A stretch of 64,000 nt of DNA. Origin: Vibrio coralliirubri (GTDB lineage: Bacteria > Pseudomonadota > Gammaproteobacteria > Enterobacterales > Vibrionaceae). Below, piece after piece: positions 1 to 64,000 of the stretch. A program made the translations under genes and the position numbers. How positions within the stretch are numbered: position 1 is the first letter of the stretch; every line of letters starts with the position of its first letter. Location: assembly GCF_024347375.1 (NCBI RefSeq), contig NZ_AP025471.1:1922001-1986000 (forward strand). The letters are read 5' to 3'. The notes below the pieces were generated by a model. That model worked only from the letters and a program-made list of their open reading frames with translations, did not search any database and had not been told where the DNA came from.

Positions 1-194
1 CCTGCTGCTGGCGTTGTCGCAGAAACAATAGCGCGATCTTTATCACTGTGGTTCATCAGAGTCGTGAATACTGCGCTGTTCACTGCTGAAGGCGGTGTTG
101 CACGAGCGTACGCGTCATGAACCATAATGTCGCTGTTGGCGTGAGCAAGAGGAGTGAGCAATAAGCCTGCTAGAGCAAGTGCTTTTAACTTCAT
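1..194 (-). CDS. Periplasmic copper chaperone PCu(A)C (partial, 3' end outside window)
   Basis: Reading leftward from an ATG at 194, the visible 64 residues start with a signal peptide (basic start, Leu/Ala core, cleavage near AHA-NS) and continue with a mature start, DIMVHDAYARATPP, typical of the PCu(A)C (DUF461) family. These proteins bind Cu(I) in the periplasm and pass it to the CuA site of cytochrome oxidase, often together with SCO proteins. An AAGGAC ribosome site lies just upstream. The Met/His copper ligands further in are mostly beyond the window edge, so metal binding is inferred from family and context. It is the last visible gene of a minus-strand cluster behind the SCO1 gene, 85 bp away. 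Confidence 0.85.
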   Translation of the reverse strand, partial: MKLKALALAGLLLTPLAHANSDIMVHDAYARATPPSAVNSAVFTTLMNHSDKDRAIVSATTPAA

Positions 195-279
195 GTTGTT
201 GTCCTTAATTTTTATGTTTTGGTCTGGGACCTGACTTTTTTGTTCGAACTTTATTGGTTAAGTTCTTTATTGTTACGTT

Positions 280-876
280 TTACTGCGTCAATTGGTTGAT
301 GGCCTCAACAATCGGCGCTGGCGTTAACGTATGCGGCACTTTAGTAATCAAGGTGCCGTCGGGCTTTAAAAAATAGAAATATGAGCTGTGGTCAAGGGTG
401 TATTCCAACTCTGAACCTTCCAGCTCGGTCTTTCTGAAAATAACACCGTAGTTATGTGCAAGCGTGGTTGTCACATCTAACGGACCACTTAGTCCTTCCA
501 TCATTGGGTGGAAGTATTGTGCGTATTTGTATGAGGCTTCTGCTGCATCACGCTCAGGGTCAAGAGAGACAAACATCGGGCGAATCTTGGCTTTTGCTTC
601 ATCAGAAACTTGGTTAAGTGCTCCGGCTAACATCGCTAGAGAAGTGGGGCACACATCTGGGCAGCGTGTGAAACCGAAGTAAACGATACGAATTCTGTCA
701 TCGGTTTGGTCAAAGATTTCGGTTGGCTGGTTATCTTTGCCGAAAAGGGTTGTTGCAGAGAACTCTTGTTTTGCAGCGTGTTGCTCTTGAGCTTCGTTTT
801 GCCCATCAAGATAGCTTTTGACACCAAAGCCAAGTACAAACGCTACCACCAATGCTAACGACCAATTCTTACTCAT
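280..876 (-). CDS. SCO1/SenC family copper-delivery protein
   Basis: A 198-residue thioredoxin-fold protein anchored by one N-terminal membrane segment (about residues 6-20). The copper-binding CPDVC motif lies at C72 and C76, and a conserved histidine in LDHSSYFYF is at H163; together these are the three SCO1 ligands. Family members load copper into cytochrome c oxidase subunit II or act as thiol reductants in that pathway. Its ATG overlaps the stop of the upstream 146-residue gene by four bases (ATGA type), so the two are translationally coupled. A PCu(A)C chaperone gene follows. Length is normal for bacterial SCO proteins. Confidence 0.93.
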   Translation of the reverse strand: MSKNWSLALVVAFVLGFGVKSYLDGQNEAQEQHAAKQEFSATTLFGKDNQPTEIFDQTDDRIRIVYFGFTRCPDVCPTSLAMLAGALNQVSDEAKAKIRPMFVSLDPERDAAEASYKYAQYFHPMMEGLSGPLDVTTTLAHNYGVIFRKTELEGSELEYTLDHSSYFYFLKPDGTLITKVPHTLTPAPIVEAINQLTQ

Positions 877-1313
877 CTTGCCATCCTTATTGCAGGGTTT
901 ACGGTTTCAACACCATCGGTGAGTTCGCCAAGCCAGGTCATTTTATCCATGGTGCACACAGGTAAAATCACGTCACCTTCATAGGTATTGTCGCCAATAT
1001 TCTTTAATTGAAAACGCGCCGAGCCCATTTCCATCTCTAAGCCAGTGAGTGACAGCATTAATGTGTCAGAGGCTGCGCCTTGCCAAACTACTTTGATTTT
1101 ACTTGGAACGAGTGGCTGTGCCGTCTCACTATCGAGTGTCATCGCCACCGCATTTTGCTCACATGATGTGGTTGAAAGCATGCAGTAATCATCCAAGTTG
1201 ACGTCCGCAGTTGAGTGCTCCATCGCTGATTTAAACTGCTGAATTGCTTGCGGCCCATAAAAGCCTGCCACGAGAGCGATCCCAACAGCAGCAACCTTTA
1301 ATGCAGAGTGCAT
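873..1313 (-). CDS. Small membrane-anchored Cys-containing protein of the copper cluster (unknown function)
   Basis: A 146-residue protein with an N-terminal hydrophobic segment (about residues 4-20) that looks like a signal anchor, followed by an extracytoplasmic domain. Cysteines occur in DDYCMLSTTSCEQN and in LPVCTMDKM, the latter close to methionines. I do not recognise the family. It is the first gene of the cluster and overlaps the SCO1 gene by four bases, so a role in copper or cytochrome-oxidase maturation is plausible but rests only on context and the thiol/Met residues. The ribosome site before the ATG is weak (GATGAG). Confidence 0.7.
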   Translation of the reverse strand: MHSALKVAAVGIALVAGFYGPQAIQQFKSAMEHSTADVNLDDYCMLSTTSCEQNAVAMTLDSETAQPLVPSKIKVVWQGAASDTLMLSLTGLEMEMGSARFQLKNIGDNTYEGDVILPVCTMDKMTWLGELTDGVETVNPAIRMAR

Positions 1314-1411
1314 GTCGTGTTCTCATCTAATTTTATAAGAGCGGCGATGTTATCATACCCCTCAATACGTGCTTGTATCAAAAAGCAATTTTGTGCGTAT
1401 GGTAGAACTAA

Positions 1412-1438
1412 AAAAGCGAAGCCATTGGCTTCGCTTTT
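1412..1438 (-). terminator. Intrinsic terminator of the DUF368 gene
   Basis: A 12-bp stem (AAAAGCGAAGCC with GGCTTCGCTTTT, 3-base loop) with a T-rich tail on the minus strand, 80 bp past the stop of the DUF368 gene. The near-symmetric A/T flanks mean it may act in both directions. Confidence 0.85.
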
Positions 1439-1516
1439 GTCTGTTTATTAGATATGTGAGCTTAGTATTTCTAGGTTCTATCTGTTCTGAACATGTTCCA
1501 GAAGTACGCTGAATGA

Positions 1517-2437
1517 TTAGTCAGCGTTACGCTCTGCGAACTTCTCTAGTCCTAGAACTAAGGCAATCGCAACAAACATCATCACAATCGCCATGACAAG
1601 TTGAGAAGGCTGAGAGGTTACGGCTTCAAAATCAAATGGTGATAGGTTTTCTTGAATCAGAGGAACTTGTTCACCTTTAGAGTTTGTGCGCCAGCTGATG
1701 GTCTCTTTCCACGGCCAGATCTTAGGTAGCGTACCGATCATCAAACCGGTTAAGAATACCAATGTGAAATCGCGGAATGAGCGTAGTAACCAAGAGAGTA
1801 CGTGCGAGAAAGTCAGTAGGCCGATCACACAGCCACTGAGGAATAGCGCAAGCACATCGATTTGGAACTCTTTAACTGCACCAAGAACTGGGCCATACAT
1901 ACCAATCAATAGCAGAATGAAGCTACCCGAGATACCCGGCAAAATCATCGCACAGATAGCAATCGCACCTGCTATGAGAACATTGATGCTAGTCGGTTCC
2001 ATTTGCAGCGGCTTAAGCACGGTAATGCTATAAGCGAAAGCAACGCCAAGCAGCAAAAACACGAAGCGAATCATATCGCGTTTCTCTACTTGCTTAAGAA
2101 TATGGAAAACCGATACCAAGATCAGGCCGAAGAAGAAAGACCACAGTGGAACAGGGTGGGTGACCAATAACCAAGAAATCAGTTTTGCAAATGTCGCAAT
2201 GCTCGTGAATACGCCTGCGAACAGTGAAATTAGGAAGAAACCATTGATGTGATTAAACGCGGCTTTGAAGCCTTCGCGTTTCCATAAGCCAAGTACGCTA
2301 GGGTTAATTCTGCGAATGCTTTCTAGCAGCGTATCGTAGATACCAGTGATGAATGCGATGGTTCCGCCCGACACGCCAGGAACAACGTCTGCTGCGCCCA
2401 TAGCCATGCCTTTGAAAAAAGTACTTAAGTAGTTCAT
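1517..2437 (-). CDS. popT: DUF368 membrane protein, probable undecaprenyl-phosphate translocase (PopT type)
   Basis: A polytopic inner-membrane protein of about 306 residues with roughly eight hydrophobic segments and the DUF368 signature near the N terminus (GAADVVPGVSGGTIAF) and again mid-protein (ILPGISGSFILLLIG). DUF368 proteins have been shown to return the lipid carrier C55-P across the membrane for reuse in cell-envelope synthesis; the Vibrio cholerae chromosome II homologue is the founding PopT. The open frame extends upstream to a TTG at 2476, but the ATG at 2437 (MNYLSTFFKG) fits the family start better. It is a single gene with its own terminator, and faces away from the qrr gene. 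Confidence 0.85.
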   Translation of the reverse strand: MNYLSTFFKGMAMGAADVVPGVSGGTIAFITGIYDTLLESIRRINPSVLGLWKREGFKAAFNHINGFFLISLFAGVFTSIATFAKLISWLLVTHPVPLWSFFFGLILVSVFHILKQVEKRDMIRFVFLLLGVAFAYSITVLKPLQMEPTSINVLIAGAIAICAMILPGISGSFILLLIGMYGPVLGAVKEFQIDVLALFLSGCVIGLLTFSHVLSWLLRSFRDFTLVFLTGLMIGTLPKIWPWKETISWRTNSKGEQVPLIQENLSPFDFEAVTSQPSQLVMAIVMMFVAIALVLGLEKFAERNAD

Positions 2438-2650
2438 TGCTTCATAGAGTTGAGGATGATTTTGTGCAGTATACAAACTTTAGTGTAAAAAAAGTATGAA
2501 TATGCTTTTGGGGAAAGGCTTTTATTACTCTATTAATTGTAACGCAATAAGTTGAAGTGAATATTTGCCTAACATTTACATAACAACCACTTAGTGATTT
2601 GTCATTAACAGCAGAGATGAAACTGATCTCTTATCGATATTGCATCTTGG

Positions 2651-2663
2651 TTGCATTATGCAA
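2651..2663 (+). promoter_or_regulatory. LuxO-type activator site upstream of qrr
   Basis: TTGCATTATGCAA is a perfect inverted repeat matching the TTGCA-N3-TGCAA pattern of LuxO binding sites upstream of qrr genes. It lies about 100-113 bases before the predicted transcription start, normal for a sigma-54 enhancer. Additional half sites (TTGCA at 2671, GCAA at 2685) follow on the right and may form a second site. Confidence 0.75.
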
Positions 2664-2736
2664 ATGCACTTTGCAATTCGCATGGCAAATTCATGGTTTT
2701 TATGCGATGCAGGGCTTATAAAACGTCGAATAAAAG

Positions 2737-2753
2737 TTGGCACGCTAACTGCA
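2737..2753 (+). promoter_or_regulatory. Sigma-54 promoter of qrr
   Basis: TTGGCACG at 2737-2744 and CTGCA at 2749-2753 form the -24/-12 elements. The invariant GG and GC are separated by exactly 10 bases, and the start predicted 12 bases further on falls at the TGACCCT start of the sRNA. Qrr genes are transcribed by RpoN with phosphorylated LuxO. Confidence 0.85.
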
Positions 2754-2763
2754 TTAGATACAT

Positions 2764-2874
2764 TGACCCTTCTTAAGCCGAGGGTCACCTAGCCAACTGA
2801 CGTTGTTAGTGAACTTATGATTTGTTCACAAATATATAGAGCCAATCGCGATTATTGCGGTTGGCTATTTTTTT
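2764..2874 (+). ncRNA. qrr: Qrr quorum-sensing regulatory sRNA
   Basis: About 110 nt. The core at 2783-2812 (GGGTCACCTAGCCAACTGAC followed by GTTGTTAGTG) matches from memory the near-invariant block of Vibrio Qrr sRNAs that pairs with luxR/hapR-type, aphA, luxO and luxMN mRNAs via Hfq. Stem 1 pairs GACCCT (2765-2770) with AGGGTC (2781-2786). A later stem pairs GTGAAC with GTTCAC. The last is the terminator stem GCCAATCGC/GCGGTTGGC followed by seven T. A sigma-54 promoter and LuxO-type site lie upstream. Vibrios carry four or five Qrr genes; which number this is cannot be told here, since it is not next to luxO. Confidence 0.93.
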
Positions 2875-2886
2875 GCCTGTCGTTTG

Positions 2887-2918
2887 GCTAACTGCTAACT
2901 GCTAACTGCTAACTGCTA
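2887..2918. repeat. Short tandem repeat, 7-bp unit GCTAACT
   Basis: Four full copies plus a partial fifth, 13 bases past the end of the qrr terminator. No coding role is visible. Confidence 0.9.
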
Positions 2919-2978
2919 TTTCCCCCATGTTCCAAGCAAAAAAAAAGCTAGCCACCATTGGCGACTAGCTTAAACTTT

Positions 2979-3099
2979 TCTCGAATCTCGAATCTCGAAT
3001 CTCGAATCTCGAATCTCGAATCTCGAATCTCGAATCTCGAATCTCGAATCTCGAATCTCGAATCTCGAATCTCGAATCTCGAATCTCGAATCTCGAATC
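2979..3099. repeat. Heptamer array TCTCGAA, left part (17 copies)
   Basis: Seventeen perfect head-to-tail copies of TCTCGAA and the first bases of another. The array is interrupted by the IS3-family element and resumes on its other side at 4352. The spurious open frame across it encodes a repeated IRDSRFE peptide and is not a gene. Confidence 0.95.
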
Positions 3100-3147
3100 T
3101 GATGTGACCCCATAAAAGTAGACACTTAATACAGAGCATTGAGTGTC

Positions 3148-3462
3148 ATGAAAGTAAAATCACAAAGACAATATACAGACGAATTTAAACGAGAAGCTGT
3201 TCAGCGATCTCTCGATTCTTCTGATACCGTTAAGTCAGTAGCACTATCCTTAGGAATATCGCCGGTGCTACTTTCTAAATGGAGATGCCAAATGACATCG
3301 AAAAAGACTAACTCCCTCCCAATACCTAACCACGGCCCCGAAAAATCCTTTGCACAACTGGAGAAAGAGATCCGTCAATTGAAAAAGAAGCTTGAGATGG
3401 CAGAGCTGGAGAATGATTTCTTAAAGGAAGCGAAGGCTTTCTTCGACAGCCAAAAAGAATAA
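3148..3462 (+). CDS. IS3-family transposase OrfA (helix-turn-helix subunit)
   Basis: About 104 residues from the ATG at 3148 (a TTG at 3139 is also in frame). The N-terminal region (YTDEFKREAVQRSLDSSDTV with SVALSLGISPVLLSKW) is an IS3 OrfA helix-turn-helix that binds the inverted repeats. The C-terminal half (FAQLEKEIRQLKKKLEMAEL) is a leucine-zipper-like coiled coil for multimerisation. The stop follows an AAAAAG run at 3452-3457, where a -1 slip enters the orfB frame. Confidence 0.9.
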   Translation: MKVKSQRQYTDEFKREAVQRSLDSSDTVKSVALSLGISPVLLSKWRCQMTSKKTNSLPIPNHGPEKSFAQLEKEIRQLKKKLEMAELENDFLKEAKAFFDSQKE

Positions 3463-3491
3463 GGTTCGAGTATATCCTTAAGAAGGCCAGT

Positions 3492-4319
3492 GTGAAGCTT
3501 CCTGTCATACGACTATGCCAATGGTTGGGTGTTTCTAAAGCGGGTTATTACAAGTGGCTAACAAGGAAACCATCGAAGCGAGAGACAGACAATGAGTCTT
3601 TAAGTCACTACTTGAGGAGAGAAAGCAAAGCTCAGTATTGTATTCCAGGCTATCGAAAGCTTTGGGAAGCAGCGGTCGCTAACGGCTTTATTTGTAATAA
3701 AAAGCGAGTACAGAGGCTTCTGCAGAATATGGGCTATCGCTCTTGCGCGAGCAAGAAGCGATATGGACGAGCACCAAGACAAAATACGCTTATACCTGCC
3801 TATAACATTCTTGCCCGTCAATTTAAGGTGGATAAACCCGATCGAGTTTGGGTGTCAGATATAACTCAGGTGCGCTGTACTGATGGTTGGCAATACCTGT
3901 GCGTCGTCTTAGATTTGTTTTCACGCAAAGTGATTGGTTGGTCGACAAGTCGCATTAATAACGCAAAGTTAGTGCTAAGAAGCCTGAATAAGGCTTGGAA
4001 ACAAAGGCAGCCCTTAGGTCACGAGCTTTTGTTTCACTCCGATCAAGGTATACAGTATCGAGCGTTGGAGACGATCCGTTGGCACCGTAAACGAAAGATT
4101 AAAGTCAGCATGTCGAGAAAAGGAAACTGTTGGGACAACGCTTGTTCCGAAAGCTTCTTTGCGCAATATAAGAAAGAGTGGATGAACAACTTAGATCAGC
4201 TTTCACGACAAGAAATGACGATGCAGAGTCGAATTTATATCGATACCTATTATAATCCAGTAAGAAGACATGGGACTCTAGGTGGAGTGAGTCCCATGGA
4301 CTTTGAACTAATCAACTAA
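3492..4319 (+). CDS. IS3-family transposase OrfB (DDE integrase)
   Basis: 275 residues from a GTG at 3492. The rve/DDE core is present: D in WVSDITQVRC, D in FHSDQGIQY, E in NACSESFFAQYKKEW. The frame is open upstream of the GTG back to the AAAAAG run at 3452-3457, reading K-R-I-R-F-E-Y-I-L-K-K, so the working enzyme is most likely an OrfAB fusion made by -1 frameshifting, as is usual for IS3. No internal stop or missing motif is seen. Confidence 0.93.
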   Translation: MKLPVIRLCQWLGVSKAGYYKWLTRKPSKRETDNESLSHYLRRESKAQYCIPGYRKLWEAAVANGFICNKKRVQRLLQNMGYRSCASKKRYGRAPRQNTLIPAYNILARQFKVDKPDRVWVSDITQVRCTDGWQYLCVVLDLFSRKVIGWSTSRINNAKLVLRSLNKAWKQRQPLGHELLFHSDQGIQYRALETIRWHRKRKIKVSMSRKGNCWDNACSESFFAQYKKEWMNNLDQLSRQEMTMQSRIYIDTYYNPVRRHGTLGGVSPMDFELIN

Positions 4320-4351
4320 ACCCCTGTGTCTACTTTTTAGGGGCCATATCA

Positions 4352-4391
4352 AATCTCGAATCTCGAATCTCGAATCTCGAATCTCGAATCT
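4352..4391. repeat. Heptamer array TCTCGAA, right part (5 copies)
   Basis: Five copies of TCTCGAA resume after the IS and end three bases before the malT stop codon. With the left part, the pre-insertion array held about 22-23 units. Confidence 0.92.
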
Positions 4392-4394
4392 GTT

Positions 4395-7103
4395 TTAGTA
4401 CCCCATCAACTGCAGCAAGTTCTCCGCTGTGCTGATTGCTTCTTTACGGTTAGCGATGTTGAGCTTTTGGTAAAGGTTACGGATGTGAGTCTTGATCGTG
4501 GTACCCGCTACATCGAGTTCTTGAGCGATCTGCTCGTTACTGAACCCTGAATAGATCAGACCAAGCACTTGCCATTCACGCTGGGTGAGTGGGCTAGTGC
4601 GCACCAGCTCAGGAATATTCGGGTGATTAACCAAGTTTTCAACAAAGTCTTCATCGAAGTGAACCGAGCGACTGCGTTGGGTGGTGGAGATATCCTTCAT
4701 GATTTGTTGTGCGCGGTGACGTTCTAAATCACCTAAGCCAGGCTTGTTGCTCAACTTATCCAAGATATGCCCGATAGTCCCACCGTCGACTAAGAAGTTA
4801 CCGACCATACCGGTTTGGTTAGTCATATGAAGCGCTTCTTCAAGCAGTACACGTGCGCTGTCTTCATCGTTAATTTGTGTGCGTAACACGGCTTCAACGA
4901 TCAAGTTGCGGTTGGTGTCTGTAATCAGGTGCGAACGCTGGGCTTCACTCTTAAGGAAGGTCAGCGCTTCTTCGGCTTCTTCGTATTGCTCAAGGATGAT
5001 GTGTGCACGAACGATGTTTCGCCACTGAAGTTGGCAGAAGTGGTTGCTTGCCGATTCAGGTCGAACAGCTACACTCAGCCAATCACGTATCGCCTCTTTA
5101 TCACCTTTTACTTGCCAGAACAGAATCAAAGAAAGAGAAGCGTTCGCTGTCCAATCTACGTGGTAAGTCGATTGACGCAATAGGTGCTGAATCTGGTCAA
5201 TAAACTTCGACGCTTTATCAATCTCACCGCGGCTCAATGAAATACGAGCCAACATAGAGTAGCTGTGTAGATGTTTACTCGGAGAGTGGTGTCCAAGGAT
5301 ATCTAAGCCTTTGTAGCAACACTCTTCCGCTTCATCTAGTCGGTTCCAACACCAGAAGATCTGAGCGCGAACACGCAGCAAAAATTCATGCAGAGGCACG
5401 TATTGAAGCTGGTGCTCTTCAATCAATTTGAATGCACTGTCTTGTAGCTCAAATGCAGCTTGAACATAACCTTGAGCAATCAAGATTTCGCTTTGTTGCA
5501 GAATCGCCCATAGAGCCTGATGATAAACCTGATACTGGCGTGCCAGTTTTTCTGTCTGTTGCATCATCGGTAGCGCACGGCTTAGGTTACCCATTACGTG
5601 ATTCACTTCGCCCACAACCGAGGTGGCGACAATGCGGCTACGATAAACTGTGGTGTTCAACTGACTCAACGAAAGCTCAGCCAATTCCAACGCTTTCTCA
5701 GGCTCATTGCTGTTGATGGCAACTTGTGCGCGTAAGGCGTTGTATTGGCCTTGCTGCTGAGTATCGAGTTCAATGTTTCGAGCTTGATATTGAGTCTCAG
5801 CCTCTTCCAACAAAGTACCCACTTGATCATAACGGTGCTGACTTTGTGCAAGCCAAGCACGCAACATGGATAGTTTAGGTTCACTGTAAAGTTGGTCGGT
5901 GGTCAGTTGCTTGATCGCCATCTCTAGTGACGACAGCTCACCTTGGTTGAACATAGGCCAGCCGTGTTCAGTCAGGATTTGAATGATCAGTTCTGGATCT
6001 TCAGCGCGCTGTGCGTGACGTAGTGCTTGGTGTGGTGTGTTTTGCTTGATCCACGCTTTTGCAGCACTTCGATGCAGCTCTGCTTCTTGCTGAGGAATTC
6101 GAGCTTGGCGCTCATGTGCGAGGAATTCACCAAACAAGTTATGGAAGCGATACCAGTTCTTTTCTCCCTCAAGCGGGTAGATGAACAAACCAAAACGGTT
6201 GAGTGATTCGATCATACCTAACGCATCTTCACGCTGTGTAAGCGCACACACAAGTTCATCGTTGAAGTGATCAAGCACAGAACATTGCATCAAGAACTGT
6301 CGGGTTTCTTTGTCTAGCAGGTCGAATACTTCTTCAACCAAGTAGTCCCAAAGATGGGCGTGGTTAAAGTGAGAGAATGACTCTGCGGACTGTGCAAGAG
6401 TGCGTTTTTGGTGTTGTGCTTGCAGCGCGATAAGTTGCAGTGCAGAAGGCCAACCTTCTACATAACTACAAATACTGTCTGCCGTGGTGTCATCAATGCC
6501 GTCGGCTACGCGTTGGTTGAAAAAGCGTGTGGTTTCTTCGGTATCAAACGCCAACGAGTCATTACCTAATTCGATCATTAAGTCACGAACGCGCAGGTTT
6601 GCTGTACCAAGTGGTGGCGTACCACGACTGGTGACAACCAACGTTAGGTTGTCGGGCATGTGTTTGAGGAAGAAGCGCATGGCTTCGTGGATGTCGTCAT
6701 TGTTGACCAAGTGATAGTCATCCAACACCAGAAAACACTCGCGATGGAATTCCGACATCTCGGCAAACACTTCACTTAATAAAGAATGCAGCGATGAAAA
6801 TTGTCGTTTTTCTGCCAGCTTTTGGGCATTCGGGCAGGCATTTTGGGTCGCTTTATTAAGTGATTGAAGTAGGTAGTTGATAAAGCGGAAGGCATCGTTG
6901 TCGCTATCATCAATGCTGTACCAACCCACATTGGGTTTATCTACCAACCATTGTGCAGCCATGGTGGTTTTGCCGTAGCCCGCTGGAGAGCGGAACAACA
7001 CAAGCTTATAGCAATCTGCATTGTGAAGCAGATCGAGAACCCTAGGTCGTAGGATTGCATTATGTAAGCGGCCGGGACGAGTCAGTTTCGAAGGGATCCA
7101 CAT
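4395..7103 (-). CDS. malT: MalT, ATP- and maltotriose-dependent activator of the maltose regulon
   Basis: 902 residues, the same size as E. coli MalT. N-terminal STAND-type ATPase with Walker A in [15 protein letters not shown] (about residues 38-52) and a Walker B-like VLDDYH. A long helical-repeat sensor region spans about 420-810. A C-terminal LuxR/FixJ helix-turn-helix (about 830-890) contains [20 protein letters not shown]. MalT oligomerises with ATP and maltotriose and binds GGGGA(T/G)GAGG-type boxes to activate mal promoters. It is divergent from malP-malQ. The stop codon nearly touches the heptamer array, so no ordinary terminator separates malT from the repeats and IS. Confidence 0.96.
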
Positions 7104-7670
7104 ATCGAAGTTTTACACCTATTCCGTGGCTATGTTCTGGAATATCCCAATCTATCGTTGAGTGCACTCCAATGACATTAGCCTAATTACTTAAGTCTTT
7201 ACTCATATTACGTGAAGCCAAACGTTACCGACTACGATCCTCCTCAGAAACCTTGCGCTTCTGCATGTTTTTGGGTGTCTACGCCCTTTATTTGAGACTT
7301 TGCTCACGTTGCGGGTTGGTTTTCGAATGTGACTTCGTTCGTCCCTACACTGGAATCTATGCAAAAGATGAGAGTTGGAAATTATTTTCGTGATCTGAAT
7401 ATCAGATTTGACAATGACTTTAATCTGGTTAAATAAAAGTCACATCAATTGAAGTTAAGTTATCGAACGGGAGCTTGTGATCTTAGTCACTCCAAGTTTT
7501 TGTTCGCAGTCAGAACATGAGAGTCAGATCACTAACCCTAAGTCGGTACGCCCCCTACGCCCTCCCATCTACTCCTAGTCAGTTGCGTTAGCGGGAGGAT
7601 GTTTAGTTTATGGTGACCATGCACGATATGTCACAGATGAATTAGAACTATTAAAAGCGAGATTTCTGAA
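7104..7670. promoter_or_regulatory. malT/malP divergent regulatory region
   Basis: 567 bases without a credible gene. Candidate MalT boxes with the GGAGGA core are at 7594-7599 (plus strand, in GCGGGAGGATG, about 70 bp before malP) and 7238-7243 (minus strand). C/T-rich sequence at 7550-7578 contains further box-like GGAGTAG/GGGAGGG on the minus strand, resembling the malE upstream region. A CRP-type site lies at 7476-7491. Box assignment rests on the E. coli consensus. Confidence 0.6.
7476..7491. promoter_or_regulatory. CRP-type site in the malT-malP region
   Basis: TGTGATCTTAGTCACT matches TGTGA-N6-TCACA with one mismatch and correct spacing. Catabolite control of mal genes through CRP is well established in enteric bacteria and expected in vibrios. 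Confidence 0.65.
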
Positions 7671-10124
7671 ATGAAACCAACTCAGCAAAAAACTTTCGAT
7701 AAAGTGTCATTCCAAGAGAGTGTTAAGAAACATTTATCTGCAACCTACGCAACAACCGTTGAAACAGCAGACAGCCGTTCATGGTATCTAGCAATGGGTC
7801 GTGCTCTTGCAGAGCTAACGACTTTTGACCTGCTAGAAACTGAAAATGATGAAAAAATTAAGAACGCGAAGAGCGTTAACTACCTATCACTAGAGTTTTT
7901 GATTGGCCGTCTAACAGGTAACAACCTGATCAGCATGGGTCTTTACGAACAGATTACTCATGCAATGGAAGAGCTAGGTCAAAACCTAACTGACCTTCTA
8001 GAAGAAGAACGCGACCCATCACTAGGCAATGGTGGTCTTGGTCGTCTAGCTGCTTGTTTCATGGATTCTTGTGCCGCTCAAGAATACCCAACAGTAGGCT
8101 ACGGTCTTCACTACGAGTACGGTCTATTCAAACAATCTTTCCAAGACGGTCGTCAACAAGAAGCACCTGACGCATGGCGTGGTGTTGAAGGTTACCCATG
8201 GGAAGTGGCTCGTCCAGAACTAGCACAACATATTGGTTTTTACGGTCATGTAGACGTTGAATTCGTTGACGGTAAAGAAGTTCGTACTTGGGTTCCAGGC
8301 ATGGAAGTAAAAGCAATGCCTTGGGATCTACCTATCGTAGGTTACGAGTCAAACACGGTTTACCCGCTGCGTCTTTGGGAATGTCAGGCAATTGCACCAT
8401 TCTCACTAGCAAGCTTTAACAACGGTGATTACTTCGAAGCGCAACACTCGCTAATCGATGCAGGTAACATCACTAAAGTTCTTTACCCGAACGACAACCA
8501 CGAGAAAGGCAAGACTCTGCGTTTAATGCAACAGTACTTCCACTCAGCAGCGTCTGTTCGCGATATTCTACGTCGTCACGAAGCAGCAGGCTTCTCTCTA
8601 GAAGATCTGCCTAAGCAAGAAACGATTCAGCTTAACGATACGCACCCAACGATTGCGATTCCTGAGCTAATGCGCATCTTGATTGACGAGAAAGGTCTAT
8701 CTTGGGACCAAGCATGGGAAATCAGTGCTCATACGTTCGCATACACGAACCACACACTACTTCCTGAAGCACTAGAGACTTGGTCTGAATCTCTGATCAA
8801 CCGTCTTCTTCCTCGTCACATGGAAATCATTTTTGAAATCAACCACCGCTTCATGCAAGAAGTTCGCAAGATGTGGCCTGGTGACGGTGAGAAGCAAGCG
8901 AAGCTTTCTATCATCCAAGAAGGTTTCCACCGCATGGTTCGCATGGCAAACCTATGTGTGATTGGTTCTTACAAAGTAAACGGTGTAGCTGCGCTTCACT
9001 CTCAACTGGTTAAGAAAGACTTGTTCCCTGAGTTCAACGAAATCTTCCCTGGTAAACTGACTAACGTAACGAACGGCATCACGCCACGTCGTTGGTTGAA
9101 GTTCTGTAACCCAGGTCTATCTACGCTAATTACTGGCAAGATCGGTACTGAATGGCCAGCAAAACTTGAGCAGCTAGAAGGCATCGCTAAGTTTGCAACA
9201 GACGCGAAATTCCAAAAAGAATTCATGGCTGTTAAGAAAGAAAACAAACAGCGCCTTGCTGATTGGGTTCAAGAGAACATGGGTATCGAGCTAGATACTA
9301 ACGCTATCTTTGACGTTCAAATCAAGCGTCTACACGAATACAAGCGTCAGCACCTAGATTTGCTACACATTCTATCTCTGTACCACCGTATTCTTAACGA
9401 ACCTGGTTTCGAGTGTGAACCACGCGTATGTTTCTTCGCAGCGAAAGCAGCACCGGGTTACCACCTAGCGAAAGAGATCATCTTCGCGGTTAACAAGATT
9501 GCAGAGAAGATCAACAACGACCCGCGCATCGGTAACAAACTGAAAGTGGTATTCATTCCTGACTACCGTGTAAGCATGGCTGAAATCATCATCCCTGCAG
9601 CAGACGTTTCTCAGCAAATCTCACTAGCTGGTAAAGAAGCATCGGGTACGGGCAACATGAAGATGGCTCTAAACGGCGCGCTAACTATCGGTACGATGGA
9701 TGGTGCAAACGTTGAGATTCGTGAAGAAGTGGGTGATGAAAACATCTACATCTTCGGCCTAGACGTTGATGGTGTTCAAGCTCTGAAAGCTCAGGGCTAC
9801 AACCCATACGACTACTACAATGCAGACCCACTACTGAAAGCATCTCTAGACCTACTGACTGGCGATGAGTTCACTCCAGGTCAACCGGGCCTTCTACGTG
9901 CAACGTTTGATAGCCTGCTAGACGGTGGTGACCCTTACCTATGTCTTGCTGACTTCGCATCTTACGTGAAAGCGCACGAAGACATGGGCACGCAATACAA
10001 AGACCAAGCAGGTTGGGCTAAGAAAGCAATTCTTAACACAGCATTGGTTGGTAAGTTCACATCAGACCGCTCTATCCGCGACTACGTGAACAACATCTGG
10101 AAACTTGAAGCGGTTAACCGTTAA
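7671..10124 (+). CDS. malP: MalP, maltodextrin/glycogen phosphorylase
   Basis: 817 residues, full length for the GT35 family. It releases glucose-1-phosphate from the non-reducing end of maltodextrins in the cytoplasm. The pyridoxal-phosphate lysine is about K664 in SGTGNMKMALNGAL, followed by TIGTMDGANVEI. The N-terminal part has the family patterns NYLSLEFLIGR and DPSLGNGGLGRLAACF. Codon use is strongly biased (GGT, CGT, AAC), suggesting high expression. It is the first gene downstream of the MalT-box region, followed 187 bp later by malQ. Confidence 0.97.
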   Translation: MKPTQQKTFDKVSFQESVKKHLSATYATTVETADSRSWYLAMGRALAELTTFDLLETENDEKIKNAKSVNYLSLEFLIGRLTGNNLISMGLYEQITHAMEELGQNLTDLLEEERDPSLGNGGLGRLAACFMDSCAAQEYPTVGYGLHYEYGLFKQSFQDGRQQEAPDAWRGVEGYPWEVARPELAQHIGFYGHVDVEFVDGKEVRTWVPGMEVKAMPWDLPIVGYESNTVYPLRLWECQAIAPFSLASFNNGDYFEAQHSLIDAGNITKVLYPNDNHEKGKTLRLMQQYFHSAASVRDILRRHEAAGFSLEDLPKQETIQLNDTHPTIAIPELMRILIDEKGLSWDQAWEISAHTFAYTNHTLLPEALETWSESLINRLLPRHMEIIFEINHRFMQEVRKMWPGDGEKQAKLSIIQEGFHRMVRMANLCVIGSYKVNGVAALHSQLVKKDLFPEFNEIFPGKLTNVTNGITPRRWLKFCNPGLSTLITGKIGTEWPAKLEQLEGIAKFATDAKFQKEFMAVKKENKQRLADWVQENMGIELDTNAIFDVQIKRLHEYKRQHLDLLHILSLYHRILNEPGFECEPRVCFFAAKAAPGYHLAKEIIFAVNKIAEKINNDPRIGNKLKVVFIPDYRVSMAEIIIPAADVSQQISLAGKEASGTGNMKMALNGALTIGTMDGANVEIREEVGDENIYIFGLDVDGVQALKAQGYNPYDYYNADPLLKASLDLLTGDEFTPGQPGLLRATFDSLLDGGDPYLCLADFASYVKAHEDMGTQYKDQAGWAKKAILNTALVGKFTSDRSIRDYVNNIWKLEAVNR

Positions 10125-10137
10125 TACTTCCAAAGTA

Positions 10138-10160
10138 GCCAAGGCAGTTTCTGCCTTGGC
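10138..10160 (+). terminator. Stem-loop after malP (weak terminator or mRNA stabiliser)
   Basis: GCCAAGGCA/TGCCTTGGC with a 5-base loop, starting 14 bases after the stop. It lacks a T tract, so it may protect or attenuate the malP 3' end more than stop transcription. Confidence 0.5.
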
Positions 10161-10247
10161 TCAATTAGCTTGTGAGCAAACGAAAGGCTTAAAGGTTTGT
10201 CGTTTATAAACAAGCTCCTTACAAACCGATTGTCACAAGCTAATTGA
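10161..10247. repeat. Nested inverted repeat between malP and malQ
   Basis: A perfect 15-bp inverted repeat (TCAATTAGCTTGTGA at 10161-10175, TCACAAGCTAATTGA at 10233-10247) encloses a second 7-bp pair (GGTTTGT at 10194, ACAAACC at 10221) around GTTTATAAAC. It would fold as a long hairpin in RNA on either strand, like ERIC- or MITE-type intergenic repeats. I cannot identify a named family. Confidence 0.75.
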
Positions 10248-10311
10248 TTAGTAAAAATTAAATTAACAACCCTACAAAATAGAAAGCGTCAGAACGTTTT
10301 CGGAGAGAGCG

Positions 10312-12492
10312 ATGAAAGAACAGACCGTATTAAAACAAGTCGCAGAAATGGCAAACATTGCCGACAGTTACGTTAGTGCGTGGGGCGATGAAGCACAAGT
10401 ATCAGACGAGACGATCACGTCTCTATTGGCTTCGTTGGGCTACGATACAAGCAGCGATGATGCACTGCTTAAGTCAGCAGAAAGAAAACACAAAAAAGAT
10501 GTACTAGACCCAGTTCTTGTCTTGCGTGACGGTGAGCCCGTAGAAGTGGCGCTTAATCTAGGTGTAAGTGCTCGTGAAAGTGAGTTCAGCTGGCGCTTAG
10601 AAACCGAGCAAGGAGAGGTACTTGAAGGCTATCTTCAATCTCAAGTCGTTCGTGACGAGCGTGCCGAGGGTGGCCCTTTAGTGTTTGCATTGCCAAGTGA
10701 TTTGGCATGGGGTTATCACAAGCTCATTGTGAGCCGTAAGCGCCGTAAGAAGCCTTACGAGATGACACTGATTATTACGCCAAAAGCGTGTTTCAAGCAG
10801 TCACCAATCGAGCAAGGCAAAAAGCTTTGGGGACCAAGTGTTCAACTTTACACACTAAGAACTCAGCACAACTGGGGTATTGGTGATTTTGGTGACCTTA
10901 AACAGCTTGTTGCTGATATCGCTTCTCGCGGTGGTGACTTCGTTGGTCTAAACCCGATTCACTCATTGTTCCCTGCGAACCCTGAAGGTGCGAGCCCATA
11001 TAGCCCGTCATCTCGTCGCTGGTTGAACATCCTATACATTGATGTGAGTTCAGTACCTGAATTCGCACTAAGTGCAGAAGCACAACAAACGGTAGGCAGC
11101 GCAGAGTTCCAACAGCGTCTACAAAAAGCGCGTGAAGCACACTGGGTAAACTACACCGAAGTGTCTGAGCTTAAGATGAGCATCTTGCCTCTGTTATTCG
11201 CAGAATTTAAGACTCGTCATCTAGACAAGAACAGCGACCGTGCACAAGCCTTTCTAGCATTTGTGGAAGAGGGCGGTGACAGCCTGATGCATCAAGCTGC
11301 GTTTGATGCTCTACATGGTGAACTGCACGCTGAAGATTCTGGCATGTGGGGATGGCCGGTATTCCCAGAGAAGTACCGTACATTCGACAGCCCAGCGACA
11401 CAGAAGTACATCAAAGAGAACCTAGAAAACGTTCATCTGTACATGTACCTACAATGGCTAGCGGATTGCCAGATCAACGATGCACAGTCTCTTGCTGAAG
11501 AGAAAGGCATGGCTGTTGGCCTGTACCGTGACTTAGCGGTAGGTGTTGCAGATTCAGGCTGCGAGACTTGGGCTGACGAAGGCAACCTAGTGATGGATGC
11601 GAGCATTGGTGCTCCACCTGATATTCTTGGTCCTTTGGGTCAGAACTGGGGTCTACCTCCGCTAAACCCAGAAGTGCTTCAAGAAACAAGCTACGACGCT
11701 TATATCAAGCTACTTCGTGCAAACATGAAGCACTGTGGCGCACTGCGTATTGACCACGTTTTAGGTCTACTGCGTTTGTGGTGGATTCCAAAGGGTGAGA
11801 ACGCAACTAAGGGCGCGTACATCTACTACCCAGTACAAGATATGCTGTCTATTCTGGCGCTTGAATCTCACCGTTACCAATGTAGCGTTATCGGTGAAGA
11901 TTTAGGTACGGTGCCGGATGAAATCGTCGACATCCTTGCAGATGCTGGCGTGCATTCTTACAAAGTGTTCTTCTTCGAAACATCAGAAGACGACGGTGGT
12001 TTCATCTCACCAAAACACTACGCATCACAATCTATGGCGGCACTGTGTACTCACGATATGCCAACGCTTCGTGGCTTCTGGCACTGTGATGACCTGAAAA
12101 TGGGCCAAGAGATTGGCTTATACCCAGATGCAGAACAACTAGAAACTTTGTTCGATGACCGTCTAGAGTGCAAGCAAGGTATCTTAGATTCAGTAGCGTG
12201 GCATGGTTTCCTACCAGAAGGTGTGGGCCGAGATGCGAGCCAAGTACCGATGGACTCTTACCTTGCTGAGGCACTTCAACTGCACGTAGCGGCTGGTGGT
12301 TCAACATTACTGAGTGTTCAGCTAGAAGATTGGCTAGAGATGGACAAGCCAGTAAACATTCCTGGCACGGTTGATGAGTACCCTAACTGGCGTCGTAAAC
12401 TATCAATGAACTTGGACGAAATATTTGCTCACGAAGGCGTTAATCGTATCGCTTCTAAGCTGACTGACGTTCGAGAAAAAGCAGGTAAGTAA
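10312..12492 (+). CDS. malQ: MalQ, 4-alpha-glucanotransferase (amylomaltase)
   Basis: 726 residues of the GH77 family, with an N-terminal extension and beta domain (to about 160) as in the enterobacterial enzyme. Catalytic patterns: nucleophile about D481 in GALRIDHVLGLLRLWW, acid/base E in IGEDLGTVP, and D in CTHDMPTLRGFW. It transfers glucosyl chains between maltodextrins, releasing glucose and making longer substrates for MalP. A ribosome site GGAGAG precedes the ATG. It lies downstream of malP and probably shares its MalT-dependent promoter. Confidence 0.96.
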   Translation: MKEQTVLKQVAEMANIADSYVSAWGDEAQVSDETITSLLASLGYDTSSDDALLKSAERKHKKDVLDPVLVLRDGEPVEVALNLGVSARESEFSWRLETEQGEVLEGYLQSQVVRDERAEGGPLVFALPSDLAWGYHKLIVSRKRRKKPYEMTLIITPKACFKQSPIEQGKKLWGPSVQLYTLRTQHNWGIGDFGDLKQLVADIASRGGDFVGLNPIHSLFPANPEGASPYSPSSRRWLNILYIDVSSVPEFALSAEAQQTVGSAEFQQRLQKAREAHWVNYTEVSELKMSILPLLFAEFKTRHLDKNSDRAQAFLAFVEEGGDSLMHQAAFDALHGELHAEDSGMWGWPVFPEKYRTFDSPATQKYIKENLENVHLYMYLQWLADCQINDAQSLAEEKGMAVGLYRDLAVGVADSGCETWADEGNLVMDASIGAPPDILGPLGQNWGLPPLNPEVLQETSYDAYIKLLRANMKHCGALRIDHVLGLLRLWWIPKGENATKGAYIYYPVQDMLSILALESHRYQCSVIGEDLGTVPDEIVDILADAGVHSYKVFFFETSEDDGGFISPKHYASQSMAALCTHDMPTLRGFWHCDDLKMGQEIGLYPDAEQLETLFDDRLECKQGILDSVAWHGFLPEGVGRDASQVPMDSYLAEALQLHVAAGGSTLLSVQLEDWLEMDKPVNIPGTVDEYPNWRRKLSMNLDEIFAHEGVNRIASKLTDVREKAGK

Positions 12493-12603
12493 TGACGTTG
12501 AGTGGCTTGAAATTAGGTGGTTTTTTGCTTACGCCGTACGAAACTACAACCTCGGTCACTCAATAATGAATGCTCATCTGGTAGAATAAACCGTCGTTAT
12601 ATT

Positions 12604-12628
12604 GCCCGCACTAATAGCGGGCATTTTT
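12604..12628 (+). terminator. Intrinsic terminator after malQ
   Basis: GCCCGC/GCGGGC with a 7-base loop followed by ATTTTTGT, 110 bases past malQ and 40 bases before the glgB start. It would partly insulate glgB from malPQ transcription. Confidence 0.8.
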
Positions 12629-12667
12629 GTATTATGTTTTTTGGATGTTTGGTTAGGGAGAAACGTT

Positions 12668-14848
12668 TTGGAACTAAGTTCGATTTCAAAGCAAAAACAA
12701 ATATATACCCAACTATCACAGGCTTGTTTCACAGACCCATTCGCGTTTTTAGGGCCATACCTACCTTCTGAGCAAGGTGCATTACGTGTCTGGATTCCTG
12801 GGGCAGATAAAGTCGAGTTGATTGTTGGAAAGGAACCTCGTATTGAGTTAGCGCGAGAGGGTGAAAGTGGTTTCATTCTTAAGCAAGAGAGAGACTTACG
12901 TTTCACTCACTATAAGCTTGCGGTTGATTGGGCTGGCGTAGAACAGATCATCGATGATCCGTACCAGTACCACGATCTATATGCGAGTTATGAAGATCTT
13001 CATACACCGAAAGATATGTATCATCACATGGGGGCTCAGTTTATTACGCTAGAGCGTGATGGACAGACGATTTCAGGTACGCGTTTCTTGGTGTACGCAC
13101 CGCATGCAACTGCGGCAAGCTTGGTGGGTAACTTCAACGCTTGGGATGGCCGCCGCCACCCAATGCAACGCCTAGATTACGGTATGTGGGGCCTATTCAT
13201 TCCTGAACTGGAAGAAGGCGCTCAATACAAGTTTGAATTAAAAGGACCAAATGGCGAAGGCTTACCACACAAAGCTGACCCATGGGGTTTCTACTCTGAG
13301 CAATACCCATCGTTCTCATCGGTGACTTACGATCATGCTCGTTACGAGTGGCAAGATACTCAATGGCAGAATCGCCCTGTAACGCAAAAGCGTAAAGAAG
13401 CGCTTTCGTTCTACGAACTTCACGCAGGTTCTTGGAAACGTAACGCCGAAGGTGAGTTCTTAAATTATCGCGAGCTTGCAGCAGAGCTGATCCCATACTT
13501 AACGGATCTTGGCTACACGCACGTTGAGCTAATGCCAGTTTCAGAGCACCCATTCTACGGTTCTTGGGGCTATCAGCCTGTTGGTCTATTTGCACCGACT
13601 AGTCGTTTTGGCTCTCCAGATGATTTCAAATACTTTGTCGATCAATGTCACCAAGCGGGTCTTGGCGTTGTTCTGGATTGGGTTCCAGCTCACTTCCCAA
13701 GTGATGATCACGGCCTAGCAAATTTCGATGGTACGCCATTGTTCCACGATCCAGATCCACGTCGTGGTTGGCATCAAGATTGGAACTCGTACATTTACGA
13801 TTTAGGCAGAGAGCATGTTCGTCGCTTCTTAGTTTCTAATGCACTGTACTGGTTCGAGCAATTCCACATTGATGGGATTCGTGTTGATGCAGTCGCTTCG
13901 ATGCTGTACCTCGATTATTCGCGCAGCCATGATCAATGGATTCCGAACGCAGACGGCGGCAACGAAAACTACGATGCCATCGCAACCCTTAAGTGGATGA
14001 ACGAAGAAGTTTACAAGCACTTCCCGAATGCGATGACGATTGCTGAAGAATCGACGGCTTTCCCTGGTGTTTCAGCCCCCACTTTCATGGGCGGCTTGGG
14101 CTTTGGCTTTAAGTGGAACATGGGTTGGATGCACGATAGCTTGTCTTACATCCAAGAAGATCCAATCAACCGTAAATATCACCACGATACGATTACCTTC
14201 CCGCTGGTTTACGCACACAGCGAGAACTACGTATTGTCTCTGTCTCACGATGAGGTAGTTTACGGTAAGGGTTCTATCCACAACAAGATGCCGGGTGATG
14301 AATGGCAGCAAACGGCAAATCTACGTGCTTATATGGGTTACATGTATGCGCAGCCGGGTAAGAAGCTGAATTTCATGGGTGCAGAATTTGGTCAGACGGC
14401 CGAATGGAATCATGACGACCAACTGCAATGGTTCTTGCTGGATTACGAACGTCATCAAGGTGTTCAGCGTTTAACGAAAGACCTGAATAATCTGTATCGC
14501 TCTGAAGCTGCAATGCACGATCTTGATTTTGATCCGAAAGGGTTTGAATGGCGTCTACAGGATTCTGCAGAAGCGAGCATTCTTGCGCATGAGCGTATCA
14601 GTGAATCTGGTGAGCGTGTATTAGTTGTCTCTAACTTTACGCCAGTGCCTCACGAGCATTTCCGCTTAGGTGTTCCTGCAAAAGGTGAGTACTCACTGCT
14701 GTTGAACACAGACTCTGTCGACTATGCAGGCAGCGGTTTTGAAGTGAAGCAGACAGCTGAGATTGAATCAGTAGAAAGCGAAGGATTAGACACTTCGATT
14801 GAGCTACGCTTACCTCCGTTATCGACCGTTTTTTACAAGCTAAATTAG
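12668..14848 (+). CDS. glgB: GlgB, 1,4-alpha-glucan branching enzyme
   Basis: 726 residues from a TTG at 12668, close to E. coli GlgB (728). The frame is open upstream to an ATG at 12602, but that stretch lies in the malQ terminator hairpin and is hydrophobic and unlike the family, whereas the TTG has AGGGAG seven bases before it. Order: N-terminal and CBM48 domains (to about 220), then a GH13 barrel with nucleophile about D407 in [10 protein letters not shown], acid/base E in [12 protein letters not shown], and [11 protein letters not shown]. It makes alpha-1,6 branches in glycogen. No glgC/glgA is adjacent; grouping with malPQ suggests combined maltodextrin and glycogen turnover. Confidence 0.95.
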
Positions 14849-14894
14849 ATCTATAAGTTGAGCAGGTCATCGCTGCTCACTTTTCTGAAAGTCT

Positions 14895-14923
14895 AAAAAA
14901 GGGAACCCTAGGGTTCCCTTTTT
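14895..14923. terminator. Bidirectional terminator between glgB and the TetR-type gene
   Basis: AAGGGAACCC/GGGTTCCCTT stem with A-rich left and T-rich right flanks, between convergent genes; it should work in both directions. Confidence 0.9.
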
Positions 14924-14946
14924 CTATTTCAGTAAGCTGGCGAGTG

Positions 14947-15411
14947 TTACTTGAAGTTGGTGAGATAGAACATTGAGCGTCCGACTACCATTTCAAGGAT
15001 TCGAACTGAGTCGTTGCCGAAACTATCCAACATTTTTTCACGAAATTCGCCGTTTGAGCTGAGGTTAAATTGCTCAGGGTTCTTTATTTGCGAAGCATGG
15101 AAAAACATCAATTTAATCACGTATCGAAACTGCTCATCATCGAGAGCGGTTTGCCAAGATTGGATAAAGAGCGCTTCTGATGAAAAGTCTAGACTGTCTA
15201 TAACGATCGATAGCATGTGTTCGTGAAGTACTGAACGAATAGCGCGGGTCGACGGATAATAGCCCTGAAGCGTCGTTAAACTAATGCCAATCTCTTGAGC
15301 AATCCTTGCATAAGTTAGTGCTTCATGTCCTTCAGCCAGAAAAAGGTTTAGTACGATGTTATCGTAGTTTTTTTGATTTTCTAATTTCTGTACTTGAGTT
15401 ATTCGAGCCAT
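14947..15411 (-). CDS. TetR-like transcriptional regulator (short)
   Basis: 154 residues. The N-terminal 60 residues read as a TetR-type helix-turn-helix (ALTYARIAQEIGISLTTLQGYY then a basic segment), and the rest is a short helical domain without a ligand motif I recognise. At 154 residues it is shorter than usual TetR proteins (about 190-210), so the ligand domain is reduced. It stands alone, convergent with glgB and upstream of nothing on its strand. Its target cannot be read from context. Confidence 0.75.
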   Translation of the reverse strand: MARITQVQKLENQKNYDNIVLNLFLAEGHEALTYARIAQEIGISLTTLQGYYPSTRAIRSVLHEHMLSIVIDSLDFSSEALFIQSWQTALDDEQFRYVIKLMFFHASQIKNPEQFNLSSNGEFREKMLDSFGNDSVRILEMVVGRSMFYLTNFK

Positions 15412-15566
15412 TACAAATCTCTATTGAGTGTAACATTCTGTAAACACAGTATATTAAGAGTTTCTGAATTAAATCTCAAACTCCAAGGGTAAATAACTGG
15501 TCAATTTATCGTTAAATATAGTCAGTATTGTGTCATTGGTTCAATTATCAATCAGATCTTGGCATA

Positions 15567-15595
15567 AATAAAAACACCGCCCTATTGAGCGGTGT
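15567..15595 (-). terminator. Intrinsic terminator of the ECF transporter operon
   Basis: ACACCGC/GCGGTGT stem followed on the minus strand by TTTTTATTT, 40 bases past the EcfT stop. Confidence 0.88.
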
Positions 15596-15635
15596 GTTAT
15601 TTAAAGTCTTTGTTTATCTTTGCTAATTCAGATGA

Positions 15636-16475
15636 CTAGAACGGATACCAAAATAACTGCGGCTCTAGAATGCGCTTCGCAATGGCCAACACCACGATAA
15701 AAGCGATGATACTTAAACAAACAAAATCGATACGTTTCAAAGGTGCATAGCTATACCAAGTGCGTGCTTTGTGTCGACCAAAACCTCGTAATGTCATTGC
15801 GTTAGAGATCTCGTCTGCGCGGTCCAAACTAGAGAAAATGAGCGGACCTAGAACCTTAGCTACATTTTTAATTCGAGTAATTAGAGGCGCTTTCTTTGAG
15901 AGCTCTACGCCACGAGCCTGTTGAGCATGCATGATATTGATGAAGTCTTTTTTAACTTCAGGCAAGTAACGCAATGTTAAGCTCACCGCGTAGGCGATCT
16001 TGTAGGGAACACCGATACGGTTGAGGCTAGCTGCAAACTCAGTCGGATGCGTAGTGAAGACAAAAATCAACGCTATCGGGAACATGCTCATGTATTTGAG
16101 CGTCACAGTGACTAAGTAAAACAGAGTCTCTTGGCTCAACGAGTAGTTACCCGGCAATGTCAGCAGTAAGGTTTCGCTGCCGATGAGCTCAGTACCTTGC
16201 TGTGGAGCCAGTAGATACATGAACAGAGCATTTAGGCTTAATACACTCGCCGTTCCTAATAACAAAGGCTTATACACGCGTACAGGCACATTGGTCAGCT
16301 TTAGCAGGTATAAACCAGTCACAATAAGCAGTGCAATCAATCTTAGGTCGAACGTAGTCAATACCACGGTTACCCAAGCTAAGAAGAGCGCAAATTTGGT
16401 GATGCCGTTGAGAGCATGAAGCGGTGATTTTGTATCAATGTAATTGATGCCGAATTTTACTTTTGATGCGTTCAT
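15636..16475 (-). CDS. EcfT-type transmembrane subunit of an ECF vitamin/precursor transporter
   Basis: 279 residues with about five or six membrane helices and the cytoplasmic coupling motifs of EcfT proteins (the A-R-G signature in HAQQARGVELSKK, and a second in TLRGFGRHKARTWY). EcfT links the ATPase to the substrate-binding S subunit. The ATG overlaps the ATPase stop by four bases. It is the last gene of the three-gene minus-strand operon and is followed by a terminator. Confidence 0.9.
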   Translation of the reverse strand: MNASKVKFGINYIDTKSPLHALNGITKFALFLAWVTVVLTTFDLRLIALLIVTGLYLLKLTNVPVRVYKPLLLGTASVLSLNALFMYLLAPQQGTELIGSETLLLTLPGNYSLSQETLFYLVTVTLKYMSMFPIALIFVFTTHPTEFAASLNRIGVPYKIAYAVSLTLRYLPEVKKDFINIMHAQQARGVELSKKAPLITRIKNVAKVLGPLIFSSLDRADEISNAMTLRGFGRHKARTWYSYAPLKRIDFVCLSIIAFIVVLAIAKRILEPQLFWYPF

Positions 16476-18166
16476 TGAGCGCTTCTCTCGTAGTCGATGA
16501 AGTACTGCATGAATGCATTGGTGTCGTCGATTTTCATCATAGTCGCGAGTTCATAAATGCTGGTGGTACAAAGGTTCGCACGTTCTAGAAGAGATGGTTG
16601 ACTAAATACTTCCGTCATCGCTGCATTCGCAATCAACTTGCTGTCTGCGATTACGATCGAACGTGTGGTGTACTCGAGAACGAGGTGCATGTCGTGTGAG
16701 ATAATCACAACGGTAATACCCAAATCACGGTTAAGCTTTTGGATGAATGCCAGCATTGATGTGTAGTTACGGTAGTCTTGACCTGCAGTCGGTTCATCCA
16801 AGATAAGAAGCTCAGGCTCCAGCACCAAGATAGATGCGATCGTTACACGTTTTTTCTGGCCGTAGCTCAGGGCTTCGATCGGCCAGTGGCGGAACTTGCT
16901 CAGCCCACACAACTCAAGAACATGCTCTACTTTTTCTGTGATCAGCTTTTCTGCAATATTGCGGTTACGAAGGCCAAAGGCAATCTCGTCGAAAATCATA
17001 TGATGCGAGATCATATGATTTGGGTTCTGCATCACGACACCGACTTTCTGGCTTCTTTCAAAGATAGAAAGCTCAGATAGGTCTTCACCATTTAGATAGG
17101 AAGAACCTGAATCGGCATCGATCACACCCATGATGAGTTTAGTGATGGTTGATTTACCCGAACCGTTTTTGCCCAGAATCGAAACGAACTCACCTTTGCC
17201 AATCTTGAAACTCACATCTTCGAGTGCGTTCTTCTCGCCGTCGTAAGAATAAGTTAGACCATGAACTTCGAGTAAAGGTGGGTACTGCTTCTCTGCTAAC
17301 GGGGCAGGGCGCTCAGCAAACCATGCTTGAACAGCAGGGCGGAACCTTTTGTAGTCTAAAGCCTTGAGATTTGACAGCTTGTCTTCGCTGGTTAATGGGG
17401 CTTTTGCTGCCTTAAGCGCCGACAAGTAAAGCGGTTCACGAATACCGTGTGTATCAAGTAATTCAGAAGCCAAGATTTCATCGGGTGTCGTGTCAGCAAC
17501 GATTTCACCGCGTTCCATTAAGATCACGCGGTCGATATCACGATGTAGGGCATCCTCGAGGCGGTGCTCGATAATCACGATGGTCTTGTTGGTTTCTTTA
17601 TGCAGCTGGTCGATGATCTCAATCGTTGCTTTACCCGTTTTAGGGTCAAGGCTTGCTAGAGGCTCATCAAACAGCAAGATATCAACGTCATCAACTAAGA
17701 TGCCCGCTAACGATACTCGCTGTTTTTGACCACCAGAAAGGTCATGAGGTGAACGTTCAAGCATGTCCGCTAGGTCGACCATTTTTGCCGTCGACTTAAC
17801 TAACGGGTACATATCAATGTTCGACATCAACTGGTTTTCGAGTGCGAAAGCGATATCTTCACCGATACTCAAACCCACAAACTGGCTGTCAGTATCTTGT
17901 AATACCGTGCCGACTTGCTCGGTATAATCGTGCATCGAAAACTCAGAGATATTCTTGCCGTTTATCTCTAAAGAGCCGGTTACCTCACCTTTAATTGCAT
18001 GAGGTATCAGACCATTGAGACACTGACCTAGGGTAGATTTACCACTACCACTTGGTCCAATAATGACGATTTTCTCTCCTTTCTCTATCCTTAGATTGAT
18101 ATTTTTTAGCGTCGGTTTATCCAGCGACTCATATCTAAAAGAGAAGTTCGAAAATGCTATAGTCAT
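16472..18166 (-). CDS. Fused double ATPase of an ECF transporter (EcfA-EcfA')
   Basis: 564 residues with two complete ABC ATPase domains in one chain. The first has Walker A GPSGSGKST (about 37-45), LSGGQKQR and LLFDEPLASLD. The second has Walker A GKNGSGKST (about residue 335), a signature degraded to LSYGQKKR, and LLILDEPTAGQD. A linker (about 255-300) of the type found in these fused proteins joins them. It powers uptake through EcfT and the S component, whose stop is six bases upstream. Confidence 0.93.
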   Translation of the reverse strand: MTIAFSNFSFRYESLDKPTLKNINLRIEKGEKIVIIGPSGSGKSTLGQCLNGLIPHAIKGEVTGSLEINGKNISEFSMHDYTEQVGTVLQDTDSQFVGLSIGEDIAFALENQLMSNIDMYPLVKSTAKMVDLADMLERSPHDLSGGQKQRVSLAGILVDDVDILLFDEPLASLDPKTGKATIEIIDQLHKETNKTIVIIEHRLEDALHRDIDRVILMERGEIVADTTPDEILASELLDTHGIREPLYLSALKAAKAPLTSEDKLSNLKALDYKRFRPAVQAWFAERPAPLAEKQYPPLLEVHGLTYSYDGEKNALEDVSFKIGKGEFVSILGKNGSGKSTITKLIMGVIDADSGSSYLNGEDLSELSIFERSQKVGVVMQNPNHMISHHMIFDEIAFGLRNRNIAEKLITEKVEHVLELCGLSKFRHWPIEALSYGQKKRVTIASILVLEPELLILDEPTAGQDYRNYTSMLAFIQKLNRDLGITVVIISHDMHLVLEYTTRSIVIADSKLIANAAMTEVFSQPSLLERANLCTTSIYELATMMKIDDTNAFMQYFIDYERSAQ

Positions 18167-18172
18167 TATCGC

Positions 18173-18721
18173 TTATGCCTCAGTCAGGTTGCGGCTTTGT
18201 TTGTTGCGTTTAGCGACTGATTTTAGGATCAGGAAGCCCACAACAGCGATCAGAACGGTGTTACCCGCTGCGATGATAGACAGTTGAGTGAAGACTTTAG
18301 TAAACGGTTCTGCGTATAGGATGGTGTCAAGGAACGCAGAGCAGCCATAGCCTACAACGTTACCTGCAAGGGCCAGTATCACGAACAAAACAAAATCTTT
18401 CATTGGCAGCTCGCCTTGTTGAAGACGGTTCTTAGTCATCATAGGGAATAAGCCGATAACCATACCTACGATACCTGAGCCTAGTACCCAAGTTAACCAC
18501 ACGCCCCAGCCTGCGAACAGATCCGTTACCCAGTGACCGATAAAGCCAACTAAGAAGCCAACAATTGGGCCGAACAAAACAGAAAACAGTGCTAGCACTG
18601 CCATCGCTGGTTTCAATGTCGTGTTCGCAAACACTGGGACACCAAACATAGGTAAACCACCAATGCCGTACAGTGCCGCGCCAATGGCAATAACGACCAC
18701 TGTTTTAGCTGAAAAGTTCAT
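18173..18721 (-). CDS. ECF transporter S component, UPF0397 family
   Basis: 182 residues from an ATG at 18721 preceded by GAGGT. The longer frame to 18856 adds a segment unlike the family that covers the promoter. Five or six hydrophobic helices with the UPF0397 patterns [18 protein letters not shown] and [17 protein letters not shown]. Such proteins are often auto-labelled riboflavin transporters. The family also includes subunits assigned to methionine-related compounds by comparative genomics, and a MetJ-box-like site lies at the promoter here. The substrate is therefore open, with methionine or a precursor my preferred guess. Confidence 0.88.
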
Positions 18722-18833
18722 AGATAACCTCGAATACTGAAAGATAAAGCTTAATAAAGAACGAATATTCGCCATTATTAATATGCGTCTCAATGAGAAC
18801 GTTTTTTGGGCAAATATAAAAAATAAGGCGCGC

Positions 18834-18839
18834 ATTATA
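18834..18839 (-). promoter_or_regulatory. Predicted -10 element of the ECF operon
   Basis: TATAAT on the minus strand, about 110 bases before the S-component start. The -35 region (TCCCTT) is poor and lies inside the dyad CCTTCC/GGAAGG (18849-18865), suggesting an activated or regulated promoter. Confidence 0.5.
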
Positions 18840-18866
18840 CAGTAGAACCCTTCCATAAGGGAAGGT

Positions 18867-18882
18867 AAGTGTCTAGATGTCT
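18867..18882. promoter_or_regulatory. Two adjacent MetJ-box-like octamers upstream of the ECF operon
   Basis: AAGTGTCT-AGATGTCT is two abutting octamers matching the tandem AGACGTCT MetJ box at 12 of 16 positions; the second box matches 7 of 8. It sits just upstream of the -35 region of the predicted promoter. MetJ with S-adenosylmethionine represses methionine genes in gammaproteobacteria through such tandem boxes. Confidence 0.5.
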
Positions 18883-18944
18883 AAAATTCCATCTGAACAC
18901 CTAAATATCGTGTAAAAAGCGCAATTTTACGGTTAATCAAGCAA

Positions 18945-18973
18945 CAAAAAAGCCAGAGCGGGTCTGGCTTTTT
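18945..18973 (-). terminator. Intrinsic terminator of the YiaW/YiaV-like pair
   Basis: AGCCAGA/TCTGGCT stem, 5-base loop, with T6 following on the minus strand, 50 bases past the HlyD-family stop. The flanks are symmetric. Confidence 0.9.
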
Positions 18974-19023
18974 CATTCGTCTTAACAATGTGTTAAGCGG
19001 GTTCGTCACATATCTACGACCGT

Positions 19024-20154
19024 TTAGTGGTCTAGGTATAGATAGTTTTGCCAACTCTTCATGCGAATTAGTACCTTACGCATGATAGACACGTGAGTGA
19101 AGCTGTCAGAATAAACGGCAACTTCAACCGCGGTACCCATAGGTAAATGGTAGTCAGACAGATCATCAGTGATGCTCAATTTAACGAACACACGACCACT
19201 GGTACGCAACGCATCAGTACCTAGAAGCGCGCCTCTAGCTTGGAATTGACTCTCACCAATAGCTGGAATCACTTCATCAATACGTCCTTTGAATATCTTC
19301 CCTGGCAATGCTCTAAACAAGAACTCAGCTTCGTAGCCCGGTTGTAGGCGTTGTAAGGAGTTTTGTCTGAACGCTGCGGTATAGAATTGTTCTTCTGTGT
19401 GAACAAAGGTCATCACAGGAGCTAAAGGAAGCGGCACTGCCATAACGCCTGGGCGCAATGCTAGTTGCGTAACGTATCCGTCAGTGGGAGCTCGAACCAC
19501 GGTTTGCTCTAAATCAAACTGAGCTTTACGCAATTCGGCCAATAAGCTTAAAACGGCTGTATTCTCGCCACCAATTTCAGACTCTAGGGCAATTTGTGCT
19601 TGCTCTAAATTAGCATCTGCCACTTTCACGGCGGCTTCTGATGCCTTGTAAGCTTGTCTGCGAGTATCTAATTGTTGCTCAGTGAAGGCTCCGCTGTCAT
19701 AACCGCGCTTGTAACGAGAGAATTCACGTTGGGCTTTATCTCTCTCTGCGATGGCTTTGATTTTTGCAGCCTCAGCTTCAGCCACTTCAGATTCCATTCC
19801 AAGCGCACCTTGGCTTGCTTCCTTTACTTTAGCTTCTAATCTTGCAACTTCAGCTTCGAATGGAACTGGGTCGATTTTGAAAAGAATATCCCCTTCCTTT
19901 AGAGGTTTGTTTGCCTCTACTGGCACTTCGATAACTTTACCCCTAACGCCTGAAACGACTGGTGTTGTTGAGTAAACTTGATTACCAATTTGCGTGAAAG
20001 GGTGGTTGTAGTTCATCAGTAGGATCAAAGTACCTATGATGACGACACCACCAAGAACGGCGGTAGGTACTGTCCATTTATTGAGCGGGATATTAAATAC
20101 TTTGAAGATGGTGATACAAAGTGCCGCATAGGTCATTATCAGCAGTAAATCCAT
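19024..20154 (-). CDS. yiaV: HlyD-family membrane fusion protein (YiaV-like)
   Basis: 376 residues: an N-terminal membrane segment (about 28-47), two half-lipoyl motifs (VSGVRGKVIEVPVEANKPLKEGD near 68-90, and APTDGYVTQLALRPG near 218-232) flanking a coiled coil rich in Ala/Glu (about 100-205), then a beta-barrel domain. Such proteins bridge an inner-membrane exporter to the outer membrane, but no exporter gene is adjacent. The start codon overlaps the stop of the DUF3302 gene by one base, the same pairing as yiaW-yiaV in E. coli. Function unproven. Confidence 0.85.
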   Translation of the reverse strand: MDLLLIMTYAALCITIFKVFNIPLNKWTVPTAVLGGVVIIGTLILLMNYNHPFTQIGNQVYSTTPVVSGVRGKVIEVPVEANKPLKEGDILFKIDPVPFEAEVARLEAKVKEASQGALGMESEVAEAEAAKIKAIAERDKAQREFSRYKRGYDSGAFTEQQLDTRRQAYKASEAAVKVADANLEQAQIALESEIGGENTAVLSLLAELRKAQFDLEQTVVRAPTDGYVTQLALRPGVMAVPLPLAPVMTFVHTEEQFYTAAFRQNSLQRLQPGYEAEFLFRALPGKIFKGRIDEVIPAIGESQFQARGALLGTDALRTSGRVFVKLSITDDLSDYHLPMGTAVEVAVYSDSFTHVSIMRKVLIRMKSWQNYLYLDH

Positions 20155-20549
20155 TACTTAGCCTCCTGATCTTGAACGTTGTTTGTCTCTTTCTCTGGAC
20201 TGTTTTGCTCAGCACCAGCTTGCTTGAGCTGTGCGATTTCTTCCTGAAGGGTACTCACTTGATCGATGAGAATATCGACGCGATGATGAATATCGTGTTG
20301 CTCTTCTTCTAATTTAGCGAAGCCCCAACCACGATCTTTACGCCACAGCGTTGCCCAGATCCAAAGGAAGGGCCAAATAGCGTGTAAGGTGAATAGGCTA
20401 ACCCAGCCTGAGACATGAATCGCATCTTGATGAGGGTGGTTGCGTTCTTTCGCAATTTCATAGGGAATATCGTGAATAACGATGATGCCGTAAAAGATAA
20501 CCAATGCTACGAAAATCAGTAGACCGAGTGCAAAGTAGTCTAAAAACAT
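20154..20549 (-). CDS. yiaW: DUF3302 inner-membrane protein (YiaW-like)
   Basis: 131 residues with two hydrophobic segments (about 4-24 and 48-68) joined by a conserved polar loop (IVIHDIPYEIAKERNHPHQ), and a C-terminal coiled coil (about 85-115) with an acidic tail. This is the DUF3302 pattern. It is translationally coupled to the HlyD-family gene behind it and is probably its membrane partner. Biochemical role unknown. Confidence 0.82.
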   Translation of the reverse strand: MFLDYFALGLLIFVALVIFYGIIVIHDIPYEIAKERNHPHQDAIHVSGWVSLFTLHAIWPFLWIWATLWRKDRGWGFAKLEEEQHDIHHRVDILIDQVSTLQEEIAQLKQAGAEQNSPEKETNNVQDQEAK

Positions 20550-20799
20550 AACAGATCCTTGTAATGTTAGATATTAGTTATAAATATACTACGCTATCAT
20601 CCAAGTAATTGTTATAAAAATGATTTACCGAGTTGAAAATAATGTGTTGTCGCTTCTAATGCGAATAAAAGCATTGATGAATCTTATAAATTCTCATCGC
20701 GTTTGAAGAGGCTATTTCGGCTTTCTGGTTGGTATTTAAGCTGAAATGATGACAGTTAAGATTCTAAATGACGAGCATAACCACAAGGGACAAATACGG

Positions 20800-21702
20800 A
20801 TGTATATAGGTGAATTGGCGGCCATTGGCGCTGCAATTGTGTGGGCATGTGCGACATGGATCTATGGGCAATTTGGACATCGATTTTCTGCGATGCAATT
20901 GAACATTGTTAAGGGTGTAGTGGCGTCAGGGATGATGTTGCTGGTGATGCCTCTTATCCCGATGCCGGAGTTTGAACTGAGTACCAACCATTTTCTGATA
21001 CTGGCAATTTCAGGTGTGATTGGCATTGCGATTGGAGATAGCGCCTATTTTGCAGCGTTGAAAAGAATCGGCGCCAATAAGACGCTGTTACTGGAATCTT
21101 TAGCCCCGCCTCTTTCTGGTGTGCTGGCTTTAATGTTCCTTGGCGCTGTATTGACAGTGCAAAGTTGGCTCGGTGTTGTGATTACAACATTGGCGGTGAC
21201 CTTCGTTGTCTTTCAGCCATCAAAATCGGCGAGCGGTGAATCGAATGACCAAGCGCAGTGGGGTGGCATTGGTTATGGACTTGTGGCGAGTGTCTGTCAG
21301 GCATCTGGTGTGGTTATTTCTCATTACGCGTTAGTGGCGGGCGACATTCCACCATTGTTAGGTGCACTGATTCGCCTGACGATCGGCGTGTTTGCCGTGA
21401 TGCTGATTATCCCTTTCGTTGAAAAGAAGCCGTATTCATCGATAAAAAGAGATTTATGGGAAATGACCAAGCTCGATAAACTTTGGTTATTAGGGGCAAT
21501 CTTTGTCGGGACGTTTCTCGCTCTATGGCTTCAACAAGTGGCACTGAAAAATGCTAACCCTGCGATTGCACAAACGTTGATAGCGACCAGCCCGGTCTTT
21601 ATTTTGGTGATTTATGCGCTGAAAGGGGAGAAGGTGTCAAAACAAAGTGTCATCGGGACGCTTGCCGCCCTTGCGGGAATTTCTTTGTTCTTTTATCAAT
21701 AA
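20800..21702 (+). CDS. EamA/DMT-family transporter
   Basis: 300 residues from the ATG at 20800, preceded by AAGGGA nine bases away. The frame opens 18 residues earlier but that part is polar and unlike the family. About ten membrane helices in two EamA repeats, each ending in a Gly/Pro-rich helix (LAPPLSGVLALMFLGAVLT and ATSPVFILVIYALKGEKV). These carry metabolites or amino acids, usually outward. Substrate unknown. It is a single gene, divergent from the YiaW-like gene. Confidence 0.88.
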   Translation: MYIGELAAIGAAIVWACATWIYGQFGHRFSAMQLNIVKGVVASGMMLLVMPLIPMPEFELSTNHFLILAISGVIGIAIGDSAYFAALKRIGANKTLLLESLAPPLSGVLALMFLGAVLTVQSWLGVVITTLAVTFVVFQPSKSASGESNDQAQWGGIGYGLVASVCQASGVVISHYALVAGDIPPLLGALIRLTIGVFAVMLIIPFVEKKPYSSIKRDLWEMTKLDKLWLLGAIFVGTFLALWLQQVALKNANPAIAQTLIATSPVFILVIYALKGEKVSKQSVIGTLAALAGISLFFYQ

Positions 21703-21714
21703 GATGTTGGCCTT

Positions 21715-21762
21715 AGCTACAGAGCTACAGAGCTACAGAGCTACAGAGCTACAGAGCTACAG
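21715..21762. repeat. Short tandem repeat, 8-bp unit AGCTACAG
   Basis: Six perfect copies starting 13 bases after the EamA stop and ending 12 bases before the stop of the convergent GGDEF gene. It fills almost the whole 72-bp gap, where one would expect a shared terminator. Confidence 0.95.
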
Positions 21763-21774
21763 AGTGACATGCCA

Positions 21775-23355
21775 TTACTCTGTGCACACTTGATTACGGC
21801 CGTTGGCTTTAGCTCGGTATAGCGCTTTATCGGCACGGTAGAAGGTACGTTGAGTATTCTCTCCGTCACGATGCAAAGTGATACCGATACTCACGGTCAA
21901 ACCGCGCTCCCCAAGTATTTCATGCCAACCGAATTGGAAGATGCGCTCTCGATAATTTTCAGAGTGCATTTCTGCTTTAGGAAGATCAGTGTTCTCTAGA
22001 ATGACGAGGAACTCTTCTCCGCCAAACCTGACACACGATGCACCTCTAAACTTAAAGTATGAACGCAGCTCTTGAGACACACTAACAATCGCTTTATCGC
22101 CCACCAAGTGACTCAGTTCATCATTGATAGACTTGAAGTGGTCAATATCAATAACCATCAGCGCGAAAGAGGTATCGTGCAGCAGCATGTCTTTCAGTTT
22201 CACATCTAACCAGCGGCGGTTGTGCAACCCTGTTAATGGATCTGTGAATACGTCTTGTTGAAGCTGAGCCACCGCATTCTTGTGTTGCTCAGTCGTCTCT
22301 TTCAGCTCTTTGTTTTCTTGCTCAGAGAGAATGAGTTTGAGTTGCAACTCAAAACGGGACAGGCGGCGTAGTTGGCTTGCACCGAGTTCACTGATCGGGA
22401 TCTGCTTCATCAGATCGGTTTCAATTCGGTAGCCTTTTTTCTCATAGCTTAGCGCTTCTTGAAAGCGCCCTTGATTCATACATACATCACTTAGCGAATC
22501 GTAGAATCGTTTTGCAAGCACTGGCGACGAGTAGGCTTTCACGCGTTTGTCTGTGCTCGACAAAATCATGCTCGCGTAGTCTTGCTTTCCGGTTGCACTT
22601 AGGCAATGCGCTAGCTCTAGACGAGTCATGGTCGCGAGCCAGCTTGCTTGAGTGCTGTTGGCTGGGTATTGAACCTTAGACAGACAGCGTAGCGCTTCAT
22701 GGTATTTTTTCTTAGCGCGCAGCACCTTTGCTTGGTAAAGCAGTATTTGAGCTGTGAGCAACTTGTCACTCACCAAAATACTTAATTCTTCGCACTCATT
22801 CAGTAAATCGCTAGCCGCTGTAATGCGATTGAGTAGAAGTAGGCTTGCTACCATATGCAGCTTGAATTTGAGGCGAAGTGAGCGACTGCTTATCGCGTGG
22901 TCTATGCTACTGATTTTTTGATAGTAGCGAAGGGCTCTGTTGTGATCGCCGTAGGAATCACACAGGTTCCCCATGCCTAAAATGGCTAATACATATTCAT
23001 CGATATGGCCGTGTTCAACCGCGATTGTCGATGAACTGACGAATTCATTGAGTGCTGAGGTGTAATCACCACTTTCAACTAAGCGGTCACTTAAACTGGT
23101 TTTGACTGTCAGAATGTCTTCGATATCGGCAGGAAGGTGGAGCAGATCGAGTGCTAGTCTCAACTCTTCGATACTGGTTTGATTTTGTTGTAACTCGGCA
23201 CGATATTCAGAGCTGATGATATAGCAGTGCGCTTGCTCTGTTTGCGTTGTCGAAACGTGCTGGCGAATGTGGTTCCAGAAGATGATTGCTTCTTCACCTG
23301 ATACTGATGAAGGGTCTAAACCGGCGTCTGTGATCTTGCTTAATAGAGTTTCCAT
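21775..23355 (-). CDS. TPR-GGDEF diguanylate cyclase
   Basis: 526 residues: about 300 residues of TPR-like helical repeats, a coiled coil (about 325-360), then a GGDEF domain with DPLTGLHNRRWLD and an intact active site RFGGEEFLVI (about residue 443). It should make cyclic di-GMP from two GTP. No RxxD inhibitory site is seen five residues before the active site (FRGAS occurs there), so product inhibition at that site is unlikely. No membrane segment, so cytoplasmic. It overlaps by one base the upstream TPR gene with a degenerate GGDEF domain, and the two probably act together. Confidence 0.9.
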   Translation of the reverse strand: METLLSKITDAGLDPSSVSGEEAIIFWNHIRQHVSTTQTEQAHCYIISSEYRAELQQNQTSIEELRLALDLLHLPADIEDILTVKTSLSDRLVESGDYTSALNEFVSSSTIAVEHGHIDEYVLAILGMGNLCDSYGDHNRALRYYQKISSIDHAISSRSLRLKFKLHMVASLLLLNRITAASDLLNECEELSILVSDKLLTAQILLYQAKVLRAKKKYHEALRCLSKVQYPANSTQASWLATMTRLELAHCLSATGKQDYASMILSSTDKRVKAYSSPVLAKRFYDSLSDVCMNQGRFQEALSYEKKGYRIETDLMKQIPISELGASQLRRLSRFELQLKLILSEQENKELKETTEQHKNAVAQLQQDVFTDPLTGLHNRRWLDVKLKDMLLHDTSFALMVIDIDHFKSINDELSHLVGDKAIVSVSQELRSYFKFRGASCVRFGGEEFLVILENTDLPKAEMHSENYRERIFQFGWHEILGERGLTVSIGITLHRDGENTQRTFYRADKALYRAKANGRNQVCTE

Positions 23356-24824
23356 TATTCTATTACCTCAGCATCGTCTTCTTCGAGTTGTTCAAGCGTG
23401 AACGGGAACGTTAAAATATCATTGAGGCTGACGGTCGGTTTCGAACCCTTTAATCCTTTTCTATGCCATGGATAGATATCAAGCATGGTGCTGAGAGTTT
23501 GGAAGGTTTGCTCTGCGGCTTCGCCTTTTTCGGAAAGCATAAGGGCCACACGTTCAGAACTTAGCCTTGCGATGAAGTCATTCTGGTTACATAAAGCATG
23601 AGCAATCTCGGTACAGACATCTAAGTAATCAGTATCGACATGATGGAACATAATGATGCTGTGGTTCGAGCGTTTAAGCTCTGTCTTAAACAGTACCAAC
23701 TTTTCCCACCAAAAGGTTTCAGAGACAACGTAAGAGAGGTGCTTCTCAGGATCGTACTCGTGCTGACCACGAATACGGTTAATCAGTTTTCGTGCTCTCT
23801 GTTCAAGCTGGCGTTTTGAACTGCGCGCTTTATCTAACCCAACACGTGTCGTTTGCTCTTTGAGCATACCGATAGAATATTGACGATATTTTTTAAAGGC
23901 GACGAGCGCGGCTTGGAAGTCTTGGTTTTCTTCCGCCACCAAGGATTGTTGGTAACAGATTTGGCTCAGCAACTCGCCATTATCGAACTCGTTTGCGGAT
24001 TGTTCTGCGAGCCTCAGTAATTCCGCCGCTTGTTCTGGTCTTTTTCTCAGGAGCTCCAGTCGAGCTCGGCTGATGTATGAGTGCGCCTTCATCCAAACTA
24101 GGTTGTGTTCAACGGCCAGATTGTGCGCTTTGGCCGTGGCGCGCTCAGCGTCATCTAAGCGTTCAAGACCAAGTAGGGCAAGGCCTCGGAAGTCCCACAC
24201 CTCAGCATGCCAAGTGTTATCTTTATGGTCTTTTAATGCTTCTTCAGCACCGTCGAGTACCGACAGCATTTCAACATAGTTGTTGAGCAGGTAGTAATCC
24301 CACGCGAGCAGTATTCTGGCTTTGCCCTCTAACCAACCAATGCGGCTGTTGTTAGCCACTTTCACGGCAAGTTGGTGGGTAGAACGTGCAAGTTTATATT
24401 CGTGGGTCATTCGCCAAATGTTGCCAAGGCCAATGAGGCATTCAATTTGAATTTCGACTTCATCAACCAACGCGGATTGCTCTAAGGCATTGATCCAGAA
24501 CTGTTGGGCGGAGTAATACTTGGCTTGTCCCCAGAACTGGAGCGCGTGTAAATGGAGGATTTCAGGGAGAAAAAGGTCGGTATCTAATCGGCTTTGGCGC
24601 TTGTAGGCTTCCTTGATGTATTTTAAACCTTTTTGGTAATCCATCAGGTTCCAGCTACATCTTGCCATTAACATTAATGACTGGATGGCACCCTCTTCAA
24701 ACAGAACTTGCTCTGATCGGACTAGGCACTGTTGGGCAATCTCTAGGATCACCGATGGCTCAGAGTCGACACGAGTTTTGAGTTTTTCTAATTCTGTTTC
24801 AAGAAGGTACTGATTTTTGTCCAA
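23355..24824 (-). CDS. TPR protein with degenerate C-terminal GGDEF-like domain
   Basis: 489 residues. The first 330 are helical TPR-like repeats similar in arrangement to the downstream diguanylate cyclase. The C-terminal part (about 350-470) follows the GGDEF outline but reads RLSSERVALML (about residue 421) where the partner has RFGGEEFLVIL, so it cannot be a normal cyclase. The TAA/ATG overlap with the downstream gene argues for coupled translation and probably an interaction. It may be a regulatory pseudo-enzyme or a c-di-GMP/GTP-sensing partner. The homology is my reading of a short alignment. Confidence 0.75.
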   Translation of the reverse strand: MDKNQYLLETELEKLKTRVDSEPSVILEIAQQCLVRSEQVLFEEGAIQSLMLMARCSWNLMDYQKGLKYIKEAYKRQSRLDTDLFLPEILHLHALQFWGQAKYYSAQQFWINALEQSALVDEVEIQIECLIGLGNIWRMTHEYKLARSTHQLAVKVANNSRIGWLEGKARILLAWDYYLLNNYVEMLSVLDGAEEALKDHKDNTWHAEVWDFRGLALLGLERLDDAERATAKAHNLAVEHNLVWMKAHSYISRARLELLRKRPEQAAELLRLAEQSANEFDNGELLSQICYQQSLVAEENQDFQAALVAFKKYRQYSIGMLKEQTTRVGLDKARSSKRQLEQRARKLINRIRGQHEYDPEKHLSYVVSETFWWEKLVLFKTELKRSNHSIIMFHHVDTDYLDVCTEIAHALCNQNDFIARLSSERVALMLSEKGEAAEQTFQTLSTMLDIYPWHRKGLKGSKPTVSLNDILTFPFTLEQLEEDDAEVIE

Positions 24825-25010
24825 GACTTACATCCATGATTATCGAACATATTGATAACACAATCATTATAAGAGTGTAATTTGAGATAAGCACCAATTA
24901 TCTTTCGTAGAGCATCAAAGGAACATCGATCTTTTCTAATTATGGGTGTTACCTCATATTGTCGCTTTAAAATCAATGAGTTCCCGAATAATTACCTAGA
25001 GGCTTTGTTG

Positions 25011-26477
25011 CTATGAAAGTAGTTGCTTTAGAGTTAATGGCAGCTCCGCTACGCCTAAGCGTTGTGCTGCCGTGAGCCCTTGCTTATCTTGGTAGCACAG
25101 ATTGTGCCAAGCTCTAAATATGTCGAGCAATGGAAGAATGCCCCCAGGACGAAGCTTACGTCTGGGCTCATTAATAAAGCTATCAAATAACAGCTGAAAG
25201 CGCTGTTGATAGAACTTAGTTTGTTGAATTGAGGCCGTGTTAAACCACTGTTTTGGTTCTGGATTGTTACCGGTTAGGTAGCAGATACCTTTCTGGTTAT
25301 CACCCTGATTCGCAATAGCCCAACGATCTCGCCACCAACTCATGTGAACGATGTCGATCTTTTCAAAACTTTGATCGTCTTGCCAGCCAGAATCTTCTTC
25401 GACATACATAAGGTCAATATTTTGACTCTGAATGCGCGGCAAACATACGCTTAAAGCGGCAGATCTTAGTAATGGATCTTGTGGCATATAGATGGCGACA
25501 TGCTTGTCTTCGTTACACATATCCAACACATGTAAGAAGTGAGCATAAGAGGTATAAGGCGGTCGAATAAGTGCACCCTTTGAAGGGTAGCTAAATGTGG
25601 TGAGGTTACCCATAGGGTCCTCAACGTTACCTCTCGCAAGAATCACTTGGTACTGCTGTTCAATGCGCTCTTTTAGTTTGTCAGAGGGCTGAGGCAGTTC
25701 GAGGTTCGCTTCTGAAGAGTGCTCTTTGGATACAAAGCGAGCTACATCATCATAAGGGTTGTGGTCAACGTTCCCTGATGGCTCTTCATTTTGTGAGTAG
25801 TTAACGTGTTGGCAAAGGATATAGCCGGAATGCGCCTCGCCTGTCGCTATCCACACCACACCGTTGTTACTTTGTGGTTGCAGACGCTGGTAGTGAGATG
25901 CGAACTCGTAATCTTTTGCATGGTTAACCCATCGTGCATCGATCATCGCTAATTTACGACGACAACGGCTCGCGATATGGTCAACATGATCATAGAAAGT
26001 CTTTGGGTTGATCTCTAATTTTCGGCAGATTTCACGTACGGAATAGCCCATGAACAGTAAGCCCATGAGGTTCTCTTGAAATTGGAGTTTTTTATTGGAT
26101 CCAGACCATTTATCAACGAAGGTTGATTGGCAGTCTTTACATCGATAGCGCTGCCTGTCGCCACTGTAGCCGAAAGCATGATAAAGATGTTTGTGGGTAT
26201 GAACCGATAAGCCGAAATTATCGCAGTCATCATTACGACAAGCAGGAAGCCCGTCGCTGTGAAGTTGTCTTAGGCGATGAAGTTCGCTTAACACTTCACG
26301 ATTGTTAAGTAAGGGGGGGAAAGCTCCACATTCACGACAAACCATCGCTGGACGCTTAGGGTTCGCGTGTTGCAAAACATACCGTTTTGCATCGCTCAAG
26401 CCAAAGTTGTCACACGCCAATGTTTTACAAAAGTTGAGTTGCAAACCATCCGCATCTTTTGGCAGCTTGTCGTTAGA
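25011..26477 (-). CDS. Double zinc-ribbon, transposase-like DNA-binding protein (unknown function)
   Basis: About 488 residues from a GTG at 26477, chosen because a strong ribosome site (GAGGGGGAG) precedes it; the frame extends to a TTG at 26558 without a good site. Two tandem zinc-ribbon modules share the pattern C-x4-CDNFGLS...C-x2-C: first FCKTLACDNFGLS with VCRECG, second CRNDDCDNFGLS with YRCKDCQSTF. A helix-turn-helix follows (MGYSVREICRKLEINPKTFYDHV). This order recalls IS1-type transposase N termini, but I see no DDE triad and no inverted repeats. The 250 C-terminal residues are unfamiliar. It lies 85 bp behind deoD and is probably co-transcribed. Perhaps a domesticated transposase acting as a regulator. 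Confidence 0.7.
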   Translation of the reverse strand, partial: SNDKLPKDADGLQLNFCKTLACDNFGLSDAKRYVLQHANPKRPAMVCRECGAFPPLLNNREVLSELHRLRQLHSDGLPACRNDDCDNFGLSVHTHKHLYHAFGYSGDRQRYRCKDCQSTFVDKWSGSNKKLQFQENLMGLLFMGYSVREICRKLEINPKTFYDHVDHIASRCRRKLAMIDARWVNHAKDYEFASHYQRLQPQSNNGVVWIATGEAHSGYILCQHVNYSQNEEPSGNVDHNPYDDVARFVSKEHSSEANLELPQPSDKLKERIEQQYQVILARGNVEDPMGNLTTFSYPSKGALIRPPYTSYAHFLHVLDMCNEDKHVAIYMPQDPLLRSAALSVCLPRIQSQNIDLMYVEEDSGWQDDQSFEKIDIVHMSWWRDRWAIANQGDNQKGICYLTGNNPEPKQWFNTASIQQTKFYQQRFQLLFDSFINEPRRKLRPGGILPLLDIFRAWHNLCYQDKQGLTAAQRLGVAELPLTLKQLLS

Positions 26478-26504
26478 CACGATCTCCCCCTCGGGATTAT
26501 TTGA

Positions 26505-26526
26505 GCAGCCAAGCGAGCCTGGCTGC
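26505..26526. other. Stem-loop between deoD and the zinc-ribbon gene
   Basis: GCAGCCA/TGGCTGC with an 8-base loop in the 85-bp gap, without a T tract. It may trim or attenuate the dicistronic message. Confidence 0.45.
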
Positions 26527-26562
26527 GGGGTAACGCTTTTCAATGTATCTTTTATCAAATCG

Positions 26563-27273
26563 TTAGATGTTGATTGCTGTCTCTAGAGCAACTTTCATCA
26601 TGTCGTTGAAAGATTTTTGACGCTCTTCAGAACTTAGTTTTTCACCACGGATGATGTGGTCAGATACTGTTAGGATAGTTAGTGCTTTAGCACCAAGGTC
26701 TGCAGCAACGCCGTAGATACCAGCCGCTTCCATATCAACACCTAGGATGCCTAGCTTTTCCATTTTTTCGAAAAGGTCAGCTTCTGGAGTGTAGAAAAGG
26801 TCTGCAGAGAATACGTTACCAACTTTAACTGGAACTTCTTGAGCACGAGCTTGGTTTACCGCTTCTTCTAGAAGACCGAAATCAGCGATAGCAGCGAAGT
26901 CGTGGTTGTTGAAACGAATGCGGTTTACTTTTGAGTCAGTAGATGCACCCATGCCGATAACAACGTCCATTAGTTTAACGTCGTCACGTACTGCGCCACA
27001 GCTACCTACGCGAATTACGTTTTTCACGCCGAACTCAGCGATTAGCTCGTGTACGTAGATGCAGCATGATGGGATACCCATACCGTGGCCCATTACAGAA
27101 ACTTTCTTACCTTTGTAAGTGCCTGTGTAGCCAAACATGTTGCGAACGTCACAAACTTGCTTCACGTCATCAAGGAATGTTTCTGCAATGTATTTTGCGC
27201 GAAGCGGATCGCCCGGCATAAGTACTGTTTCTGCGAAATCACCAGCTTGAGCATTAATATGAGGTGTAGCCAT
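26563..27273 (-). CDS. deoD: DeoD-type purine nucleoside phosphorylase
   Basis: 236 residues, the normal length. Phosphate and nucleoside site patterns are intact: [13 protein letters not shown] (about 20-32), [21 protein letters not shown] (about 179-191) and the catalytic Asp in TVSDHI. It splits purine (deoxy)nucleosides to base and (deoxy)ribose-1-phosphate in salvage. TGGAGAA precedes the ATG. A CRP-like site lies 117 bp upstream, as in many nucleoside catabolic promoters. Confidence 0.96.
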
Positions 27274-27619
27274 GGTCGTTCTCCAAAGTTTAAACGGTAA
27301 TTATAGGAACAGGATTTAATCAATTACCGATTCTGTTGAATTGAATTCGTTTTGTTGAGGCAATATTAGCGAGTTAGAACGTGGCTCCATGAGACTTTAG
27401 TCACAAAATAGGTCCGTCATTATAGTTTTATTAATATTGATAACCAAATTTGTTGAAAGCGTAAAGGCAATCGATTTTGTATGGGTTAATTGCAAGCGAA
27501 TGAGAGGAAAAGGCTTACATATAAACTTGTTGCCTATCAGTTTCGAGACAACAATACGTTGTAGAGACGTTTGATCAGAGATAATCTAAACTTTGATAAA
27601 AGACAAACCAAGGATTTGT
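27274..27619. promoter_or_regulatory. deoD / L,D-transpeptidase divergent intergenic region
   Basis: 346 bases without a gene. It holds a CRP-type site (27390-27405) and A/T-rich stretches around 27420-27450 and 27580-27600 that could serve as promoters in either direction; I cannot assign -35/-10 pairs with confidence. Confidence 0.45.
27390..27405. promoter_or_regulatory. CRP-type site upstream of deoD
   Basis: On the minus strand TGTGACTAAAGTCTCA, which matches TGTGA-N6-TCACA with one mismatch and correct spacing. Confidence 0.5.
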
Positions 27620-28594
27620 ATGTCGCATTGCGCTAACTCGACGCCTTTACCGTCAATGAAAACACGACTTCACAGGGCGGTGTCGCTTGTTGTAAGAACT
27701 ACTTTGCTTGCCAGCGGGATAGCTTCATCGTGGGTGTCTGCTGCAACCTTTGAATTGCCACCAACAGAAAGCCGCATTGTCGGCAGAATCCAGCAGCACG
27801 AAGTGGCGGCGGGCGAAACCTTGGCCATCATTGCCAAGCAATACGATATTGGTTTTCTCTCTTTAATGGCAGCCAACAAAGGGGTGGATCCTTTTCTCCC
27901 TGCCGAAGGCTATGTGTTAAGCATTCCAAGCCGCTTGATTCTACCTGACACCCCAAGAAAGGGGATCGTCATCAATCTTGCTGAGTTAAGGTTGTATTAC
28001 TTTGAGCCTGAGAAAAATCAGGTGCATGTTTTCCCGGTCGGTATCGGTCGAGTGGGGCGCGATACTCCCGAGATGATCACCAAGATAAGCCAAAAAAGAC
28101 CGAATCCAACATGGACGCCACCAAATTCAATCCGCAACGAGTATCTTGAAAAAGGCATTGAATTACCGAGAGTGGTTCCCGCTGGGCCGGAAAATCCATT
28201 GGGTGAGTACGCTTTGAGGCTTGCTTATGGCGCTGGCGACTATTTGATCCATGGTACAAACAAAGACTTCGGGATAGGTTTACGAGTTAGCTCTGGTTGT
28301 ATCCGAATGGAACCTAAAGACATTGAGTGGCTATTTGAGCAAGTGAACCGTGGTGAACAGGTTACTATTATCAATGAGCCGATTAAGGTGTCATTAGAGC
28401 CCGATAGAAGTGTGTTTGTTGAAGCGCACGAACCATTAACTCGAAGTGACGGCTCAAAGAAATCATTACAGATCCCTGTGGAACTAAAATGGTGGCTTGA
28501 AGACGCAGAACTGCCAAATTCAAAGGCGAAAGCGGTTATCTTTGCTCAAAACGGCGTGCCTGTAGAGATAGCACCACCTGTGATTGAGTTTTAA
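27620..28594 (+). CDS. L,D-transpeptidase (YkuD/ErfK type) with LysM domain
   Basis: About 324 residues from the ATG at 27620 (AAGGA five bases before; an ATG at 27656 is an alternative). A signal peptide, then a LysM peptidoglycan-binding module (HEVAAGETLAIIAKQYDIGF), then the YkuD domain with its catalytic motif: H in LIHGTNKDFGIG and C about 227 in RVSSGCIRM. Such enzymes form 3-3 cross-links or attach Braun lipoprotein to meso-diaminopimelate in the periplasm. An Lpp-like lipoprotein is encoded convergently next door. V. cholerae chromosome II has an equivalent enzyme at the matching position. Confidence 0.93.
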   Translation: MSHCANSTPLPSMKTRLHRAVSLVVRTTLLASGIASSWVSAATFELPPTESRIVGRIQQHEVAAGETLAIIAKQYDIGFLSLMAANKGVDPFLPAEGYVLSIPSRLILPDTPRKGIVINLAELRLYYFEPEKNQVHVFPVGIGRVGRDTPEMITKISQKRPNPTWTPPNSIRNEYLEKGIELPRVVPAGPENPLGEYALRLAYGAGDYLIHGTNKDFGIGLRVSSGCIRMEPKDIEWLFEQVNRGEQVTIINEPIKVSLEPDRSVFVEAHEPLTRSDGSKKSLQIPVELKWWLEDAELPNSKAKAVIFAQNGVPVEIAPPVIEF

Positions 28595-28601
28595 TGCGAC
28601 T

Positions 28602-28627
28602 GCCTCTTCAGTAACAAGAGGCGGTTT
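28602..28627 (+). terminator. Terminator of the L,D-transpeptidase gene
   Basis: GCCTCTT/AAGAGGC stem, 7-base loop, followed by GGTTTTA, eight bases past the stop. Confidence 0.75.
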
Positions 28628-28676
28628 TATCTTTGCCTACTCTAATCAATACCTTCTACTCGAATTAGTATCGCCC

Positions 28677-28711
28677 AAAAAAAAGCACCACATCCTTTAA
28701 GAAGTGGTGCT
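28677..28711 (-). terminator. Terminator of the Lpp-like gene
   Basis: AGCACCA/TGGTGCT stem followed by eight T on the minus strand, 60 bases past the lpp stop. Confidence 0.9.
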
Positions 28712-28772
28712 GTCTATATACTGCTTTTTGCGACTTATTTAATCTACAGCTTAATCGCGATTAGATCTCAAA

Positions 28773-29039
28773 CTACTTAGTGTAAGACTCAGCGATGTTA
28801 TCGATACGGTCGTTAGCACGATCCGCTTCTTCTTTCGCTGCCATAGCGGCTGCTTCTGCTTCTTGAGCCTTCATTTCTGCGGCTGCTTTGTCACTCTTAA
28901 GTGCTTCAACTTCGCTTGTAAGCTGAGCCACTTGGTTAGTTAGTTGATCCATTTCTGACACTGCAGCTTCTTCTGGCTCTGAAGAACAACCGGCTAGAAT
29001 GAAAACTGATGCTGCAGCTGCGATTAACGTCTTATTCAT
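28773..29039 (-). CDS. lpp: Lpp-like murein lipoprotein
   Basis: 88 residues from an ATG with AAGGAG before it. Lipoprotein signal with lipobox LAGC (C18), then a heptad-patterned Ala/Glu/Lys-rich helix to the end (about 28-84), as in trimeric Braun lipoprotein. The final residue is lysine (SYTK), the position joined to peptidoglycan in Lpp, although the ending differs from the usual YRK. It anchors the outer membrane to the wall. The convergent neighbour is an L,D-transpeptidase, the class that performs this attachment. Confidence 0.9.
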   Translation of the reverse strand: MNKTLIAAAASVFILAGCSSEPEEAAVSEMDQLTNQVAQLTSEVEALKSDKAAAEMKAQEAEAAAMAAKEEADRANDRIDNIAESYTK

Positions 29040-29400
29040 AAGAACTCCTTGCTTATTTATCATCAAAAGATGCGCTATACATTCTTTATCATATAGTCGC
29101 TTCATTAATGATTGTAGCGACTAATTTTTTAACTGCAAAAACAATAACTAAAGAAATTGCTAAATTTTTGAGGTAATTAGCTAAGTATCACGTTGTGTCT
29201 CATTTATGAGATGAAGGATTTAGAGACGACTTGAAGGTGTTTTTGTAGGGCCACCCCTTTGCTAGCAATGCATACAATGTTCTAGCTAAAGATAGATAAA
29301 GGGATAAATTTACTGTGATCTCTATCCTTATAAAGTACTTTCGCGGTATCATGTCACGTTAAATTAATTTTATTCAATACCATCATGACTGGAGAGTCCT
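29040..29400. other. Intergenic region between lpp and the DEAD-box helicase
   Basis: 361 bases holding the lpp promoter region on the left and a long leader for the helicase on the right. No gene or known RNA family seen; a weak inverted repeat (AAGGGATA near 29297 with TATCCTTA near 29325) lies in the leader. Confidence 0.4.
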
Positions 29401-30732
29401 TTGCACTTTAAAGATTTAGGCTTAGATAACCGCTTACTGAAGAACTTAAAACATTACGACTTCAAGAAGGCGACAGAGATCCAATCAAAAGCGATCCCTG
29501 TTGCTATTGCTGGTAAGGATCTATTGGCTTCATCAAAAACGGGATCAGGAAAAACATTGGCGTTTGTGTTGCCAATGATACATAAAGCATTAAAAACAAA
29601 AGCGTTTTCTGCTAAAGATCCTCGTGGTGTAATTTTGGCTCCTACTCGTGAGCTAGCGAAGCAAGTTTACGGCGAACTGCGTAGCATGCTTGGTGGTCTG
29701 TCTTATGAAGCGGCGCTTATCTTAGGTGGTGAGAACTTTAACGATCAAGTTAAAGCACTGCGTAAGTACCCTCGCTTTATCGTAGCGACGCCAGGTCGTC
29801 TTGCTGACCACCTAGAGCACCGCTCATTGTTCCTTGATGGTGTTGAAACGCTAATCCTTGATGAAGCAGACCGTATGCTTGATCTTGGTTTTGCTCCAGA
29901 ACTGCGTCGTATTGCAAACGCAGCTAAGCACCGTCGTCGTCAAACGCTAATGTTCTCTGCAACGCTGGATCACGCTGAAGTGAACGGTATTGCTAATGAA
30001 ATGCTAGACGCACCTAAGCGCATCTCGGTGGGTGTTTCTAACGAGCAGCACCTTGATATCACTCAGAAATTCTATCTATGTGATCACCTAGATCACAAAG
30101 AGGCGATTTTAGACCGTGTACTAGAAGAAGCTGAATACCGTCAGGTTATGATCTTCACAGCAACTCGTGCTGATACGGATCGCCTAACGGATAAGCTGAA
30201 TGAGAAGAAGCTTAAAGCCGTTGCACTGAGCGGTAACTTAAACCAAACGCAGCGTAATGCGATCATGAGTCAGTTTGAGCGTGCGGTTTACAAGATTTTG
30301 GTAACAACCGATGTTGCTTCTCGTGGTATCGATATTCCAAACGTAAGCCACGTAATCAACTTTGATATGCCGAAGCACACCGAAGAGTACGTTCACCGTG
30401 TTGGTCGTACAGGCCGTGCAGGTAACAAAGGCGATGCAATCTCTTTGGTTGGTCCAAAAGACTGGGACAGCTTCAAGCGTGTTGAGCTTTACCTTCAACA
30501 AGATCTTACTTTCTCTGTGCTTGAAGGCCTAAAAGGTAAATTCAAAGGTATTAAGCCTCGTAAACCTGCGTTTGCTAAAGGCGGCCCTGCGAAGAAGAAA
30601 ACCAACACTCAAGCGAAGAAAACGCCGAAGAAACCAGTTAAGCGCGATAAGAGCTTCCACCAGAATGTGGCAGTGGGTGATACAGTATTTATCCCTAAGA
30701 AGAAAGTTGCGCCAAAAACTGACGACGAGTAA
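29401..30732 (+). CDS. DEAD-box ATP-dependent RNA helicase
   Basis: 443 residues from a TTG start with GGAGAG before it. All core motifs are present: Q motif (ATEIQSKAIP), Walker A SSKTGSGKT (about 44-52), PTRELA, TPGR, DEAD (about 153-156), SAT, and in domain 2 TDVASRGIDIP and HRVGRTGRAG. A basic Lys/Pro-rich tail (about 380-443) probably adds RNA affinity. It remodels structured RNA, for example in ribosome assembly, decay or cold adaptation. It belongs to the small bacterial RhlE/SrmB-like group; I cannot fix the subfamily. It is a single gene. Confidence 0.94.
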   Translation: MHFKDLGLDNRLLKNLKHYDFKKATEIQSKAIPVAIAGKDLLASSKTGSGKTLAFVLPMIHKALKTKAFSAKDPRGVILAPTRELAKQVYGELRSMLGGLSYEAALILGGENFNDQVKALRKYPRFIVATPGRLADHLEHRSLFLDGVETLILDEADRMLDLGFAPELRRIANAAKHRRRQTLMFSATLDHAEVNGIANEMLDAPKRISVGVSNEQHLDITQKFYLCDHLDHKEAILDRVLEEAEYRQVMIFTATRADTDRLTDKLNEKKLKAVALSGNLNQTQRNAIMSQFERAVYKILVTTDVASRGIDIPNVSHVINFDMPKHTEEYVHRVGRTGRAGNKGDAISLVGPKDWDSFKRVELYLQQDLTFSVLEGLKGKFKGIKPRKPAFAKGGPAKKKTNTQAKKTPKKPVKRDKSFHQNVAVGDTVFIPKKKVAPKTDDE

Positions 30733-30775
30733 TCACCAGCCAGTTAAAAGTGTTTGTTTGTAAAACTGACATAAA

Positions 30776-30806
30776 TAAAAACCGCCATTATTAGGCGGTT
30801 TTTTTG
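30776..30806. terminator. Bidirectional terminator between helicase and lecithinase genes
   Basis: ACCGCC/GGCGGT stem followed by T7 on the plus strand and preceded by AAATAAAA, between convergent genes. Confidence 0.88.
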
Positions 30807-30863
30807 TATCTGATTTTTGTGCCTAAGAGGTGCTACCTCAAGTTACAGTTCAACTTGGCGGCT

Positions 30864-32111
30864 TTAGAAATCAAAAGTCGAGAAAGAAAAAGCTAGGATA
30901 TGGTCGGCAATATATTTATGCGTGGCGGTGGTTGGGTGGGTCACGCCCCAAAAGACATAACTGTCTGAACCATAGGTCGCACAATCATTGGTTAAGCTGT
31001 GGCTTTTCAGGTAGTCGGCCGCTGAGCTTCTATTGAGATTAAGACAAGCATCACTCGCGTTTCGAAAGCCATGTTGTTGTGGGTTATCGGTAATGCTGGC
31101 GAACAACGCACTCGCATCGAACAACACCACGTTTTTCCCCATACCTTGGTAATACTCTGCTTGAGCTTTGATGAACTGGTTGAATTCTAAGATCTTGCCA
31201 CGAACTTTTATGATCTCTTGTTCGGTAGAGTATTTGAATTGAGGGGCTTTGGTCGCATCGGGTAAGGTGAACAGCAAGATATTGTTCGCACCGGATTCCG
31301 TTAAGCGGATCAGCGCGCTGCTAAAGTCAGCTTTTACATCGGCGACTTCTCGATCGTAGTTCATGAAGTCATTGAGGCCAAACTCGAGAGTAAACAGTGA
31401 GTTTTCCGGGCGATAGTTTTTGGCGACTTTCATGTAGGTCAGATAAGAGGTGACTTGATCATAAACACCAGTCAATGCTACGTATTGGTTGGTACCTGCT
31501 GCGCCGCCCACTGCCCAGTTATACAGAGGGACATCTTTCGCTTTTGCTAAGTACTCTGTCCAGACTAAACCATTCGAAAAGTGCCCTAAAAACCACGAAT
31601 CTGCGTTGGGGGAAACCCATTGTGAGCCATTAAATAGATTACCAGTGTCGGACAGGCTATCACCAAAGGTGACAATACGGTTGATGCTACTGGCTTGAAA
31701 AGCGTTGTCGTTGGTCCAGATTGAGTGGTTGTAAGAGAAGCGATTATCTGCGGCAAAGTAGGTGATGTCAGCGGCGTCATGTTGGATGTCGAGCGTCTGT
31801 TCGCAACGCTGTTTGATTTCAGATTGAGGCGCATCACTGTAGAACATGTTTTTGAAAGAAACAGAAGACCACCAATATCCGTTGATCGTGTAGTAATCAC
31901 CATTCTCTTTCTTTGCCCACTTCCAGTCGGTGGCCGGAGAGTCATGAGAGGCATCGGTTCGATACCAACATCTAACATATGAATAGGTCTCTGAGCCTTG
32001 TGTACTGAGTACTTGTGCAGATGTAATCGATTCTGGTGTTGGTATTGAGTCTTCAGCGGCATAAGCGCCAAAAGGCAGGGCTAACGTGAGTATTAAAGCC
32101 GTATTTTTCAT
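30864..32111 (-). CDS. tlh: Thermolabile hemolysin / lecithinase (GDSL phospholipase), secreted
   Basis: 415 residues from the ATG at 32111 (MKNTALILTL). A signal peptide ends near AYA. An N-terminal Vibrio-type domain with WYR and Trp-rich segments (to about 140) is followed by an SGNH/GDSL hydrolase: nucleophile Ser in IVTFGDSLSDTGN, Gly in WAVGGAAGTNQ, Asn in LEFGLNDFMNY and the Asp/His pair in FWGVTHPTTATH. This is the TLH/Lec family, which hydrolyses phosphatidylcholine and lyses cells. It is divergent from the lipase operon, as in the hemolysin-lipase region of other vibrios. Confidence 0.92.
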   Translation of the reverse strand: MKNTALILTLALPFGAYAAEDSIPTPESITSAQVLSTQGSETYSYVRCWYRTDASHDSPATDWKWAKKENGDYYTINGYWWSSVSFKNMFYSDAPQSEIKQRCEQTLDIQHDAADITYFAADNRFSYNHSIWTNDNAFQASSINRIVTFGDSLSDTGNLFNGSQWVSPNADSWFLGHFSNGLVWTEYLAKAKDVPLYNWAVGGAAGTNQYVALTGVYDQVTSYLTYMKVAKNYRPENSLFTLEFGLNDFMNYDREVADVKADFSSALIRLTESGANNILLFTLPDATKAPQFKYSTEQEIIKVRGKILEFNQFIKAQAEYYQGMGKNVVLFDASALFASITDNPQQHGFRNASDACLNLNRSSAADYLKSHSLTNDCATYGSDSYVFWGVTHPTTATHKYIADHILAFSFSTFDF

Positions 32112-32600
32112 CACTGTATTCTCTTTTATATTTAGATGAGCCAAACAAAAACGTTGTTGCTTGTTGCCTATTGTTTGTTGATAAGTGGATAAGTAAATAA
32201 CTGGTACGACCTATATCTAAAATTAATAATTAGCGTCAATACATTCAGGGTTGTGGTGTGTCGTTAATGGCATAAGCATCAAGTTTTCAACGAGTTTATG
32301 GTTGAAAAATACCTGTTTCCAAACGGTTATTTGTCGACAAACTTTTGATTATTACGAATGTTGAATTGATATTTGAGTCAGAGTATTGAAAGAACAATCT
32401 CATCAACCTTAGTTAAATGTTAATTTAATCAATTGCTTATGGTTTTGGTTTTTCTTCTGATTCTGTTTGCCTGATGTTCATCGCACCTGTTTAATTCAAG
32501 TTCGCCATCACAAATATCAAATCGTTACTTTCTGTTTTATAAAATCATCATCTACGGTTCTTTTACTCATCAGAGGTCTAATCTGTTTAAGGAAAGAGCA
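32112..32600. promoter_or_regulatory. Divergent region between lecithinase and lipase genes
   Basis: 489 A/T-rich bases without a gene. A 12-bp palindrome TTTGTCGACAAA near 32331 is the clearest possible operator. No hlyA remnant is detectable by eye. Confidence 0.4.
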
Positions 32601-33542
32601 TTGAAAAAGATATTAATTTGGACGATAGCCTGCCTATCCAGTTTTGGCGTATATGCCGGAACGAGCGCATCAGCATTAGAAGCCAGCGGATACACTGAAA
32701 CGAAATACCCCATTATGTTGGTACATGGTCTGTTTGGTTTCGATACATTAGCGGGCGTCGACTATTTCTATGGCGTACCTGAATCCCTAACCAAAGATGG
32801 TGCGAGCGTATACGTCGCTCAGGTCTCTGCAACCAATAGTTCTGAGGTCCGTGGTGAACAGTTACTCAGCCAAGTTGAAACGCTGTTAGCTGCAACAGGA
32901 GCAAGTAAGGTGAATCTGGTTGGTCACAGCCATGGTGGGCCTACGGCTCGTTATGTTGCGTCGGTTCGACCGGATCTGGTGGCTTCAGTAACCAGTATTG
33001 GTGGTGTACATAAAGGTTCTAAGGTTGCTGATCTCGTTCGAGGGAACGTATCTGAAGGCTCTGTCACAGAAGGTATTGCGGTTAAATTAGCGGGTGGATT
33101 AACGACACTGATTAACCTTTTATCTGGTGGAACGGATCTCGACCAAGACGGACTCGCTTCTCTTGAAGCATTGACCACAGAAGGCTCGCTAGCATTCAAC
33201 CAGTTTTATCCTGAGGGTGTTCCGACGTCTGAGTGTGGTGATGGTGAGTGGCAAGCAAGTAACGGCGTTTATTACTATTCATGGACAGGGTCTTCCACTT
33301 TTACCAACCTTCTTGATCCTACCGACGGAGCCATGACAATCCTAGGCTTAGCTTTCAATGAACCTAATGACGGGTTAGTAGGGGCATGCAGCGCCCATTT
33401 GGGCAAAGTGATAGGTGATGATTACAAAATGAACCACCTAGATGAGATCAATGGGTTATTGGGAATTCACCACTTGTTTGAGACCGATCCTGTAACTCTA
33501 TATCGTCAGCATGCCAATCGATTGAAGTTGGCTGGCTTGTAG
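32601..33542 (+). CDS. lipA: Secreted triacylglycerol lipase (family I, foldase-dependent)
   Basis: 313 residues from a TTG with AAGGAAAG before it. A signal peptide ends near VYAG. Alpha/beta-hydrolase with oxyanion loop MLVHGLFGFD and nucleophile S110 in LVGHSHGGP. The Asp and His follow in NEPNDGLVGACSAHLG and KMNHLDEINGLLG. Two cysteines may form the usual disulfide. It resembles Pseudomonas/V. cholerae LipA, exported by the type II pathway after folding by a Lif chaperone, which the next gene encodes 35 bp downstream. Confidence 0.94.
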   Translation: MKKILIWTIACLSSFGVYAGTSASALEASGYTETKYPIMLVHGLFGFDTLAGVDYFYGVPESLTKDGASVYVAQVSATNSSEVRGEQLLSQVETLLAATGASKVNLVGHSHGGPTARYVASVRPDLVASVTSIGGVHKGSKVADLVRGNVSEGSVTEGIAVKLAGGLTTLINLLSGGTDLDQDGLASLEALTTEGSLAFNQFYPEGVPTSECGDGEWQASNGVYYYSWTGSSTFTNLLDPTDGAMTILGLAFNEPNDGLVGACSAHLGKVIGDDYKMNHLDEINGLLGIHHLFETDPVTLYRQHANRLKLAGL

Positions 33543-33577
33543 TCTGCAAAGCCGTTTAATAAGAAAACAAGGAAAGT

Positions 33578-34468
33578 ATGATGAAAAAGACCGCCATTTT
33601 GTCGATAACCACGATAGCCCTGATGAGCACAGCGGCGGTCTTTTTATATCTAAATAATCAAGATACACATACTGACGACGAACAACGCGTCTCCTCATTG
33701 AAAGTCACCTCTCAGCAAGATACCGACATCGATAACGCATCAGCCAAAGACATGATGGAATACTTCGTGTCCGGTAATACCGAACTAACCCTTGAAGATA
33801 TTCGCGACAATGTAGCAAAACACCACGAGCAATCATCAACAGCCGTGGTCGATGAAGCACTGTTTGCCAAATATATAGAGTATAAGTCGGCACTGACATC
33901 GTTGGACGTACAATTCGATACCACATCCATTTCCGCTGATGACCTACGCGCACTCAATCAAGCGCTCCTTGACCTCCAAGCTCAGTTTTTCAGTGAGAGC
34001 GAGATAAGTATTCTGTTTACGCATGACAACAGAATGAGAGAAATCGCCTTAGAAAAGTTACTTCTGAAACAGGAGGGATTAGAGGATGAAGAATACCAAC
34101 AAAGACTTGAATCCTATTTATCTGAGCAACCTGATTATGTTCAGTCGAGTCACCAGAATCAGGTGTTACTCCAACAGCTCTCTAGCTCTGAAGGTCTCGA
34201 TGAACAGGGTAAATACTTAAAGAGAAGCGAACTTGTTGGTGAAGAAGCAACCCAAAGACTTGAAGCACTTGATAAACAAAGAGCGGCCTTTGAAGGCTCG
34301 TTAGAGGTCTACTTCGCAGAACGGAATGATGTTTTGAACGACTCAGCCTTATCAGAAACCGAACAACAAGAGACAATTGCGCAACTTCGAACTGAACATT
34401 TCCTACCAGAACAGCTTAGAAGGGTAGAAGCGATTGAAAGAATTCGAGCGGCTGAATCTGGTCAGTAG
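33578..34468 (+). CDS. lipB: Lipase-specific foldase (LipB/Lif)
   Basis: 296 residues: an N-terminal membrane anchor (about 5-24), a variable linker, and a long helical periplasmic domain with the Lif-type pattern. The motif RxxFDY(F/Y)xSAxGE normally found early in the domain is present only in altered form (KDMMEYFVSGNTELTLEDI). Steric foldases of this family activate the cognate lipase in the periplasm before type II secretion. AAGGAAAG precedes the start; an ATG three bases later is equally likely. Confidence 0.88.
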   Translation: MMKKTAILSITTIALMSTAAVFLYLNNQDTHTDDEQRVSSLKVTSQQDTDIDNASAKDMMEYFVSGNTELTLEDIRDNVAKHHEQSSTAVVDEALFAKYIEYKSALTSLDVQFDTTSISADDLRALNQALLDLQAQFFSESEISILFTHDNRMREIALEKLLLKQEGLEDEEYQQRLESYLSEQPDYVQSSHQNQVLLQQLSSSEGLDEQGKYLKRSELVGEEATQRLEALDKQRAAFEGSLEVYFAERNDVLNDSALSETEQQETIAQLRTEHFLPEQLRRVEAIERIRAAESGQ

Positions 34469-34483
34469 TGTCTAAAAGCGAAA

Positions 34484-34509
34484 AACCAGCCATGATGGCT
34501 GGTTTTTTT
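34484..34509. terminator. Bidirectional terminator between lipB and chemoreceptor gene
   Basis: AACCAGCCA/TGGCTGGTT stem with seven T following on the plus strand and A-rich sequence on the left. Confidence 0.92.
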
Positions 34510-34573
34510 GTTTATAGGTGAGTTCTAAAGAGCATACAGCTTGAATCTGTTGCCTTAAATCGTACCTTGAACC

Positions 34574-36217
34574 CTATACCTTAAAGTAATCCAACTGCTG
34601 CTTCTGTTGTTCGGCTAGGTTAGATAGCTCGTGGCTTGCTGCTGCGGCTTGAGTAATGCCGGTTACGTTTTGGCTTACTAGGCTGTAGATGTTTGAGATA
34701 TTACGGTTGATGTCTGAGGTTACTTGGCTTTGCTCTTCGGCGGCAGAGGCAACCTGAGTATTAATCTCAGTCATGTCCGTTACCGAGTTAGCAATGCCTG
34801 AAAGCGCTGCGCTTACTTCCCCAGCAAGAGTTTGGTTGTGCTCCAGCATAGCCAGTGAGCTGCTCATGCTTTCATTCGCGTTACCGGATTGAACCTGCAA
34901 ACCTTCTATGATGGTTTGGATCTCTTTGGTTGAATCTTGTGTACGTGCCGCTAGCATTCGAACTTCATCAGCAACCACTGCGAAACCACGACCGCTTTCA
35001 CCTGCGCGAGCGGCTTCGATTGCTGCGTTAAGCGCAAGCAGGTTAGTTTGTTCAGAGATACTTTGAATAACCTCAATCACTTTACCAATCTGTTCAGAGT
35101 GCTCTTTTAGCGTGCCCACTACATTTGCAGCTTCGCTTAGCTGAATCGCCATCTGTTCGTTAGCTTTGTTGCTTTCATTAAACAAGCTCATGCTGTGTGT
35201 CGCCATTTCGTCAGCTTGCTTAGACGCTGAGTCGGCTTGTACTGCGTTCTCGTTAACATGTGCTGCTGTGCTTTCTAATTGGTTCACAGCAGAAGCAACT
35301 TGTTCCACTTCTTGTTTCTCTTGGTCTGAGTTAACGCTTGATTGTGTCATTACCGCCGCTAGCTCTGTCGACGCAGAAGCTACTTCGATACTGATTCGAG
35401 ACAGCGAGCTTACCGTGTCACGCAGCTGTTCAACAGACTGGTTTACGTCTTGCGCTAGGCGTGAGATTTCGTTGTCGCCATACTCTTCTGCTTTAACTAA
35501 CAAGTTACCTTTTGCCACTTCGCGCATGGTTTCTTGAATGTTGCTGATCGGCTTAACAATGATACCAGCCAGCGTCCAACTGATAATTAGAGCTACAGAC
35601 AGGATCACCAACAGTGCAATGGTCGCAGTAGTCAGCGTGCTAGCGTGTTGCTGGCCGTTGATATCGACCTCTTGAGTGGCAAGCAAATTCAGCTTTTTAG
35701 ACAGAGTGTTGATCGCTTGCACCATTTCATTACCTGCATGTCGGTATTGGTCGATTGCGACCTGGTAGCGGTTTTCAAAATCTGAAGAAAGTGATGCATC
35801 GCCGTGTTTCGCTCTTAATAGAGGAAGCATGGTGGTGCGAGAAAAATCGACATAGTGATTCATCGCCTTGTTCATCGCGGCTACTTCATCTTGCATGCCT
35901 GGCACTGTGTCTAATGAATTCAGTAGGCGAGTATTTTGATCTCGTTTTTGGTTTAGTGTTTCAACCAGTGTTTTTACGTCATCAGCATTGAATAGACTGT
36001 AAATCGCTTTGATGCGCATGCCATAGCTGTTGTCGACGATTTCGCTGAGTTCTTCTTTATGCAAGATTAACTGGTCGGTTGCTACTGACACATCTTTGAA
36101 TGCACTTTCTAGCTTTTCACCACCGATAATGACACCGGCTAAAAGTAAGACAACGGAAAATAGTACGGGTATAAGAATTTGTATTTTGATTGATAAGCCA
36201 CTGAGAAGTTGGCGCAT
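34574..36217 (-). CDS. Methyl-accepting chemotaxis protein (HlyB-like)
   Basis: 547 residues: TM1 (about 12-31), a periplasmic helical domain of four-helix-bundle size (to about 190), TM2 (about 197-220), HAMP, and a cytoplasmic signalling domain with the conserved hairpin tip ([20 protein letters not shown] then [15 protein letters not shown]). The receptor feeds CheA/CheW; its ligand is unknown. In V. cholerae the comparable gene beside the lipase and hemolysin genes is called hlyB. AAGGAC precedes the start. Confidence 0.93.
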
Positions 36218-36525
36218 GTAATGTCCTTCTTTGAATAAAATAAAAAGATGAGAATTATTATTATTAGAATTAGTTGGCGATTCTAACTAATGAGACTGAC
36301 AATTCAATCAGTAAAGTCTTTGATTTCGTTATATGCGATAGGTATTTGATATAGATGGTTGTTTATTGTTCGAAATGACGATGCAGGTGCATTTTTCTAT
36401 CCATCGTGCTAAGGCTACTTAATTGATTAATAGGGAAATATATTGGTTAGTGTTCGATATAAATAGAGAGGAAAATCTAGATTTTGGTACTTAAATTGTT
36501 GTGAGATTGACATCCAATGAGTGCA
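36218..36525. other. Intergenic region upstream of the chemoreceptor gene, cut by an IS
   Basis: 308 A/T-rich bases containing the chemoreceptor promoter on the minus strand, with a loose inverted repeat ATTAGTT/AACTAAT at about 36269-36291. It was joined to the pst upstream region before the IS insertion. Confidence 0.4.
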
Positions 36526-36534
36526 CCTGATAAG

Positions 36535-37588
36535 GGCTTTGTTGCGTAATTCAATGGAACTAAATCAAGAACCTACGATCTGATCAGCTACCTCCACTCT
36601 ATCTCGTAGTCCTATGCCTAAGCCTCGTTATAAAACAACCAACTGGAAGCAATACAACCGATCACTCATTAACCGTGGTTCTCTGACTTTTTGGATTGAT
36701 GAAGAAGCAATAAGCGGATGGGCGCAAAGCAAACAGAATAAGCGCGGTAGGCCGCGTCGGTTCAGTGATTTAGCTATCACGACAGCACTCATGGTCAAAC
36801 GAGTTTTTTCTATGCCATTGAGAGCGCTGCAAGGATTTATCGACTCGATATTTAGGTTAGCCCATGTACCGTTAAGTTGTCCGCATTACACCTGCATCAG
36901 TCGTAGAGCCAAGCAAGTTGAGGTTTCATTTAAGACTAAAACGAGAGGAGCGATACAGCACCTAGCCATTGATGCTACTGGCCTTAAGGTTTATGGCGAA
37001 GGTGAATGGAAAGTCAAAAAACATGGGACGGATGGCAAGCGTAGAGTCTGGCGAAAGCTGCATATTGCAGTCGATACCAACACTCATGAGATCATTGCCG
37101 CCGAGCTAAGTTTATCGACGGTTACAGATGGAGAAGTACTCCCGAACTTACTGAAACAAACACGCCGAAGTATCCTTGAGGTGTCTGGTGATGGCGCTTA
37201 CGACACGAGAGCGTGTCACGCTGCTATTAAGATTAAGGGAGCTATTGCGCTTATTCCCCCAAGAGAAGGGGCTGCCTTCTGGGAGCGTGGTCACCCTCGA
37301 AATTTCGCCGTGGGTTGCCAGAAATTATACGACTCAAATAAGTATTGGAAAGAGCGGTATGGATACCACAAACGTTCACTCTCAGAAACAGCGATGTATC
37401 GAGTTAAACAGTTGCTAGGAGGGAAACTGAGCTTAAGAAATTACAATGCCCAGGTGGGTGAAACTTACGCGATGATAAAAGCGTTGAACAAGCTTACTGG
37501 GTTAGGTATGCCTGAAACTTGTCGTATTGACTAAGAAACAAGCGAAACGGGTTGGCTCTATCTCTAAATTTAATTACGCAACAAAGCC
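36535..37588 (+). mobile_element. IS5-family (IS903-like) insertion sequence, complete, 1054 bp
   Basis: The ends are near-perfect inverted repeats of GGCTTTGTTGCGTAATT (36535-36551 and 37572-37588), with a single full-length transposase between them. Length, terminal bases and the 9-bp duplication fit the IS903 group. Confidence 0.95.
36614..37534 (+). CDS. IS5-family transposase
   Basis: 306 residues with an N-terminal DUF4372/IS5-type DNA-binding region and a DDE catalytic domain: D in HLAIDATGLKVYGEGEW, D in VSGDGAYDTRACH and E in GYHKRSLSETAMYRVKQ (the Y-2-R-3-E-6-K pattern). It is uninterrupted, so probably functional. Confidence 0.95.
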   Translation: MPKPRYKTTNWKQYNRSLINRGSLTFWIDEEAISGWAQSKQNKRGRPRRFSDLAITTALMVKRVFSMPLRALQGFIDSIFRLAHVPLSCPHYTCISRRAKQVEVSFKTKTRGAIQHLAIDATGLKVYGEGEWKVKKHGTDGKRRVWRKLHIAVDTNTHEIIAAELSLSTVTDGEVLPNLLKQTRRSILEVSGDGAYDTRACHAAIKIKGAIALIPPREGAAFWERGHPRNFAVGCQKLYDSNKYWKERYGYHKRSLSETAMYRVKQLLGGKLSLRNYNAQVGETYAMIKALNKLTGLGMPETCRID

Positions 37589-37632
37589 CCTGATAAGTGT
37601 GCGATTATCAATTCATCGTTGAGGGAAGAAAT

Positions 37633-37700
37633 TTGTCATTAATTTGCAGTTGTCATATAGGCTTCAATTAAGTGAAACACAACTGTCATATTCGGATTCT
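37633..37700 (+). promoter_or_regulatory. Probable PhoB box region of pstS
   Basis: Three copies of (T/C)TGTCAT lie at 37633, 37650 and 37683. The last two are exactly 33 bases apart, three turns of the 11-base Pho-box period, and weaker repeats sit at intermediate positions. PhoB recognises CTGTCAT direct repeats 11 bases apart. The region starts 45 bases after the IS end and about 130 bases before pstS. Confidence 0.6.
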
Positions 37701-37764
37701 AAAGTAGGCCTCGTTCAAGTAAAACACAACATTACGGCAATAACGCCACTAAAGGAAATTTGTG

Positions 37765-38586
37765 ATGAAAAAGACAGTTATCGGTGCAATCGCACTACTA
37801 GGCGCTCTAACAGTGAATACAGCTTCAGCTAAAGAAACTATCTCTGTAGTTGGCTCTAACAGTGCTTCTCCACTGGTTGAAGTTTTTGCAGAAACCTACA
37901 TGAATAAAGGCGAACCAGTGTTCATCGAAATTCAAGCACCAGGTTCTTCTGCAGGCATCAAAGCAGCAAAAAATGGAAGTGCTGACCTTGGTATCTCTTC
38001 TCGTGACCTAAAAGAAGAAGAAAAATCAGCTGACCTGAAAGAGCTAGTTATCGCTCGTGACGGTATCGCAGTTGTTGTTAACCCGAACAACGAAGTATCA
38101 GCTCTTACTGCTGAGCAAATCACTTCAATCTACAAAGGCGACATCACTAACTGGAAAGATGTTGGCGGCGCTGACAAACCAATCGTAGCAATCACTCGTG
38201 ATACAGCATCTGGTACACGTGGTGCATTCGAAGACATCATGAAGCTTAAGAAGACGATTGGCGATAAGAAAGTATCGGCTATCTCTCAACGTGCACAAGT
38301 TGCAAACGGTAATGGCGCACTTAAAGTTTCTGTAGCAAGCAACCCATACGCAATCGGCTTTATCTCTCTAGGTACAGTTGACGAATCTGTTCAAGCTCTA
38401 ACTATCGACGGCGCAGAAGCGACTGTAGACAACGTTAAGAACGGTTCTTACAAAGTTGCTCGTCCATTCCTAGTTCTTTACAAAGCAGGCGCTCCAACAG
38501 CTGAAACTCAACAATTCCTAGACTGGATGGTTGCAGACGAAGCTCAAGCTATCGCTGGTAAGAAAGGCTACATCACAGTTAACTAA
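37765..38586 (+). CDS. pstS: PstS, periplasmic phosphate-binding protein
   Basis: 273 residues from the ATG at 37765 (AAAGGA before it; a GTG one codon earlier is also in frame). A signal peptide ends at ASA. Phosphate-site patterns are visible: GSNSASPLVEVF, SGTRGAFEDI and the S-S-R-D segment GISSRDLKEEE. It captures phosphate for PstCAB. The size is that of the smaller PstS type common on vibrio chromosome II. It is followed by a stem-loop before pstC. Confidence 0.95.
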   Translation: MKKTVIGAIALLGALTVNTASAKETISVVGSNSASPLVEVFAETYMNKGEPVFIEIQAPGSSAGIKAAKNGSADLGISSRDLKEEEKSADLKELVIARDGIAVVVNPNNEVSALTAEQITSIYKGDITNWKDVGGADKPIVAITRDTASGTRGAFEDIMKLKKTIGDKKVSAISQRAQVANGNGALKVSVASNPYAIGFISLGTVDESVQALTIDGAEATVDNVKNGSYKVARPFLVLYKAGAPTAETQQFLDWMVADEAQAIAGKKGYITVN

Positions 38587-38612
38587 TTTTAACTGACTCA
38601 ATCTTAATTATT

Positions 38613-38645
38613 GCTCAGCCTACTTTAGGCTGAGCCTTTTCTTTC
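38613..38645 (+). terminator. Stem-loop/attenuator between pstS and pstC
   Basis: GCTCAGCC/GGCTGAGC with a 7-base loop followed by CTTTTCTTT. Partial termination here would give more PstS than membrane subunits, as is usual for binding-protein operons. Confidence 0.8.
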
Positions 38646-38697
38646 AACTTTGGTTATTTCGAGCTCTTATTGAGCCACAAAGTTTGAGATTTTATAT

Positions 38698-39627
38698 ATG
38701 ACCATCGCAAATAGTGAAAAGCTTATGAATACTGAAGCGACTCAAATCAACAAGCCAAGTCTACGTGCTAAGAAGCGCATCGACTGGAGAGAAAGAATCT
38801 TCCACGGCTTGTTCTTATCGAGTGCTGTAATCGGCATCGTATCACTAGCCGTTATCGCTTACTTTATCGTTGCAGAGAGTATCCCTGCATTCCAAGAGGC
38901 TGGTGTTTCTGGCATCGTTCTGGGTGTTGACTGGTTACCTCCAGCTCTATTCGGTGTTGCAACTATGATTGTTGCATCGATTGTTTCGACACTTGGAGCT
39001 GTAGTTGTTGGTGTGCCGGTAGGTGTATTAACCGCTATTTTTATTGCTGAGATTGCTCCAAAGCGTCTTGCAGATATTATTCGACCAGCAGTTGAGCTTC
39101 TAGCGGGTATCCCGTCGGTAGTTTACGGCTTCTTCGGTCTGGTAATTATCGTTCCAATGATTCAGAACATTTTCCAAGTACCAGCAGGTAACACTATCCT
39201 GGCGGGTATTATTGTTCTGGGTATCATGATTCTTCCTACCGTTATCACGGTTTCTGAAACTTCGATTCGTGCTGTACCTCGTACATACAAAGAAGGTTCA
39301 CTTGCACTGGGTGCTTCGAAAATCTACACGATTTTTAAGCTACTCGTTCCTGCTGCACGTTCAGGCATTATGACTGGTGTGATTTTGGGTATCGGTCGCG
39401 CACTTGGCGAAACGATGGCTATCATCATGGTTATGGGTAACGCGCCAGCAATGCCAGAAGGCATTTTGGACTCTGCTCGTACGCTAACAGCAAACATTGC
39501 AATTGAAATGTCTTACGCAAGTGGCGTTCACGCTAACGCACTGTACGCAACAGGTGTTGTACTTCTAGTGTTCATCATGATGTTAAATGGTGCTCTACTT
39601 TATCTTAACCGTGAAAAAGCGAAGTAG
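38698..39627 (+). CDS. pstC: PstC, phosphate ABC transporter permease
   Basis: 309 residues with six membrane helices and the inner-membrane coupling loop of this class (ALGASKIYTIFKLLVPAARS). An alternative start is MNTEATQ ten codons on. It pairs with PstA to form the channel; the two are 15 bases apart. Confidence 0.95.
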   Translation: MTIANSEKLMNTEATQINKPSLRAKKRIDWRERIFHGLFLSSAVIGIVSLAVIAYFIVAESIPAFQEAGVSGIVLGVDWLPPALFGVATMIVASIVSTLGAVVVGVPVGVLTAIFIAEIAPKRLADIIRPAVELLAGIPSVVYGFFGLVIIVPMIQNIFQVPAGNTILAGIIVLGIMILPTVITVSETSIRAVPRTYKEGSLALGASKIYTIFKLLVPAARSGIMTGVILGIGRALGETMAIIMVMGNAPAMPEGILDSARTLTANIAIEMSYASGVHANALYATGVVLLVFIMMLNGALLYLNREKAK

Positions 39628-39642
39628 GCGAGGATAAGTAAT

Positions 39643-40506
39643 ATGGATCGCGTAAAACTAAAACAAGCACGTCAAACCAAAGATAACATCCTAAAAGGTT
39701 TTATCTGGGCAGCTGCAGCTGTAACCGTTGGTTTCTTATTCTGGATTATTTGGTACATCCTATCGAACGGTCTGCAATACGTAGATTGGAACTTCATCAC
39801 TGACGATTACACTCGTACTGGTGAAGAGCGTGGTATTTTCCCAATGATCATTGCCACGATCTACATGGTAATTGCATCGATTGCGGTAGCCGCGCCACTA
39901 GGCATCATGACGGCGATATACCTAACTGAATATGCGAAAGTAGGTAGCCGGTTGGTGAAAGTTATTCGATTCTGTACTGAGTCGTTAGCTGGTATCCCAT
40001 CGATCATCTTTGGTCTGTTCGGTATGACCTTCTTTGTTTCGATTCTTGGTCTTGGCTTCTCGATTCTGTCGGGTGCACTAACGCTAAGTATCCTGATTCT
40101 TCCTGTAATCATTCGTACTACAGAAGAAGCATTGATGGCAGTGCCACAAACTTACCGTGAAGGCTCATATGGCCTTGGCGCTTCAAAAATCTACACTATC
40201 TGGCGTTTGATCTTACCAAGCGCAATGCCAGGTATCTTAACTTCGGTCATTCTTAGTATTGGTCGTGTAATTGGCGAATCAGCACCTGTATTTTTAACAG
40301 CAGGTATGGTGGCACGTGTTCCTGAGTCGGTATTCGATTCTGGCCGTACATTAACGGTTCACCTATATAAGCTGACAACAGAGCTATTTACTATCGATGA
40401 GTGGAACCAAGCCTACGGCACGGCGACAGTCCTAATCGTATTGGTTCTCTTGATCAACATGGTTACAAAACTGATTGCGAGACGCTTCAACACGGCAACT
40501 TACTAA
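39643..40506 (+). CDS. pstA: PstA, phosphate ABC transporter permease
   Basis: 287 residues, six membrane helices, coupling loop YGLGASKIYTIWRLILPSAMP nearly the same as in PstC. Between pstC and pstB in the same direction. Confidence 0.95.
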   Translation: MDRVKLKQARQTKDNILKGFIWAAAAVTVGFLFWIIWYILSNGLQYVDWNFITDDYTRTGEERGIFPMIIATIYMVIASIAVAAPLGIMTAIYLTEYAKVGSRLVKVIRFCTESLAGIPSIIFGLFGMTFFVSILGLGFSILSGALTLSILILPVIIRTTEEALMAVPQTYREGSYGLGASKIYTIWRLILPSAMPGILTSVILSIGRVIGESAPVFLTAGMVARVPESVFDSGRTLTVHLYKLTTELFTIDEWNQAYGTATVLIVLVLLINMVTKLIARRFNTATY

Positions 40507-40596
40507 GCTCATTAGCTGGCTCATCAATAAAGAGAGCCCCCGTGATAAAGAAAGCATCAAGTTAGACACGAATTTAAGAATTTAGAGATTACGAAC

Positions 40597-41346
40597 ATGA
40601 ACAAATTTGATATTGAGAACCTAGATCTGTTTTACGGCGACAACCAAGCGCTTAAATCTATCAACCTGCCAATTCCAACTCGTCAGGTTACGGCACTGAT
40701 TGGCCCATCAGGTTGTGGTAAGTCAACGCTACTACGTTGCTTGAACCGCATGAATGACCTAATTGAAGGCGTTACTATTAAAGGTAAGCTGGATATGGAT
40801 GGTACAAACATCTACGGCAATATTGATGTGGCTGACCTACGTATTCGTGTAGGCATGGTATTCCAAAAGCCAAACCCATTCCCAATGAGCATCTACGAGA
40901 ACGTGGCTTACGGCTTGCGTGCTCAAGGCATCAAAGACAAGAAGCACATTGATGAAGTAGTAGAAAGCTCACTGCGCAGTGCAGCACTTTGGGACGAAGT
41001 AAAAGATCGTCTTAAAGCACACGCATTTGGCTTGTCTGGTGGTCAGCAACAACGTCTATGTATCGCTCGTACAATTGCAATGGAACCGGATGTAATCCTG
41101 ATGGATGAACCGACATCGGCTCTTGACCCAATCGCGACGCACAAGATTGAAGAATTGATGGAAGACCTGAAGAAAGACTTCACTATCGTTATCGTAACGC
41201 ACTCAATGCAGCAAGCGCGTCGTATTTCAGACCGTACTGCTTTCTTCCTAATGGGAGAGCTTGTAGAGCACAACGAAACGAGTGTTATCTTCAGCGAACC
41301 AAAAGATGATCGTACTAAAGGTTACGTAAACGGTGACTTTGGTTAA
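40597..41346 (+). CDS. pstB: PstB, phosphate ABC transporter ATPase
   Basis: 249 residues with Walker [10 protein letters not shown] (about 32-40), signature LSGGQQQR, Walker [13 protein letters not shown] and switch His in VTHSM. It energises PstCA. No phoU follows, unlike the enteric pst operon; a terminator closes the unit. Confidence 0.97.
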
Positions 41347-41682
41347 TTGATTATTTAAGTGCTGTGTTTGGCCTTTTAGCAAAACCAGTGCGCTAACTGA
41401 TACGCAGGTTAGATAATCGAATAGATCGACAGAATTATCACTATAACTATAAGCGATGGAAGTTTTGCCCCACTTTATGTGGGGCTTTTTTATGCATCTA
41501 AAAAAGCCCCAATGTCGATGAAATTTTGGGCAGGAAATCCCATTTTTGTAGTCCTTCTCATGCTTGTGATAATGTAAAAAGTGAAATTGCGACCCGCTTA
41601 ACATCTCATTTTTAGTTACATTGATTGCATATCAAGGCTTCTGTATTTTTGCTGTATTCTCAATAGCCAATGGACGGAAGCT
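41347..41682. other. Intergenic region between pstB and the GAF-GGDEF gene
   Basis: 336 bases with the pstB terminator at 41467-41491 and then about 190 bases with the promoter of the GGDEF gene. No further gene seen. Confidence 0.5.
41467..41491 (+). terminator. Intrinsic terminator of the pst operon
   Basis: GCCCCAC/GTGGGGC, 5-base loop, followed by six T. Confidence 0.93.
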
Positions 41683-43827
41683 GTGCCTGTAAAAGCCTTT
41701 GCAAAACAAATATCTGCTACGCGCGATCACCGTTTATTGGCAGAGTCTCTTTTTGAGTACTTAGCTAAAATACTTGCTCCAAAAGGGATAGGGATATTTG
41801 CTGAGCCGATACCGGAAAGCGATTCGTTGCCGTTGTTTTGTTACGGTGAGTTAACCCCTCTTGAGAATTACCCCTCTACATTTTGGCCTTGGGTTTCACA
41901 GTTCGATACCGCAGACGGTGTTTTACCTATGGCAATCAATACTTGTAACTGGGATCACATAAAAGTGCTCGGTGGGGAGTCGTTCATCATGATGCTCGAC
42001 AATGCGCCTGCCTGTAGAACTTATTTAATTGTTCAAAATTGCGATGTCGAAAAGATCAATCAAACCTTTGACCAAGATCTAGATGTTCTTCAACTTGCCG
42101 CCGCTCGCTGGCAGTGTATTCGTGCTGAGAAGAACGCGGCACTTGAGATCAAACACAGAGATACGCGTGAAGCTCAATACCTTGATGAGATTAAGCTTCG
42201 TGAATTGTTTGTAGAGAATATGAAGTTGGTTCATCAGGTCGCGTTAGAGCTCTCGAACCCCGAAACTTTAGATGCACTCTATAAAGCATCAGTAGAAGCC
42301 GTACGCGATCGCCTAGGCTTTGATCGTGCGATCTTCATGTTGCTTGATATGAAAAAGCGTTGCTTTAGTGGTACTTACGGCACGGATGAAACGGGTAAAA
42401 CCAACAGTGAACATCATACTCAATATGATTTACACCAGCTTGAGGCCGAATACATTGAGGCGCTGTCTGACAACCACACCAACTTAGTCATTATTGAACA
42501 AGCGCCACTCTACACCGAAGGCAAGGTGGTGGGGCAGGGTTGGAATGGGATGCTTATCTTGCGTGAAGGGGATAAACCGGTCGGCTGGATTGCGATGGAT
42601 AACTACATCCACCGTTCACCCATTACCAATTATCAAAAGCAGATGCTTGAGTCCTTCGGCTCGCTGCTCTCTCAGATATACATTCGTAAACGCCAAGAAC
42701 AGAACATACGCATGCTGCACTCGAGCATGGTTGAGTTGTCTCGCTGCGACAGTGTTAGTGAGGTGTGTAAGTCTGCGGTTAGCTTTGCTATTCAACACTT
42801 AGGCATCGACCGATTGGCGGTTTTCCTGACGGATAAGAATTGCAGCTACATGCAAGGTACATGGGGTACGGATATAAACGGCGATATTGTCGACGAGTCC
42901 TACTATCGTTCAGAGCTGGTGGAGCGCAACATTGTTTCAGCGGCTCGCGCTTGTCCCAATCAAGTCGCCTTTGAAGAATCAGTACCTATCTATCATGACT
43001 TTAATATTGTTGGGGTAGGTTGGACGGCCATGACCATGCTCACCACCAATACGGGTGAGCCGATTGCGTTTATTGCCGCCGATAACTTGTTAACACGCAG
43101 CCCTTTAACTTCCCAGCTTCGCGAAGTGATTCGTATCTTCGCCTCTAGCCTTGCTGAGGTGCTGCAAAGAACCATGGCACAAGAGGAGCTTAAAAAGCTC
43201 AATGAAACGCTTGAGCAAGAGGTCAGTAAGCGCACTCAAGAGCTTGAAAGAGCCAATGAACAGTTGGATATCATTTCTAAATTAGACCCGCTGACGCGCC
43301 TTGGAAATCGTCGTATGCTGTCGCAGGTGTTAGAAGATCTAAATTGTGACGATCAAGGGGCGTTTGCCACACAACATGAAGTCACATTTGGACTGATCCT
43401 TGTCGATCTCGATCACTTTGGCTTGTACAACAGTGTTTATGGCCATACCGAAGGTGACGCTGCTTTACGCTCGATAGGTAAGATACTGAATAACCATGTT
43501 TATAGTGAACAAGAGACCTTCTGTCGTATTGGGGGAGAGGAGTTTATGTTGTTGATGATCGACACCCATCACTCTGAAACCAAGCGGCGTGCAGAGTCGA
43601 TCAGAAAATGCATTGAAGAGGCGAAGATCCTCCATTGTGAAAGCAGTACCAGCCAGTATTTAACTGCGTCTGTCGGGTATGCCTCGATAACTTCTGATCA
43701 GCACCAGTTTGACTTCGACCTACTGTATGGCAAGGCGGATAAAGCCTTGTATCAAGCCAAAGACTCTGGGAGAAATCGAATCGTTTCTGCGTTGAAACGT
43801 AAAAAGGTCTCAGTTTCAATTTCTTAG
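41683..43827 (+). CDS. GAF-GAF-GGDEF diguanylate cyclase (CdgA-like)
   Basis: 714 residues from a GTG. An N-terminal region of unknown fold (to about 150) is followed by two GAF-type domains of similar layout (about 175-340 and 350-500; both contain a G-T-(Y/W)-G-T-D segment and an R-(S/H)-P end), a coiled coil (about 500-530), then GGDEF with LDPLTRLGNRRML and active site RIGGEEFMLLM (about 616). No RxxD inhibitory site is seen. It should make cyclic di-GMP under control of ligands bound by the GAF domains. A GGDEF gene after pst is also found on V. cholerae chromosome II. Confidence 0.92.
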   Translation: MPVKAFAKQISATRDHRLLAESLFEYLAKILAPKGIGIFAEPIPESDSLPLFCYGELTPLENYPSTFWPWVSQFDTADGVLPMAINTCNWDHIKVLGGESFIMMLDNAPACRTYLIVQNCDVEKINQTFDQDLDVLQLAAARWQCIRAEKNAALEIKHRDTREAQYLDEIKLRELFVENMKLVHQVALELSNPETLDALYKASVEAVRDRLGFDRAIFMLLDMKKRCFSGTYGTDETGKTNSEHHTQYDLHQLEAEYIEALSDNHTNLVIIEQAPLYTEGKVVGQGWNGMLILREGDKPVGWIAMDNYIHRSPITNYQKQMLESFGSLLSQIYIRKRQEQNIRMLHSSMVELSRCDSVSEVCKSAVSFAIQHLGIDRLAVFLTDKNCSYMQGTWGTDINGDIVDESYYRSELVERNIVSAARACPNQVAFEESVPIYHDFNIVGVGWTAMTMLTTNTGEPIAFIAADNLLTRSPLTSQLREVIRIFASSLAEVLQRTMAQEELKKLNETLEQEVSKRTQELERANEQLDIISKLDPLTRLGNRRMLSQVLEDLNCDDQGAFATQHEVTFGLILVDLDHFGLYNSVYGHTEGDAALRSIGKILNNHVYSEQETFCRIGGEEFMLLMIDTHHSETKRRAESIRKCIEEAKILHCESSTSQYLTASVGYASITSDQHQFDFDLLYGKADKALYQAKDSGRNRIVSALKRKKVSVSIS

Positions 43828-43861
43828 TGCGGTATCTGTCTCTTCTTAGCGTAAAACGAAT

Positions 43862-43905
43862 GAAGCCGTGATGATCCCAATGTGGTCATCACGGCTTCAT
43901 TTTTC
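43862..43905. terminator. Bidirectional terminator between the GGDEF gene and batD
   Basis: A perfect 13-bp stem GAAGCCGTGATGA/TCATCACGGCTTC, followed by ATTTTTCT on the plus strand, between convergent genes. Confidence 0.92.
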
Positions 43906-43930
43906 TACCAGTTATAGTTTTTCTGGTTAA

Positions 43931-45610
43931 TTAAAGTGTTTCTAGTGAGCTTTTACGCGTTTTGCTTGGGACTCGCTTTGGTTTTTTAACTGCTTTGACT
44001 GCCTCAGAAGGATCCCATGACTGACTTGGTGAATCAGCTTCAGCATAGAGGCTCTGATTGAGCTTGGTTAGCTCAGTTTCAATCACTTCTATTGTCTCGT
44101 CACTCAAGTCTGGGTTTTCAGCTTGCCACTGTTCAAACAAGGTTCTGGTCATCACGCCATCTTTCGCTTTCAGCGCTTCAATAAGCGCTTCTGCTATATC
44201 TGATTGACGTTCAACTATGCGTGTTGGTTTTGTCGTGACACCACGTCGTGACCAGAAATAGAAAGCCATCGCTGAGCTGATTAACCATAAAACAGCAAAC
44301 AGAGCGGTGAGATAAGGCCAGATCCCAGGGCTATCCACAGTAACAACCGTCGGACTTGCTTGTTGGGCGGGCGTAGCAGTCACTGGTGGAGTGCTTGACG
44401 CTGCGCGATCACTTGCTTTTACCGCTAACTCTAGCCCCTGCGCTTTGCTGGTTTGTTCTGATTGCAAATCGGTGTTAAACCAAGCTTGAGACACATCAGG
44501 AAGCGAGATATGTCCAGCCTCTTTCGGAATCAATACTTGCTTGTAAACAACGACAGCATCACCTGACTGAGTTGTGCCAAATTGCGGCTTCTCTTCATAA
44601 ACACGTACCGATTTAGGGTAGGTGATATTCAGTTTTGGCAGCTGGTGTTGCGTTAAGTTGCTAGCCGTCATCGTGATGGTACGAGTTAACGAATCACCCG
44701 CTTCCATTTCAATGGTTGGGTTACCGCCTTCTAAACCATTACTATTTCCCAGTTGATTGCCTTGGCTATCTGACCATTGTTGAATCAGTTTGAAGTTTGA
44801 TGTTGGTAACCACTCACCTTGGTAGCCTTTTGGCACCTCTTTGACGGTGACATCTAAGGTTTCAACGGGCGTGTCGAGTTGGAACAGACGCGTTGTACTG
44901 GAGTTGTTGGTTGAATAAACAACGGCTCCAGTCAGCTTCGGCCCGTTCAGCTTAAACTGTCCGGCCTTTTGTGAAGAGATACGGAAAGATTGTTGAACTA
45001 CCGTCACCTCTTGTCCATTGAGAACATCTTGAAATTGCTTGGACTCACCAATAGGTTCCACATCTAAGCCCGGCGAGCTCGGTGGCGCAATTTTAGGATC
45101 TTGCAGCCTTCTAGGGTCAGCTTTGATGATGAGTTTTACATCAAGCTCGGCCACTTCTTGTGGGTACAGCGAGTTCTTGCTGAGATTAAGTTGAAACTCT
45201 GCCATGTCATGTTGAGTGGGCGCAGCTTTATTAACGGCAACATTGATGGTGATTGGCTTGGTTTTCGCCCCTTCAATATCGAAACTAGGTATTTGTATCT
45301 TTCCCAAACGCAGTGGAGCAAGGCTGATGTTCCATTCACTTGACACCGAACGGCTGCCATTGACGATTCGCATCGACGACCCAAAGCTTGGTGTGCCGAC
45401 ATAGAAATCCTGCTGGAGCGCCGTTAGATCTAGAGCATCAGAAGAGACCTTTTCATCGGTTGCGACTCTAAGAAGGAATACTTCATCTTTGGTGACGCTG
45501 TTATGTGAAACACTTGCCACGGCGTTTGCAGCCAAGGCTGAGAAGGACGAGAAAGCTCCCAACAACAATGTTAGGAGGACGGATAAAAATGGCTTGTTTA
45601 GAAATCGCAT
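43931..45610 (-). CDS. batD: BatD (aerotolerance operon), membrane-anchored Ig-like protein
   Basis: 559 residues from the ATG at 45610 (a GTG at 45619 is also in frame). Signal peptide, then repeated beta-sandwich-like regions (about 25-400), a Pro/Thr linker, one membrane segment (about 430-450) and a cytoplasmic tail. BatD proteins are periplasm-facing partners of the MoxR-Bat complex. The gene starts two bases after the stop of the BatB/C fusion. Confidence 0.9.
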   Translation of the reverse strand: MRFLNKPFLSVLLTLLLGAFSSFSALAANAVASVSHNSVTKDEVFLLRVATDEKVSSDALDLTALQQDFYVGTPSFGSSMRIVNGSRSVSSEWNISLAPLRLGKIQIPSFDIEGAKTKPITINVAVNKAAPTQHDMAEFQLNLSKNSLYPQEVAELDVKLIIKADPRRLQDPKIAPPSSPGLDVEPIGESKQFQDVLNGQEVTVVQQSFRISSQKAGQFKLNGPKLTGAVVYSTNNSSTTRLFQLDTPVETLDVTVKEVPKGYQGEWLPTSNFKLIQQWSDSQGNQLGNSNGLEGGNPTIEMEAGDSLTRTITMTASNLTQHQLPKLNITYPKSVRVYEEKPQFGTTQSGDAVVVYKQVLIPKEAGHISLPDVSQAWFNTDLQSEQTSKAQGLELAVKASDRAASSTPPVTATPAQQASPTVVTVDSPGIWPYLTALFAVLWLISSAMAFYFWSRRGVTTKPTRIVERQSDIAEALIEALKAKDGVMTRTLFEQWQAENPDLSDETIEVIETELTKLNQSLYAEADSPSQSWDPSEAVKAVKKPKRVPSKTRKSSLETL

Positions 45611-45612
45611 GG

Positions 45613-47559
45613 TTACCACTTTTTATTCTGGTTGTTAGGAGCACTTTTTTGTCGTGCTTGTAAAATCATTTGCGCTTTAAGCAGTTGGCTCGGGTCACGG
45701 GCGCTTTCTACTTGCTCAAGTTTTCGCATGTCAGGGTCGCTTGACAGAGGTTGATCTGAGGTTTGTGCTACAGCTTGCTGACCACTTTGCTCACCATCTT
45801 CTTTTGAAGCTTGTTGTGCGCTAGCACTTTGAGGTGTAGCGCCTTCTTGGTCACTCTGTTTCGGCTGATCACTCTTACTTTGTTGAGCGGCTTGCTTGTC
45901 GTCTTGTTTAGACTTTTCAGAGTTAGAGTGATTTTCAGGTTGGCCTTGAGATGAGTTTTGGTCTTGGCTACCGCGTTGATCTTGGTTACTGCTTTGATCT
46001 TGCGACTTGCTACTGGAACTTTGTTGTTGATCCTGAGAGCTTTGCGAAGAATCATTTTTCTGACCTTGCTGACCTTGCTGACCTTGCTGACCTTGCTGAC
46101 CTTGCTGACCTTGCTGACCTTGCTGACCTTGCTGACCTTGCTGACCTTGCTGACCTTGCTGGTTTTGGTCTTTCTGGTCTTTGGATTCAGAATCGCCTTG
46201 CTGTTGCTGTTGCTGTTGCTGTTGCTTCTTCTGGGCTTGTTCGACGACCTCTAAGTTCTTCTTCGCATAAGCATGCTCAGGGTTGCTTTCAAGAATACGT
46301 TTGTACTCTTGTATCGCTTGGTCGTACTTACCTTGTTGGGCTTGGGAGTTAGCAAGGTTGTAGCGAGCATCTTCACCAGAAAGGTCTTGCAGCGTCTGCT
46401 CTGCGGCTTCGAAATCACCGGCTTTGTATTGAGCAATGCCTTTCCATTCTTGCTGGGTGAACTGTTCAGCAGCTTGTTGGAAGTCCTCGTCCTGATACAA
46501 CTGATAGCCTACTTGATCATCGGTTTTCCACGGATTTGCAAACGCAGTATTTGGTTGGCTAAAAGAGATCACTCCAGCTAAGGCACACCAAATAACCCCT
46601 TTCCTGAATAACCCAAGTGCCGGAAGTAATAGCAAAGGCAGTAACCAGAAACCGTTGTTCACTCTGGTGTTGAGTGAGTTGTTGGTCTTGGTGACTTCCG
46701 ATGTTGTTGCAACTCGGTCGAGGTAGTTCGCGATGTGTTCAACATCTGAGTTATCAAATTGAACTTCAGTGAACGTGCCACCATAGCTGCGTGTAAGCTC
46801 GCGCATGTTCTTCAAGTTGGTTCTTGCCACCACGGTTTGTCCTGAGTCGCTTTGCAGCATCGACCCCGTAGGTAACGAGATTGGCGCACCGCTTTCACTC
46901 CCTACAGCTAGAATCGACAATGTCCAATCGTTGCCAGAGAGTAGCGAGTCGATCTGTTTCTTCTCTTGAGCATCAATATCGTCAGCAATCAGAACTAGAT
47001 CGCCTTGGTAGATATGAGCGCGAGTCATCATATCAATCGCAAGCTTAACGGCTGATGCGGCATCACCGCCTTGATAAGGCATGATATCTGGCGATAGGTT
47101 AGGGACTAGGTTCTTGATGGTGTTTATGTCTGACGTTAGCGGGCTAATGGTGTAAGCATCTCCAGCATACGCCACCATGCCTGTTAGCCCTTCCTGCCAC
47201 AATGAAAGCAGATCCAGTGCCTTGTATCGGGCTTGAGTTAAGCGATTCGGCTTAATGTCGGTGGCATACATAGACATCGACATATCCATGATCACAACTC
47301 GTGCCTGCGTTTTTTCAAAGCTCGTCTGTTCGTTTTTCTCGAAGCTTGGCCCGGCTAATGCAATAACGCCGACCAGCCACCAGATACCGAAGTAAGTACT
47401 GCGATTATTCGACGGCTTACTCGATTCTGGCGCCAAGTATCGAGCGATGTGTGACGCGAGTAATCCTTGTTTGGATTGTCTCTTGCTCAGCCACCAAATA
47501 GCGGGCAGCACGGCAAGCGCCAAGAACCAATATGGGTAGATAAAAGTAAAGTTAGACAT
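45613..47559 (-). CDS. batB: BatB-BatC fusion: VWA domain, TPR and Gln/Gly-rich tail
   Basis: 648 residues. Two N-terminal membrane segments, a von Willebrand A domain with a MIDAS site DMSMSMYAT (about 92-100), a third membrane segment (about 305-325), then TPR repeats (about 345-450) of the BatC type. The tail begins with a run of about ten Gln, then about ten GQQ units (46055-46160 in DNA), then Ser/Gln-rich sequence. In many bacteria BatB and BatC are separate; here they are fused. It overlaps batA by eight bases. Confidence 0.9.
   Translation of the reverse strand: MSNFTFIYPYWFLALAVLPAIWWLSKRQSKQGLLASHIARYLAPESSKPSNNRSTYFGIWWLVGVIALAGPSFEKNEQTSFEKTQARVVIMDMSMSMYATDIKPNRLTQARYKALDLLSLWQEGLTGMVAYAGDAYTISPLTSDINTIKNLVPNLSPDIMPYQGGDAASAVKLAIDMMTRAHIYQGDLVLIADDIDAQEKKQIDSLLSGNDWTLSILAVGSESGAPISLPTGSMLQSDSGQTVVARTNLKNMRELTRSYGGTFTEVQFDNSDVEHIANYLDRVATTSEVTKTNNSLNTRVNNGFWLLPLLLLPALGLFRKGVIWCALAGVISFSQPNTAFANPWKTDDQVGYQLYQDEDFQQAAEQFTQQEWKGIAQYKAGDFEAAEQTLQDLSGEDARYNLANSQAQQGKYDQAIQEYKRILESNPEHAYAKKNLEVVEQAQKKQQQQQQQQQGDSESKDQKDQNQQGQQGQQGQQGQQGQQGQQGQQGQQGQQGQQGQKNDSSQSSQDQQQSSSSKSQDQSSNQDQRGSQDQNSSQGQPENHSNSEKSKQDDKQAAQQSKSDQPKQSDQEGATPQSASAQQASKEDGEQSGQQAVAQTSDQPLSSDPDMRKLEQVESARDPSQLLKAQMILQARQKSAPNNQNKKW
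46055..46160. repeat. In-frame 9-bp tandem repeat coding GQQ units
   Basis: About eleven head-to-tail 9-base units (TGCTGACCT on the plus strand) in the BatB/C tail. A CAG/CAA-type run coding poly-Gln lies next to it at about 46198-46226. Copy number changes would keep the frame. Confidence 0.92.
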
Positions 47560-48559
47560 TGTTTCTCCTAATGGCTAACAGCATAAATACCAAGAACATT
47601 GCCGCCGATAGTGGCCACACAAACCATTCTTGTTGTGGTCGCCAGATCTTAGTAGCGTTCGTCACGGGTTCTAACTGGTTAATGGTGTCGTAAATCGTCG
47701 CTAGTTCTTTGCTGTCACGCGCACGGAAGTACTGACCGCCAGTGCGTTTGGCAATTTCCATTAGTGTGCGTTCATCCAGATCTTGAGCAGTATTGACTTT
47801 ACGCGTCATGAAGAACTCTTTGACCATCATCTCGCCTGCACCGACACCCACGGTGTAAATCGTCGCATCGTATTTTTTTGCAATATCCGCCGCTTCTAGC
47901 GGGTCTAATACCCCGGCGGTATTACTGCCGTCGCTGAGTAGAATCATTACACGCTGAGGGGCACCGCTATCGACAAAGGTTTTGGTGGCAAGGCCAATAC
48001 CATCACCAATCGCGGTTTGAGTACCGATAAGCTTTAACACCGCTTGATTGAGCTGTTGTGAAAGCGTATTTCTATCTAGTGTAAGCGGAGTCTGCAAGTA
48101 GGCGTGATCAGCAAATAGCACAAGGCCCACTCGGTCGCCTTTTCGTCGCTCAATAAAGTCACTCAATACGCGTTTCACAGCCGACAAGCGGTCGATGTAT
48201 TCGCCATTGAACTGCATGTCTTCTTGGCTCATCGAGTAGGAGAGGTCGACAACCAACATCAAATCACGATGCTTCGGTTGAAACTCTACCGGTTCGCCAT
48301 ACCATACAGGGCGTGCACTCGCCGTAACCAGCAGAAGCCAGATAATCACGGACAACGCCTTTGGTAAACGACTGCTCGGTGTTTTTGTGTTGCTGTCTTC
48401 GGGCAGAAATGGAAGCCTTAGGGCATTGCTTGATTCTGACTTTGGTGAGAACAAGTAAACGAGCAACGGCAGTGGCGCGAGGAACAACATCCACCACCAA
48501 ACGAACTCGATGTTTAGCAAGTCCCTGCTTAGAAACATAGTGCTTAGAAAATCACTCAT
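47552..48559 (-). CDS. batA: BatA, VWA-domain membrane protein
   Basis: 335 residues from the ATG at 48559 (preceded by GAGGT). N-terminal membrane segments (about 20-38 and 63-80), a VWA domain with MIDAS VDLSYSMSQED, and a C-terminal membrane segment (about 312-330). It overlaps the DUF4381 gene by eight bases (ATGAGTGA). Works with BatB and MoxR, probably as a metal-dependent protein-binding module at the membrane. Confidence 0.92.
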   Translation of the reverse strand: MSDFLSTMFLSRDLLNIEFVWWWMLFLAPLPLLVYLFSPKSESSNALRLPFLPEDSNTKTPSSRLPKALSVIIWLLLVTASARPVWYGEPVEFQPKHRDLMLVVDLSYSMSQEDMQFNGEYIDRLSAVKRVLSDFIERRKGDRVGLVLFADHAYLQTPLTLDRNTLSQQLNQAVLKLIGTQTAIGDGIGLATKTFVDSGAPQRVMILLSDGSNTAGVLDPLEAADIAKKYDATIYTVGVGAGEMMVKEFFMTRKVNTAQDLDERTLMEIAKRTGGQYFRARDSKELATIYDTINQLEPVTNATKIWRPQQEWFVWPLSAAMFLVFMLLAIRRNNV

Positions 48560-49037
48560 AACGACCTCGCTTTGGAGGAAGGGCTGTACGAAGCCACACT
48601 TCGCAGTCATTAACCAATTGCTGTTGAGCCTTTTTCTGGTCGTCGTTCATTAGGGCTGCATCTTGATAGAGCGCTTGTTGCCACTGGGATTGTTTTGCTA
48701 CAAATAACGGCTTCGCCAATTGCGCATCTAAGAACGTCAACCAATCATCACCAGACAAGCCTGCAATTTTTTCGCGTGGGAAATAGCTCAGTGCTGCTTG
48801 ACGAACGATGTCTTGAGCTTTGCTCGGAGACAAGCCATCTTGGGACTGACTATTACTAAAGTAAGACAGCGCTTCTTGCTTCGCCTGTTGATTGTTTTTT
48901 CTACGCTTTAGAATGAAAAACACACAAGCAATCAGGGCAATGGCTGTGATAATTACTGCCCACCAACCCCACGCTAAAGGCCACCAAGTCGGTGCGTCTG
49001 GCGCAATAACCGGACTTAAATCTAAGGGCTGTTTCAT
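48552..49037 (-). CDS. DUF4381 membrane protein of the MoxR-Bat operon
   Basis: 161 residues: one membrane segment near residues 25-45 followed by a basic (KRRK) cytoplasmic region with helices. The ATG overlaps the stop of the DUF58 gene by four bases. Seen regularly in moxR-bat operons; function unknown. Confidence 0.88.
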   Translation of the reverse strand: MKQPLDLSPVIAPDAPTWWPLAWGWWAVIITAIALIACVFFILKRRKNNQQAKQEALSYFSNSQSQDGLSPSKAQDIVRQAALSYFPREKIAGLSGDDWLTFLDAQLAKPLFVAKQSQWQQALYQDAALMNDDQKKAQQQLVNDCEVWLRTALPPKRGRYE

Positions 49038-49960
49038 GACTGAGCTCCTGATATCTGGCTCATGAGTGACTGCGCACTCGACAGCGAGCTATAAGGTATC
49101 GCGAGAGACAACCCCATCTGTTGCAGCTGGTGTTTCTTAAGCGAAAAAGCATGGTTAAGCTTTTGCTTTTCTTTATTAGAAGAGAAATTAAACCATTGAG
49201 TTTTGCTGTCATCGGTGACCTGTTTAGAACCTTTATAGGCGGTTTCACCTTGCTCTAACGGATCGTAGAAATGCACCAGACGTACTCTGTTGTGTCGGCG
49301 AATTTGACTGATAAGTGAGTAGTCACTTTCTTGGTAGCGCACAAAGTCACTGAGCATAATAATATCGCTTCCTTTAGGGCAAAGCTGGTGCAGAGATTTC
49401 AGTCCATGCTCTAAGGTCGTGTCATTATGATTGTCGTGATTAGACAGTGCCGTGTTATTGATTTCTATGACTTTTTGCAAAATACGCAGTGGAGCATGGT
49501 TGCTTGCACTTGGTTTAATCTCAATGACCTCTTTGCCAGTATCGATCACCGCACCAATTCGATCTTTTTGAGCCACAGTAAGCCAGCACAGTTGGCTAGC
49601 AAAGTGAGCAAGTTGAACTGATTTCAGCAACAAGGTTGAGCCGAAAATCATACTGCTTGATAGGTCCAAGAACAAAATGACAGGCTGTTCTCTCTCTTCA
49701 GAGAAAAGCTTGGTATGCGCCTTGCCCGTTCTGGCTGTCACACGCCAATCAATGCTGCGGATATCGTCACCCGCCTGATATTGACGAACTTCAGAGAAAT
49801 TCATCCCGCGACCTTTACGGTTGCTCTCGTGTTGACCGTTAAGCTGCGACCAAAGGCTCTTGGCTGGAGGCAACCAGCGAACAGACTGCGCTTTGTATTG
49901 CAGCAGCTCATCTAGATTTAAAGTGACACCGTCACCATGGTTGGGTAGTTGATTATTCAT
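49034..49960 (-). CDS. DUF58 (VWA-like) protein of the MoxR-Bat operon
   Basis: 308 residues from the ATG at 49960; the longer frame to 49984 starts on TTG inside moxR. The DUF58 signature GRGMNFSEVRQYQAGDDIRSIDW is at about 52-75, with a MIDAS-like FLDLSSSM after it. Cytoplasmic; expected to be a client or adaptor of the MoxR ATPase encoded just upstream. Confidence 0.92.
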   Translation of the reverse strand: MNNQLPNHGDGVTLNLDELLQYKAQSVRWLPPAKSLWSQLNGQHESNRKGRGMNFSEVRQYQAGDDIRSIDWRVTARTGKAHTKLFSEEREQPVILFLDLSSSMIFGSTLLLKSVQLAHFASQLCWLTVAQKDRIGAVIDTGKEVIEIKPSASNHAPLRILQKVIEINNTALSNHDNHNDTTLEHGLKSLHQLCPKGSDIIMLSDFVRYQESDYSLISQIRRHNRVRLVHFYDPLEQGETAYKGSKQVTDDSKTQWFNFSSNKEKQKLNHAFSLKKHQLQQMGLSLAIPYSSLSSAQSLMSQISGAQS

Positions 49961-49970
49961 GCGCGTATCC

Positions 49971-50927
49971 CTATGCGCTGCCAACCAATGAAATAAGGTG
50001 TGCGATCACTTGGTTTGCGGTGACACCTTCAGCTTGTGCGTGGTAGCTGCGCAGTAGACGGTGGCGTAATACAGGGAATGCCATCGCTTGAACATCTTGG
50101 GGTGTGACGTAATCTCGTCCTGCAAGCCAAGCGTGAGCGCGGGCACAACGGTCTAACGCAATGGTTGCACGCGGGCTGACACCCATGTCTAACCATTGAT
50201 CAAGTTGGTCGCTGTATTGCTTAGGTTGGCGAGTCGCCATTACCAGTCTGATGATGTACTGCTCAATGGTGTCTGCCATGTGAATGTTGAGCACTTCTTG
50301 GCGCGCTTCAAAGATCGTTTGCTGAGATATCTCTTGTGGCTGAGCTGACTCGTTGCCTTGAGCCTCACCACGGTTGAGTCGTAAGATCTCCAGCTCGCTT
50401 TCCATATCTGGGTATTCAACTTCTAGGTGAAGCAAGAATCGGTCTAACTGAGCTTCCGGTAGCGGGTAAGTCCCTTCTTGTTCAATTGGGTTCTGTGTTG
50501 CCATTACCAAAAATAGCTCAGGCAGCGCATAGGTTTTTCGACCGGCAGTCACTTGTTTCTCTGCCATTGCTTCTAGCATTGCCGCTTGAACTTTCGCCGG
50601 AGCACGGTTGATCTCATCCGCTAGAATCAACGAGTTGAAAATCGGACCTGATTGGAAAGTGAACTCCCCAGTCTCAGGACGAAAAATGTCGGTACCCGTC
50701 AAGTCAGCTGGTAATAGATCGGGAGTGAATTGAATACGGTGGAAGTCACCCTCAACACAGTCAGCCAATGATTTTACTGCGCGAGTTTTTGCTAAGCCGG
50801 GAGGCCCTTCAACGAGGATATGACCATCCGCTAAAAGGGCGATCATCAGTTGCTTAACGAGCTCTTTCTGACCAATAATTTGAGACTCTAGATAGTTTTG
50901 AAGGACTTCGAAATTTGATTTGTGCAT
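49971..50927 (-). CDS. MoxR-family AAA+ ATPase
   Basis: 318 residues with Walker A EGPPGLAKTR (about 39-48), Walker B LILADEINRAP, sensor 1 ATQNP and a C-terminal lid domain. MoxR ATPases act as chaperones with VWA partners; six genes in this direction form one operon (moxR, DUF58, DUF4381, batA, batB/C, batD), all touching or overlapping. Confidence 0.95.
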   Translation of the reverse strand: MHKSNFEVLQNYLESQIIGQKELVKQLMIALLADGHILVEGPPGLAKTRAVKSLADCVEGDFHRIQFTPDLLPADLTGTDIFRPETGEFTFQSGPIFNSLILADEINRAPAKVQAAMLEAMAEKQVTAGRKTYALPELFLVMATQNPIEQEGTYPLPEAQLDRFLLHLEVEYPDMESELEILRLNRGEAQGNESAQPQEISQQTIFEARQEVLNIHMADTIEQYIIRLVMATRQPKQYSDQLDQWLDMGVSPRATIALDRCARAHAWLAGRDYVTPQDVQAMAFPVLRHRLLRSYHAQAEGVTANQVIAHLISLVGSA

Positions 50928-51381
50928 TTTGGACTCTCTGGGTATCCATTTGATTTTTATTTTGAGTATTGGTCACTGATTTCGAGGAAAAAGTTCCAGT
51001 ACATTTGCGTAATTTATTTTTTCAAAATTGGAAAGATTTACAAGTGGTTAGCTAAAAACATCGTTAGGTTGTGATTATTACCATATCAATTGGTTTTTAT
51101 ATACAAAAGCTCGGCGGTGGATAGTGGTTTGAGTTCGGTTGGATCTAAGGGCTGAGAGCTAAAATCGACTCTCGACAATGTGGTATTTGCCTAGTTAATT
51201 CATGCTCAAGGTGAATGTTTTTAATTGTTACATCATATTTGCAGTTTTTTGAGAGAAAAGTCTCTAGTTTTATTGGTTGCGGCCGATACATCACTCAGAT
51301 TGTGCATTGCTTGTTGGCGTGCACTAAAAAGTCCTGTTCAGGGTATACCGATAACGAGCGATTCTTTTTAAAGGTCCCAAT
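50928..51381. promoter_or_regulatory. Divergent region between moxR and a chemoreceptor gene
   Basis: 454 bases without a gene. CCGATAAC at 51348-51355 resembles the -10 of flagellar sigma-28 promoters, common for chemoreceptors, but the TAAA at 51325 is a few bases too far away for the usual spacing, so I rate it low. Confidence 0.4.
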
Positions 51382-53298
51382 ATGTTTAAAACTAACTCTC
51401 TGAGTATCAAGCAAAAAGTTGTACTTGGAATTACCTTCGCGGTTCTTGCATCGACAGTGATTGTCGGCGCGATGGCGCAACAGCAAGCAAGAGATGTACT
51501 AAGTCATCGATTGATCGATATTGAACTTCCAGGAATGCTAGAGCGAATCAATGGTGAGATTGATCGTGAAGTGTCTCAGCTATTGTTAGCGGCGGAGCAA
51601 ATTGCTTCAAATGAATTCATTTCTGATGCTATCGAATCGACCGATCGCGATCCGGCATTAGAAAACAAGCTGGTTAAACAACTGAACAATGTTCGTAACC
51701 AATATCAGTTGAACGATGCCTCAGTGGCGAACCGTCAAACGGCTTACTACTGGAACCAAAATGGTTTCCTACGTCAGTTAAATCAACAGCAAGATGGTTG
51801 GTTCTTTGGCTTTACGCAATCTGGACAGCCGACCATGGTGAGCATGTTCCAAGAAGCCAATGGCGAAGTGAAGATGTTTGCTAACTATCAGCAGCCTTCT
51901 GGTTTGGCGATGTCTGGTCTATCAAAGTCGATGGATGACATGGTTAACCTGCTGAACGGTTTCAAAATTGAAAATACAGGCTTCGTATTCTTAACCGATA
52001 GCCAAGGTGATGTTCAAATTCACCGTGAGCGTTCACGTAGTGATTCTTCACTTCAACAACTTTACGGTCCTCAAGCAAGCCAACTACTGAACAAGTCGGG
52101 CTTTAACCTGATTACCACTGAAAGCCAAGGCCAAGAGCTGTTCGTGGCGAGCTTGTATGTGTCGTCAATGGATTGGTTTGTTATTGGTGTAGTTCCGACG
52201 GGTGAAGTATTTGCAGAGCTAGATGCGACTGCACAAAAGATGCTGATCATGACTGCGGTTGTGGCATTAGTGTTTATCCTAATGGGCGTAGTACTGGCGA
52301 ACAGTATTACTCAACCTATTAAACTTCTGGCTAAGCGTTTCGGCGACTTAGGTGAAGGCGACGGTGACCTTGCACAGCGTATCGAAGTGAAAGGCAACGA
52401 TGAAATCGCACAGCTTTCAAAGGGCTTCAACGGATTCATTGAAAAGATTCACGAGTCGATGAAAGAGGTGTGTTCGACAAGCCAAGCTCTTCAAGTGGCG
52501 GCAGAGAGTGTTTCTAACAAAGCACACATCACCCACGACAACAGCCAAGAACAGCGCGACCAAACGCTTCAAGTGGTGGCTGCAATTAACCAAATGGGTA
52601 TGACCATCAGCGAGATTGCATCAAACGCGGCAACCGCAGCAGAAACGGCAACACAAGCGTCAGGTAATACGGAAGTAGGCCGCTCTGTGGTGAACAAAGC
52701 AAAAGACGCGATCAGTCGTTTGGCGCAAGATATCGAAAGCACGGGTCAGGTAGTAGAGCAGCTTGCTTCTACAACTCAAGACATCGGGTCTATTCTGGGT
52801 GTTATCCGTGATATTTCAGAGCAAACCAACTTACTCGCATTAAACGCAGCGATTGAAGCAGCCCGTGCCGGTGAGCAAGGTCGTGGTTTTGCGGTTGTAG
52901 CGGATGAAGTACGTAACCTAGCAAGCCGTACTGCAGATTCAACGGAAGAGATTCAGAAGATGATCAACCAACTGCAAAGCGATGCGAAAGATGCAGTAAC
53001 GGCAATGAGTGCGGGTAAGGTGATTACCCTTGAAGGTGTATCGGCTTCGGATGAAGCGGTAGACGTGCTGAGTGGTATTTCAGACCGTATCGTTGATATC
53101 ACAGACCGTAACACTCAAGTGGCAACGGCAACGGAAGAGCAATCAACCGTAGTTCATACAATCAACCAGAACATTGAAGAGATCAACGCAATCAACGAAG
53201 TGACAACGGGCACGGCTGAACAACTTGCTGAGGCAAGCCAAGAGCTTCGAGACCTTTCTTCTCGTCTGGATAAGATGGTTGGTTCGTTTAAGCTTTAA
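51382..53298 (+). CDS. Methyl-accepting chemotaxis protein with Cache-type sensor
   Basis: 638 residues: TM1 (about 13-31), a large periplasmic region (to about 285) of double-Cache size with Y-Y-W-N-Q-N and a G-W-F-F-G-F segment, TM2 (about 290-312), HAMP (with a D-G-D-L element), and a signalling domain with tip [20 protein letters not shown] then [15 protein letters not shown]. Cache receptors bind small molecules such as amino acids; the ligand cannot be read here. Followed by its own terminator. Confidence 0.94.
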
Positions 53299-53340
53299 TC
53301 CCTTTAAGCTGTAGCATGGCTTAGAAAGAGACATAAACTA

Positions 53341-53378
53341 AGAGCTGGATTCATTTCATCGTGAATCCAGCTCTTTTT
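53341..53378 (+). terminator. Intrinsic terminator of the chemoreceptor gene
   Basis: A perfect 13-bp stem AGAGCTGGATTCA/TGAATCCAGCTCT followed by five T. Confidence 0.94.
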
Positions 53379-53506
53379 ATTTACGGGCTTGTTTTCTTTT
53401 AACGGACCTTAGCTTGATCTGGTTTCGGGCTTTGCACTCAATCGCCCTAGCATCATAGGGCGTAAATGAGTAAAATCTGGTTAGGTTTAATATTTAGGTA
53501 AGTATC

Positions 53507-53707
53507 ATGAGCGATTTTGAAAAAGAACTAGAGCAGATGACTCAAGAGATGGGCGATGAGCCTGAGGTGAAACTGCCATCACTTGAAGAGCAAAAAGCAA
53601 TTGTTGCTGAGTTCAAGCGACTAGAAGCGGAAGGCAAACTGACACCTGAAGTGTTAGAGAAGCATTTTGGCCAGTTCAACAAACAGAATGATACGCCAAT
53701 TCACTAA
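53507..53707 (+). CDS. Small acidic helical protein (unknown)
   Basis: 66 residues, rich in Glu/Lys, probably all helical; no signal or membrane segment. An own promoter region and a terminator frame it, which supports a real gene. I do not recognise a family with certainty. A hairpin CGCCCTA/TAGGGCG lies at about 53443-53462 in the upstream region. Confidence 0.7.
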   Translation: MSDFEKELEQMTQEMGDEPEVKLPSLEEQKAIVAEFKRLEAEGKLTPEVLEKHFGQFNKQNDTPIH

Positions 53708-53778
53708 GTTGATTTAGACAGGTTTCATGTCTAGAAGAAGTGATATTAGCGGTTGGGTTAATAGCCTAACTAACAGAT

Positions 53779-53807
53779 AAAGGTCTAGCGATTGCTAGGC
53801 CTTTTTT
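53779..53807 (+). terminator. Intrinsic terminator of the small acidic protein gene
   Basis: AAGGTCTAGC/GCTAGGCCTT stem (one G-T wobble), 4-base loop, followed by T6. Confidence 0.88.
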
Positions 53808-53878
53808 ATTGCCGCTAGCGAAAGAGCTAATGGCTGACTCATAAACTATTCAATGTAAGTGAAACCGTCTCCAGCACA

Positions 53879-53910
53879 TAAAAAAATCCCCCTTACTGAG
53901 TAAGAGGGAT
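53879..53910 (-). terminator. Intrinsic terminator of malK
   Basis: ATCCCTCTTACT/AGTAAGGGGGAT (one mismatch) followed by seven T on the minus strand, 40 bases past the malK stop. Confidence 0.92.
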
Positions 53911-53947
53911 CCGATATGGGCAAGTTATACCCTAAAAGGCTAAGCGA

Positions 53948-55060
53948 TTAGTCTGTGCCGTATTCTTTGTACAAACGACGACATGCGCGGCCATCGCTGT
54001 GGAACAGGTGACAACGGTGCGCTGGAATACCAATCGCCAACTTGTCACCTGATTCGATTGTTAACGTGTCTGGCTGGCGATAGATAACATCAGCATCGGC
54101 ACTTTCAAGGTTTAGGTAAACCTGAGTTTCGTTACCTAGCTTCTCTACCATCATCACGTCAGCTTCAATCGTCGCGTCACCTGCTTCAGCAGACATCAAG
54201 TGTTCAGGGCGAATACCCAGAGACATTCGATCGCCAGCATTAACCGTCGTCCCGTCAACAGGAATCCAGAAAGTCATGCCATTAGAAAGTTGTACCAATA
54301 CGCGTTCTGCTTCAGCTTGTTCAATGTGTACCGACATGAAATTCATCTTCGGTGAACCAATAAAGCCAGCAACAAAACGGTTTTGAGGGTAGTGGTAAAG
54401 GTCAAGCGGCTTACCGACTTGAGATACATAACCACCATCTAGAACAACGATCTTATCCGCCATTGTCATCGCTTCCACTTGGTCGTGGGTAACGTAGATC
54501 ATGGTACAACCCAGTTGACGCTGTAGCTTGGTGATTTGCGAACGCATTTGAACACGTAGTGCAGCATCTAGGTTTGATAGAGGCTCATCAAGTAGGAATA
54601 CGTTTGGTTGAGAAACCAGAGTACGACCAATCGCAACACGTTGACGTTGACCACCAGAAAGCGCTTTAGGTTGACGTTCAAGAAGGTGACCAAGCTGAAG
54701 AATTTCTGCAGCATGTTCAACACGCTTGTCGATTTCAGCTTTATTTGCGTTAGCTAGCTTAAGACCGAAAGACATGTTGTCGTATAGGTTAAGGTGAGGG
54801 TAAAGCGCGTATGATTGGAACACCATACCTACGCCACGCTTTGACGGTTCAACGTCATTCATGCGTTTGTCGCCAATGTACAAATCACCAGACGTAATGT
54901 CTTCTAGACCTGCGATACAACGTAATAGCGTCGATTTACCACAACCTGATGGTCCAACGAATACTACGAATTCACCTTCGTTGATGTCTAAGGTTACGTC
55001 CTTAGAAATCTGTACATCACCATATGATTTATAAACGTTTTTTAACGTGACACTCGCCAT
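53948..55060 (-). CDS. malK: MalK, maltose/maltodextrin ABC transporter ATPase
   Basis: 370 residues, MalK/UgpC size. Walker [10 protein letters not shown] (about 36-44), signature LSGGQRQR, Walker [13 protein letters not shown], switch His in VTHDQ, and a C-terminal OB-type regulatory domain (about 240-370). It energises MalFG and in E. coli also restrains MalT. It is transcribed alone, divergent from malEFG, from a region with several MalT-type boxes and an intrinsic terminator in its leader. Confidence 0.96.
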
Positions 55061-55165
55061 CTAGCTTGTCCTCGATCGATCAAATTTTAAGTTTTACTGC
55101 TTATCATTATAAGAAATTTTTGGGTCAGCAGTAACTGTAGGAATTGGTAAGTATTGAGTGAGTAA

Positions 55166-55209
55166 GAAAAAAAGTGGGTGAGACTTGGCTTCTTTAACCA
55201 AGCCCACCC
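55166..55209 (-). terminator. Terminator-like hairpin in the malK leader
   Basis: On the minus strand GGGTGGGCTTGG pairs with CCAAGTCTCACCC (one bulge, one mismatch) and seven T follow. It lies 106 bases before the malK start, so transcripts from the MalT-box region must pass it. Confidence 0.7.
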
Positions 55210-55445
55210 GTCATAGCCAAACTGATGCCCATTTCCCCCACATCCAGCTAAACCTCCCCCGTGATTCAATCACAGATTTAGCTCGATGCTAATATAAGAC
55301 ACCAGCGGGCAGTGAAGCCAACTAAATGAATAATGCGTCAACGCATAACACTTGCCGGTAAAGGGTTCTTACTATCCACTCTTGGATGAATGCAGTTTCG
55401 GTGAATTAGCGTAAGGGTACATCCTCCTAATGGAAAATTAACTAG

Positions 55446-55466
55446 GGGGAGTAGGAGGGGAGGAGT
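55446..55466 (+). promoter_or_regulatory. Tandem MalT boxes upstream of malE
   Basis: GGGGAGTAGG (55446-55455) and GGGGAGGAGT (55457-55466), each matching the E. coli consensus GGGGA(T/G)GAGG at nine of ten positions, in the same direction and one base apart. Confidence 0.65.
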
Positions 55467-55725
55467 AGATAAATGGGGTTATTAATAATTGGCGATCCAG
55501 TTCAAATAAATCCACCACGTAACGGTGATGTTGATCACGATGAGTATGCGTTTTGTGATTGCAGTCTCTAATCTGACCGGATGGCGATCACGAATTTAAG
55601 CCATAATAGCTAGGGCGTAGTGGCTAGGATGATGAGCTAGGGTCTGTTTTCTCAGATCATAACCTCCGAAAACTGGCTCGTCTTGGTAGATGTGCCCTAC
55701 GTATAAATATAAAAAGGATATTCAC

Positions 55726-56910
55726 ATGAAAAACGCTCTAAGCGCTGTAGCTCTAGGTACAATAGTTGCTCTGGGTTCTTTTGGTGCAAATGCTGCTATC
55801 GAAGAAGGACAACTAACAATCTGGGTAGGTGGTGACAAAGCTTATGAAGGCATGGCTGAAGTAGGTAAACGCTTCGAAGAAGATACTGGTGTTAAAGTAA
55901 CAGTCGCTTTCCCTGACAAGCTAGAAGAGAAATTCCCTCAAGTAGCAGCAGCTGGCGATGGCCCAGACATGATCTTCTACGCACATGACCGTTTTGGCGG
56001 CTATGCAGAAGCGGGACTTCTTGTTGATATCAAACCTTCTAAAGAGACTAAAGAAGGTATCGTAGACTTCGCATGGGACGCTGTTTCATACGAAGGTAAA
56101 ACAATCGCATACCCTGTAGCGGTTGAGTCAGTTTCTCTAATTTATAACAAAGCGCTTGTTCCTAACCCACCTAAGTCTTGGGAAGAGATCCCAGCACTTG
56201 ATGCTGAACTTAAAAAAGACGGCAAGAAAGCAATCATGTGGCCTCTACGTGGCGGTGCTTACTTCACATGGCCTCTACTTGCAGCTGACGGCGGTTACGC
56301 ATTCAAACAGACTGCAGAAGGTTACGACATTAAAGATGCGGGCGTAGCGACTGACGGTGTTCAGAAGTCTCTAGGTTTCATCGAGAAGATGGTACAAGAC
56401 AAAATTATCTCTGCAGACATGGATTACTCAGTTGCTGAGTCTGAATTTGTTGCGGGTAACGTTGCAATGACAATCAACGGCCCTTGGGGTTGGGAAAACA
56501 TCAAGAAAGCTGGCGTAGATTACGGCGTAACAACTTTACCTAAGTTCAACGGTAAAGCGTCTAAGCCTTTCGTTGGTGTATGGGCTGGTGGTATCAGCAC
56601 TGCGTCTCCAAACCGCGACCTAGCTGTTGAGTTTATGGAAAACTACCTACTAACAGATGAAGGTATGAAGAGCCTGAACGACGACAAGCCACTAGGCGCT
56701 GTTGCTCTTAACTCTTTCCAACGTCAACTAGATAGCGATACTCGTATTGCAGCAACAATGGACAACGCGATGAACGGTGAAATCATGCCTAACATCCCTC
56801 AGTTCACAACATTCTGGTACAGCATGGAAGAAGCGATCGGCAACGTAGTTGACGGCCGTCAATCAGTAGACCAAGCACTAAAAGCTGCTGAAGGTCGTAT
56901 GGTTAAGTAA
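55726..56910 (+). CDS. malE: MalE, maltose/maltodextrin-binding protein
   Basis: 394 residues from the ATG at 55726 (AAAGGA before it; the longer frame begins 12 codons earlier without a site). A signal peptide ends near ANA. Family patterns: [37 protein letters not shown] and a Trp-rich binding segment ([18 protein letters not shown]). It delivers sugar to MalFGK. Codon use suggests high expression. Confidence 0.97.
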
Positions 56911-56991
56911 CACCCAGGCACTACCTTTTAAGGAGGGGGTAACCTCTCCTTACTTTTCTATTTTTTATCTATATCGCTAGCAGGTTCCTCT

Positions 56992-58563
56992 ATGCAGTCA
57001 GTTCAAGGTACAGATGCTATCCCAGCACCATCAAGCCTTCCAGGCAGTAAAAGCGTCTTCATCAAATGGGGGTTGCTTGGTAGCGTTGGCTTAATAAACG
57101 GCTACGCTACAATTCTAATGTATTCTCGCGGTGAGCTCGCTTTTGCGCTGCTTACAGTGATCTTAACGGCTTTGGCACTTTACATTTTTGGTAGTAAAAA
57201 AACTTACGCCCACCGTTATATTTACCCAGGTATTGCCGGAATGATCTTGTTCATTCTTTTCCCATTGGCATACACCGTAGGGCTTGCGTTTACTAACTAC
57301 AGCGCGAAAAACCAACTTTCTCTAGAGCGTACTCAAACCGTTCTTTTAGACCGTTCTTTCCAAAGCGGTGAGAGCTACCCATTTACTTTGTACAAGACAG
57401 ATGACGGTCACCAGATCGTTGTAAAAGATGGCGATCAACTGTTAGCGACTGACGTATTTTCTCTAGACAATATGACAGAAACAGAGATGGACCTATCTGT
57501 AATCGAGTCTGCGCAAGGTGAAAAAGAGAAGATCAAAGCGATCATCCAAAACCGAGCAGCAATCAGTGGTGTTGATTTCAATCTACCTGACGGTGGTGAT
57601 ATCCGCATGAGTGGCTTACGTAAGTTTGCTTCTGTTGCTCCGCTTTACACGCTACAAGACGATGAAGAAACGTTAATCAACAATGAAACGGGTGAAGTTC
57701 TCAAGCCAAATATGGATGTGGGTTTCTACCAGCCTGTTGATGCAAACGGTGAGTTTACGGGTAATACCATCTCTCCAGGTTTCGTGGTTAGCATTGGTAC
57801 GCATAACTTTGAGCGTGTATGGAAAGATGACGGCATTAAAGAACCGTTTATCAGCATCTTTATTTGGACGGTTATCTTTTCGGTATGTACCGTAGCGTTC
57901 ACGCTAGTTATCGGCCTTGTATTGGCTAACATCGTGCAATGGGAAGAGTTGAAAGGTCGTTCTATTTATCGTGTTCTACTGATTCTGCCTTACGCCGTAC
58001 CCGCGTTTATCTCGATTCTTATCTTTAAGGGTCTATTCAACCAAAGCTTTGGTGAGATCAACATGGTGCTCGAGAATATCTTCGGCTTAAGCCCGAACTG
58101 GTTCTCAGACCCTATCTTAGCGAAAACCATGGTGTTGATGGTTAACACATGGCTAGGTTTCCCTTACATGATGATTCTATGTATGGGTCTGCTTAAAGCG
58201 ATTCCTGATGATCTATACGAAGCGTCAGCAATCGATGGTGCGAACTTCCTTGATAACTTCAAGCGCATTACGTTCCCATTGATGATTAAACCGCTTACAC
58301 CGCTATTGATTGCAGCGTTTGCCTTTAACTTCAACAACTTCGTAATGATTCAACTATTGACGAACGGTGGCCCGAACATGATTGGCACTTCTGAGCCAGC
58401 GGGTTACACAGACTTGCTTGTAAGCTACACGTACCGAATTGCATTCGAAGGCGGCGGCGGTCAAGACTTCGGTCTAGCAAGTGCTATCGCAACGCTTATC
58501 TTCCTATTGGTTGGTGCACTAGCGTTACTAAACCTTCGTTTCACTAAACTGTCTCAAGATTAA
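56992..58563 (+). CDS. malF: MalF, maltose ABC transporter permease
   Basis: 523 residues, the long MalF type with a large periplasmic P2 loop (about 105-280), eight membrane helices and the EAA coupling loop [21 protein letters not shown]. It binds MalE and MalK and forms the channel with MalG. Confidence 0.96.
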
Positions 58564-58574
58564 GGAGCACGACA

Positions 58575-59465
58575 ATGGCTATGGTACAAGGTAAAGGCCT
58601 TAAATACCGAGTGTGGGCAACGCATGCAGTGTTGTGGTGCTTCTTGGCAATGATTATCTTCCCACTACTGATGATCATCGCGATCTCGTTCCGTGAAGGT
58701 AACTTCGCAACCGGTAGTTTGATTCCAGATAACCCATCATTGGAACACTGGAAGTTAGCATTGGGTATGTCAGTAACGAACGCAGATGGCTCGGTAACGT
58801 CACCTCCGTTCCCTGTGCTAACTTGGTTATGGAACTCAGTGAAGGTTGCAGGTATCACATCGATTCTGATTGTGACACTGTCTACGACATCGGCTTACGC
58901 GTTTGCTCGTATGCGCTTTAAAGGTAAGAACACAATCCTGAAAGCGATGATGATTTTCCAAATGTTCCCAGCAGTATTGGCTCTAGTAGCAATCTACGCG
59001 CTGTTTGACAAACTTGGTCAATACATTCCGTTCTTAGGCTTGAACACACACGGTGGTCTAATCTTCTCTTACCTAGGTGGTATTGCACTGCACGTATGGA
59101 CGATTAAGGGTTACTTTGAGACGATTGATAACTCTCTGGAAGAGGCAGCAGCCCTTGATGGTGCAACGCCTTGGCAAGCATTCAGACTGGTTCTACTACC
59201 GCTGTCTGTGCCAATCCTAGCGGTTGTGTTTATCCTATCTTTCATCGCGACGGTGGGTGAGGTACCAGTAGCGTCTATCCTACTTACAGATGTGAACTCT
59301 TACACGCTAGCAGTAGGTATGCAGCAGTACCTATACCCTCAGAACTACCTATGGGGTGACTTTGCGGCAGCGGCTGTACTATCAGCACTTCCGATTACTA
59401 TCGTGTTCTTACTTGCCCAACGTTGGTTAGTTGGCGGTTTGACGGCAGGTGGTGTAAAAGGATAA
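58575..59465 (+). CDS. malG: MalG, maltose ABC transporter permease
   Basis: 296 residues, six membrane helices, EAA loop [23 protein letters not shown]-terminal tail [10 protein letters not shown] as in E. coli MalG. It starts 11 bases after malF. Confidence 0.97.
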
Positions 59466-59489
59466 GCTGTACTCTATAAGAAAGAAAAA

Positions 59490-59515
59490 GAGCGACCGTT
59501 AGGTCGCTCTATATT
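59490..59515 (+). terminator. Stem-loop just after malG
   Basis: GAGCGACC/GGTCGCTC, 4-base loop, followed by a weak TATATT. It may stop only part of the transcription. Confidence 0.65.
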
Positions 59516-59590
59516 GGCATTTTTATTACATCATTTGGTTTGGCCGCCGATCAGTAATAAAAATAACCCTCAGGTTACGCATAGCTGGCT

Positions 59591-59631
59591 ACTAATCAGG
59601 TTCCTTACGCTATTAATGATTAGTGGTTTTT
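59591..59631 (+). other. Second stem-loop after malG
   Basis: ACTAATCA/TGATTAGT pairs across an 18-base loop, followed by GGTTTTT. Terminator-like but with a large loop. Confidence 0.5.
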
Positions 59632-59640
59632 GTAACTCTA

Positions 59641-59667
59641 ACCCAGGTATTTACTTGGGTTTTTTTA
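59641..59667 (+). terminator. Strong intrinsic terminator downstream of malG
   Basis: ACCCAGGTA/TACTTGGGT (one G-T wobble) followed by a run of seven T after the stem. Confidence 0.8.
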
Positions 59668-60024
59668 TGCCTGCTACTTTTTTTTTTGTATCAGCGTTAC
59701 TCGTCGACTATCGCGCTCTTATCTACTTTAAAACTCAAAGTTTCGAGTTACTTCTCTCCTAAATACCGACCACTTCATTTTGGTTACTTGTAGAAATGAA
59801 CTAGTCTCACAAATCAGACACTCAGTATAAGTGGCCGTTGTACTATTGATATGTTGCTAATATTCCAATGCGTGATACTTCAATGATTTGTATGCAACAA
59901 AACCTGAAATTGCACTGAAAATGTATAGGTAAGCGAGAGGTCGTTACAGAGTCTTTAAGTAGTATTTGTGAGGATTATGAAAGTGGCTTTATTTATATGT
60001 CTGGTTTTTGGCGGGAGTTAGACG

Positions 60025-60297
60025 TCAGAACTCTTTGCTCGAGGGAGCACAGCCTAAGTGTTGCAACAACACATAGATACTTTCTTGATCGAGTGCCACG
60101 CGACGAAATAGATCGGCAAATGTCGGATCTCCACCGAAACACGTTTGGATATAGTGGTTGATCTCATTGCTGTCGTAGCCTTCGACGTACAAAGTTCTAA
60201 CCCATTGGTACTCAACAGCCTTTAAATTGTTCAGTGTAGACTCGCTAAGAGTGGGGCGTATGACGCTCAAGAGTGGCTCCAAGAAATTCAAATGCAT
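60025..60297 (-). CDS. Small conserved-looking protein (unknown)
   Basis: 90 residues from an ATG at 60297, hydrophilic and mostly helical, with two cysteines (TCFGGDP and LGCAPSSKEF). No signal or membrane segment. I do not recognise the family. It is separated from its neighbours and could be a lineage-specific gene. Confidence 0.6.
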   Translation of the reverse strand: MHLNFLEPLLSVIRPTLSESTLNNLKAVEYQWVRTLYVEGYDSNEINHYIQTCFGGDPTFADLFRRVALDQESIYVLLQHLGCAPSSKEF

Positions 60298-60474
60298 CTA
60301 TTATGATTGGCGGTATTTAATCAGAGCAAAATGACGACTTTATTACAGTCAAAATAAATCAGTGAACAAGTGCCGATTCATTTCAACCTTTGGCTGGGTA
60401 TCACGCTCTTGTCGTCTGTATTGGGTGCGCAGCGGATTTGGCGGTGTAGAGCACGAAGGTATCAAATAGATCAA

Positions 60475-60494
60475 TGCCAAGCAGGCGCTTGGCA
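60475..60494 (-). terminator. Possible terminator of the thioesterase gene
   Basis: TGCCAAGC/GCTTGGCA with a 4-base loop, 40 bases past the stop, without a clear T tract. Confidence 0.45.
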
Positions 60495-60534
60495 TTGTAA
60501 TAAGGTTTTGTAGGGGGAGCGCTGCTGGTGGACC

Positions 60535-61038
60535 TTATTTCAGGTACTTCACGTGAGCTTCCATCTCTTCACCAATCTGTTTTCGCATGTTCATTAGGCG
60601 AATAGCCGAATCTCGTAATTCGATGTCTTCTGGCGTCTCTGGTATCCACTCTGGCACTTTAGTCGGATTACCATTCTCATCGACAGCGACCATAATAACG
60701 ATACAGTGAGTTGTTAGGCGGTTATTGAGCTCTTTAGGGTCGCTTGCTTGCACGTCGATAGCGATATGCATTGAAGATGAACCTGTGTAGATGACCTTTG
60801 CACTTACCTCCACAAGGTTACCTACATGAATTGGGGCAACGAATCGAATTCCTCCTGCATAGGCTGTTATACAGTATTTACCGCTCCAACCTGCAGAACA
60901 AGCGTAGGCTGCTAAATCGATCCACTTCATTGCTGCACCACCATGAACTTTACCACCAAAGTTCACATCCCCGGGTTCAGCTAAAAAACGCAGAGTAACG
61001 TCTCGTTTACCATCTTGTCGGCTATTGCTACTGCTCAT
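60535..61038 (-). CDS. Acyl-CoA thioesterase (hotdog fold)
   Basis: 167 residues with the YciA/BACH-type hotdog pattern: active-site region GKVHGGAAMKWIDLAAYACSA (about 29-49), then FVAPIHVGNLVEVSAKV and SSSMHIAIDVQAS. It cleaves acyl-CoA to free acid and CoA in the cytoplasm; chain-length preference cannot be read. GAAGGAAG precedes the ATG. Single gene. Confidence 0.9.
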   Translation of the reverse strand: MSSSNSRQDGKRDVTLRFLAEPGDVNFGGKVHGGAAMKWIDLAAYACSAGWSGKYCITAYAGGIRFVAPIHVGNLVEVSAKVIYTGSSSMHIAIDVQASDPKELNNRLTTHCIVIMVAVDENGNPTKVPEWIPETPEDIELRDSAIRLMNMRKQIGEEMEAHVKYLK

Positions 61039-61448
61039 CTATCTTCCTTCATTATAATTTTGCTGCATAACATGCTTGTTACTTGCTAGTAACAATATAC
61101 TTAAGATGACTTAAGTTAAAGCGGATAATCTCACGGTTAAGACTATTTTTTTCAAACAGATGATCAGTTGATGAATATTGGTGTTTAAAGGCCTATGAGG
61201 CGAATGGCAAACATGGATGAAGTGATATCAAGCTAAGAGATCATAAATACTGATTGAGTCGCTAGGTAGGTCGATTACAAAAAAAAAACACCTAGCGCAA
61301 TGCTAGGTGTTTCTAAGCCGTGTGGTACTCATGTCGGTACCTTTTTTGTGTTAGCCAACTAACCGCTGTTGATTTGGTTTAGTTAAAGTGACTGTATCTC
61401 AGTTACCACTAAAGTGGTAGTGATTATTGTTTTCTTATCAGCTCACTT
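61039..61448. other. Intergenic region between the thioesterase and oppA-like genes
   Basis: 410 bases with the thioesterase promoter region on the left and the terminator of the oppA-like gene at 61279-61312. A short hairpin ACCACT/AGTGGT at about 61405 is also present. No gene seen. Confidence 0.5.
61279..61312 (-). terminator. Intrinsic terminator of the oppA-like gene
   Basis: ACACCTAGC/GCTAGGTGT, 5-base loop, with a run of T on the minus strand. Confidence 0.9.
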
Positions 61449-63086
61449 TTACTGTTTTACAAAGTATAGATCCTTCGCGTAGATATTTCCTTTCGGATTA
61501 TTGTTTGGGAAGCCTTTTAGTGTATTTCGCACTAATCGAGTGTGATTGTAATGATACAGAGGCATAACTGCTGCAGAATCGTTGAGTAACGACTCAGCCT
61601 GCTGATATAAAGTAAAGCGTTTAGACTGATCTTCCGTTTTACTCGCTTGCTGTAAGAGCTCATCATAATCTGGATTACAGTAGCCACTCTCATTGGCTGT
61701 GTGATCACAAGTGAAGGCTTCTAACAGTGCAGAAGGCTCTGGATAGTCACCAAATGCCCATGAGCGAGCTAACTGATAGTCGCCACTCCCTTTCGCTGCA
61801 ACATAGGCTTTCCATTCCATGTTCTCTAACTCAACTTTTACGCCAAGTGGCTTCCACATCGATGCAATCGCAATAGCTATCTTTTTATGATTCTCACTGG
61901 TGTTGTACGTAAGGGTAAACTTGAGCGGCTTGTTTTCGTTGTATCCCGCTTCTTCAAGTAGCGTTTTTGCTTTTGTTAAACGCTCCGCGCTGTCTAGAGA
62001 ATTGAATTGGGATAAAGGCGCTGTGTAGTCAGGAATATTATTCGGCGTCACGCTGTATGCTTCTGGCTCACCTTGACCTGTAACTTTCTCGACCAGAATC
62101 TCACGATTGACGGCCATGCTCAGTGCTTGGCGTACTCTCACGTCGTCAAAGGGTGCTTGACGTGTATTGAATGAATAGACGTAAGAACCCAATAGAGCTT
62201 GCGCTTTGATTTGCTCAGGGCTTTCTTGGATTAATTTCTGGTAGTACTCAAGCTGAACGCGATTGGTCATATCAATTTCACCCGCTTGATAACGGATAAG
62301 CTCGGCATTTTGAGATGATAAGCCCAAATAGGTCACTTTGTTGATGATTGTCGATGTGTCATCCCAATAATTTGGATTCCGCTCGACTTCAACGTATTCG
62401 TTGGGCACCCATTTACTCAAAGTGTAAGCACCGTTGGTCGCGATATTTTCTGCGCGAGTCCATTGGTCGCCTTTCTCTTGAACCAACTCAGCAGGCAAAG
62501 GGAAAAAGGTCTTGATGCTCATTAAACTCATAAAGTAGGGCGTAGGTTTTGAAAGTGAAATTTCAACCGTGCGCTCATCTAATGCTTTGATGCCAAGCTC
62601 AGAGGGATCTTTGTTTCCTGATATAATCTCGCTAGCGTTCAAGATATTAGCCGTCGAAAAAACAAAACCCGTGTTGTTACCTGTTTTCGGAGACACTGCG
62701 CGCTGCCAACCAAACACAAAATCAGACGCTGTGACTGGATCGCCATTCGACCACTTGAGATTCTCTTTCAACACAAACATCACGGTTTTACCGTCTTTGC
62801 TGATAGACCACTCTTTGGCTTGCCCTGGGATGATTTGCCCGTCACTGTCCTCAATCACAAAGCCTTCAAACATATCATTGACGATAATGTCACCGGGCAT
62901 ACCCGAGTTTACGAAGCTAGGATCTAGTGTGTTGGGCTCTGCACCATTGCCACGTACAAAATGTTGTTCCTCAGCTAATAGTTCTTCAGCTAATGGTGAA
63001 TTAGCAGGAACAGTGGCAGCAAAACTTGAAGCAGATGACAAAGCAAGCAGGGACGAGATGATCACAGGGATCGTTGGTTGAGTCAT
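61449..63086 (-). CDS. OppA-family oligopeptide-binding protein
   Basis: 545 residues. Signal peptide ending near SFA-ATV; the mature part has the SBP family 5 signature (PNTLDPSFVNSGMPGDIIVND near the start, and VKENLKWSNGDPVTASDFVFGWQRAVSP). The protein captures peptides in the periplasm for an Opp-type importer. No permease or ATPase gene is adjacent, so it is an orphan binding protein that may feed a system elsewhere. AAAAGGAA precedes the ATG. Confidence 0.92.
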   Translation of the reverse strand: MTQPTIPVIISSLLALSSASSFAATVPANSPLAEELLAEEQHFVRGNGAEPNTLDPSFVNSGMPGDIIVNDMFEGFVIEDSDGQIIPGQAKEWSISKDGKTVMFVLKENLKWSNGDPVTASDFVFGWQRAVSPKTGNNTGFVFSTANILNASEIISGNKDPSELGIKALDERTVEISLSKPTPYFMSLMSIKTFFPLPAELVQEKGDQWTRAENIATNGAYTLSKWVPNEYVEVERNPNYWDDTSTIINKVTYLGLSSQNAELIRYQAGEIDMTNRVQLEYYQKLIQESPEQIKAQALLGSYVYSFNTRQAPFDDVRVRQALSMAVNREILVEKVTGQGEPEAYSVTPNNIPDYTAPLSQFNSLDSAERLTKAKTLLEEAGYNENKPLKFTLTYNTSENHKKIAIAIASMWKPLGVKVELENMEWKAYVAAKGSGDYQLARSWAFGDYPEPSALLEAFTCDHTANESGYCNPDYDELLQQASKTEDQSKRFTLYQQAESLLNDSAAVMPLYHYNHTRLVRNTLKGFPNNNPKGNIYAKDLYFVKQ

Positions 63087-63189
63087 TGTAATTCCTTTTA
63101 CAACTTAAACAGTACTCAATGCATTAAACCTGAGTCGGTAACATGTTGCAACTACAATGAGCGCGTATTAAAAGCATTTGAAAGGCTTG

Positions 63190-63228
63190 TGAATAAAACA
63201 ACAGTGCCTACTTCGGGAGTAGGCACTG
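63190..63228 (-). terminator. Intrinsic terminator of the second EamA transporter gene
   Basis: CAGTGCCTAC/GTAGGCACTG stem, 7-base loop, followed on the minus strand by TTGTTTTATT. Confidence 0.82.
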
Positions 63229-63280
63229 TGAGAAACGTAAGTTTGAATATTTACCCTAATGTGAGCGTTGGGTAATGCGT

Positions 63281-64000
63281 TTAGCTTTGTTGAGGGAGAG
63301 GAGCCTCAAGCCTTGGTTTTCTTTTGATTTGAGCAAGGATGACACCGGAAATCACCATCACACCACCAATGATGTGGAACTGGTTAATCTCTTCACCAAG
63401 CCATGTCGCAGCTAATACGATCGCAACAACCGGAAGCAAGTTCATGAACATCGCGCTTGAGTCAGCACCAATGGTGTCAATCGCTTTAACCCACATCCAA
63501 GGTGCTAAAATTGAAGCGGCAACCGCGGCGTAAGCTATCAATGGGATCGCTTGTTGCGGTGGTAACAGCTGTTCGCTGGTAAGCCAAAGTGGCGTAAGCA
63601 TCGCGACAGCAAACAGACCCTGAATGTAAATCACCACCCAGCTACTGATCGGCATTTTCCAGCGTTTCAGTAGCACACAGTAAGAAGCATAAACAAAGGC
63701 CGCAATTAGCATATAGCCATCGCCTTGAGTCAATTCTTGATGCATGAAGAATAACGGATCGCCTTTACCTAACATCAGGGCTAAGCCTGACAGTGACAAC
63801 ACACCACCCACAATACTCAAACTAGAAATCGACTTGTGCAGCAAAGGGACGCTTAAAAATACACTGATCAACGGGACTAAAGACGTGATCAATGCCATGT
63901 TGGAAGCGGTTGTGGTTAAGCCAGCGTAGTAACCTAGAGATTGGTTCAACACCATCCCCAAAAAGCCGAGGAACGCTAATTTCGATAGGTTTGGCTTAAT
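63281..64000 (-). CDS. EamA/DMT-family transporter (partial, 5' end outside window)
   Basis: The frame stays open to the window edge (I-K-P-N-L-S-K-L-A-F-L-G-F before the first in-frame TTG), so the start is missing; about 240 C-terminal residues are visible. Eight membrane helices and the second EamA repeat (WVKAIDTIGADSSAMFMNLLPV, then a Gly-rich helix) are seen. It exports or imports small metabolites; substrate unknown. Confidence 0.88.
   Translation of the reverse strand: MKPNLSKLAFLGFLGMVLNQSLGYYAGLTTTASNMALITSLVPLISVFLSVPLLHKSISSLSIVGGVLSLSGLALMLGKGDPLFFMHQELTQGDGYMLIAAFVYASYCVLLKRWKMPISSWVVIYIQGLFAVAMLTPLWLTSEQLLPPQQAIPLIAYAAVAASILAPWMWVKAIDTIGADSSAMFMNLLPVVAIVLAATWLGEEINQFHIIGGVMVISGVILAQIKRKPRLEAPLPQQS

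Follow-up and report, generated by a model that had tools for sequence, protein, structure and literature searches.

A popT-linked Qrr small RNA gene, most likely qrr2, in a Vibrio genome

The window analysed here, a continuous stretch of 64,000 nucleotides, carries what by its sequence is a genuine, intact and ordinary Qrr small RNA gene at 2764-2874, most likely the ortholog of qrr2. Taken as a whole, the evidence is best explained by a splendidus-clade qrr2 whose LuxO/sigma54-activated RNA acts in quorum sensing, a reading in which we place very high confidence. Qrr2 is already known in kind. Across Vibrio both the gene and the place where it sits are conserved, as is the layout of its promoter, and the type has been published; the preliminary description of this DNA had overrated the novelty. 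The analysis bears out a quorum-sensing set of four Qrr genes in this strain, of which the window copy is placed as qrr2. Most of the Vibrio loci examined have a Qrr gene at this position, and the neighbouring popT gene serves as a positional landmark for naming Qrr paralogs. The features of the region are collected in Table 1.

Table 1. Features of the popT-malT region, with coordinates in the window
Feature	Position	Strand	Basis
popT (polyprenyl-phosphate transporter), divergent neighbour	1517..2437	-	NF052564, 506 bits
Weak LuxR/HapR (MQSR)-type box	2588..2607		Matrix score 7.8; place enriched for such boxes across Vibrio
LuxO site 1, perfect, TTGCATTATGCAA	2651..2663		Centre at about -107
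LuxO-like site 2, ATGCACTTTGCAA	2664..2676		One mismatch
sigma-54 promoter, TGGCACGCTAACTGCA	2738..2753	+	Motif match; same element in 71/71 popT-linked Qrr genes
Qrr sRNA gene, most likely qrr2	2764..2874	+	RF00378, fold z, terminator scan; full stem-loop 1, invariant core, further stem-loop, terminator
GCTAACT heptamer array, 4.6 copies, immediately past the terminator	2887..2918		
Terminator-like hairpin, malT strand	2945..2971	-	Terminator scan
TCTCGAA heptamer array, left part, 17.4 copies	2979..3100		
IS3-family insertion sequence, inside the TCTCGAA array	3100..4351	+	OrfB NF033516, 278.8 bits; ends by eye
TCTCGAA heptamer array, right part, 5.7 copies	4352..4391		
malT, convergent neighbour	4395..7103	-	NF003420, 1416 bits

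The RNA gene, its genome and its downstream surroundings

Membership in the RNA family was read directly from the DNA. The Rfam covariance model RF00378 matches 2764-2874 on the forward strand from end to end (model positions 1-108 of 108) at 112.3 bits (E 6.5e-21), where the gathering cut-off is 50 bits. The Qrr core CCUAGCCAACUGACGUUGUUAGUG occupies 2788-2811, with GCCAACTGAC at 2792. The RNA folds at -38.3 kcal/mol (z -5.43), a value that none of 200 shuffles equalled, and a terminator-like stem at 2840-2866 followed by a T tract closes it, so both the stem-loops and the intrinsic terminator of a Qrr RNA are present in this copy. The preliminary description, which had called a Qrr gene with an invariant core, stems and a terminator, is borne out by all three analyses, and the absence of a covariance-model hit, which it had given as grounds for refutation, did not occur. 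A chance match as the source of the signal is ruled out by the covariance score, and small open reading frames overlapping the region were judged by eye to be spurious.

The genome comprises 5.74 Mb in two contigs, and four Qrr genes in it score above the cut-off: the large contig has one, at 74.8 bits, and the small contig three, at 110.4-112.7 bits. The large-contig gene (G000 C1:1107189-1107281) has uvrB on one side and luxO, followed by luxU, on the other, and is identified from this position as Qrr1. The window copy has neither that position nor the shortened stem-loop 1 of qrr1, its own stem-loop 1 being full; as had been proposed, it is an extra copy away from luxO, which sits with Qrr1 on the other contig. 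The genome also encodes the proteins that a Qrr circuit draws on, namely LuxO (866.9 bits, cut-off 800), LuxU (142.9 bits, cut-off 140), a LuxR/HapR homolog (405.1 bits, cut-off 350), RpoN and Hfq. An aphA-like gene has an AphA-type C-terminal domain (57 bits), and its protein matches none of the AphA-specific NCBIfam models. PopT is 97-100% identical to PopT of V. splendidus and near relatives, and from this identity we assign the genome to the splendidus clade.

The other two Qrr genes of chromosome 2 (G000 C2:1247327-1247436 and 1254778-1254887; L152) converge on an interval of about 7.3 kb that contains codBA and a diguanylate cyclase gene, and V. splendidus MOR1 (G242) has a similar pair about 7.5 kb apart. 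Elsewhere in the window, Rfam models of two further known families match: MicX sRNA at 59476-59668 (+, 194.3 bits) and malK-II RNA at 55094-55144 (-, 68.2 bits).

The neighbourhood is the one previously outlined, with popT (model cut-off 400 bits) on one side and a cluster of heptamer arrays and an IS3-family element on the other. With its ends set by eye, the IS starts about 226 bases past the end of the Qrr gene, close to the 230 first given, and its possible AATC target duplication is ambiguous within the heptamer repeat. Among 40 of 65 candidates that were scored, at least 10 copies of the IS in this genome, counting the one in the window, agree without a difference over 1250 bp; because of these the element looks recently mobile, which agrees with its having been called active-looking. 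One identical copy, at L158 (about 777-2026), and the luxR/hapR homolog are separated at the gene's 3' end by roughly 74 bp, which may be a coincidence given that there are at least 10 copies.

The IS is absent from the qrr2-malT interval in all 14 splendidus-clade relatives, where the gap of 107-164 bases is too short to hold it; the GCTAACT array was not seen in these 14 gaps, and the heptamer runs there are shorter, reaching about seven (L048). Has the insertion disabled the gene? The IS and the longer arrays lie directly downstream of the Qrr gene, as they might beside a decayed or silent copy, but the RNA body and its terminator are intact and shared with the 14 relatives, as are the sigma-54 element and the LuxO site, and the insertion lies 3' of the Qrr terminator. 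For this last reason we rejected decay through the IS, and a silent copy strikes us as extremely improbable. An intact qrr2 is what we retain, and the IS and arrays are probably without consequence for it, since they fall 3' of the terminator and between two convergent genes, qrr2 and malT. The hairpin at 2945-2971 is presumably the malT terminator.

Promoter elements and a LuxR-type box

Upstream of the RNA, the sigma-54-like element differs from the consensus used at one position and places GG at -25/-24 and GC at -13/-12 relative to 2764, the correct -24/-12 spacing that had been claimed for it. LuxO site 1, earlier described as a perfect palindrome about 100 bases upstream, is the only exact TTGCAN3TGCAA in the whole window. 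A second, LuxO-like site, absent from the preliminary description, abuts it directly.

Short promoter motifs alone are not rare in the window, and the case for these elements rests on position and conservation. Allowing up to one mismatch, the LuxO motif occurs 4 times against 4.9 expected; allowing up to two, the sigma-54 motif occurs 51 times against 39.5 expected, a count reached by 4 of 100 shuffles. Across 71 popT-linked Qrr genes of Vibrio, described below, the picture is sharper. Every one has the sigma-54 element at -25 to -27 (at -26 in 61), and the pattern TGGCAY-N6-TGCW occurs 74 times in the 2.04 Mb of the 80 popT loci, both strands counted. A LuxO site with at most one mismatch falls at -150 to -70 in 69 of the 71 (exact in 53), compared with 9 of 1420 random 80-bp segments of the same popT loci, a control whose segments could themselves overlap promoters. 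In the splendidus clade an exact LuxO site stands at -113/-114 in 14/14 loci (L035-L048). In 38 of the 71 promoters there are at least two sites, each with at most one mismatch. In V. fluvialis, according to the available text of PMC11443567, a qrr gene has one or two LuxO sites, and the most expressed qrr genes have close, paired sites.

Also absent from the preliminary description is a weak LuxR/HapR-type box whose start lies at -176. We scored it with a matrix built from 23 known or predicted sites and rerun without the two qrr2 sites among them. Its score is below those of all 23 training sites (at least 10.3) and between the 99.9th (5.2) and 99.99th (9.3) percentiles of the window, and the box lies outside the invariant blocks of a 15-sequence clade alignment. 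A box scoring at least 7.5 is found at the same place in 11 of 14 close relatives. With the matrix lacking the qrr2 sites, boxes of at least 7.5 start at -180 to -161 in 37 of the 71 popT-linked loci, against at most 4 of 71 for any other 20-bp interval, and boxes of at least 9.3 do so in 27, against at most 2; since the loci are related, these counts are of non-independent events. A probable LuxR box common to many qrr2 promoters is a by-product of the analysis. LuxR activates qrr2-4 in V. harveyi, according to the accessible part of PMC2680268, and LuxR feedback on the window qrr2 through the predicted box is plausible but unproven.

Paralog identity and the popT linkage

Which Qrr paralog is this? 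A search with PopT returned 161 relatives, the best 80 of which were used as named Vibrio loci; in 71 of these 80 an exact-core Qrr gene is found upstream of popT, no more than 1.5 kb away and likewise divergent from it. Among the nine others, the sequence fetched for the locus holds a Qrr gene at another place in two cases and no Qrr gene above the cut-off in seven.

Published signatures point to qrr2 at this position. The text of PMC3323551 available to us gives primer sequences and LuxR boxes for qrr2-4 in both V. harveyi and V. parahaemolyticus and places V. parahaemolyticus qrr2 between VPA1623 and VPA1624. We checked 14 popT-linked loci against these sequences, and two carry a qrr2 signature without mismatch: the V. 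owensii locus (L066) has the V. harveyi qrr2 LuxR box at its published -165, and L056 has a V. parahaemolyticus qrr2 primer. The V. harveyi and V. jasicida popT loci match qrr2 signatures within 1-2 mismatches. The window itself has no close match to any of the 15 published qrr2-4 signatures, primers and LuxR boxes together (4-9 mismatches each), so orthology is argued through these relatives. The portions of the literature at hand add that qrr1-4 occupy identical places in V. parahaemolyticus and V. cholerae (PMC8630636) and that V. splendidus has only Qrr1-4 (PMC3262071).

The window copy might instead be a qrr3 or qrr4 ortholog that now stands beside popT. Comparison of the genome's own four copies shows Qrr bodies so similar that RNA sequence barely separates paralogs, and the nearest of the 15 signatures to the window is a qrr3 primer inside the RNA body, at 4 mismatches. 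Against this, the position beside popT is shared by loci with qrr2 signatures at 0-3 mismatches (L056, L060, L063, L066, L068), and this genome has its two remaining chromosome-2 Qrr genes elsewhere, near codBA and a DEAD-box helicase gene. We consider a qrr3 or qrr4 origin very unlikely, and qrr2 is the name we keep.

The conserved linkage raises the further idea, compatible with the qrr2 assignment, that the stretch between popT and qrr2 serves quorum-sensing control in both directions and regulates popT as well. The linkage in 71 of 80 loci and the LuxR-type box about 150 bp upstream of the popT start would fit such a role, but linkage alone can persist without co-regulation, and qrr together with popT or DUF368 was not found among the matches listed in a literature text search; we think this idea unlikely. 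We are similarly doubtful that the long-conserved divergent arrangement is functional in the sense that phosphorylated LuxO and LuxR, acting in the shared region, also set popT expression. If they did, undecaprenyl-phosphate recycling would be tied to cell density.

The survey also yielded observations on Qrr genes in other Vibrio. V. coralliilyticus ATCC BAA-450 has four Qrr genes above the cut-off, including a Qrr1-type gene (81.3 bits; L195, about 5369-5464) with sigma-54 and LuxO elements, flanked by luxO-like and uvrB-like genes as judged by eye from translations. The accessible text of a 2025 survey (PMC11837519) gives three Qrr genes for this strain and no hit with a Qrr1 query, and a qrr1 missed by that survey is a lead. 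Nine Vibrio genomes (G068, G085, G111, G112, G131, G154, G155, G156, G195) have 6-8 Qrr genes above the cut-off, some of them only a few kb apart; a tenth genome that was re-searched (G073) has 5. Among 30 of the 75 Qrr matches that were fetched (L197-L226, 3 of them from G073), a sigma-54 element is kept in 29, and 23 have a LuxO site that departs from the motif at no more than one position. Qrr genes commonly number one to five per species, in the available text of PMC8043402, and a full-text search found no report of six, seven or nine qrr genes or of a qrr6; genomes exceeding the usual range are a second lead. At the sensitivity used, 11 of 196 genomes of the genus had no Qrr gene, two of them about 1 Mb in size and one 79% complete. 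In the popT-linked Qrr of V. proteolyticus (L090), stem-loop 1 is, by eye, unrelated in sequence yet self-complementary, and the core is kept; judging from these bases, aphA pairing region I would be lost.

Proposed mode of action and comparison with known Qrr genes

How would the gene work? At low cell density, phosphorylated LuxO bound to the paired sites at 2651-2676 would activate RNA polymerase-sigma54 at 2738-2753. The resulting RNA, about 110 nt long, would start near 2764 and end at the terminator (2840-2874). With Hfq, the invariant core would pair with luxR/hapR-type and luxO mRNAs and repress them, and stem-loop 1 together with the core would pair with aphA mRNA and activate it; feedback by LuxR, as published for qrr2, may come in through the LuxR-type box at about -176. 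The promoter elements, the conserved position and the regulator genes are all present in the DNA. The dependence on LuxO, sigma54 and Hfq, the targets and the cell-density control that we propose for the window qrr2 are carried over from other species.

Plausible pairing sites can be pointed to in this genome: GTTGGC just 5' of luxR, CTAGGTGA with CGGCTT upstream of aphA, and TGGCTAGG just 5' of luxO. As a set, pairing with these 5' regions was no better than with 70 mechanically called background gene starts, among which duplex energies ranked luxR 33, aphA 7 (for a stretch picked around its already seen site) and luxO 62. The longest Watson-Crick matches were 6 nt for luxR and 8 nt each for aphA and luxO, and 8 nt was also reached by 9 of the 70 background starts. 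The scores being uninformative, target assignment rests on published work in relatives. With up to two mismatches allowed, the Qrr core has 37 complementary matches genome-wide, 4 of which are the Qrr genes; a reversed control gives 16. The excess is unexplained, and none of the 11 inspected among the 33 non-Qrr complements is the recognisable start of a known Qrr target.

Set beside known systems, the window gene resembles most closely Qrr2 of V. harveyi and V. parahaemolyticus (VIBHAR_04846; VPA1623-1624 intergenic), as presented in the consulted text of PMC3323551. It shares with them a Qrr family RNA with a full stem-loop 1, a sigma-54 promoter with LuxO sites about 100 bp upstream and, in near relatives carrying their signatures, linkage to popT, whereas its LuxR-type box is weaker and lies about 11 bp further upstream (-176 versus -165). 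Qrr1, the genome's own luxO-linked copy, has the same core and promoter logic but, at 93 nt and 74.8 bits, is the shorter of the two and is missing stem-loop 1 bases present in the window copy. Compared by count, not copy by copy, the genome agrees with V. splendidus of the same clade, for which the accessible part of PMC3262071 gives the same number of Qrr genes, four.
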